DNA of 30,879 nucleotides from a virus. The stretch spans positions 1-30,879 of IMG/VR virus record IMGVR_UViG_3300010354_000362; one strand, written 5' to 3'. A program made the position numbers and the translations under genes. The notes under the pieces are model-generated. The model saw only the letters and a list, made by a program, of their open reading frames with translations. It ran no database searches and had not been told where the DNA came from. Below are positions 1 through 30,879 of the stretch, piece after piece (position 1 is the first letter of the stretch; each line of letters starts with the position of its first letter).

Positions 1-400
1 CAGATGCATCAGAAGTGGCAGCCATATCAGCCGATGGCTGAAGGATCAGGAATCCGTTTGCAGCAGCCGTGCTGGTGACACTTACTGTTGTTGCTGCTGT
101 CTGGATAATAGACGCATCTGCTGACATCCCAGACGATGCAGCTATTGTAACTGAGCAAACTTCAACATCTGCTGCAAACGCAGCCGCAGATGTCGTAACA
201 GCCGCTTCACATGACGCAAATAGAACCTTTTGGGCATCTGCCGACATATCAGACTGCGCTGCCATAGTGGCGGCAGCAGACATTGTCTTAACAGCAGCAG
301 ACGTAGCATCTGAAGTTGCAGCAGCGGTAAATGCGGCAGTTAGGACGTAGCCACTGCCGTATAAACCTTCGCCATAGTCTGCAACGCCATAATCAGCCAC
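1..400 (-). CDS. Ala/Ser-rich tail or virion protein, N-terminal part (cut by window edge)
   Basis: This is the first 133 codons of a gene that runs out of the window on the left. The GTG start lies just after the stop of the preceding gene, and an in-frame TGA lies immediately upstream, so it is the earliest possible start. The protein opens with MADYGVADYGEGLYGSG, an opening I associate with phage tail-associated proteins. It continues as a low-complexity stretch rich in Ala, Ser, Thr and Asp, with repeated SADA and MSADA-like units. Its place after the adaptor and a fibre-type gene suggests a tail or receptor-contact structural protein. The function is inferred from position and composition only. 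Confidence 0.7.
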   Translation of the reverse strand, partial: MADYGVADYGEGLYGSGYVLTAAFTAAATSDATSAAVKTMSAAATMAAQSDMSADAQKVLFASCEAAVTTSAAAFAADVEVCSVTIAASSGMSADASIIQTAATTVSVTSTAAANGFLILQPSADMAATSDAS

Positions 401-406
401 GGCTCA

Positions 407-799
407 TCAGTCCAAAGTGACGTCAATTTCACCAGTGTTGAATCGCAACACATCGCCGCTATCAACCGTCTTAGATGTTGTCAGGTTGGCAAAGGCAAGA
501 AGGTTGCCGCTTGTGGAAGCATCAAAGATTCCAGCGGCAACAATAGTGCCCCAAGAACCAGTGGCTGTCGGAAACTCAACTGCTGCGCTGTTGCTGGCGG
601 TTGTAGGCGCTGTGCCTGAAACAGTGAAAGTCACTGCTGTACGGACATAAGAGCCGCCAGAGACTTCAGTGCCGCCGCCAGTTTCGCCGGGAGCAACGGT
701 GTAGAGAGCCACATACCAAGCAGTCGGGCGGGTTGCCGCACCGTTTGTCAGAAGCCAATCAAGAACAAGGTCTTCAGCGTAGTTTGTGAACCCAGCCAT
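407..799 (-). CDS. Phage tail-fibre-like structural protein (130 aa)
   Basis: A 130-residue protein starting MAGFTNYAEDLVLDWLLTNG, followed by a segment with WYVALYT, then Gly/Thr/Ser-rich beta-type sequence ending in LRFNTGEIDVTLD. This matches a widespread family of small phage proteins usually annotated as tail-fibre or virion proteins; their N-terminus typically reads NYxENxLLDxLL followed by VxLxT. Its ATG overlaps the stop of the upstream adaptor gene (TAATG), so translation is probably coupled. It is likely part of the distal tail or fibre attachment; the exact role is not known. Confidence 0.75.
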   Translation of the reverse strand: MAGFTNYAEDLVLDWLLTNGAATRPTAWYVALYTVAPGETGGGTEVSGGSYVRTAVTFTVSGTAPTTASNSAAVEFPTATGSWGTIVAAGIFDASTSGNLLAFANLTTSKTVDSGDVLRFNTGEIDVTLD

Positions 800-1416
800 T
801 AGTAAGCCCTCCGAGTGCGTGCGATAAGCGGCGAACCGCTATGCAGTGATTTCTGAGATTCGCCGTTCAATCCTTCAACGCGAGACGAATAGAATGAGGC
901 GAAAGTTGGGATGCGCTCGTCGTTGATCAAGAACGGAGCAGCATGAGTAAGTGCACCGTAAAGATACACATCGGGGGCTTTTGTCAAAAGCCAGTTACTC
1001 GTGTTTTGATTGCTAAGTGCAGGGATCTTTCCGTAGTAAACCATCTCAATCTCAATATTGTCGGTCGGAGCTGGAACAAGCTCAATCGCACCGTTCATGA
1101 GAGAGTAGGCTACAATCTGAGTATATGCCTGCGAGCGGTTGATAATATCTGCTTCATCAAGCGTGACATATCGAAGTGGAGACGTTCCATCCACGATCTG
1201 AAGATTGATGGCTTCAACCCAGTCAGCCGGAAGCTGGACGTATTCCTGATCACTCGTTGCATTGGCTCGAATGATCATCTCACGGCAGCGGAGGCGAGTG
1301 TTAAGATCAGCCTCAACAAACTGAATAAACATAGGGATCTGAGAAGTCAGATCCCCACGGTTGAGATAGTCGGCAATCGCGCTCTGAAGCGTCGAATAGT
1401 TTGTGATCGTTGTCAT
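799..1416 (-). CDS. Head-tail adaptor protein, SU10-adaptor-like
   Basis: A 205-residue protein beginning MTTITNYSTLQSAIADYLNR with internal LTSQIPMFIQFVEADLNTRLR and a later VQLPADWVEA. This is the pattern of the SU10-type phage adaptor family, in which an N-terminal helical part packs against the portal and forms the head-tail connector ring. It sits downstream of the capsid gene and upstream of tail genes, as expected for a neck component. The start codon overlaps the upstream stop by one base (TGATG). The family call is from memory of the motif, not from a search. Confidence 0.75.
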   Translation of the reverse strand: MTTITNYSTLQSAIADYLNRGDLTSQIPMFIQFVEADLNTRLRCREMIIRANATSDQEYVQLPADWVEAINLQIVDGTSPLRYVTLDEADIINRSQAYTQIVAYSLMNGAIELVPAPTDNIEIEMVYYGKIPALSNQNTSNWLLTKAPDVYLYGALTHAAPFLINDERIPTFASFYSSRVEGLNGESQKSLHSGSPLIARTRRAY

Positions 1417-1745
1417 CAGCTCGTGATCCGATGATTGCGATATGGCGCTGCCGCGTCAGACCGAAGCCACTTACGGAAAGCCATTTTGTCTTTCAAAATG
1501 CCTTTCTGTTGAAGCTCAAGATACACCATCATAGGCAAAGACGCCACTTTGACCATGCCGTCAGGAAGGCGCTCAGTGTTGCTGATGCTGTTACGAATTG
1601 CTTTGTTCTGCTCTGCAATCCCGTCAATGTTAACGACATCCTCAAAGATCATCTTCTGATCAGGAGTAATGTGCATCTTGGTCAGCGTGCCTGTGACGCT
1701 GTCATAGCCAAGATTGAATGATCCGGGTGCGTATTCGTCAGACAT
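1416..1745 (-). CDS. Conserved small virion-cluster protein (109 aa), function unknown
   Basis: A 109-residue protein with a central DGMVKVASLPMMVYLELQQK and a C-terminal FRKWLRSDAAAPYRNHRI. I recognise similar small proteins between the capsid and adaptor genes of podovirus-like phages but know no function. The preceding mRNA carries GGGGGA a few bases before the ATG. It is separated from the capsid gene by a strong hairpin, so its expression may be lower than that of the capsid. Confidence 0.7.
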   Translation of the reverse strand: MSDEYAPGSFNLGYDSVTGTLTKMHITPDQKMIFEDVVNIDGIAEQNKAIRNSISNTERLPDGMVKVASLPMMVYLELQQKGILKDKMAFRKWLRSDAAAPYRNHRITS

Positions 1746-1763
1746 TCATTCCCCCAAGGAAGA

Positions 1764-1785
1764 GGGGCGGGATTGCTCCCGCCCC
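1764..1785 (-). terminator. Strong hairpin after the major capsid gene (attenuator or terminator)
   Basis: On the minus strand the sequence folds as a perfect 9-bp stem (GGGGCGGGA / TCCCGCCCC) closed by a GCAA tetraloop, 8 nt beyond the capsid stop codon. It is followed by a pyrimidine-rich TCTTCCTT tract rather than a clean U run. A partial terminator, RNA-stabilising 3' structure or processing site would each fit; it could explain higher capsid than downstream mRNA. Confidence 0.7.
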
Positions 1786-1792
1786 GTAATCA

Positions 1793-2776
1793 TCACGAAG
1801 CGATGATGTTGGCGATGACGGCGTGAGCCTTTTCGCTCTTGATGCGCAGGCCGTACTCCACGACCATTTCCTTCTTGTCCGAGTCGCCAGTCTTGGCGAG
1901 GTCGAATGTGCGGAACGGACGGAGATACGAAACCGAAGCGTACTCAGGATCAAGCACGAAGGCGAAGTTACCGGGCGAGAAGCGGTTAGGGACGATAGCC
2001 ACTTCACCGAAGTCACCGAGGTAAACGTCAGCCGTTGCGATGATCTTGAGGGGAGCAACGCCTGTGTTCATCTGACGCTGCTGGGAAAGACCAGAGAACG
2101 CAGAAGCAACAGTCTTGTTGTAGGCGTTGACCATGAAGATTGACGGATCACCACCCTGTTCCCAAACCTGCTGGATAGCAGTCTTGAGCATCGTCTCCGT
2201 CAAAGCAACGTCTGTCGAAGTCGAAAGAGCAGTCCAAGCTGTTGAGGGATAGCCGTTGCCAGAAGCGCCAGACATAGCCGACACAGTAGCACCGTTAGCC
2301 TGAGAGTTGGTGATCAGCCATGTGGGCAGACCAGCAGTCTTACGAGCTGTGGAGGAGCTGTTACCAGCAACACCAGCCTGATTGCTCGTCAGGATAGCTT
2401 CCATATCGCGCTTCAGCTCTTTAGCAGCCTTAGCAGTCTGATAAGCCATCTGAGTGCGCATACCAGCATTGTTCACAGCATCGTCGGTGCCAGACACTGC
2501 GATCACCTTACGGCTGATCTGAGTGTAGTTAGCAACGCGAACAGTCGCGGTGAACTCAGCGTTACCAGCATCGGCACCTTCAACCACAGCGTTTGTTGTG
2601 TCAGCAGCCGCAAGAGCGTCTGTCTGCCACTCGAAGTATGTGTTTTCGCAGGTGTCGCGACCGATGTTGCTCATGAAGGGCGTATCAGTCGGGCTGATGT
2701 CATAGATGATGTTGCTCAGATCCTCACGGATCGAGTTAGGTGCGTCGTAGGTCGTAACCTTGGAAACAGAAGTCAT
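1793..2776 (-). CDS. Major capsid protein, SU10 / DUF5309-like
   Basis: A 327-residue protein starting MTSVSKVTTYDAPNSIREDL, followed by IIYDISPTDTPFMSNIGRD, FEWQTDAL, and later RVANYTQISRKVIAVSGT. This arrangement is characteristic of the SU10 major head protein family (DUF5309), an HK97-fold capsid protein used by podoviruses and some siphoviruses. A clear ribosome binding site (AGGAAG, 7 nt spacing) precedes the ATG. It follows the scaffold gene directly, the usual order, and is followed by a strong hairpin. No protease gene is seen nearby. Confidence 0.9.
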   Translation of the reverse strand: MTSVSKVTTYDAPNSIREDLSNIIYDISPTDTPFMSNIGRDTCENTYFEWQTDALAAADTTNAVVEGADAGNAEFTATVRVANYTQISRKVIAVSGTDDAVNNAGMRTQMAYQTAKAAKELKRDMEAILTSNQAGVAGNSSSTARKTAGLPTWLITNSQANGATVSAMSGASGNGYPSTAWTALSTSTDVALTETMLKTAIQQVWEQGGDPSIFMVNAYNKTVASAFSGLSQQRQMNTGVAPLKIIATADVYLGDFGEVAIVPNRFSPGNFAFVLDPEYASVSYLRPFRTFDLAKTGDSDKKEMVVEYGLRIKSEKAHAVIANIIAS

Positions 2777-2780
2777 GGTT

Positions 2781-3803
2781 TCACTTCCTGTCTAGCATTG
2801 CAAAGAGAGCAGCCGCGTCGTTAACGTGGCCCGTGGATTTGAGACGCTGTTTTACCTTCGCAACATCTGTAGCCTGTCTAGGCGAAGACGCAATGTTTCC
2901 GGCTCTCATTGGCTTCGGCGCATCTGCCTTTTTAGGCTGAGGACGATTGGCCTGTAGAGCGTCATACTTGCGTGCCTTCTCAAGAACCAAGATAGCTCGC
3001 GGGTCAGTTGCAGCAGCCAGCTCATCATCTGAGTAGCCAACCGTCTTACCGTATTCACGGAGACGGCCCTGCGCTTCACGCCACTTAGCCTCATCCTTCC
3101 ACTCAGGCATTTTTTCGAAGATAAACTTTCGTCCTTCCTCGACAATCTGCTTGAGCTGTTCTTGTTGCTCACGAGATTGCTGGGCTCTGATTACCGCCTC
3201 TTGCTGCTTCACAGCTTCAAGTTGGGCCTTGTAATCACGCCATTGCTTCTCAATGATCGGGAAGTTGATTGGATCTTCTTGGTGCAGTCGCTGCCAATCT
3301 GGCTCCTGTGGAACGAATTTCTCCATTTCCATTCGGAGTGCAGTAACAGCTTCTGCATAAGAAGCCTTCTCAGCTTCCGCCGCCTGACGAATCGCTTCAG
3401 CCTCGCGCCTTTGCTCAGCAAGGGCTTGAGTTTTGCGCTGATAATCCGCTTGACGCTGATAACCGTCGCGTGCTTCTTTCAGAGAGACTTTCTGCGCCTT
3501 GCCGTCGATAACAACGGTGACGAGAGCATCATCTGGAAGCTCATCGCTAGAGCTATCCTCATCAGAGCCAGTAGAGTCGCCCTCACCCTCTCCTTCGGAT
3601 ACCTCGTCGGTAGCCTCACCTTCAGGAGCGAGCGCGTCAATGGACTCATCCACTGTCGCCTCAGTCTCTTCGACTGCGGCAGGAGCTGGTGCCTTTCTCT
3701 CTTCACTAGGTTGCGGGGCTGGCCCGTCCATCATGGAAGCGAATCGCGCAGCAGCATCTGCAAGACCGAGTTCGCTAGGCTGCGATTGTTCGGTATTAGA
3801 CAT
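2781..3803 (-). CDS. Capsid scaffolding protein
   Basis: A 340-residue protein with the build of a phage scaffold. The N-terminal third (about 15-100) is low complexity and rich in Pro, Ala, Glu, Asp and Ser. A long Gln/Glu/Ala/Arg-rich stretch (about 120-240) is strongly predicted by eye to be coiled coil, and the C-terminus is basic (KVKQRLKSTGHV onward), where scaffold proteins usually contact the coat. It ends 4 bp before the capsid ATG. There is no sequence motif to prove the function; the call rests on composition and on its place between portal and capsid genes. Confidence 0.8.
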   Translation of the reverse strand: MSNTEQSQPSELGLADAAARFASMMDGPAPQPSEERKAPAPAAVEETEATVDESIDALAPEGEATDEVSEGEGEGDSTGSDEDSSSDELPDDALVTVVIDGKAQKVSLKEARDGYQRQADYQRKTQALAEQRREAEAIRQAAEAEKASYAEAVTALRMEMEKFVPQEPDWQRLHQEDPINFPIIEKQWRDYKAQLEAVKQQEAVIRAQQSREQQEQLKQIVEEGRKFIFEKMPEWKDEAKWREAQGRLREYGKTVGYSDDELAAATDPRAILVLEKARKYDALQANRPQPKKADAPKPMRAGNIASSPRQATDVAKVKQRLKSTGHVNDAAALFAMLDRK

Positions 3804-3818
3804 ATATGTACCCCATTG

Positions 3819-4073
3819 TTACGCTTTTCTCAAGCGTCGGTTGAACCGCGTAAGATCAGGCTCAGCAGCAAGTGCTGTTAGCTCTGCTTCAAACGCAGCT
3901 ATGGCGCGCACCATATAGTACGCCTCCATCCGTTTAGCTTCGGCATCAGGGGCTGAGTTTGCCCAATCATCCGTTGCATTCTCCCTAAGACGCCGCAGCA
4001 CCTCTTTGGCCGCAGCGTCCTTAACCAAGCCCTTAGCAGCTATCCAAAGCTGCTCTTGCTCAAATGTACTCAT
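3819..4073 (-). CDS. Small helical protein between portal and scaffold (84 aa)
   Basis: An 84-residue, mostly helical protein (MSTFEQEQLWIAAKGLVKD, then MEAYYMVRAIAAFEAEL). Small proteins of this type occur next to portal genes in several phage groups. The start overlaps the portal stop (ATGA), so translation is coupled to the portal. No catalytic motif is visible. A minor head or assembly-chaperone role is possible but unproven. Confidence 0.65.
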   Translation of the reverse strand: MSTFEQEQLWIAAKGLVKDAAAKEVLRRLRENATDDWANSAPDAEAKRMEAYYMVRAIAAFEAELTALAAEPDLTRFNRRLRKA

Positions 4074-6271
4074 TGCATCCCCATCGGGGGCAGACCCTGA
4101 TCAAGGACAGGTGCAACGCTACCAACAGCATTGAACATTCCATTGATTTCTGCCCGCTGCTTATCAACCTCTCCCTTGATGACGGCCATGTCGATCTGCG
4201 CATTGTACTTTGCGTTGATCTCAGCAGCCTTCATCACTGCGTCGATGTAAAGCTTATCGCGCTCAAGGTCAGCCTGCGCGATAGCCTTCTGCTTCTCCAA
4301 CTCCTGCTTAGCAGCGTTGATGAGAATGTCTGCCTTGATCTTCTCTGCTTCAACCTGTGCCAGCATCTGAGCCGGGTCAGGACGCTGGTTCTGGGCCATC
4401 TGCTGCTGATACTGCGCAAGCGACTCAGGCGTGACCTGATTCCAGAACTTGTCTGGGTCTTGGAAGCCAGAGAGCTTCGTAATCTCAGCAAGCGTATCGC
4501 GGAACTTCTCAACGCTCACGATAGGATTGTTAGGTCCATACTGAGCAATCAGTTCCTTCTGCTGCTGCAAGATCGTCATCAGGAACGCCATGCGCTGTTC
4601 GTCAGAGCCACGCCCAAGCGCAATGTTCACAACCATGTCCATCTTGGCATCCCAGCCGCGAGGATCAATCGGAACGAACTTATTACGCAGACGGATGATC
4701 TTAGGCTTGTCCTGATGCTGCACGACCATCTGAAGGATACCTTGGAAGCAGCGCTTCAGGCCGTCAGAGAACAGGCGTGCAATCATTTCAATGCGGTCCT
4801 GCGAAGAGGACAACTGAGCCTGTACAGCAGCGCGTGTCGTTGACTGCAAAGCGTCTGCATCCAAGCCCTGAGAAGCGCGAGAGATGCCTGTACGCTGCGT
4901 CTTGATCTCGTCAAGGTAAGACATGACGCCAAGAGCAGCCTGCCCAACGAAAGGCTCTGCAAGAGGCTGTACCATGCCGGGAGCACGAGCGCGGATAACC
5001 GCACCAGTCTCGACATTCATCACATCATCAAGATTTACCTGACCTTCAACGACCACCGTTCGGGGGTGGATCGACTGAGCCAAGCTATCAAGCGTGTTAC
5101 GCATGATAGAGGACTTGATGAGCTGCAAATCCATCGTCTGATCTGCGATAGACTTGCCGAATATCGTGTGAGGCGTTGGATCAGGCTCCAACAGAGCAAA
5201 CGGAGCCGACTGAACGACTTCCTGATGCAGGATATAGCCACCATTGCCGACAGAGCAGACCTTATGCAGCTCAGCAATGCCGTCGCCATCCTTATCTACG
5301 CGGATATAGCTCTCAACGTAGAAAACCTTGTCCGTCGATTCGTCGTTCTGGTTGGTGATGCCGAAGAATGACTGATCCGCAGGGTTACGGACGATCACTT
5401 CTTGGTTCATCTCGAAGCCGCCAGTACCAGCGTTCATTTCGATGACTTCGCGGTCATAGCCCATAGCCACAAGTTCAGAAATTGTGGCAAGTTTGCGGCG
5501 ACCGACATAAAGAGCATCGTCGATGGACGTTGCTTCGTTCTCAATCAGGAACTGCTCAGGCGGGATAGCCTCAACCACATACTTCGGCTCGCGGCGAATA
5601 CGACGAATAGACAAAGAAACGCGGACCTCACCAGTCATGAGGTCAGCTTCTTCTGTCATTGCGTCCATTTCGACGCCGGGTTCAGACAAAATGAGGTTTG
5701 CTTCCTCTGGAAGGAGCCCGGAGTAGTTGTAATACTCCACGCTCTCATCGTCGTACTTGTACCAAGTCAAAACGCCAGTCTTCAGGATGAGTGCATCCTT
5801 CATCGCATCGTGCAAAATGCGAAAGCCGGGGTTCTCTTGGTTGAAGATGTAGTCAACGAGGTCTGTAGCCTGCTCAGCGGCTTCAATATCTTCAGGACCA
5901 CGGGGCACAAACTCAAGAATCTTGTCGCCGCCAGTGAAGATGCGCAGCAGTGACGGAAGCATCGCGAGTACCGTGTCGCGAACTTCCGTCAGCACCACCT
6001 GAGAACGACCGTCCTCTTCGTTGCCGAAAGCGTCTCCCAGATAATAAGACATAGCGCGTTCGCGCTCAGGTGCAAGATAGCTGTCGATGTAAGTCCCAGC
6101 ATCTTCAATCGCCTGAAAGACGATATAGCGGAACTCTTCATCGCTCATGGGGACGTTGTAAGGCGTCAAATAGCCAGTTTCGTCATTGTATGACGTATTC
6201 TGAGGCCCATCCGCTGACTGCGGAATAAGATCAGGGTTGTAAGTACCCGGCTTGATGCCTTGCGTAGCCAT
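4070..6271 (-). CDS. Portal protein, P22/SU10-like
   Basis: A 733-residue portal with MATQGIKPGTYNPDLIPQ at the start, MSDEEFRYIVFQAIEDAG, a conserved core around residues 60-400, LDQ/QQ-rich helical C-terminal regions, and an extended Gln/Ala/Lys-rich C-terminal helix (the barrel-like part in P22-type portals). The portal forms the dodecameric ring at the packaging vertex. I place the start at the ATG preceded by AGGAAGAG rather than ten codons upstream at a GTG. Its start lies 2 nt beyond the methyltransferase stop. Length and sequence fit the large P22-type portals, not the roughly 500-residue HK97 type. Confidence 0.88.
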   Translation of the reverse strand: MATQGIKPGTYNPDLIPQSADGPQNTSYNDETGYLTPYNVPMSDEEFRYIVFQAIEDAGTYIDSYLAPERERAMSYYLGDAFGNEEDGRSQVVLTEVRDTVLAMLPSLLRIFTGGDKILEFVPRGPEDIEAAEQATDLVDYIFNQENPGFRILHDAMKDALILKTGVLTWYKYDDESVEYYNYSGLLPEEANLILSEPGVEMDAMTEEADLMTGEVRVSLSIRRIRREPKYVVEAIPPEQFLIENEATSIDDALYVGRRKLATISELVAMGYDREVIEMNAGTGGFEMNQEVIVRNPADQSFFGITNQNDESTDKVFYVESYIRVDKDGDGIAELHKVCSVGNGGYILHQEVVQSAPFALLEPDPTPHTIFGKSIADQTMDLQLIKSSIMRNTLDSLAQSIHPRTVVVEGQVNLDDVMNVETGAVIRARAPGMVQPLAEPFVGQAALGVMSYLDEIKTQRTGISRASQGLDADALQSTTRAAVQAQLSSSQDRIEMIARLFSDGLKRCFQGILQMVVQHQDKPKIIRLRNKFVPIDPRGWDAKMDMVVNIALGRGSDEQRMAFLMTILQQQKELIAQYGPNNPIVSVEKFRDTLAEITKLSGFQDPDKFWNQVTPESLAQYQQQMAQNQRPDPAQMLAQVEAEKIKADILINAAKQELEKQKAIAQADLERDKLYIDAVMKAAEINAKYNAQIDMAVIKGEVDKQRAEINGMFNAVGSVAPVLDQGLPPMGMQ

Positions 6272-6273
6272 TT

Positions 6274-6831
6274 TCAGCCTCTCTTCCTGACCCGCCACCA
6301 CTGCCAGCCACTCTCTGAGCCGACCTCATGTTGCGGAAAAAACTTTTTCACAGCGGATTTTACACCATCCATAGGGTAATCGTCACCGCCCATGACGCCA
6401 CCGACCCTTAGCTTCGGCCACCAAGCTTCGATGTCAGCCAAGACTTCATCGTGTTCATGCCCCGCATCAACCCAGACGAAATCCACGCTGCTATCTTCAA
6501 AGTCTTCTGCCACAGCCACTGTGCGCCCTCTATGCACAGAGCAATTAAGCCCGCGCAGAAGTGCAATGTTGCCGTTAAAAAGCTCAAAAACCCGTTCCAG
6601 ATCAGGATCAGCTTTGTGCGCAAGCTCATCAGAACCTCCCCAATGATCAACGTAATGAACAGAAATAGCCTTTCCTGAGTTAATTACCTCAACGCCAAGA
6701 AAGACCGCAGATTTACCCTTCCAGCACCCTAACTCCACAAAAACAGCACCGTCAGTCGCCTCTCGGACGGCCTGACGGTACGGCTCTTTGAAGTTAAACC
6801 AGCCTTGGATCTGGTCGTAGAAGTGTTCCAT
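6274..6831 (-). CDS. Class I SAM-dependent methyltransferase (Methyltransf_24-like)
   Basis: A 185-residue protein with a SAM-binding motif I at about 32-42 (VELGCWKGKSA), an acidic VDHW at about 61-64, and VDAGHEHDEV followed by WWPKLRVGGVMGGDD, the typical post-II/post-III arrangement of small Rossmann methyltransferases acting on sugars or small molecules. Substrate is unknown. It lies next to a glycosyltransferase, so modification of a surface glycan or of a glycosylated virion protein is a reasonable inference. Its start overlaps the upstream stop (TAATG). It sits between the packaging and capsid genes and is probably accessory cargo. Confidence 0.8.
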   Translation of the reverse strand: MEHFYDQIQGWFNFKEPYRQAVREATDGAVFVELGCWKGKSAVFLGVEVINSGKAISVHYVDHWGGSDELAHKADPDLERVFELFNGNIALLRGLNCSVHRGRTVAVAEDFEDSSVDFVWVDAGHEHDEVLADIEAWWPKLRVGGVMGGDDYPMDGVKSAVKKFFPQHEVGSESGWQWWRVRKRG

Positions 6832-7001
6832 TACTTCTTCTTCTTCTTGCTCATCCCAGCTTCAGACAGAGCAATCGCAATCGCCTGCTTGCGAGATTTA
6901 GCCAGAGGAGCCTTCTTCGGTCCTTTAGGGTTCACGCCAGCGTGAAGTTTGCCGCGCTTATACTCACCCATGACCTTGGCAATCTTATCCAAGCTTTTCA
7001 T
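6831..7001 (-). CDS. Small basic protein, DUF6496-like (56 aa)
   Basis: A 56-residue Lys-rich protein with IAKVMGEYKRGKLHAG, then LAKSRKQAIAIALSEAG and a KKKKK tail. This matches a common small phage protein (DUF6496) of unknown function, probably nucleic-acid associated given its charge. The start is chosen at the ATG with a perfect AGGAGG 7 nt upstream; this places its first 17 nt inside the end of the glycosyltransferase gene. An upstream in-frame ATG would add an unlikely Leu/Arg-rich leader. Confidence 0.75.
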   Translation of the reverse strand: MKSLDKIAKVMGEYKRGKLHAGVNPKGPKKAPLAKSRKQAIAIALSEAGMSKKKKK

Positions 7002-7674
7002 CTTCAGCCTCCTCAATGCGAGCCGCAGCAGCAGCAAGAGCCTCGTCATCTGCCATTGCTAATTCTGTATGCTCATGACCAAACTCAAACGACCCAATGT
7101 GCCTAATGTCCTTAGACAGATCGTGGTCGATCCAGATCTTGTAACTGTTAGCCTTAGCTAACTGGCAGAAGTACATATCTTCACCAGCCCACATACGCGC
7201 TGAAGGAAGATAGTGAATTTGAAACCACGGATACGGCAACTTGCGGAAGACTTCAGCCTTCACAAGCATTGCACCCATGCCAACTGCGTCACACTCTTCC
7301 AATCCGTTCTTATCTAGCGAGTAGATGTAAGACAGATTAGCAAAGTCCTTGAACGCTACTGTCTTAACAGGCAATCGTCGCGTTGCGTAGTTGCAAGCAA
7401 CGATGTCCCTGTCGTGCGCAGCAAGCTTCTCAACTAGGTAAGACGGAAAACGCATATCACTATCCAAGAACAGGATATGCGTTGCGCCTTGCTTCAAGCT
7501 CAACTCAACAAGCTTGGTCCTTTGATCAGCAATCAAAGTACCGTTGAGAAAGTTCAGGTTGAACGTAGTGCCTGCTGGGGCGTTGCCGTAGAAGCGCGCC
7601 GCCAGCATGGCTAGGTCATACGAAAAACCTGTGTTCACAGTCTCCCGTGCGGGAACACAGATACTAAGGTTCAT
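6985..7674 (-). CDS. GT-A-type glycosyltransferase (GT2-like)
   Basis: A 229-residue protein with the N-terminal strand MNLSICVPARETV, a nucleotide-sugar region with DQRTKLVELSLKQGATH, and the metal-binding DxD as LFLDSDM (D71, D73). A GMGAMLVKAEVF segment and WAGEDMYFCQLAKA, typical of the acceptor side, follow. No membrane segment is seen, so it acts in the cytoplasm. Acceptors could be phage DNA, host LPS or a virion protein; neighbours (methyltransferase downstream) favour glycan building. The start overlaps the upstream stop (TGATG). Such genes in phages are often accessory and may alter host-surface or DNA recognition. Confidence 0.82.
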   Translation of the reverse strand: MNLSICVPARETVNTGFSYDLAMLAARFYGNAPAGTTFNLNFLNGTLIADQRTKLVELSLKQGATHILFLDSDMRFPSYLVEKLAAHDRDIVACNYATRRLPVKTVAFKDFANLSYIYSLDKNGLEECDAVGMGAMLVKAEVFRKLPYPWFQIHYLPSARMWAGEDMYFCQLAKANSYKIWIDHDLSKDIRHIGSFEFGHEHTELAMADDEALAAAAARIEEAEDEKLG

Positions 7675-8195
7675 CAGTCCATTTCCCCATCTTCAGATGA
7701 GTACATCTCGTCCTCATCTTCGTATTCGCTATCTTCGTAATCCTCTTCTTCTTCCTCATCGTCAGTGATTGGTCCACCAACGATCCATGCAGAGCAGGTT
7801 CGATCTGCCGCGCACTTGAAGTCGAAGATTTCGCAAAACCCAAGATTACCCGCTTTAACAGTCGCAGCGGCAGCTTTTTCGTCCCCATCAGACAAGCCCT
7901 CTTCGATGCACTTCAGCATCTTTGCAGTCTGATTGAACGCAGCGCAATTACCGCAGCGCATAGTTTCTGCTTCTTCCGCAGGAACATCCCACTTAGCAGC
8001 CATTTTGCGCCAATAGTCCGTATTATCCTCTTCAGGATTCATAGGACCATACATCGCAACCTTAATCGCCTTACCACGATTCTTTAGGTTCAATGTCGTA
8101 TCGCGAGTGGCAACAGGGCACGAGCGATCCATCTCGCCCTCACCCATTAGCTCTTTCATTCTGGGAGAAAGAAGCCCGTTCGGCATATCGACCAT
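7674..8195 (-). CDS. Cysteine-cluster protein, HiPIP-like spacing, acidic tail (173 aa)
   Basis: A 173-residue protein with seven cysteines: C26, C81 and C84 (CGNCAAF), C96, C121, C128 and C134 (CAADRTCSAWI). The CxxC with aromatic spacing and the final CSAW resemble high-potential iron-sulfur proteins. The N-terminal part (DTTLNLKNRG, MYGPMNPEE, YWRKMAAKWDV) resembles uncharacterised proteins I recall from marine T7-like and related phages. The last about 29 residues are almost entirely Asp/Glu. No signal peptide is seen, unlike true HiPIPs. A metal- or Fe-S-binding role is inferred; the function is unknown. Start overlaps the upstream stop (TAATG). Confidence 0.75.
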   Translation of the reverse strand: MVDMPNGLLSPRMKELMGEGEMDRSCPVATRDTTLNLKNRGKAIKVAMYGPMNPEEDNTDYWRKMAAKWDVPAEEAETMRCGNCAAFNQTAKMLKCIEEGLSDGDEKAAAATVKAGNLGFCEIFDFKCAADRTCSAWIVGGPITDDEEEEEDYEDSEYEDEDEMYSSEDGEMD

Positions 8196-8434
8196 TATTT
8201 GAAGCCAACCATGAGAGTGGCTGTTGAAGTCGCAAGAACCTTCTGGGTGCGAATCGGAATAACAGTACCAACAGGAACAGCCTTGAAGGTCACTGTAGTA
8301 CCGCCTTCAGTCACAACAGACACATCGCCTGTGCCACCGACATAAATGCCAGAATAGGCATTGCTGGCTGTGGCAGATGTCGTGATCGACTCTGCATCAC
8401 CCCATACACGACCGTTAGCCAAAAACGTGCTCAT
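8195..8434 (-). CDS. Small beta-rich virion-type protein (79 aa)
   Basis: A 79-residue protein with alternating Val/Thr/Gly sequence (DVSVVTEGGTTVTFKAVPVG, then IPIRTQKVLATSTATLMVGFK). It resembles short phage proteins of the spike-base or capsid-decoration type, in which a conserved end with P-[IL]-R precedes a hydrophobic strand. No enzyme motif is visible. It lies one base after the stop of the previous small gene. Structural role is inferred; which part of the virion is not known. Confidence 0.65.
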   Translation of the reverse strand: MSTFLANGRVWGDAESITTSATASNAYSGIYVGGTGDVSVVTEGGTTVTFKAVPVGTVIPIRTQKVLATSTATLMVGFK

Positions 8435-8435
8435 G

Positions 8436-8597
8436 TCACTTTCCTTTCTTCATACGCGCTGCGCGCATATTATCGACCAAATTCGGATAGGGTCGGCCAG
8501 CAGCCTTCGCCATCGCCTTTGCAGAAGACTTCTGCTTAGTAGAAAGCTTCTTGTCAGTCTTCGTCGGATCTTTCGTCTTCCAGACAGGCTTTTTCAT
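8436..8597 (-). CDS. Short Lys-rich protein (53 aa)
   Basis: A 53-residue basic protein (MKKPVWKTKDPTKTDKKL onward, ending ARMKKGK). It is supported by a GGGAGG ribosome binding site 4 nt before the ATG, by a 4-nt overlap (ATGA) with the gene upstream, and by ending one base before the next start. The repeated Lys/Ala/Ser pattern suggests nucleic-acid contact or a packaged basic protein. It is short enough to be missed by length-filtered gene finders. Confidence 0.7.
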   Translation of the reverse strand: MKKPVWKTKDPTKTDKKLSTKQKSSAKAMAKAAGRPYPNLVDNMRAARMKKGK

Positions 8598-8902
8598 TTG
8601 CCTCCCTTTCCCTTATTTCGCGTGGAGATAGCTTTGGCCTTGGCCTTGGCATCCGCCTTAGAGTTCGCACCCCATGCTTGCAGCGATAGTAGTAAACGTG
8701 TCGGCCTTCCTTTTTCATCGCGCTCCGGCCCCGGCATATTACCCATACGAGCCAAGAATGACGCACGACGAGGATTATCGCCAGCCTTAACTGGCGCTTT
8801 CAAATTCATGCCCTCAGCTTTTGCAGAAGCACGACCCTTGGCATTCAACCCGCCCTTTGGGTTCTTGCCTTCCTTGCGCTGCCATGCAGGAGTTTTAGCC
8901 AT
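8594..8902 (-). CDS. DUF6321-like basic protein (102 aa)
   Basis: A 102-residue protein with the highly conserved MAKTPAWQRKEGKNPKGGLN opening, then LKAPVKAGDNPRRASFLARM and GPERDEKGRPTRLLLSL. I recognise this as the phage family DUF6321, found in many phages with SU10- or T7-like morphology, function unknown. It is strongly basic with almost no hydrophobic core. The ribosome site is AAGGTGA. The neighbouring DUF6496 and 53-residue basic genes make a set of three small basic proteins that could be co-packaged or DNA-binding (inference). Confidence 0.8.
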   Translation of the reverse strand: MAKTPAWQRKEGKNPKGGLNAKGRASAKAEGMNLKAPVKAGDNPRRASFLARMGNMPGPERDEKGRPTRLLLSLQAWGANSKADAKAKAKAISTRNKGKGGK

Positions 8903-8959
8903 CTTCGTTCACCTTATCTTCACTACATAAACTACACTAAACTTGCTATAATTGCGAGT

Positions 8960-9035
8960 TGGTGCTCCCGGTAGGACTTGAACCCACGACCTACGGTTTA
9001 CAAAACCGTTGCTCTACCAACTGAGCTACAAGAGC
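8960..9035 (-). tRNA. tRNA-Thr (anticodon TGT)
   Basis: A complete cloverleaf can be drawn on the minus strand. The 7-bp acceptor is GCTCTTG with CGGGAGC (two G-U pairs), the D-arm contains AGCTCAGTTGGTAGAGC, the anticodon stem is ACGGT/ACCGT with loop TTTGTAA, and the T-arm has GTTCAAGTC. The discriminator A is followed by an encoded CCA. Anticodon UGU reads ACA threonine codons. The 5' base coincides with the last base of the upstream gene's stop codon. Confidence 0.95.
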
Positions 9036-9310
9036 TAGTCTCCGTCAGCCTCATCAAGCAGAAACTTCTTCATCCGCTCAAGAAGCCAAACAATCTCTGC
9101 GCTATCGTCAATCGACGAAGCGTAATACTCATACTCCTCCTTGGTGTATCCAACAATAACCACCGTGGATAATCTACCAAGCGCTCCCTGCAAAACTTGG
9201 TCGCAAGCAATCTCTACACCTTCTGCCGCTACTGGTGGCTTCTCAGCCTTGCGCGGCTCAAACTTAATGACCTTTAAGGACGGCTTGTCTTCTTTGCCTT
9301 CGTCCGACAT
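9035..9310 (-). CDS. Conserved phage protein of unknown function (91 aa)
   Basis: A 91-residue acidic protein. The N-terminal 30 residues are Lys/Glu/Pro-rich; the rest (LSTVVIVGYTKEEYEYYASS, then EIVWLLERMKKFLLDEADG) is a compact motif I have seen in phage proteins of unknown function. A strong ribosome site (AGGAGG) precedes the ATG, which lies 37 nt inside the end of the HNH gene. The stop codon abuts the 5' end of the tRNA-Thr, so tRNA processing would cut the mRNA exactly at its end. Confidence 0.7.
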   Translation of the reverse strand: MSDEGKEDKPSLKVIKFEPRKAEKPPVAAEGVEIACDQVLQGALGRLSTVVIVGYTKEEYEYYASSIDDSAEIVWLLERMKKFLLDEADGD

Positions 9311-9840
9311 GACACCCTCCTATTGCGACCCCGCCTAGTCGCCTTCGCAAGCACAGACCGACATAACTTCACGAACTCTTCTTGACTAAGATCAAACTTA
9401 GCTTTGTTAGCCGCAACGCAAACGAGCTGGATGTTGTCCAGAGTATAGCCCTTCAGAGAGTCTATTCGATCTATCGAAGCATTGGTCCTAACAATCCCGA
9501 CACGGCGGGTCATCGTCATCTGCCACCCGGTCAAAGCGCACTTGCCATTCTGCGCTTCCCAAAGGCCAATCAAGTCGGCGGTGGTAACATTTATGGAACC
9601 TTTGCGTCCCTTGGCCTTCAGCCGGAGGTGGTTCAAATAATACTGAGGCGATAGGGTCTTCGGAATGCCAGCTTCTTCTGCGTGCTTGGCTCTGCGGTGT
9701 TTTTTAATACAGGACTGGCACTGGCCTGAGTAACGAACGCCTCGTGTGGCTTTAGTGGGGGCGTACTTGTAATAAGCCTCAATCGGCAACAGTCTCTTGC
9801 ACCCACGACAGTATTTGTCAGGCTTAGATATAGGCGGCAT
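9274..9840 (-). CDS. HNH endonuclease with N-terminal zinc ribbon
   Basis: A 188-residue protein. Residues 11-44 carry two pairs of cysteines (YCRGC and CQSC) as a probable zinc ribbon. Residues about 98-145 form the HNH/McrA-type core (GKCALTG, ASIDRIDSLKGYTLDNIQLV, C141, then N145 and K146). The last about 20 residues are very basic. HNH proteins beside TerL are known in several phages to assist terminase cleavage, while others are free-standing homing enzymes; the position next to TerL and a tRNA allows both. I start at the ATG preceded by GAGGGGAAGG rather than the TTG one codon upstream. Confidence 0.83.
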   Translation of the reverse strand: MPPISKPDKYCRGCKRLLPIEAYYKYAPTKATRGVRYSGQCQSCIKKHRRAKHAEEAGIPKTLSPQYYLNHLRLKAKGRKGSINVTTADLIGLWEAQNGKCALTGWQMTMTRRVGIVRTNASIDRIDSLKGYTLDNIQLVCVAANKAKFDLSQEEFVKLCRSVLAKATRRGRNRRVSCRTKAKKTSRP

Positions 9841-9895
9841 CAACCTTCCCCTCGGTTAATACCATTATAAATCAAAAGGCTACAATCTCATAAAA

Positions 9896-9970
9896 TGGAG
9901 CGGGCGGGGGGAGTCGAACCCCTCGTCTTCAGCTTGGAAGGCTGTGGCTCTACCGTTGAGCTACGCCCGC
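9896..9970 (-). tRNA. tRNA-Gly (anticodon TCC)
   Basis: A complete cloverleaf on the minus strand: perfect acceptor GCGGGCG/CGCCCGC, D-arm with AGCTCAACGGTAGAGC, anticodon loop CTTCCAA, T-arm GGGTTCGACTCC and an encoded CCA end. Anticodon UCC reads GGA glycine codons. The outermost base pair of the anticodon stem is an A-A mismatch; the remaining four pairs are intact. It lies between TerL and the HNH gene. Confidence 0.95.
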
Positions 9971-9977
9971 TTTGTAG

Positions 9978-11369
9978 CTACACCACCCCCCTGATCCCAC
10001 GACTCAAAGGCTTACCCGGCTTCCAAGCCAAAGCACGACCGCCGACCATCGCCGCATTGCCAGCAAAGGTCAGACAAAGAGCGTCAGCCAAGTCAGGCGA
10101 CCGCATCCCACGCTTCCTCATCGAGTCCTTCGACTCAACCACAAGCTTCCCAGAACTCGTGAAATTATATCGCGGCGCAACAAGCTCATGTCGCAGTGCG
10201 TCATCACGGGGGATCTTAACAGCCCTCGTCCCAAGCCAATCCTTAACCGACATCCAAAGCTCATCCCTGAGCCTGTTCGCGTTAGGGTTCATAGCCGACG
10301 ATTCAGACACGTTCACATCGCGGACATTAAAACCCTGCTCCCGCAGACGGTCTGCCACGCCACCACCCAAGCCAATCGTGTCAACGCAGATCTCTTCAGG
10401 GTTATCAATCTTGGCCTCGTTGATCACAGCACCCACAGTCTGCATCAGGTCCAAGCCACCCCAAGACTTGATCTCAACCACAACGCTCCCACGCCTCTTG
10501 CACAGCGCAGTTCTGTCCGTCCCGTAACGCGCAACGTCCACGCCATAAACCATAGGTTCATTAGACGACACCGTAATATCGCGATTGATCGCGCCATCAA
10601 CCAGCTCAGCCGGGATCAGCGTATCGTCATCAGCCAGAGCAAACTCACCCAAGACACGAATGCGGAAAGCATTACTGCTCTCCCCATAAGTCGCCTTGAT
10701 CTGCTCAACGAAGTCGCTGCTAACCAGCGGATTGTCCAAGCAGCTAACGTGCATCCGCTTCCAGTCAGACGCCAACTGGTGATGAGTCTTAAAGAACAGG
10801 CCACTATTCCTCGTCGGGTTCGAAATCAGCACAGTCGTCGCAGAATGACCAGACATCGAACCAGCAGCAGCCTCAAAGACCTCCTCATAAACAGCAGATG
10901 CCTCGTCAACGATCAGCAGCACGTTCTCAGAGTGGACGCCTGCGAGAGCCTCTGGTCGCTCTTTGCTGCTCGTCCTAGCCGAAATAAAGCTGCTCTCCGG
11001 CGCAGCCTTGAACGTGATCTTGTCGCTGAAGACCTCAAAGCTGTCCTTCAGCACCGGGGGTAGCTTGTTAATCCACGCCTTCAACTCGGCAAACAAAGCG
11101 TCGAAGAGCTGCGGCGCTGTAGGGGCGGTCACAACGCCCTTCTGTGGATAGCGCGTCACCATGTGCCAAATCAGTGCCCAACTGCACGCTGTCGATTTAC
11201 CGACACCGTGGCCCGCTCGGACGGAGATACGCCGCTCGCCTCTGGCAATGGCATTCAGGAACTCCTCCTGCCACGGCAGCGGTGTTGCGCCTAGAACGTT
11301 CCGAACAAAGCCTACAGGGTCATCGCCATACGACTCGATGAAGTCGATGAAATTATTTTTTTGATTCAT
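9978..11369 (-). CDS. terL: Terminase large subunit (ATPase and nuclease)
   Basis: A 463-residue DNA-packaging motor. The N-terminal ATPase has Walker A GHGVGKST (about 54-60) and Walker B VLLIVDEAS with D155-E156. The C-terminal RNase H-like nuclease has YGVDVARYGTDRT (D278, D285), a further acidic VDTIGLGGG and a final SPDLADAL. It drives genome packaging through the portal. The start is uncertain: I use the third in-frame ATG, which overlaps the TerS end by 17 nt. Upstream ATGs six or three codons earlier are possible; all lack a good ribosome site, so coupling to TerS translation is likely. Confidence 0.93.
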   Translation of the reverse strand: MNQKNNFIDFIESYGDDPVGFVRNVLGATPLPWQEEFLNAIARGERRISVRAGHGVGKSTACSWALIWHMVTRYPQKGVVTAPTAPQLFDALFAELKAWINKLPPVLKDSFEVFSDKITFKAAPESSFISARTSSKERPEALAGVHSENVLLIVDEASAVYEEVFEAAAGSMSGHSATTVLISNPTRNSGLFFKTHHQLASDWKRMHVSCLDNPLVSSDFVEQIKATYGESSNAFRIRVLGEFALADDDTLIPAELVDGAINRDITVSSNEPMVYGVDVARYGTDRTALCKRRGSVVVEIKSWGGLDLMQTVGAVINEAKIDNPEEICVDTIGLGGGVADRLREQGFNVRDVNVSESSAMNPNANRLRDELWMSVKDWLGTRAVKIPRDDALRHELVAPRYNFTSSGKLVVESKDSMRKRGMRSPDLADALCLTFAGNAAMVGGRALAWKPGKPLSRGIRGVV

Positions 11370-11925
11370 CGTCGGCATCCGTCTCATCAGAGGGGAGGGG
11401 GGAGGGGGTCAATGAATTTTGGTCCGTAGCCGGAGTGGATGGTGCAAATGCAGCCGCCCCCCGGCTTGCGGGGACCGGGGGGGTCTCTGCGGCTTCTTCC
11501 TGCTCGATCGCGACCAGCTCGCCCTCGATTACGCTACCTAACCTTTCATGATCTAAGGTTAGGTTTGCCGGAATTCCGGGCGTTTCAAGCTGCATTCGCT
11601 TGCGTTGCGCTAGCTCTTCAAGCGCTTGCAAGTGCAAAACGTGCGTTTGCGTAACGTCAACTGAAACACTTTGCTTCACTTTGCCTAGATTGCGGTCAAG
11701 CACTTCCTTCGCCGCGCCTAATGCAGCGCTATGGTTCTCACTTTCAAGCAAACGTCCAAGCGCGGCGATTGCGCGAGGCGTCAAGCTTTCAAGATCGCGC
11801 AACATCTTCGCCTTGCGTCGATCGACTCCTGACGGATTAAGGCGAGAACCTTTGACCACTCGCCCCCTGCTATCTCGCCTTACATTCTCGCTTGGCAATG
11901 GTTCCAAAACCTTGTTGCCATCCAT
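11353..11925 (-). CDS. terS: Probable terminase small subunit (190 aa)
   Basis: A 190-residue protein directly upstream of and overlapping TerL. Its first about 100 residues (SRGRVVKGSRLNPSGVDRRK, then LTPRAIAALGRLLESENHS and GAAKEVLDRNLGKVKQSV) match the DUF5681/small-terminase-like type that binds DNA and activates the large subunit. The C-terminal about 70 residues are Pro/Ala/Ser/Thr-rich and disordered. A GGAGG ribosome site lies 8 nt before the ATG. The gene contains a perfect 10-bp inverted repeat and a C-rich tract on the sense strand, described separately. TerS assignment is by position and partial resemblance. Confidence 0.75.
   Translation of the reverse strand: MDGNKVLEPLPSENVRRDSRGRVVKGSRLNPSGVDRRKAKMLRDLESLTPRAIAALGRLLESENHSAALGAAKEVLDRNLGKVKQSVSVDVTQTHVLHLQALEELAQRKRMQLETPGIPANLTLDHERLGSVIEGELVAIEQEEAAETPPVPASRGAAAFAPSTPATDQNSLTPSPLPSDETDADDESKK
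11536..11564. repeat. Perfect 10-bp inverted repeat inside terS
   Basis: ACCTAACCTT and AAGGTTAGGT are separated by 9 nt (TCATGATCT). The arms are identical complements. It lies within the coding sequence of the small terminase and is followed by a 12-bp perfect palindrome (CCGGAATTCCGG, 11568-11579). It could be an RNA hairpin or a protein binding site such as a packaging recognition element; there is no direct proof. Confidence 0.6.
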
Positions 11926-11942
11926 TTGTTACGCCTCCGAAA

Positions 11943-11963
11943 TTGTTCCTTTATGCGGAACAA
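11943..11963. promoter_or_regulatory. Inverted repeat upstream of terS
   Basis: TTGTTCC and GGAACAA flank a 7-nt spacer, 18 nt before the terS start codon. It lies in the short gap between the upstream 183-aa gene and terS. It could act as an operator for late transcription or as a weak hairpin terminator for the upstream gene (only TTT follows it in the minus direction). No convincing -35/-10 pair is visible in this gap. Confidence 0.4.
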
Positions 11964-12005
11964 GATTCTCCCATACGGAACGGCTATAAAATGCCCACAA
12001 ATGAC

Positions 12006-12557
12006 CTAGAAAGGCAACGGATCATTCGGACCATCAACCCGCGCCCGGATCAATCTTGCCCCCTTAAACGCCTCCTTCACCCCTGCAATGCGATATTTAA
12101 TCACCTTGTACGCCTCCAAAAGCTCCGCGACAGAAACCACGCAGCTTTCATGACCATAAAGCTCGCAGGCCATCTGGTAATCGCTTTCATCCGTAACGAT
12201 CACATAAGCTTGCCCATTGTGACGCGCCCCTATACACGACGGCACAAGCTTAGCTGCTCCCGCCTCTGTCGCGGCTTTGTCCAGCGCTTGCCATCCCCGA
12301 ATCATGACAGCGACCTTTGCAGGCACGGCTTCAGGATCATTCATCCGAATAGCTAAGTTTAACTTATCTTGTGCCGAACCAAACTTCGCCGCCATCTCCG
12401 GGCTGACCAGTGAGGCGAGACGCTCAGCGCTTCCCCATTTCCGCTCCATCGCCTGGGCGATCCTATCAAGAGGCGCAAGCGCTTTTTGTACCGCCTCAAA
12501 TGCGTCATCCGTTACCGCCTCACGCGGCTGGCTCTTATCCCGCAACTCGATTGCCAT
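12006..12557 (-). CDS. Hypothetical protein upstream of terminase (183 aa)
   Basis: A 183-residue protein I do not recognise. The N-terminal half is helical with DRIAQAMERKWGSAERLASL and FGSAQDKLNLAIRMND; the middle has VMIRGWQALDKAATEAGA; the C-terminal half is more globular (HNGQAYVIVTDESDYQMACELYG). It is preceded by AGGAGAG and faces the repeat-rich control region. Being first in the packaging transcript, it may be a packaging accessory or regulator, but nothing in the sequence proves it. Confidence 0.65.
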   Translation of the reverse strand: MAIELRDKSQPREAVTDDAFEAVQKALAPLDRIAQAMERKWGSAERLASLVSPEMAAKFGSAQDKLNLAIRMNDPEAVPAKVAVMIRGWQALDKAATEAGAAKLVPSCIGARHNGQAYVIVTDESDYQMACELYGHESCVVSVAELLEAYKVIKYRIAGVKEAFKGARLIRARVDGPNDPLPF

Positions 12558-12587
12558 CTTCTTCTCTCCTACGTCTCGCCGTCCGTT

Positions 12588-12773
12588 GCGTCACATCTTG
12601 CGTCACACGTCCGTTTTTAAACAAAACGGACGTTACGTTACGCTAAGCTTTTGTGGTGTGTGACGCTGACACGCTTTTTGACACGCTTTGACACGCTTTT
12701 TGACACGCTGATGTGACGCTCGTGACACGCTCAAAACGCCCCTTTTTGCCATTATGTGACGCCCTGACACGCC
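12588..12773. repeat. Iteron-like TGACACGC(T) repeat array
   Basis: Six copies of TGACACGC begin at 12667, 12679, 12689, 12701, 12723 and 12765, four of them at 10-12-bp intervals (about one helical turn). Shorter TGACGC copies begin at 12661, 12714 and 12757. Two inverted copies (GCGTCACA) lie at 12588 and 12600. The array sits in the only long non-coding stretch of the window, between divergent transcription units. Direct repeats at helical spacing are typical of replication-initiator or repressor binding clusters. Confidence 0.75.
12607..12633. repeat. Perfect 11-bp inverted repeat in control region
   Basis: ACGTCCGTTTT and AAAACGGACGT flank a 5-nt spacer TAAAC. The repeat sits between the inverted and direct GTCACA/TGACAC repeats. 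There is no U tract after either arm, so an operator or an origin-associated cruciform is more likely than a terminator. The A/T-rich centre would be easy to melt. Confidence 0.6.
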
Positions 12774-12856
12774 ATCGCGGCCTTGTTGCAGCTTTGACCA
12801 TACCTCGCCCGGATGATGGCGCGTAAAAAATAATTGCCTTTCCACGAAAAAAAGAA

Positions 12857-12886
12857 TTGACAGCATAGGGCTCAATGCCCTATACC
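12857..12886 (+). promoter_or_regulatory. Early rightward promoter with overlapping palindromic operator
   Basis: A consensus -35 (TTGACA) is followed after 18 nt by TATACC as -10. The spacer and -10 contain the perfect inverted repeat ATAGGGC-TCAAT-GCCCTAT (12865-12883), so a dimeric repressor bound there would block RNA polymerase. The promoter points to the plus-strand early operon, whose first start codon is 45 nt downstream of the -10. A second smaller repeat (CGCCG/CGGCG) lies just downstream. Confidence 0.7.
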
Positions 12887-12930
12887 TCATTTCACGCCGG
12901 GAATGACGGCGCAAACGAAGGAGACTGGTC

Positions 12931-13104
12931 ATGCGTACAATGAAGCTCTGGCAGGTTCGGGAATTTTCAAAAGACGCCGTGATGGGCCTTTCAAAGCCTC
13001 TTGGTCGTCGCCTGCGTTCTCCTCAGAAGGCAGCTGCCATCGTTGCTTATTTGAGATCTAAGGGGCGTGATGTTTTTGCCGTTCCTTTCAAGATTTACAA
13101 GTAA
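12931..13104 (+). CDS. Small basic early protein (57 aa)
   Basis: First gene of the plus-strand early operon: a 57-residue basic protein (MRTMKLWQVREFSKDAVMG, then LRSPQKAAAIVAYLRSKGRD). AAGGAG lies 8 nt before the ATG. It is first behind the operator-controlled promoter, so it is likely an early regulator or host-takeover protein, but no domain is recognised. It is too short for common length cut-offs. Confidence 0.65.
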   Translation: MRTMKLWQVREFSKDAVMGLSKPLGRRLRSPQKAAAIVAYLRSKGRDVFAVPFKIYK

Positions 13105-13118
13105 GGGAGGCCACAACC

Positions 13119-13208
13119 ATGACCAACCTATCTCTCACCCTCACCCTCACCGCAATGCTCGCCTCATTCACCTTTGTTGGCGCAATGGTCGCGCTTGCTT
13201 TCATCTAA
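13119..13208 (+). CDS. Small membrane peptide (29 aa)
   Basis: A 29-residue hydrophobic peptide (MTNLSLTLTLTAMLASFTFV onward) that forms a single membrane segment. It has a good ribosome site (GGGAGG, 8 nt spacing), 15 nt after the preceding gene, and no charged residues. It is probably inserted in the inner membrane. Because of its size it remains tentative; the spacing pattern matches neighbouring genes of the operon. Confidence 0.5.
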   Translation: MTNLSLTLTLTAMLASFTFVGAMVALAFI

Positions 13209-13226
13209 TCAGGAAAGGGTCTCACA

Positions 13227-13490
13227 ATGGCAACGCTTCCTCACAACATTGAAAAGAGCGCTTTCCGCCGTGGCGAATATGTCGGCTATGCCGCCGGATA
13301 TGTGTTTCGCGTCGAGCGCTCGACGTCGAGCTTTGGGCGCTGGCAAGCTCGCCTTGCCCGGTTCAACCCGGTCAATCCTCGCCTATCAAATAGGATTTTC
13401 TACGCTTTCACGCTCGCAGATATGGGCGACAAGCTCGACGAATTCGCCCGCGAAGTAGCCGCAACGGCTATTTGCGAAGTTACTGTTTAA
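13227..13490 (+). CDS. Early hypothetical protein (87 aa)
   Basis: An 87-residue protein of unknown function (GEYVGYAAGYVFRVERSTSS, then NRIFYAFTLADMGDKLDEFA). It contains many aromatic and basic residues and is probably a compact alpha/beta domain. The preceding mRNA has AGGAAAGG. It is part of the plus-strand early operon, 18 nt after the membrane peptide. No relative is recognised. Confidence 0.65.
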   Translation: MATLPHNIEKSAFRRGEYVGYAAGYVFRVERSTSSFGRWQARLARFNPVNPRLSNRIFYAFTLADMGDKLDEFAREVAATAICEVTV

Positions 13491-13509
13491 CAAGAAGGAG
13501 AGCTTAACC

Positions 13510-13791
13510 ATGACCTACGACATCGAATTTACGGACACCTTCGCAGGCGAAGCAAACTATAGCTGGGTGCATCGCGCCGCCGTCTATATGCCGGAGTTAA
13601 CCCATTATGGGTACGATGGCGGGACCAACTATGTGCGCGCCAACAAGGTCTTTCGCCGCGAATTGATGAAGCGCGCAAAGGCTGCAATGGGCCTGACTGG
13701 AGTTCGCGGGACGGTCTTTGATCATGGCGACCAAATCGAGTTTCGCCCCTTCCGCTCTTGCACGGTCATGTATGTGACCTACCGCGACTAA
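13510..13791 (+). CDS. Early hypothetical protein (93 aa)
   Basis: A 93-residue protein (MTYDIEFTDTFAGEANYSW, then GGTNYVRANKVFRRELMKRA and CTVMYVTYRD). The mid-region is basic and probably helical; the ends are beta-like. A GGAG ribosome site precedes the ATG. I know no function. Position in the early operon suggests a host- or regulation-directed role. Confidence 0.68.
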   Translation: MTYDIEFTDTFAGEANYSWVHRAAVYMPELTHYGYDGGTNYVRANKVFRRELMKRAKAAMGLTGVRGTVFDHGDQIEFRPFRSCTVMYVTYRD

Positions 13792-13817
13792 ACCTAACCA
13801 GATAGGAGAACATGACC

Positions 13818-13982
13818 ATGTTCAAAACATACAAGCGCAAAATTGACATGTACTGCCGCAATCCAGACGGCTCATATCGCTATGTCTGGACGACCATTGC
13901 CTATCCTACCTGCAAGGCCGCCGTGGCAGGCGCGTTGCAGAAATGCCCGGCAGAAACATTCAAAGCGCGCTTTCGTTCTTAA
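13818..13982 (+). CDS. Small basic early protein (54 aa)
   Basis: A 54-residue protein (MFKTYKRKIDMYCRNPDGS onward, ending KARFRS) with three cysteines. Two in-frame ATGs are close together; I choose the second because the GGAG-to-ATG spacing (9 nt) then matches the next gene of the operon (GGAG-9-ATG). The first would add only MT. Function unknown; it is short and basic, so nucleic-acid or protein binding is possible. Confidence 0.6.
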   Translation: MFKTYKRKIDMYCRNPDGSYRYVWTTIAYPTCKAAVAGALQKCPAETFKARFRS

Positions 13983-14006
13983 GCTAGCAGATGGGAGAAC
14001 ATAACA

Positions 14007-14312
14007 ATGACTATCCTCAGCGACTCTTACAACGGCTGGACCAACTATTCGACATGGCGCGTCAATCTCGAATTGATTGACGGATTGGACCCTCGCGACA
14101 TGGGATGGCGTCGGCTTGATCGTTTCGATTTGGCCGATGCTTTGAAAGAATATGTCGAAGAGACATTAGAGAGCCAGCAGGCTCAGGGCACGCTCGCCTT
14201 GGATTATGCGCTCGCGTTCATCGCTGACGTAGATTGGCGCGAGATTGCAGACGCCATGATCGAAAACTACGACATGGCAGAAAGCGAAGAAGACGAAAGC
14301 GAGGAGGCTTGA
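14007..14312 (+). CDS. Acidic early protein, DUF7249-like (101 aa)
   Basis: A 101-residue acidic protein opening MTILSDSYNGWTNYSTWRV, with DLADALKEYVEETLESQQ and WREIADAMIENYDM and a final run of Glu/Asp. The NGWTNYxTWxVNL motif is common in phage and plasmid proteins (DUF7249-type) of unknown function. The strong negative charge is reminiscent of DNA-mimic proteins that inhibit host DNA-binding enzymes, but that is only a possibility. Ribosome site GGGAG, about 9 nt before the ATG. Confidence 0.75.
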   Translation: MTILSDSYNGWTNYSTWRVNLELIDGLDPRDMGWRRLDRFDLADALKEYVEETLESQQAQGTLALDYALAFIADVDWREIADAMIENYDMAESEEDESEEA

Positions 14313-14315
14313 ACC

Positions 14316-14510
14316 ATGATCAAGATCACAAAAGACAGATTGCAGCGCACCTTTTCAATCCATCTGTCTAAATGGGCAGGCGTTAAGATTGAAAAGACAC
14401 GCGACAGTGGCGGCACAAGAGGCTTCCATCTTTTCTTTTGGTATCCTCGCAATTCTAAGCAACTAAACTATGCAAGCGCATGGTTCCCATATTGGCGGGG
14501 GAAAGCATGA
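14316..14510 (+). CDS. Early hypothetical protein (64 aa)
   Basis: A 64-residue basic, aromatic-rich protein (MIKITKDRLQRTFSIHLSKW, then GFHLFFWYPRNSKQLNYASA). It starts 3 nt after the previous stop, with AGGAGG inside the end of that gene, and its stop overlaps the start of the helix-turn-helix gene (ATGA). The coupling suggests that it is made together with that regulator. No family is recognised. Confidence 0.65.
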   Translation: MIKITKDRLQRTFSIHLSKWAGVKIEKTRDSGGTRGFHLFFWYPRNSKQLNYASAWFPYWRGKA

Positions 14511-14704
14511 CAAGCGCCGACCTCCGAACGCTCTTACTTGAACGCAACCTATCACAACGCAAGCTTGCCAAGATTTGCGGGGTCGATGAGCGAACGGTTC
14601 GGCGATGGTGCGATAGCAGGCGGGGAAATCTCCCCGCGCATGTAGAGGCTGTTATCTACTACGCTTTCAAAACTCATCGCCCGAAGATTGAGGCGCGCCC
14701 ATAG
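14507..14704 (+). CDS. Cro-like helix-turn-helix regulator (65 aa)
   Basis: A 65-residue protein with a clear helix-turn-helix: LSQRKLAKICGVDERTVRRW (about 15-34), where AKICGVDER is the turn and second helix. It is the size of phage Cro-type repressors and lacks the C-terminal dimerisation/cleavage domain of CI. It starts at the ATG overlapping the upstream stop, preceded by GGGGGA. It is the last gene of the operon that begins at the palindrome-bearing early promoter, which makes autoregulation at that palindrome a natural hypothesis. A terminator hairpin straddles its stop codon. Confidence 0.78.
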   Translation: MTSADLRTLLLERNLSQRKLAKICGVDERTVRRWCDSRRGNLPAHVEAVIYYAFKTHRPKIEARP

Positions 14705-16934
14705 TTGGGCGCGTTTCTATTAACCAATTCCACTCGCCCCAATTCCCGACAATCCTTGCATCGCGCAAGGTCTGTCGGGCTCTTGACCACGCGTTGCGCT
14801 CGGCGGAACCATCCGCCGTTGTTTCGTTGCGCCAATAGTTGCGCCACGTTTCAAGCGCGACCCCTTTCGTATGAGGTGGAATATTGCCGCTAGGTGTCAA
14901 AGCTTGCCCGCATTCATCTATCGCTTTTTTGAGCGCTTCTAACGCTTCCGCAGCGTGCCCTCTAAGCTTGGGCCGCTTTGTTGCGCGCTCAATAGTTGCG
15001 GCAAGCTCTTTGCTTTCCACTGGCACAAGCGCAAGAGAGGTTAGATCGTTGTCGATGTCGGAAAGATGGATTGTTTCCATCTTATATCCAAGGCGAACGT
15101 CATCCGCTCCGTCTTTCTGTTTCGTGATTGTTAGCTGGCCAATGCGATCCTTTGATCCTTCCGGGCTTATCTTCTCGCAATGCAACTCAGTATCTACCGC
15201 CCCAAGCAGGGCAGAAGATCCGCGCATCGCTTGGTCATTAGACTTTGCGCTGTGGTGCACAATACAAACGCAACAATTAAATTCTGCCTGTATCGCGCCC
15301 AATATGGCGATGCACGCCCCTACGTCTTTGGCGCTATTTTCGTCGCCTATGAATATGCGCGCGAACGTGTCGAAAATGATCAAAGACGGCGCAACGCTCG
15401 CGGCCCTGATAGCGGCGAATAGCGCTTCCATATCTTCCAAGCTTGTGGAGAGGTTCAGTTGCGCTTTGACGAAATGCACGGGCAGATCTGAGGGCAGGCC
15501 ATGCTGACGCAACAGAGCATCCCGCCGCCGTTTCAATCCCGCTCCACCTTCGCCTGCAACGTACACGCAAGCCCCTTGCGTTGTCGCATTGCCGAAAGCA
15601 TCGCGACCGCTCGCAATCATCGAGGCGAGATAAAGCGCAACAAAGCTCTTATACGAGCCGGGCCGCCCATAAAGCGCTGCAAAGCTCGATGCAGGCAAAA
15701 CATCTTTCACGAGCCAACGGATCGGTTCGTCTTTAAGCGATCCCCAAGGGATCAACTCCACCTTGCGCTTGGGTGGCACGGATGGAGCTTGAGCAGGCTG
15801 GACAGGCTCAGAGGTTTCAAATCCATTTTGATTTTCCGAAACTGATTTTTCCGGGAAATTTTCAAAATTGGATTTTTCGACATGGGGGGTATTCTGAATT
15901 TGCCGTGAAGCAATCTTCTCCGTGATGCTTTCCTGCTTCAGCAGCGAACGTGCCGCAGCTTTGCGGTCGCCATTAAACTCAAGCGCAGTTGTCAGCTCGA
16001 ACGGATCACAAACACGACCAGACAGAGGGTCAGCTGCGCCGTGGTGGCTGTATGTACACCAGTGGCCCATCTTGCCTTGGAAGACCATGACGCCAAAGGT
16101 CTGCGTCTCTGAGCCCGGTCGCATATAACGATAAGACCCAGACTTCTTGTCGAGATAGCCAAAACGATAGCCGCGCTTCTCCAGCAGGCTGCGGACGTAG
16201 CTGAGCCCATTCTGATCGTTGAAGGCTTGGATGCCGCCCTGCCCATCGTTGCGGGGCTTTAGAGCCTCTACGGCTGGCTGCTGCTTGATGGCTGCCTCTG
16301 CCTGCCTGCGCTTCTCAGCCCATGCCAGAGCCTTCTCTACAGGGAACGGCTGCCCATCGTGGCGAAGCGTCATGTAGTGGGCCTTAGCCTTCTCGTCCCT
16401 CACACGGGGCAGATACCAAGGCTGCGACCAGCGCTTCTCTTCTGGCACTTCGGCAAGGCTGATGCCGTTAGCCCGAAGCATCTCATGGATGTAGTCAACG
16501 CAGTCCTCCAGCTCCTGCGCGCTTTTCAGGCGGCAAGGGAAGAAGATGCGATACTTCCAGAACCCGCTCTCAGGCTCGGCGCTGTGGCTGGTGTGGGCAA
16601 GGAAGGTCAGGTTAGCTGCGACCAGCAAGGCTCCGACATCTGGGAGCGCCGGAGCGCCTGAGAAGATCTCGCCTGTTTCCGGGTCGAAACTGCTATCTCC
16701 GTCGATGACCAGAAGCTCTGCTTCGAGCAGGTTCTCGTCAGCTCTACGAGGGCTACGAAGCTTGCCGCCTCTGATTAGGTATGATCCGTCCTTCTCGCCA
16801 ATCTTGGGCTTAGCTGCGATCTCGCAAAGCTTGTCCCATGTACACTCACGGGCGAGCAAGTTGACGTCTGATCGTCCACCTTGTGCGAAGGCGAGAAGCA
16901 TCGTGTTTCTCTCGTTAAAATCTGGTAAAGTCAT
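14667..16934 (-). CDS. Primase-helicase replication protein (AAA_25/RepA-type helicase)
   Basis: A 755-residue replication protein. Residues about 60-330 resemble an archaeo-eukaryotic-type primase/replication domain, with LLVIDGDSS (D78, D80), FLAHTSHS and WKYRIFFP as candidate catalytic elements. A low-complexity linker spans about 335-390. The C-terminal half is a RecA-fold helicase of the RSF1010 RepA/AAA_25 type, with Walker A GRPGSYKS (423-430), Walker B LIIFDTFAR, VHHSAKS and MRGSSALLGAVD. It probably primes and unwinds phage DNA. The primase part is less certain than the helicase part. It is last in the leftward replication operon and converges with the early operon. Confidence 0.83.
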   Translation of the reverse strand: MTLPDFNERNTMLLAFAQGGRSDVNLLARECTWDKLCEIAAKPKIGEKDGSYLIRGGKLRSPRRADENLLEAELLVIDGDSSFDPETGEIFSGAPALPDVGALLVAANLTFLAHTSHSAEPESGFWKYRIFFPCRLKSAQELEDCVDYIHEMLRANGISLAEVPEEKRWSQPWYLPRVRDEKAKAHYMTLRHDGQPFPVEKALAWAEKRRQAEAAIKQQPAVEALKPRNDGQGGIQAFNDQNGLSYVRSLLEKRGYRFGYLDKKSGSYRYMRPGSETQTFGVMVFQGKMGHWCTYSHHGAADPLSGRVCDPFELTTALEFNGDRKAAARSLLKQESITEKIASRQIQNTPHVEKSNFENFPEKSVSENQNGFETSEPVQPAQAPSVPPKRKVELIPWGSLKDEPIRWLVKDVLPASSFAALYGRPGSYKSFVALYLASMIASGRDAFGNATTQGACVYVAGEGGAGLKRRRDALLRQHGLPSDLPVHFVKAQLNLSTSLEDMEALFAAIRAASVAPSLIIFDTFARIFIGDENSAKDVGACIAILGAIQAEFNCCVCIVHHSAKSNDQAMRGSSALLGAVDTELHCEKISPEGSKDRIGQLTITKQKDGADDVRLGYKMETIHLSDIDNDLTSLALVPVESKELAATIERATKRPKLRGHAAEALEALKKAIDECGQALTPSGNIPPHTKGVALETWRNYWRNETTADGSAERNAWSRARQTLRDARIVGNWGEWNWLIETRPTMGAPQSSGDEF
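14694..14716 (+). terminator. Rho-independent terminator of the early operon
   Basis: A perfect 8-bp stem CGCGCCCA/TGGGCGCG with a 4-nt loop TAGT, followed by TTTCTATT on the plus strand. The stop codon of the helix-turn-helix gene (TAG) is inside the loop. The hairpin also lies inside the 3' coding part of the convergent primase-helicase gene; the two coding regions overlap by 38 nt. Confidence 0.75.
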
Positions 16935-16965
16935 CTTACCGCTTACCCCATCTTGAGCGGTCCCC

Positions 16966-17008
16966 GGCAGCCACAGGTTTTCTCCCGCCTGTGGCTGCCT
17001 TTCTTTTT
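16966..17008 (+). terminator. Strong plus-strand terminator between primase and SSB-like genes
   Basis: A perfect 12-bp stem GGCAGCCACAGG/CCTGTGGCTGCC with a 10-nt loop, followed on the plus strand by TTTCTTTTT. In the plus direction this is a textbook intrinsic terminator. In the minus direction, in which both flanking genes are read, the U tract is missing (GGGGAC follows). It therefore appears to stop rightward, antisense RNA. Confidence 0.8.
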
Positions 17009-17013
17009 AGCTA

Positions 17014-17643
17014 TTAAAACTCGTCAACGTCCACAGGGGCAGAGGCGAGAATTTTCTTAGCCGAAGGGGCAGGCTTAGCCGGAGCTTCAGCCGGGGGTGC
17101 TGCTGTTTCAGCAGGCCAATCCGTCCAACCAGTGATCGACCACTTCGGGGCCTTGAAGCGCAACTCACCTTGCGGTGTCTGCACCTTCACAGTCTCTGTG
17201 CCTTCAATCGTCACCACAGGGAACTTGCCCGGATGAGCGTCTGCTGCTGACAAATAGGCGTCATGCAACTGGTCGATTGCACGCAGCACAGTCTTGCTGG
17301 TCGGCGTGAACTCACGCAGCCCATGCTCCTTGAAGAAGACCTTCAGGTACACAGCCTGCTTGTGATCGTCAGACGGCTTTGCAGGGACACGCTCACCAGC
17401 GTTTGCCCACTCGGCATTGTACTTCGGTGCAAAGGTGATCCAGCCAATCTTAATGTTGGCGAGATCCATTACGACCTTCACTGGATAGCTGATCTCAACG
17501 TCTTCCTTCTCCCATGTCATGTCAGGCATGGGGATGCGGTTGACTGCAACGAGATCTCCACTCTTTGCATCGAACTTAACGGCCTGCAAGAACTTGCTGC
17601 CGCCGCTACCGCCTTCGCTGCTAAGGTTCATTCCAAGAGCCAT
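17014..17643 (-). CDS. Probable single-stranded DNA-binding protein (209 aa)
   Basis: A 209-residue protein: N-terminal Gly/Ser-rich segment (GMNLSSEGGSGGSKFLQAVK), a beta-rich core (DVEISYPVKVVMDLANIKIG, then PKWSITGW), an Ala/Pro-rich linker and an acidic tail ending DVDEF. This resembles phage ssDNA-binding proteins, in which a disordered linker and an acidic aromatic tip recruit replication partners. The place directly before the primase-helicase supports this. The start is set at the second ATG, 9 nt after AGGAG; the first ATG would be only 3 nt away. An alternative is a ssDNA annealing protein partner for the nearby exonuclease. Confidence 0.65.
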   Translation of the reverse strand: MALGMNLSSEGGSGGSKFLQAVKFDAKSGDLVAVNRIPMPDMTWEKEDVEISYPVKVVMDLANIKIGWITFAPKYNAEWANAGERVPAKPSDDHKQAVYLKVFFKEHGLREFTPTSKTVLRAIDQLHDAYLSAADAHPGKFPVVTIEGTETVKVQTPQGELRFKAPKWSITGWTDWPAETAAPPAEAPAKPAPSAKKILASAPVDVDEF

Positions 17644-17687
17644 AACCATTTACTCCTCTTATGTGTGGCTGATCCCCGCCACCGGGA

Positions 17688-17939
17688 TTAGTTTGCAAGC
17701 CTGATGAGGTCTTTGTTCTCGTACCAAGACTTCACTGCTGTTGGCAGCGTGCTCCCAATCATGACTGCGCTTGCGATTGCATCGTCTTCTGTTTCTGCTT
17801 CATCGCAGAGAATGAACGACATGAGCATGATCATCGCGTGTACACACACTTCAAGATCATGACCATCCAGCACCTCTGCGATCTTCATGCAGACGGCATC
17901 GCTTTCCAGCTCGAAGGCTGCATCATCCATTTCACTCAT
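17688..17939 (-). CDS. Acidic hypothetical protein (83 aa)
   Basis: An 83-residue acidic protein (MSEMDDAAFELESDAVCMKI, then MIMLMSFILCDEAETEDDAI). It is predicted mainly helical with one hydrophobic stretch (MIMLMSFIL) that is probably a buried helix, not necessarily a membrane segment. The start is the ATG overlapping the resolvase stop (ATGA). Upstream in-frame GTG and TTG codons have no ribosome site. Function unknown. Confidence 0.62.
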   Translation of the reverse strand: MSEMDDAAFELESDAVCMKIAEVLDGHDLEVCVHAMIMLMSFILCDEAETEDDAIASAVMIGSTLPTAVKSWYENKDLIRLAN

Positions 17940-18400
17940 CGTGTTGCCATCCACCAAGCCATGAGAGCAGCGTCTGCTCTGCCGTCATCCTTCTTGCGAG
18001 CAAACTCACCAGCGTATGCTGGATAAAGCTCTGCTGCTCGCGCTCTGTTGCCGTCCTTGCCATCTCGCGCACCTACGTCCTTCTGCCAGACTTGCGGACT
18101 GACATAAGACACAGGGATTTGCAGAGCAGCTAGGATGCCTTCCAGCATTCCAACGCTGCGCCCGAACTGGTACATGGACGATACGCCTTGCCCCGGCATT
18201 GCGCCTGTCTTCTCCATCACTGCGACCATTGGCTTGCGCGCAGAGATGATTGCTGCCGCCATCTGTGGGCTGATTTCCAGCTTCAACTTCTGGCCTCGTT
18301 TCACTTGCACAGTCGGGATGTCGAGGACTTCCAGGGTGCAAGCTCGAACGTCGAAGAAGGCAAGAGCGCCCTTAGCGCCGGGGTCAATGGCGAGGATCAT
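17936..18400 (-). CDS. RuvC-like Holliday junction resolvase
   Basis: A 154-residue protein with the RNase H-fold catalytic set: AIDPG (D6), VMEKTGAMPGQG (E63), and KKDDGRADAAL (D138/D139 and D143). VSSMYQFGRSVGMLEG and VSPQVWQKDVG are typical of RuvC and its phage relatives. It cuts branched DNA made in recombination and replication before packaging. It lies between a small XRE-type regulator and an acidic protein, with ATGA overlaps at both ends, in the replication and recombination operon. Confidence 0.88.
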   Translation of the reverse strand: MILAIDPGAKGALAFFDVRACTLEVLDIPTVQVKRGQKLKLEISPQMAAAIISARKPMVAVMEKTGAMPGQGVSSMYQFGRSVGMLEGILAALQIPVSYVSPQVWQKDVGARDGKDGNRARAAELYPAYAGEFARKKDDGRADAALMAWWMATR

Positions 18401-18618
18401 TTCTTACCCTTCTTCGTGATCGACACCTTCAAGCCAAGCGCATCACAAACAGCGAACATATTGCGAGTTGTCATGTTGCCGCCGTTTGTTCTTGCGCTGA
18501 CCCAGAAGGCAGTTGAAGCACCAGCCATCGCCGAAAGCTTGCGGGTCGAGAGGTCTTGCTCCTCTCGAACCTTTTCCATTAAGTCGAACATCTGGCCTGA
18601 GTTTTTTACGTCTGTCAT
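18397..18618 (-). CDS. XRE-like helix-turn-helix protein (73 aa)
   Basis: A 73-residue protein with DLMEKVREEQDLSTRKLSAM followed by AGASTAFWVSARTNGGNMTT and FAVCDALGLKVSITKK. The spacing and the final DALG-x-K-V-x-I match small Xre-type DNA-binding proteins. A very good ribosome site (AGGAGG, 6 nt) precedes the ATG and the stop overlaps the resolvase start. It may regulate this operon, act as an antitoxin-like protein without a visible toxin, or serve as an accessory DNA-binding factor. Confidence 0.72.
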   Translation of the reverse strand: MTDVKNSGQMFDLMEKVREEQDLSTRKLSAMAGASTAFWVSARTNGGNMTTRNMFAVCDALGLKVSITKKGKK

Positions 18619-18641
18619 GTTGAACCTCCTGCTTACTTATT

Positions 18642-19454
18642 TCAGCAGTCGAACGTAGGATCAACAAGCGCATAAGACGGAAGGGACAAAGTCATCACCC
18701 TGTCCACATAACTTGGCAGCGTGTCCTTATTCTTGAGCGCTTTCTTATAGGCTTCAGCCGCCTGCTTGATCAGCTTCCCGCCACTCCACAGACCTGCCTC
18801 GTCGATTGTATATACGCCAACGGCGTAGGGAGGTTCCGACTCAACAGCGATGAAGACAAACTGATCCAGCTCAATGCCAGTGATTTCATTGAAGCCATTG
18901 GCATAGTGGGCAGCTTGGATGTGGTAGGAGAAGGTGGCGATCTGACGAGCAAACCCAGCAGGGCTGGCGTCTTGGCAAGTCTTGAGATCCAGCATCATCC
19001 CTGACGTTAAGTAGTCCACACGGGCTTTGCATTTGACGCCATACTGATCCCACTGCATCGTGACTTCTGCATCTCCACCAACAGACATCAACTCTTTAAC
19101 CAGTGGATGAGCATGGGCAGAGGCTGCGATAGCCTTGGCTCGCTCATAGGCATACTCGTCAATGACGATCTTGCCTTCATTATCTGCCTCGAACTGCTCA
19201 GCGCCTTCCTTGCCAAACTTCGTACGCTTGTCGAACTTCGGCATGACGGCGTACTCTTCCTCAAACTTATGAGGCTCAAAGAAGAGTGTATGCGTCAGCG
19301 TGCCATTCTTCATAGCAGCAGTAGGCGCACGAGGATTGGCCTTATCAGCGAGGTAATGCGCTGGAGACTTCAGCAGCAGTTTCGCTGCCGAAGCGCTCAA
19401 TGCCTCAATCGCGTGATAGTCGGTAGCTGGCAGATTGTTTATTAGCTTTCCCAT
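18642..19454 (-). CDS. PD-(D/E)XK exonuclease, RecE/exonuclease VIII-like
   Basis: A 270-residue nuclease. The N-terminal NLPATDYHAIEALSASAAKL and GTLTHTLFFE (H55) are typical of the RecE-type PDDEXK group (DUF3799). The catalytic core is ARVDYLTSGMMLDLKT, with D147 and D156-x-K158 as metal and catalytic residues. It would resect double-stranded DNA ends for recombination. The start at MGKLINN is chosen because GGAG lies 10 nt upstream (GGAGAAG, tight spacing); it lies 50 nt inside the preceding gene. A RecT/ERF annealing partner is not obvious; the SSB-like protein might fill that role. Confidence 0.87.
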   Translation of the reverse strand: MGKLINNLPATDYHAIEALSASAAKLLLKSPAHYLADKANPRAPTAAMKNGTLTHTLFFEPHKFEEEYAVMPKFDKRTKFGKEGAEQFEADNEGKIVIDEYAYERAKAIAASAHAHPLVKELMSVGGDAEVTMQWDQYGVKCKARVDYLTSGMMLDLKTCQDASPAGFARQIATFSYHIQAAHYANGFNEITGIELDQFVFIAVESEPPYAVGVYTIDEAGLWSGGKLIKQAAEAYKKALKNKDTLPSYVDRVMTLSLPSYALVDPTFDC

Positions 19455-19599
19455 CTTTCTTCTCCACTTTGACGTCAGGACGCCATTCTCCACACCAATA
19501 TGATCTTGCGACACGCACAGGCTGCGGATGTCGCTGGCAAGTAAGTGAACCGCCTTCCTTGCTGACGGTGTACTTGCAGTTATTACAACTGTCGCTCAT
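19405..19599 (-). CDS. Small four-cysteine zinc-type protein (64 aa)
   Basis: A 64-residue protein with CNNC (C5, C8), C21 and C36 (RSYWCGEWRPD), an arrangement known in small phage proteins that bind zinc. The C-terminal third is basic and disordered (KVEKKDGKANKQSASYR); that part lies in the overlap with the exonuclease gene. Nucleic-acid or protein binding is likely; function unknown. Overlap of 50 nt with the downstream gene suggests coupled translation. Confidence 0.7.
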   Translation of the reverse strand: MSDSCNNCKYTVSKEGGSLTCQRHPQPVRVARSYWCGEWRPDVKVEKKDGKANKQSASYRLSRD

Positions 19600-19792
19600 T
19601 TTCCCATTCCTTCACTGCGGCATTGTCATCCTCCAATGCCTGCTTAGCCCACCAAGGAGGAAGGTCTTCATCATATCTATCGACATTTTCGATGTCGTAC
19701 AAACACCCCCTCAGACGATCAATGCGGTATTCCAGAGCTTCTACGAGACGCTCAAGATAGGCTATCTTCTTTGCGTCACTTTCGAAGTTCAT
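19583..19792 (-). CDS. Hypothetical coiled-coil protein (69 aa)
   Basis: A 69-residue acidic protein (MNFESDAKKIAYLERLVEAL, then LEYRIDRLRGCLYDIENVD and PPWWAKQALEDDNA). The first half is probably a coiled coil. GGGAGG lies 7 nt before the chosen ATG; an upstream ATG 12 codons earlier lies within the SGNH gene and has no ribosome site. It overlaps both neighbours by about 17 nt. Function unknown. Confidence 0.68.
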   Translation of the reverse strand: MNFESDAKKIAYLERLVEALEYRIDRLRGCLYDIENVDRYDEDLPPWWAKQALEDDNAAVKEWENERQL

Positions 19793-20171
19793 TTGCCACC
19801 TCCCTGTAGCTCCGTGGATGTACGCCATCGTTCGTCCTGAAGTTAATCAGGTCTAGTAGCCCGTCTCCGTTTTCCGCTGCGACCCGCCTGATGGCCTCGT
19901 GCGGCTGGTTGTGGTACGGCAATACCCAGATAACTTTGTCTGCGTCGATGTTCCTGCGAACAACACGCAAGTGACGGATTAGGCTTTTGATTGCGAGCGA
20001 ATCACCAACATCATTGCTGCCAAGGCTGATGATCACAGTCCCCGCAATGATGGGCTTGACGATGACGGCTTGGTGGTGGCTTGTGCGGCCAACCTTTGCC
20101 TCTAAGACGCAAGGCAGATGCTGCTTTAATCCAACAGCAATGCTGTCTCCAATAAGAACGCAGTCCATCAT
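19776..20171 (-). CDS. Minimal SGNH/GDSL-type hydrolase (131 aa)
   Basis: A 131-residue protein that carries all SGNH blocks in canonical order: block I VLIGDSIAVGL (Ser10), block II glycine in AKVGRTS (G28), block III ISLGSNDVG (N53), and block V NDGVHP (D115, H118). This is a short but complete esterase or deacetylase of the flavodoxin-like fold. No signal peptide is present. Substrate is unknown; glycan deacetylation is common in this superfamily. It sits in the replication operon next to a small membrane protein. It may start one codon later (tandem ATGs) after GAGGGGGGAG. Confidence 0.82.
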   Translation of the reverse strand: MMDCVLIGDSIAVGLKQHLPCVLEAKVGRTSHHQAVIVKPIIAGTVIISLGSNDVGDSLAIKSLIRHLRVVRRNIDADKVIWVLPYHNQPHEAIRRVAAENGDGLLDLINFRTNDGVHPRSYREVANELRK

Positions 20172-20180
20172 CTCCCCCCC

Positions 20181-20324
20181 TCAACTTGCCAGCATATACA
20201 GACCGATGTTTGCGAAGGCATAACCAGCGTATGCAATCGCCAACCCGTAGTTGCCATGCCACGCTTGCTCACCTGCAACGTAAGCATAGATCAGCCCAGT
20301 GAGTGCGATCAGCCAGCCGCTCAC
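20181..20324 (-). CDS. Small two-helix membrane protein (47 aa)
   Basis: A 47-residue membrane protein with a GTG start overlapping the upstream stop (GTGA) and GGGAG upstream. Two hydrophobic stretches (about 4-18 and 27-46: WLIALTGLIYAYV and LAIAYAGYAFANIGLYMLA) flank a polar EQAWHGN turn. I recognise similar short phage proteins in which the second helix contains YAxYAxAN. A holin-like role is conceivable given the secreted transglycosylase nearby, but there is no proof. Confidence 0.7.
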   Translation of the reverse strand: MSGWLIALTGLIYAYVAGEQAWHGNYGLAIAYAGYAFANIGLYMLAS

Positions 20325-20593
20325 TCTTTCTTCTCCCTTTCAAGCGCGGCATGGGAAATTTTGTTTGCAACTCTTACACAAAACTTTTCTTGGTCCCCAG
20401 CCGTCAAAACAACAACAGCGTCTAAAACGTCTGTTATTCCCTGTATACGGTATTGTGCTTCGCGCAGCGCCGCTTCCAGCGCCTCAATGCGGTCGGCGGC
20501 TTTTGGCCCATCTGGATTGCGATACCAGCGTGTGCGTTCACCCGGCGCATCAGGTTCAACTTTGCGCAGCCGCTTCACAAGATCGTTGGTCAC
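20321..20593 (-). CDS. Ead/Ea22-like hypothetical phage protein (90 aa)
   Basis: A 90-residue protein starting with GTG, opening MTNDLVKRLRKVEPDAPG and continuing ADRIEALEAALREAQYRIQG. The NDLVxRLR opening followed by a DRIExLEAxL coiled coil is common to many small accessory phage proteins. A GGAG ribosome site precedes the GTG, which overlaps the upstream stop (GTGA). Function unknown; probable oligomerising coiled coil. Confidence 0.72.
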   Translation of the reverse strand: MTNDLVKRLRKVEPDAPGERTRWYRNPDGPKAADRIEALEAALREAQYRIQGITDVLDAVVVLTAGDQEKFCVRVANKISHAALEREKKE

Positions 20594-20955
20594 AGCCCGT
20601 CTCCTTCGCAGAAGTCCAGATCAACCTTGATGCAGGCGATGCGGAAAAGGTTGTGAAAGTCGGCGCTTTCTTTTGACCTGTGAACACTAGTTACTTCGTC
20701 AACATACACATTCAGCCACACCGTCCGCTTATGGCGCGGCTTCACTTCAATGAGGTCAAAGTTTGGTGTTGGTGGGCCGTAACCAAAAGAACTGGAACAC
20801 CAATGACATTTTCCATCTTCTCTCCAAAGAGCAGCAGACCATCCAAGATGTCCTTTGATTGCGCCGTGAATGGAATACTCACCAACGCCATCAGTCGCAT
20901 AGATGCGGACCTCACGGCCATCGCGGGTGCGGTATTGTTTGTCTTTGCTGATCAT
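20590..20955 (-). CDS. Conserved phage protein (121 aa), function unknown
   Basis: A 121-residue protein with MISKDKQYRTRDGREVRIYA, then GYGPPTPNFDLIEVKPRHKR and TVWLNVYVDEVTS. The YRTRDGRxVRI opening and the WSAALWREDG segment are familiar from phage proteins often annotated only as hypothetical. Mostly beta, with a C-terminal strand and helix. Start set at the ATG preceded by GGGAG (about 7 nt), six codons inside a longer frame. Its stop overlaps the next start (GTGA). Confidence 0.72.
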   Translation of the reverse strand: MISKDKQYRTRDGREVRIYATDGVGEYSIHGAIKGHLGWSAALWREDGKCHWCSSSFGYGPPTPNFDLIEVKPRHKRTVWLNVYVDEVTSVHRSKESADFHNLFRIACIKVDLDFCEGDGL

Positions 20956-20977
20956 CGTGATTCTCCCTTTCACGAAG

Positions 20978-21532
20978 TTATCTCATCACCATCGCCACAT
21001 ACTGTCGCTTATACTGCTCAGCACGACGATGCAGCTTAACTTTCCATCCTTGCACACCTGCAACATGGCAAGCACTCATCTCTGCATCTGTGCGTACACC
21101 GCTGTTGATGCACGCCTTCATATGCGCAATACCAGCAGCTACAGAGTATTCAGTATCGCGAGTTAGTCTTGCGATATCTGGGAAGCCAAGAGCGCGAGCA
21201 GATGACGGCATAACTTGCATAACACCTCGTGCGCTCTCAGTTCCACCCGGCATTTTTACGACAGGCCCAACTGCTTGAGTGTTGAAGCGGCTCTCTGCAT
21301 GGGCGATCTTCACCGCTACATTGACCCACTGGCTCCCAAGCTTTTCTTGGGCCTGTCGCTCTACAATCTTGCGCACTCTTTCCTTATCAGCACTGAGGTT
21401 GTAATTCGCAGCCACTTTGACTGATCCCTTACCCCGTTCCCATTCCTTCATCCAATACTCAGCGTTACTTTCGTCGGAGAAGGCTGGTGTTGCAGCGACG
21501 ATAAAGATCGACGCAAGAATTGTCCTTTTCAT
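20978..21532 (-). CDS. Secreted lytic transglycosylase
   Basis: A 184-residue SLT-type enzyme with a signal peptide (MKRTILASIFIVAATPAFS, cleavage probably after residue 19). The catalytic glutamate is E80 in AHAESRFN, followed by ARGVMQVMPSSARALGF, the typical GxMQxxP motif. Two cysteines (C141, C155) may form a periplasmic disulfide. It would cleave peptidoglycan in the periplasm, so it is the best endolysin candidate in the window. Its start overlaps the gapR stop (ATGA); location in the replication operon rather than a late lysis cassette is unusual. Confidence 0.88.
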   Translation of the reverse strand: MKRTILASIFIVAATPAFSDESNAEYWMKEWERGKGSVKVAANYNLSADKERVRKIVERQAQEKLGSQWVNVAVKIAHAESRFNTQAVGPVVKMPGGTESARGVMQVMPSSARALGFPDIARLTRDTEYSVAAGIAHMKACINSGVRTDAEMSACHVAGVQGWKVKLHRRAEQYKRQYVAMVMR

Positions 21533-21810
21533 AAACTATCTCTCTGCTCACGCTCCATAGCGGCACGACCCAGTGGCGTATCAGCCAACATACCTAGAGC
21601 GGCTTTATAAGTGTCCAAAAGGGCTTCTTCTTCAGCCAATTTGGACGGGTCTTTTTTACGAAGAGCGACTAGCTTCTTAATGATCTTAGGATCATAGCCG
21701 CTGCTTTTGGCCTCAAGGTAGATGTCCTTGATGTCCTCTGCAAGGATTGATCTATCGTCTTCGAGCTTCTCAATCCGCTCCACAATAGCTTGTAGCTGAT
21801 TGTTCGTCAT
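21529..21810 (-). CDS. gapR: GapR-like nucleoid-associated protein (DUF2312)
   Basis: A 93-residue protein with NNQLQAIVERIEKLEDDRSI, LAEDIKDIYLEAKSSGYDPK and KKLVALRKKDPSKLAEEEAL. This is the GapR/DUF2312 family; in Caulobacter GapR encircles overtwisted DNA ahead of replication forks and helps topoisomerases. The C-terminal extension (LADTPLGRAAMEREQRDSL) is longer than in chromosomal GapR. It is the best evidence for an alphaproteobacterial host. The ribosome site is GGGAG about 9 nt upstream, inside the preceding gene. In the phage it may assist phage replication or replace host GapR. Confidence 0.9.
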   Translation of the reverse strand: MTNNQLQAIVERIEKLEDDRSILAEDIKDIYLEAKSSGYDPKIIKKLVALRKKDPSKLAEEEALLDTYKAALGMLADTPLGRAAMEREQRDSL

Positions 21811-22078
21811 GGTTTGCTTCTCCCTTCTCTATCTCGCGAAGCGCGAGCTGTGCGTAGCCTTGGATGTCGAGCCAGTGATCTTTTTCCAGCTCATCTCCAG
21901 CCACAATACGAGCCATTTTGTCACACATCAGGTCCAGTGATTGAGCCATTGGAAAGTCAAGAAAAGGCCATTTTCCATGTGCCCTGAGTGTGCTTTTCAT
22001 AGTCTGAGAAATCCACGCAACATCGGCATAGTCGCCATGAGTTGCTTCTCGCTCAGACAGTATATTCTCCAGACTCAA
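21770..22078 (-). CDS. DUF6378-like protein with TTG start (102 aa)
   Basis: A 102-residue protein beginning (as MSLENILSEREATHGDYADV) at a TTG with GGGAG 7 nt upstream; no ATG in frame makes sense. The ILSERxxTHGDYAD opening, the DLMCDKMARIVAGD helix and the HWLDIQGYAQLAL segment match a common phage family (DUF6378) possibly related to nucleotide metabolism or a MazG-like all-alpha fold, function not proven. It begins inside the DnaA-like gene (26-nt overlap) and ends 41 nt inside gapR. Confidence 0.78.
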   Translation of the reverse strand: MSLENILSEREATHGDYADVAWISQTMKSTLRAHGKWPFLDFPMAQSLDLMCDKMARIVAGDELEKDHWLDIQGYAQLALREIEKGEANHDEQSATSYCGAD

Positions 22079-22523
22079 TGAACTTCTCCCACATTTGGAG
22101 TGCGTGAACGACAGTTGAGTGATCTCTGTTAAAGAGCTTACCAATCTGCGGGGTTGAGAACCCCGCTTCTCGCAAGACTGCAAAGCAGTGCCTGCGCGGT
22201 AGATGGTACTTAGCAACTCTGCTAGGTCCGCTAAGCTCCTTGTAGGAGATCTTGTACTTCAGGATGACTGGCTCCAGAACCTCCCGCGACTTCATTCCCT
22301 TCAGGCCGCTGAGCAGTGGATGCTTCATCCGCTTCTCATCCTCCTTCAGCTCATTGATAGCTTGCTGGAATGGACCAATAGGAATAACAGGCGCTGGTTC
22401 TTTTTTCTCTTCCTCCTTCTTGCGCACGATGCTGACGACGACTGGTTTTGGCTTTCCATACAGGCGTTCTCGAACGCGAGCATAGTTCTCCATGAAGTCT
22501 AGTGATACGCTGCCATCAGCCAT
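22053..22523 (-). CDS. DnaA domain-IV-like DNA-binding protein (156 aa)
   Basis: A 156-residue protein whose C-terminal third carries the DnaA DNA-binding signature: VAKYHLPRRHCFAVLREAGF, then TPQIGKLFNRDHSTVVHALQ (about 124-143). This corresponds to the helix-turn-helix and GRDHTTVLHA element that reads DnaA boxes. There is no AAA+ domain, so it is a stand-alone binder. The middle is a Lys/Glu-rich linker. It could target phage or host origins, compete with DnaA, or be a replication initiator. GGGAGCG precedes the ATG. Confidence 0.82.
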   Translation of the reverse strand: MADGSVSLDFMENYARVRERLYGKPKPVVVSIVRKKEEEKKEPAPVIPIGPFQQAINELKEDEKRMKHPLLSGLKGMKSREVLEPVILKYKISYKELSGPSRVAKYHLPRRHCFAVLREAGFSTPQIGKLFNRDHSTVVHALQMWEKFIESGEYTV

Positions 22524-22696
22524 GAACGCGCTCCCTTCAGCGATGAGGCATAATGAAGTTGACCATGCACTGACACAGCGCGAAAGCGGCGCTGAGGAGT
22601 GACATCGCTTTTGACCTTGCTGATGTAGCCGACCACCTTGTCGAAGTATGTCAGCGTAAATGTACCATCTTGGTGGTTCTCAAGATTGATCACCAT
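22499..22696 (-). CDS. First gene of the replication operon (65 aa), function unknown
   Basis: A 65-residue basic protein (MVINLENHQDGTFTLTYFDK, then DVTPQRRFRAVSVHGQLHYA and LKGARSWLMAAYH). The ATG is preceded by GGGAG at 7 nt. It is the first gene after the divergent int promoter region; excisionase or regulator functions are possible by position, but there is no helix-turn-helix visible. It overlaps the DnaA-like gene by 25 nt. Confidence 0.68.
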   Translation of the reverse strand: MVINLENHQDGTFTLTYFDKVVGYISKVKSDVTPQRRFRAVSVHGQLHYASSLKGARSWLMAAYH

Positions 22697-22711
22697 GTTA
22701 CAGCTCCCGTT

Positions 22712-22773
22712 ACACGAATCAGTCGTGTGAGATAAAGATACTGCTTGTTTTTTTATTCGCAAGCGCTTATTTT
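22712..22773. promoter_or_regulatory. Divergent promoter and operator region between int and the replication operon
   Basis: For the plus strand, TTGTTT (22745) and TATTTT (22768) are separated by 17 nt before int. For the minus strand, TTGCGA (22762-22757) and TATCTT (22740-22735) are separated by 16 nt. The inverted repeat ACACGA-ATCAG-TCGTGT (22712-22728) lies just downstream of the leftward -10, and the palindrome AAGCGCTT (22761-22768) lies where the two promoters overlap. The layout is that of a regulated lysogeny switch; promoter quality is moderate. Confidence 0.5.
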
Positions 22774-22808
22774 GATTTGCATGAAAGATTTTTCGTGGGA
22801 GACGAAAG

Positions 22809-23711
22809 ATGGTTAAAAAAGACTTCGAGGCTTGGGTCACTGAACGCCATGAGCTTGGCATTATCAACGACAAGTCTCTTGAGAACTACAAGTCACTGAC
22901 GGCTCACTTCATGGCTAAGTTCGAAGATGTATCGGCTTGCGATATTTCCTCTAAGGATGTGACAAGGTTCTATGTCGAGCGCCTGAAGCTTGCTTCGCCC
23001 AGCACGATCCGCATCACCCATCAAATCCTTAAAAGCTTCTTCGCCGATCTTCAGAAGGAAGGTAAGATCAGCGTTTCGCCCATGATTGAAGCTAAGCCAC
23101 CTAAGAAGGCCGCTGGTGAGCGTAAGGCTCTTGATGACGAGCAGATCAAGGCATTGATGTCTTATGCTGCTACACGCCCGTTTCTGAGCCTTGTCGTGCA
23201 TCTTGCCATCAGCACTGGTATGCGCCGTGGCGAAATGGCTGCGCTGCGCTGGGGCGATGTCGATTTGAAAAACGGTCGCATCTACATCCGGCGCTCGCGT
23301 ATCAAAGTTGGTACATCTGAGATTGAGAAGGAGCCTAAGTCAGAGGCTGGCATTCGCACAGTCGTGATCCCAGAGACACTGATCTCATTCCTGTGTGACA
23401 AAGTAAGACACGACGATATGCCAGTTCTTGTCACGGCACATGGGCAACGGCCTTCTCTTGCCTATATTTCAAACGTCATCAAAGAGGCTATGAGAGCGAT
23501 AGGCTGCGATGACGGATACTGCTTGCACAGCACCCGCCACACACACGCCACACATCTTTTGAAAGCCAATATGCCTATCAAGGCAGTGTCGAAGCGCTTA
23601 GGCCACTCCGACATTTCCATCACTATGCGTACCTACGCCAAGGTGCTGGATAATGATGACGCTGAACTTGCCAGCGCCATCAATCAGATTATTCAAGCAA
23701 GCCCTGTGTAG
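22809..23711 (+). CDS. int: Tyrosine recombinase, phage integrase
   Basis: A 300-residue tyrosine recombinase. An N-terminal SAM-like core-binding domain (about 1-100) is followed by the catalytic domain with R139 (STGMRRGE), K177, H240-x-x-R243 (LHSTRHTHATHLL), H266 (LGHSDISITM) and the nucleophile Y276 (RTYAKV). All catalytic residues are present, so it should be active. It would integrate the phage into the host chromosome. GGGAG precedes the ATG. The 3' end overlaps the convergent ejection-protein gene by 23 nt. No attP core can be identified without the host sequence. Confidence 0.93.
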   Translation: MVKKDFEAWVTERHELGIINDKSLENYKSLTAHFMAKFEDVSACDISSKDVTRFYVERLKLASPSTIRITHQILKSFFADLQKEGKISVSPMIEAKPPKKAAGERKALDDEQIKALMSYAATRPFLSLVVHLAISTGMRRGEMAALRWGDVDLKNGRIYIRRSRIKVGTSEIEKEPKSEAGIRTVVIPETLISFLCDKVRHDDMPVLVTAHGQRPSLAYISNVIKEAMRAIGCDDGYCLHSTRHTHATHLLKANMPIKAVSKRLGHSDISITMRTYAKVLDNDDAELASAINQIIQASPV

Positions 23712-25173
23712 CTGCTTGGCTAATTGGATAGTTTCCAGCAGCGCGCAACATCAGCATTTCTTCTGCTGTAAGTGGACGCTGCTGGATACCACCACGACCC
23801 GCTCGCATCAGCTCTGACGCTCTTTGAGCATTTGCAGCAGTCATTGCAGTAGCGGCCTGACGGCCACCAATTCCAGCACCATACATAGCTGCAACGCCAA
23901 GAGGACCGCCAGCCGCGTAACCAGCAGAGCCAGCAATACCACCGCTAACGATGCCAGTTGGCGCGAGCTTGCCAAGATAGCGGAAGGCGTTTTCAATAGG
24001 ACCACCTTCTGCAACTCGCTTGATAGCGTTACGCTCTTCTTCAGTGAAGCCGCGCATACGGTTTTTATTCATGGCAAGCTGACGGAACTCTGTTCTTAGA
24101 GCATTCTCATAACCAGAGCCTGAGAATTGACCAGCGCGTGTTCCTGCGCGATCAATCAAGTCATCAATAACGCTTGCTTTAGCCTGTCTTGACCAAAGCT
24201 CACGCGCCTTGTTGAAGGCATCAATACCTTCTTTGGCATTGCCAGCAACGACATCACGCGGCTTGAGATTGTTAACGAAACTATCAAGCTCAGACATGAT
24301 GATTGCTGACGCAGCGCGATCACTTGCGTCCTGAGACTTAACGGCTGTTTGCACAACCTTACGGACAGTATCAAGCTCAGCGAGATCAACATCTCTTCCG
24401 ACAAGTTCATTTACTCGCTGAAGAGCACGAGTAGCACGCGGTTGAAGAACGGGATCAATACCAAAATCGTCAGCCACTCGCTGAACATTCTGCGCAAGGC
24501 TGCTGATCTGATTCTGACCAACCTTAACACCAGCCGTTCTTGCAACATCATAAGCTTCGTTAGCACGAGCCTTCAGTGCAGCGGCAGAGGGCGGCTCAAT
24601 TGCACGAGAAGCAAGCGCACCAGCTCCAGACAATGCGCCACCAAGAAGGCCACCAGTCAAAGCAGCTTCTGGTATGTTGTAATCTCGACCAGCCGCTTCT
24701 GCTGCTCCGATAAGAGCGCCTTCTGATATTCCAGCGCCAATTCTACCAGCAGTGGTAGTTGGTGTTGCAGCGGCGCGCAAAGCCTGTGCAGCAGCAGATG
24801 TTGGTGCAGCCCCTTCAGCCAACCTAGCTGTTGTACCAAAGATGCCGCCACCAAGAGCCAAAGGCGCAATTCCAGCGGTACGGAGAGCAAGTTCCTCTGC
24901 TGTTCCAAGACCACTTTGAGCAGCGGCTGTCTTTGCGCGTTCTTGCTGAACAAGATCAGCGTAAGCGCCTTGTCCAGCAGCAGAACGTGCCGCAGCTTGG
25001 AGTTTATCCCAAGCGCCCATTGTTAGGATGTCGTTAAAGAAGCGAAGCCTTTCAGTTGCAGCCTGAGTAAGTGTTTTCTCAGGAACCGCTTCTGCCAATG
25101 GAGCAGCTTCATACCAATTACCAGCAGCTTGCGGCTGCTCAACAACTGGTGCGCTTTCCCACCATTCAGCCAT
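23689..25173 (-). CDS. Ala/Gly-rich internal virion (ejection-type) protein (494 aa)
   Basis: A 494-residue protein. Residues about 95-215 and 400-450 contain glycine/alanine-rich hydrophobic blocks (IAPLALGGGIFG, LTGGLLGGALSGAGALA, GGIAGSAGYAAGGPLGVAAM) able to insert into membranes, and the centre is helical (ALKARANEAYDVARTAGVKV onward). Such composition is typical of ejection proteins that leave the capsid and form a channel through the host envelope. It is the last gene of the right virion cluster. Function is inferred from composition and context; its ATG overlaps the upstream stop (TAATG). Confidence 0.72.
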   Translation of the reverse strand: MAEWWESAPVVEQPQAAGNWYEAAPLAEAVPEKTLTQAATERLRFFNDILTMGAWDKLQAAARSAAGQGAYADLVQQERAKTAAAQSGLGTAEELALRTAGIAPLALGGGIFGTTARLAEGAAPTSAAAQALRAAATPTTTAGRIGAGISEGALIGAAEAAGRDYNIPEAALTGGLLGGALSGAGALASRAIEPPSAAALKARANEAYDVARTAGVKVGQNQISSLAQNVQRVADDFGIDPVLQPRATRALQRVNELVGRDVDLAELDTVRKVVQTAVKSQDASDRAASAIIMSELDSFVNNLKPRDVVAGNAKEGIDAFNKARELWSRQAKASVIDDLIDRAGTRAGQFSGSGYENALRTEFRQLAMNKNRMRGFTEEERNAIKRVAEGGPIENAFRYLGKLAPTGIVSGGIAGSAGYAAGGPLGVAAMYGAGIGGRQAATAMTAANAQRASELMRAGRGGIQQRPLTAEEMLMLRAAGNYPISQAATQGLLE

Positions 25174-26564
25174 TATGGCTTCCTCCGAAGTTGTCCGTTT
25201 GGATCAAGGAAAAGCGCTCCACTTGGGAGTGCATTATACTGCTCTCTAGTAACTCTCTGAGGCGCACCACCTTGCGTTGGCGCAGGAGCGGCTTGTGCGG
25301 CGGGTTCCTCACCAGAGAAGGCGGCAGCATTAAACTTCTCGCCATAGTCCTTTTCATAAGCTCTCTGGCGAAGGTTTGAATACTTATTGATGATCGTCTT
25401 GATGTTCTGCAAGTTCTTACGAAGAACAGCAGGATCTTGAGCCTGATCAAGATTATCTACTGCTGCCTGCAAGTAGTTAAGTTCCTGCACAGCAACCTGA
25501 CCAAGCGCACCACCAGTCGGTGAGTTTTCACGCATAGCTTGAAGTTCTTGGAAGCCAAGATTTGCCTTAATCGTGGCAAGATCAGCTTGAAGATTGCGGG
25601 CTTCTGTTTCTGGAATATAAGCCAGCAAGGAACCGTAACCAGCCGACTTGCTGCTTACGCGGCCCAAAGCATCATCAATCTTCTTGCCAACATTTTCAGT
25701 CTTCATGATATAGCCAGCAAGAGCCTGCTGAACCTTTGGCTGGTTCAAGCGCATTTCAGCCTTAGCTACCTCAACCTTTTTAGCAGCCTCAGTCATGCCG
25801 GGAGTTTCAAGCTTCTCAGCAAGATCAGCGAATGCTTTTGCCTTTGCTGGGTCTGCCGCCTGAATAACAGGATCAGCAGCAAGCGCACGAAGTCGAGCTG
25901 ACTCCTGACTGACAGGAGCCGCCATAGAAACAATGCCGCCAGCAGAAGGAGCAACTCTAGCCCCCGCCGGAGCCATTGCAGGAGCAGCTTCCATTGGTGG
26001 TGCTTCAGCCGCTGGCTGAGTTGCATCTGCGACTGGTGCCGCAGCAGGCTGCGGAACAGCCCCAGCAGTTGACTGCAAAATACGCTGCTCTGCCAGTTGC
26101 TCAAGCGGAGACTTTGTAGCGCGTTTAATAGTGACTTGCTTAGCAACATCGACAAGCGATGGGATGGAGAGTGACTTAACAAGTCCAACAGGGATATTCA
26201 TATCCTTTGCAAGCGCTTCAGGATCTTCGTCTCGCTTCTTGCGCATGACATCCTGCTCTTGAAGCGTCTGCATCTGCTGGCGCATTTGAGCATTCATAAG
26301 ACGAGCCTGAGATGACTTGTAGATGTCAGTCCCCATACCGCCAAAAGCAGGGCCAATTTGAGCTAAAAGCTGCCCTCTCTGTGCGCCCGTCATTGGCTGA
26401 CCAGCCGCAAGAAGCAAAGCCGAGACATTAGCAAGCGTATTGATGCCTGCCTGACGCACATCAGACTCAGGCACCCCATATTGGGGATTGATTGCATTCG
26501 GGTCAGCGTACTTACCGCCACCAAGGAGGAAGTCTGTAGCACCACCAAGCAGGCCGTCAGCCAT
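25173..26564 (-). CDS. Internal virion protein (463 aa)
   Basis: A 463-residue protein: N-terminal MADGLLGGATDFLLGGGKYA, an Ala/Gln-rich coiled region, a Pro/Ala-rich linker (about 170-215), a helical domain (about 220-400), and a conserved C-terminal tip with RVTREQYNALPSGALFLDPN. That tip recurs in virion and ejection proteins of other podovirus-like phages. A strong ribosome site (AAGGAG) precedes the ATG. It probably belongs to the internal core or ejection complex with its neighbours. Confidence 0.7.
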   Translation of the reverse strand: MADGLLGGATDFLLGGGKYADPNAINPQYGVPESDVRQAGINTLANVSALLLAAGQPMTGAQRGQLLAQIGPAFGGMGTDIYKSSQARLMNAQMRQQMQTLQEQDVMRKKRDEDPEALAKDMNIPVGLVKSLSIPSLVDVAKQVTIKRATKSPLEQLAEQRILQSTAGAVPQPAAAPVADATQPAAEAPPMEAAPAMAPAGARVAPSAGGIVSMAAPVSQESARLRALAADPVIQAADPAKAKAFADLAEKLETPGMTEAAKKVEVAKAEMRLNQPKVQQALAGYIMKTENVGKKIDDALGRVSSKSAGYGSLLAYIPETEARNLQADLATIKANLGFQELQAMRENSPTGGALGQVAVQELNYLQAAVDNLDQAQDPAVLRKNLQNIKTIINKYSNLRQRAYEKDYGEKFNAAAFSGEEPAAQAAPAPTQGGAPQRVTREQYNALPSGALFLDPNGQLRRKP

Positions 26565-26575
26565 GTTCTTTCTCC

Positions 26576-27253
26576 TTACAGCAGGCCAATGCGCTGAGCA
26601 GCGGCAGCGGCTCTAAAGTAATCTGCTGCGTTTTCTGGGTCGCCCCAGTTTACAGTTTGTGGAAGCGGAGCGCCAGTCATGCCGGGGCCTTGCGGAGCCA
26701 TTACGACAGGCATTGCATTAGACTGATAGTCTTCGCCGCTAAAGATACGGCTGAAGAACCCCGGCGCAACTGACGCGGCTGTAGATGTCGCAGACTGAAT
26801 TGGTGCAGGGCGAGCATCAGCACTCGAAGTTACAGGAGCTGTAGGAGCAGTAAGACCGCCAAACTGGTTAGGCGCATAGGCCATCATTGATGGCAGAACA
26901 GGAGAGGTAGAAGTTGGTGCACTTGGTGCAGGCATAGCTGCCTGACCTCGCATACGAAGCTGCTCAATGGGAGAATCTTGCCCACCTACATAGCTCTGTA
27001 ACTGGCTATAAGCAGGACGCGCAGAGATAGCCGCTCCAGCTGGGGTGTCTGGGATCAAGCCAACTTGGCGCAACAGCTGCTCACGCACAGCATCTGTCGG
27101 CGCAAGAGGATTGGCAGCTGCCGCAACTGGTGCTGGAACAGCTTGATAACCGCGAGTTTGACGCTGACCAATAGCGTCAGTAAATGATGGTGAAGCAGGT
27201 CCACCGTATCCACGGGCCTGCGTCTGCATCAACCAATCCATCAGTGTAGCCAT
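26576..27253 (-). CDS. Pro/Ala-rich virion-cluster protein (225 aa)
   Basis: A 225-residue low-complexity protein rich in Ala, Pro, Gln and Ser. It has a short N-terminal helix (MATLMDWLMQTQARGYGGPA) and a short ordered C-terminus (WGDPENAADYFRAAAAAQRI). No domain is recognised. It is tightly packed between the transglycosylase-SGNH gene and the internal virion protein (TAATG overlap), so it is probably a virion assembly or internal protein. Confidence 0.65.
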   Translation of the reverse strand: MATLMDWLMQTQARGYGGPASPSFTDAIGQRQTRGYQAVPAPVAAAANPLAPTDAVREQLLRQVGLIPDTPAGAAISARPAYSQLQSYVGGQDSPIEQLRMRGQAAMPAPSAPTSTSPVLPSMMAYAPNQFGGLTAPTAPVTSSADARPAPIQSATSTAASVAPGFFSRIFSGEDYQSNAMPVVMAPQGPGMTGAPLPQTVNWGDPENAADYFRAAAAAQRIGLL

Positions 27254-28539
27254 TAGATCAGCCCTCTAAAGTACGGAAGTTGAACGATGCGGCGTGGCTC
27301 TTCTTGCGACTGCATAAGAGAAGGAACGCCAGTTTGAGGTGGAGCGCCAGCTGCTGCCAAAAGACCAAACGATTTTTGAGCCTCGCCAATAGCAGCAAGC
27401 TGCCGCCTTTGTTCTTCATTAGCCCTTCTTTGAGCCTCTGCTTCTGCGCCCTCTAGAGGTTTCGGAGCCTCTGCAAGGCCAAGCATTGACCCAAAGTAAG
27501 AAAGAGTTGTTCCTAGATCATTAGCATAAACAGGCGGCGCTGTTGATGCAGATGCTTCTGTTTGTGGAGCCTGAACTGGTGCAGGAGCAACAGGAGCAGC
27601 TTGAGAAATTGGAAGGCCAAACAATCCACCCTGATTTTCAGGTTGCGGCTGTTGGATTTGTGGAAGCCCCATGATGTTCTGAGCAATAGCAGAAGAACCA
27701 AGACCAGTTTGTGCCAGAACGACACCTTGTGGGTTTACAATCTGAGATCCCTGAGCCGCTGGTTTGTAACCCATACCCATACCAATGCGAACAGCATTGC
27801 TGTCACCGATTGGAATAGCACCGGGATATTGCTGACCAAGCTGGCGAGCCGACTCCATAGTTAAGTGAAGCGGGTCTTTTGGGTCATAGGTTCCAGCAGC
27901 AATCGTAGCGCCAGCATTAGTTGCTGCTGTACGGACTGCATCACTTACCGCCTTGAACCTATCATTTTCTGCGTTCGGTGGGACAATGATAGGAGTAAGC
28001 CCACGAGAACGAGCAGCATCAATAGCGCGCTGAGTAGCCTCTGCTGCTGCTTGTGGATTGGCGTAGTCGTTGGTTCCAAGTGCAATGAGAGCATTTCGAG
28101 CTTGGGTAGTTTGCGTCTCTGGCTGAACCGTCAACAACCCGGCTGAGTTGGCAAAGTTAGCCCCCTTGCGCGTAATAGCTTCAACGCCACCTTGATCCCT
28201 GACGGCATACCAAGGACCAGTCCCGCGATCCCTCATCATCTCAAGAGAGAAATCAACTTGTTGCTGCCAATTCTCACGAGAAGGAGCCTGACCATAGCGG
28301 CGCTGGAACTCATAAGCCAATCCACCCGGAGCAATTTTAGATGGATCAGGTGAGCCAGAGTAAAGTTGGAATGGACCAAAAGAATAACCGCGAGCATCAC
28401 GATTGCCAAAAGTAGAGCTGCCCAATGTGTTTGGGTTCAACCCCTCATAACGCGCAATACCAACGGCAAGGTTGGGGTCAATGCCGAAAGCAGGTGCGCG
28501 CTGGTAAATGTAGCGGGCAATCGTGTTGACATCTGCCAT
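27253..28539 (-). CDS. Virion transglycosylase fused to an apparent circularly permuted SGNH hydrolase
   Basis: A 428-residue multidomain protein. Residues 1-135 look like an SLT transglycosylase: GIARYEGLNP with E32 as candidate acid, then RGYSFGPFQLY. Residues about 148-290 contain SGNH blocks in shifted order: GTND (155-158, block III), DPLH (222-225, block V), GDSN (245-248, block I) and QTGLGSS (block II). The rest is a Pro/Ala/Gln-rich linker and an Ala/Glu/Arg-rich coiled segment (about 360-385). It probably digests or de-acylates the cell wall during DNA entry. The permutation is my inference from motif order. Its neighbours are internal virion genes. Confidence 0.78.
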   Translation of the reverse strand: MADVNTIARYIYQRAPAFGIDPNLAVGIARYEGLNPNTLGSSTFGNRDARGYSFGPFQLYSGSPDPSKIAPGGLAYEFQRRYGQAPSRENWQQQVDFSLEMMRDRGTGPWYAVRDQGGVEAITRKGANFANSAGLLTVQPETQTTQARNALIALGTNDYANPQAAAEATQRAIDAARSRGLTPIIVPPNAENDRFKAVSDAVRTAATNAGATIAAGTYDPKDPLHLTMESARQLGQQYPGAIPIGDSNAVRIGMGMGYKPAAQGSQIVNPQGVVLAQTGLGSSAIAQNIMGLPQIQQPQPENQGGLFGLPISQAAPVAPAPVQAPQTEASASTAPPVYANDLGTTLSYFGSMLGLAEAPKPLEGAEAEAQRRANEEQRRQLAAIGEAQKSFGLLAAAGAPPQTGVPSLMQSQEEPRRIVQLPYFRGLI

Positions 28540-28541
28540 TC

Positions 28542-29228
28542 CTAATACCCCATTATATTGCTTGAGATAATAGCATCTTTAATGATCCCAAGCCTGCGCT
28601 TAATCTCCATCTTCCTTTCTTCAGGAAGGTTCTCAATGCGCTGTTTGTTTTCATCCAAGTATGCTGTGCAATCCCAACAATCGCGGCCTGTTTTTTCGCC
28701 TTGATTATAACCGGGAGCCATTTCAGCTCCTACCAGTTTAAGGTAATCAAGAACCTCTTCATCTGACCAAGTTTCAATAGGCATCACATACTGAATACCG
28801 TCTACAACATCGCCGTTTCTTGATGTTGATTTGCGGCCATCAGCGATACGCTGACCTTTGATAACATACTTAGCGCCAGTGCTGAGAACTGCTGTGTGCA
28901 GAGGTATCCAGATATTCTCAGCGCAACAAGTCAAGTACGGCTGCAACAAAGGGCCTTCCGCTCCTGAAATAGACTTTCCAAGAACAGTGTTGTTGATTGG
29001 AAGCACATCTACAGGCCACCCATTCTCAGCAACTTGTTTTGGCTGGTTAGATTTAACCTCCCAAAAGTTTGGAAGCTTTTTCTTCCAGCCATCCATGTAC
29101 TCTTGCATCTCAGGATAAACAGCGCCTGTATTCAGCCAAATAACAAGGATCTCATCCCAGCGATGCTTGTTTAAGTACAAGCAAGCTAGGCTATCCTTGC
29201 CGCCTGAGAATAAAAGCGCTGTTTCCAT
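28542..29228 (-). CDS. PAPS-reductase-like PP-loop protein with Fe-S cysteine pattern
   Basis: A 228-residue adenine-nucleotide alpha-hydrolase fold protein. The PP-loop is FSGGKDS (7-13), followed by a typical VIWLNTGAVYPE and IKGQRIADGRKS. C101-C102 and C184-x-x-C187 reproduce the CC...CxxC pattern that holds a 4Fe-4S cluster in APS reductases. The C-terminal catalytic cysteine motif (ECGxH) is absent, so sulfonucleotide reduction is unlikely. Adenylation-linked sulfur or nucleotide chemistry, for example DNA or tRNA thiolation, is possible. It lies among virion genes, with TAATG overlap with its upstream neighbour. Confidence 0.82.
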   Translation of the reverse strand: METALLFSGGKDSLACLYLNKHRWDEILVIWLNTGAVYPEMQEYMDGWKKKLPNFWEVKSNQPKQVAENGWPVDVLPINNTVLGKSISGAEGPLLQPYLTCCAENIWIPLHTAVLSTGAKYVIKGQRIADGRKSTSRNGDVVDGIQYVMPIETWSDEEVLDYLKLVGAEMAPGYNQGEKTGRDCWDCTAYLDENKQRIENLPEERKMEIKRRLGIIKDAIISSNIMGY

Positions 29229-30166
29229 TAGAATGTCGCAAATGCAGCAAGGCCAGTAAGGAACGACCCGCCAGCTCCAAGAGCTGCCAAGGCATTATTC
29301 CCAGTCGGCATACCAGACGTTGTTGATGTTGTTTCTTTTCCGTATGGAAGCGCTCCAAGAGCAGCCAGACGAAGGTTGAGCGCTTCAGTTGGGTAATTTC
29401 GTTCAGCTTGGAAGCGAGCATAAGCTTCATCAAGCTGGCGCTGTGCCAAATCCTGACGGGCCTGACCAACCGCGCCCATAGTTGCAACATCAGTAAGCGC
29501 AGCCTGCTGGGCAAGACCTCCAAGGTTGGCGAGACCTTGACCACCCTGCAAGCGCAACCCTGCTGCCTGAAGTCCAGCAGCTTGATTGGCAAGAGCAGCT
29601 TGTTGTGCACGAGCCTGATCGGCAGCAATAGCCTGCTGGGCCTGACCGTAGCTCTGAGCCTGCAACTGAGCAGTCAGATCACCAATACCGCGAGCAGTTT
29701 CAGCCGCTGCAACGCCCTCCTGAATAGCCTGACGAGAACCGCCAAAGGCCCCAGCGCGGGATGCTTGAGACGCAATCTGGTTCTGTTGCATCTGGAGCTG
29801 ACGCATAGCAGCTTCAGAAGCGCGATTGATGACGTTCTCAGTATATGGGTTCATGTAGCCAGAAACATTGGCATTCAAGAAAGACTGAGACTGAACGTCT
29901 TGCGGGTTATATCCGGCAACGCCACCAATAGCCTGACCAGCCATTCCATACAAAGGAGCTGTAAGGCCAACTGAACGCTGCGCCAATCCAAACGCAGCTT
30001 CCTGCTCTGGCGTAAATGTAGCCGTCAGATTGCCGGGGTAGTTAACATAAGGACGCGCAGCGATTTCATTCGCAATACGCAGATTTTCTTGACCAGCTGC
30101 CTCAACCCACTCAGGGATCTTCTGCTGCTGAACAGTGGTTTGAGTACCGCCGCCACCTTTGCCCAT
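29228..30166 (-). CDS. Gln/Ala-rich virion structural protein (312 aa)
   Basis: A 312-residue protein with MGKGGGGTQTTVQQQKIPEW, then YPGNLTATFTPEQEAAFGLA, SGYMNPYTENVI, FGGSRQAIQEGVAAAETARG and long Gln/Ala/Leu-rich helices. This organisation is familiar in many environmental podovirus-like genomes, where the protein is annotated as a tail or internal structural protein. GGAGG lies 7 nt upstream. It likely forms part of the internal core or tail tube interior; exact position unknown. Confidence 0.75.
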   Translation of the reverse strand: MGKGGGGTQTTVQQQKIPEWVEAAGQENLRIANEIAARPYVNYPGNLTATFTPEQEAAFGLAQRSVGLTAPLYGMAGQAIGGVAGYNPQDVQSQSFLNANVSGYMNPYTENVINRASEAAMRQLQMQQNQIASQASRAGAFGGSRQAIQEGVAAAETARGIGDLTAQLQAQSYGQAQQAIAADQARAQQAALANQAAGLQAAGLRLQGGQGLANLGGLAQQAALTDVATMGAVGQARQDLAQRQLDEAYARFQAERNYPTEALNLRLAALGALPYGKETTSTTSGMPTGNNALAALGAGGSFLTGLAAFATF

Positions 30167-30167
30167 T

Positions 30168-30500
30168 TTAGTCCTCCAGTGGCAGTGCCATAGACACTGA
30201 CCTGTTCTTCCAACCGTATTTTGGCAGAATCTTCTGCCAGCCCCAGCGTCCGTTCATGGTCATAAAAGAGCAACCATGCTCTTTTGCGAATGCAATGACC
30301 TGCGGGTGCATACTCATCGCTTCATCCATGTCACCGAACACTAAAAAACAATTCAGCCACTTTTTGCGCGGTGCGACCAATATCTCTGTAATCACACCAG
30401 CGTTCTCAGTGAACCAACCTTGATACTGGCCACTCTTCAAACCAAGGTAGATATCACCTACCGTATGCGTATCGCCCCCAAGCCTGAGAGCCTTCTCCAT
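30168..30500 (-). CDS. GNAT-like small phage protein (about 110 aa)
   Basis: A protein of about 110 residues: MEKALRLGGDTHTVGDIYLG, then ITEILVAPRKKWLNCFLVFG and FAKEHGCSFMTMNGRWGWQK, ending SMALPLED. The pattern PRKK-x-LNxFLxxGD followed by AKEHGC and GRxGW is common in small phage virion-cluster proteins with a GNAT-like acetyltransferase fold. Most lack a proven activity. I start at the ATG one base after the preceding stop (TAAGATG). A TTG ten codons upstream would give 120 residues and overlap the preceding gene; neither has a good ribosome site. Confidence 0.75.
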   Translation of the reverse strand: MEKALRLGGDTHTVGDIYLGLKSGQYQGWFTENAGVITEILVAPRKKWLNCFLVFGDMDEAMSMHPQVIAFAKEHGCSFMTMNGRWGWQKILPKYGWKNRSVSMALPLED

Positions 30501-30501
30501 C

Positions 30502-30732
30502 TTAGTAAGGAGGCGAGCCTGTTTGTCCAAGTGGCACCGAAGTAGTTGTTACGTTGCCACTATTATCTACCGTAACTTTCCAAACAGCGCCATCTGGCGA
30601 CTGCAAAAGTACACCATCAACTGCCTCAATCTTGCGGATTGAGCCATTGATGGCTTGAGAGAACGTGGCAAACGCCCGGTTGAAGTACCCACTGTCGTAT
30701 GATGGAGGAACAGGAGGAAAGTTGACGTTCAT
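30502..30732 (-). CDS. Small tail/neck-associated protein (76 aa)
   Basis: A 76-residue protein (MNVNFPPVPPSYDSGYFNRA, then DGAVWKVTVDNSGNVTTTSV and a Pro/Gly end). The VWKVTVDxxGNxxTTxVPLG ending is common in short phage virion proteins. Its start overlaps the upstream stop (ATGA). It is probably structural; which part of the virion is unknown. Confidence 0.7.
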   Translation of the reverse strand: MNVNFPPVPPSYDSGYFNRAFATFSQAINGSIRKIEAVDGVLLQSPDGAVWKVTVDNSGNVTTTSVPLGQTGSPPY

Positions 30733-30879
30733 CGACCACCACTCCCCATAAACTCAACTCTCATCTCTCCGATTGACCACGGCGCATCTTCTGTTGCGGT
30801 GATCTTCATGCGGAAATCACGACCAGACACGCGCATATCGGTGTAACCGTTAGAACGCGGATTATACGGTCCAGAAACA
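30729..30879 (-). CDS. Tail protein, C-terminal end only (cut by window edge)
   Basis: The last 50 codons of a gene that begins beyond the right edge. The visible end reads PYNPRSNGYTDMRVSGRDFR, then MKITATEDAPWSIGEMRVEF and GGR. Ends of the form RxxGRxxxMxI...WxIGxxRxE are found at the C-terminus of large podovirus tail or stabilisation proteins (gp10-like). Only the C-terminus is available, so the family assignment is weak. The stop overlaps the next start (ATGA). Confidence 0.65.
   Translation of the reverse strand, partial: VSGPYNPRSNGYTDMRVSGRDFRMKITATEDAPWSIGEMRVEFMGSGGR

Follow-up and report, generated by a model that had tools for sequence, protein, structure and literature searches.

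A mobile domain with a predicted N-H-S-G permutation of the SGNH fold in a probable phage ejection protein

Circular permutation of the SGNH fold is known from AlgX/AlgJ and from PatB1, where the catalytic residues follow one another in the order H-S-G-N (PMC9487903, PMC4148444, PMC5697884). The AlgX/AlgJ alginate O-acetyltransferases have an SGNH-type fold in which the chain is cut between blocks III and V (PMC9487903, PMC4148444); the block III Asn is replaced by Tyr, i.e. H-S-G-N(Tyr), block V is of the DxH type, and the proteins are larger and carry a cap domain. In the PatB1/DHHW family, a permuted SGNH core is likewise found in an enzyme dealing with O-acyl groups of cell-envelope glycan (PMC9487903); it is marked by the HSGN order, by the blocks KDS, DXRY and TDHHW, and by an oxyanion Arg. 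The third point of comparison is functional. To act, lytic transglycosylases require that the C-6 OH of MurNAc be free, and O-acetylation at that position blocks them; before their own transglycosylases come into play, bacteria deploy SGNH esterases (Ape) as separate enzymes (PMC1199599). Neisseria Ape1, an SGNH esterase that clears the 6-O-acetyl group from MurNAc before lytic transglycosylases act (PMC1199599), is our working analogy; the likeness is at the superfamily level, and the Ape1 peptidoglycan O-acetylesterases are separate enzymes, placed under GDSL-2 (PMC9487903).

The domain presented here, of about 147 aa, differs from AlgX/AlgJ in that the chain is cut between blocks II and III, which gives the order N-H-S-G, and in that all four canonical blocks are kept. 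Where AlgX/AlgJ and the DHHW family have the order V-I-II-III with a DxH or DHHW motif, it has III-V-I-II and DxxH; the blocks and the oxyanion Arg peculiar to PatB1 are absent. A preliminary description, made from the DNA sequence, knew of no described example of a permuted SGNH joined to a transglycosylase; permuted SGNH enzymes as such are already described, though with another cut. The open-access literature, which omits most subscription papers, yielded neither an N-H-S-G order nor a permuted phage SGNH. The N-H-S-G order is new relative to the searched literature, permuted SGNH as such being already known. That the N-H-S-G order occurs in nature with no canonical block lost means that the SGNH fold can be opened at a second point of the chain, and it accounts for domain libraries recognising only half of the SGNH domain.

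The window, i.e. the whole stretch of 30,879 bases of viral DNA that was analysed, encodes portal, scaffold, major head and terminase proteins. The features of the 428-aa protein that carries the domain, and of a second SGNH protein used for comparison, are listed in Table 1. Two genes upstream lies 29228-30166, which has its match in a PHROG called 'DNA ejection protein'. Between it and the lysozyme/SGNH gene lies a PAPS-reductase-like gene (28542-29228, minus strand), within the virion cassette. Elsewhere in the window, PHROGs named 'major head protein' were matched twice, by 1793-2776 (minus strand; phrog_1328, E 1e-101), the product of which is likely the capsid protein, and by 23689-25173 (minus strand; phrog_21712), a family that is probably misnamed.

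Table 1. Positions in the window of the 428-aa protein, its domains and blocks, and of the comparison protein
Feature	Position	Strand	Basis
Two-domain protein, 428 aa, probable internal virion/ejection protein	27253..28539	-	ORF, neighbour gene, annotation of relatives
Lysozyme-like/GH23-type domain, residues 1-135	28135..28539	-	AF2, Foldseek, invariant residues
Very probable circularly permuted SGNH domain, residues 147-293, order III-V-I-II	27661..28101	-	Rotation tests, swapped alignment, model
Block III GTND, residues 155-158, predicted oxyanion Asn N157	28066..28077	-	Alignment with GSND of canonical proteins
Block V DPLH, residues 222-225, D222 and H225	27865..27876	-	Alignment with DGIH/DGVH of canonical proteins
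Block I GDSN, residues 245-248, predicted nucleophile S247	27796..27807	-	Alignment with canonical GDS
Block II TGLGSS, residues 278-283, predicted oxyanion Gly G279	27691..27708	-	Alignment with RVGAGS of canonical proteins
Pro/Ala/Gln-rich C-terminal tail, residues 294-428, variable among relatives	27256..27660	-	Comparison of relatives
Compact canonical SGNH protein, 131 aa, separate gene (comparison)	19776..20171	-	Motif order

The 428-aa ORF, its length and the four motifs were found as first described, in the natural order III-V-I-II, and all four catalytic-type residues are present (S247, G279, N157 and the D222/H225 pair). GDSN falls on the canonical GDS with its nucleophile Ser, G279 on the glycine of the canonical VGxxS, GTND provides the Asn of GxND, and DPLH falls on DGIH in the rotated multiple alignment. 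Only the linear order I-II-III-V is departed from, and rotation restores the similarity; we did not require that order for SGNH membership, permuted members being accepted. The region first proposed for the domain was borne out, with a small correction of its limits (Table 1). Its block II oxyanion glycine was misplaced: it is G279 rather than G281, because G279 is invariant and G281 is replaced by Asp in one relative (L005:5001-6464, which reads TGLDSS). S247, H225, D222, N157 and G279 are invariant in all 7 distinct domain sequences; with 80-98% identity between the domain of the window and those of its relatives, this conservation is weak evidence of activity.

Standard family searches of the whole protein with Pfam, PHROGs and NCBIfam gave nothing except a match to PF13472 (Lipase_GDSL_2), at 22.2 bits and over the block III half only. 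When the domain was rotated in ten ways, the PF13472 score peaked at 22.6 bits for cuts at 229-238, between blocks V and I, against 19.3 bits for the natural order, and reached 24.1 bits, over profile positions 3-147, with another junction; the curated cut-off of 32.9 bits was reached in neither order. PF13472 was the best Pfam family in 9 of the 10 rotations. A profile-profile comparison with only four canonical sequences was weak (E 0.0037 swapped versus 0.02 natural), and for that reason a broader canonical profile was built from 15 compact canonical SGNH proteins and TesA. With it, the best-domain score went from 12.9 bits in the natural order to 29.2 bits after rotation, with a broad plateau and a peak for cuts at residues 226-230, just after block V. 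The maximum was 8.3 bits for 400 shuffles in 13 rotations, and 5.8 bits for 321 unrelated phage segments. Three relatives responded likewise. Blocks I, II and III contribute most of the signal. Block V owes its placement to the multiple alignment only, where D222 and H225 fall on the DGxH of the canonical proteins and G279 coincides with the glycine of their block II.

Pairwise alignment told the same story. The canonical protein WP_010409155.1, from a Sphingomonas plasmid, aligned with the swapped sequence in one block covering I-II-III (29 of 72 positions identical, 40%), and with the natural sequence in two pieces of reversed order. It belongs with the product of 19776-20171 and with a protein of phage ctEw122 to the best canonical-order relatives that we found; all are of about 130 aa, with the motifs GDSxAVG, RVGxxS and ALIALGSND. 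They differ from the permuted domain in their I-II-III-V order, and in being encoded by stand-alone genes with no fusion to a lysozyme-like domain.

The AF2 model of the domain, based on 9 sequences (pLDDT 83.6, pTM 0.83), runs b-a-b-a-b-[DPLH]-a-b-[GDS]-a-b-b-[G279]-a, a rotation of the order of elements in SGNH enzymes. One local difference is that DPLHL forms a short strand in the model, block V being a loop in the canonical enzymes. The top 50 Foldseek matches of the model in the PDB included no SGNH enzyme and were weak and mixed, of Rossmann-like type; Foldseek being sequential, a permutation predicts such a miss, which does not amount to proof of one. Sequence searches of the PDB with the natural and swapped domain, as single sequences and as profiles, also retrieved no SGNH enzyme. 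These mixed matches of low significance and the want of a PDB enzyme in either order are what one would see if the domain were a generic Rossmann-like one, in which GTND, DPLH, GDSN and TGLGSS resemble SGNH blocks by chance. Such a coincidence is, however, very hard to reconcile with a rotation score far above both nulls, with a canonical SGNH protein that becomes colinear after the swap and with the rank of PF13472 among Pfam families, and we hold it to be highly improbable. From the rotation tests, the alignment that is colinear only in the swapped order and the predicted element order, we concluded with high confidence that residues 147-293 are a permuted SGNH domain, whose chain runs from the block III strand to a point beyond block II. 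Folding would bring S247, H225/D222, N157 and G279 into one ester-hydrolysing site.

The partner of this domain had been described as a transglycosylase of the virion, and the N-terminal part agrees with such a type. Residues 1-135 gave no Pfam match, including to lytic transglycosylase families, when the whole protein was searched. Their AF2 model (pLDDT 92.5) has the fold of the lysozyme superfamily: the top PDB matches in Foldseek were the E. coli lytic transglycosylase MltE and lysozymes, with probabilities up to 0.97 and E-values of at least 0.03. The catalytic Glu and the GxxQ motif are represented by E32, G55 and Q58, which are invariant in 16 relatives. The closest relatives of the N-terminus in sequenced phages are internal virion or injection proteins of Sulfitobacter phage phiGT1, for which a FlgJ/muramidase match was reported by the annotators, and of Sinorhizobium phage phiM5, which was detected in the phage particle. 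It is likely that virions carry the 428-aa protein and eject it.

The SGNH domain was found in six other distinct proteins, on ten contigs of IMG/VR. On 15 further IMG/VR contigs, the same N-terminal domain is joined directly to the variable tail, without an SGNH domain (L021 and L028 were not counted here, as these contigs end before the insert site); the virion can do without it. The silent differences between relatives are unevenly distributed. For the pair L002/L005, residues 1-140 have 64 silently different codons out of 112 that can be compared, and the domain has about 21 out of 138. In the pair L005/L011, by contrast, residues 1-80 are nearly identical and it is the domain that has diverged strongly. 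These opposite patterns indicate that the domain was swapped between lineages as a unit. The dN/dS ratio of the domain was at most 0.17 in every pair. The SGNH domain is therefore a mobile module behind the lysozyme-like domain, exchanged by recombination and under purifying selection. When 84,980 prokaryote genomes were scanned twice for the domain, no relative came back, a weak negative given narrow patterns and a second query that was a made-up consensus. The degenerate DNA pattern DPxH...IGDS retrieved from viral contigs only the same family and two chance matches. A Streptomyces LD-carboxypeptidase match was set aside, as it covers only a helix-strand piece, and a match in the Manatee Spring phage was rejected as chance.

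Outside this family, Synechococcus phages (51 records) have a homologous permuted domain, likewise as an insert, in tail proteins that are annotated as 'endolysin'; the homology was seen with tblastn (E 3e-5) and with Foldseek (E 1e-9), and ACG-2014d, S-SSM4 and S-SSM6b are among these phages. In ACG-2014d the protein is about 135 residues longer than the PHROG matched by its remainder, and the insert is absent from cyanophage S-RIM50. Two of these cyanophage 'endolysins' (L039:1616-4435 and L040:1128-3554) contain it as an unannotated permuted SGNH pseudoenzyme insert. These inserts differ from the domain of the window by their host protein and by replacement of the catalytic residues: GSKD or GTDQ stands in place of GTND, EPYS or a similar motif in place of DPLH, and GDQ or GDK in place of GDSN. 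The joint loss of all catalytic positions with the scaffold kept agrees with a single functional site in the active form, but at 34% identity it is no more than suggestive. A hidden, unannotated pseudoenzyme domain is thus indicated in the tail proteins of 51 sequenced phage records.

Since the cyanophage relatives have lost all catalytic residues, the fold can serve without catalysis, and one may ask if the domain of the window is likewise a non-catalytic module, i.e. a glycan- or protein-binding part or a spacer in the ejection machinery. The cyanophage homologues, which keep the scaffold and have lost Ser, His, Asn and Asp, lend this some weight; the window and its six distinct relatives, however, keep all catalytic-type residues in a domain that is exchanged and under purifying selection, so that a binding or spacer role appears unlikely. 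The domain is probably a catalytically active ester hydrolase.

The role that we favour, with some reservation, for this mobile permuted SGNH domain in a virion lysozyme protein is the removal of O-acyl groups from envelope glycan during DNA entry. The packaged protein would leave the head along with the DNA, the lysozyme-like domain would open the peptidoglycan and the SGNH domain would strip O-acyl groups from cell-envelope glycan as the DNA enters. The most attractive target would be the 6-O-acetyl of MurNAc: since a lytic transglycosylase depends on the C-6 hydroxyl being free, the esterase would unblock its neighbour; a fused deacetylase would give the phage both steps. By analogy with Ape1, action on peptidoglycan O-acetyl rather than on another acyl ester is put forward tentatively, at somewhat below even chances. 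The same permuted esterase could instead act on O-acetylated LPS, capsule, exopolysaccharide or a lipid ester, in keeping with the common reports of phage SGNH/GDSL domains in tail fibres and spikes on surface glycans; here, its partner is a domain of the peptidoglycan-cutting type in an internal virion/ejection protein, not a receptor-binding protein, and we consider a target of this sort rather doubtful. With a virion lysozyme-like domain as the partner, the favoured deacylation at entry becomes a testable idea: phages may bring their own de-O-acetylase against walls protected by O-acetylation. Whether all this describes an undescribed N-H-S-G class, i.e. an entry-phase deacylase coupled to a virion lytic transglycosylase, passed from phage to phage as a module and with a catalytically dead form in cyanophages, is in our estimate evenly balanced.

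The other SGNH protein of the window (Table 1) has the canonical order that had been attributed to it, with GDS (S10), VGR (G28), GSND (N53) and DGVH (D115/H118), all invariant in four sequences. Its GDS stands at residues 8-10, and so leaves no room for a signal peptide. Together with its relatives it appears, from sequence, to form a mini-SGNH family of cytoplasmic-looking proteins. Its gene is near an exonuclease VIII-like gene (18642-19514); relatives neighbour recT in phage ctEw122, and many plasmids of sphingomonads and Roseomonas encode others, unannotated and called 'hypothetical protein'.
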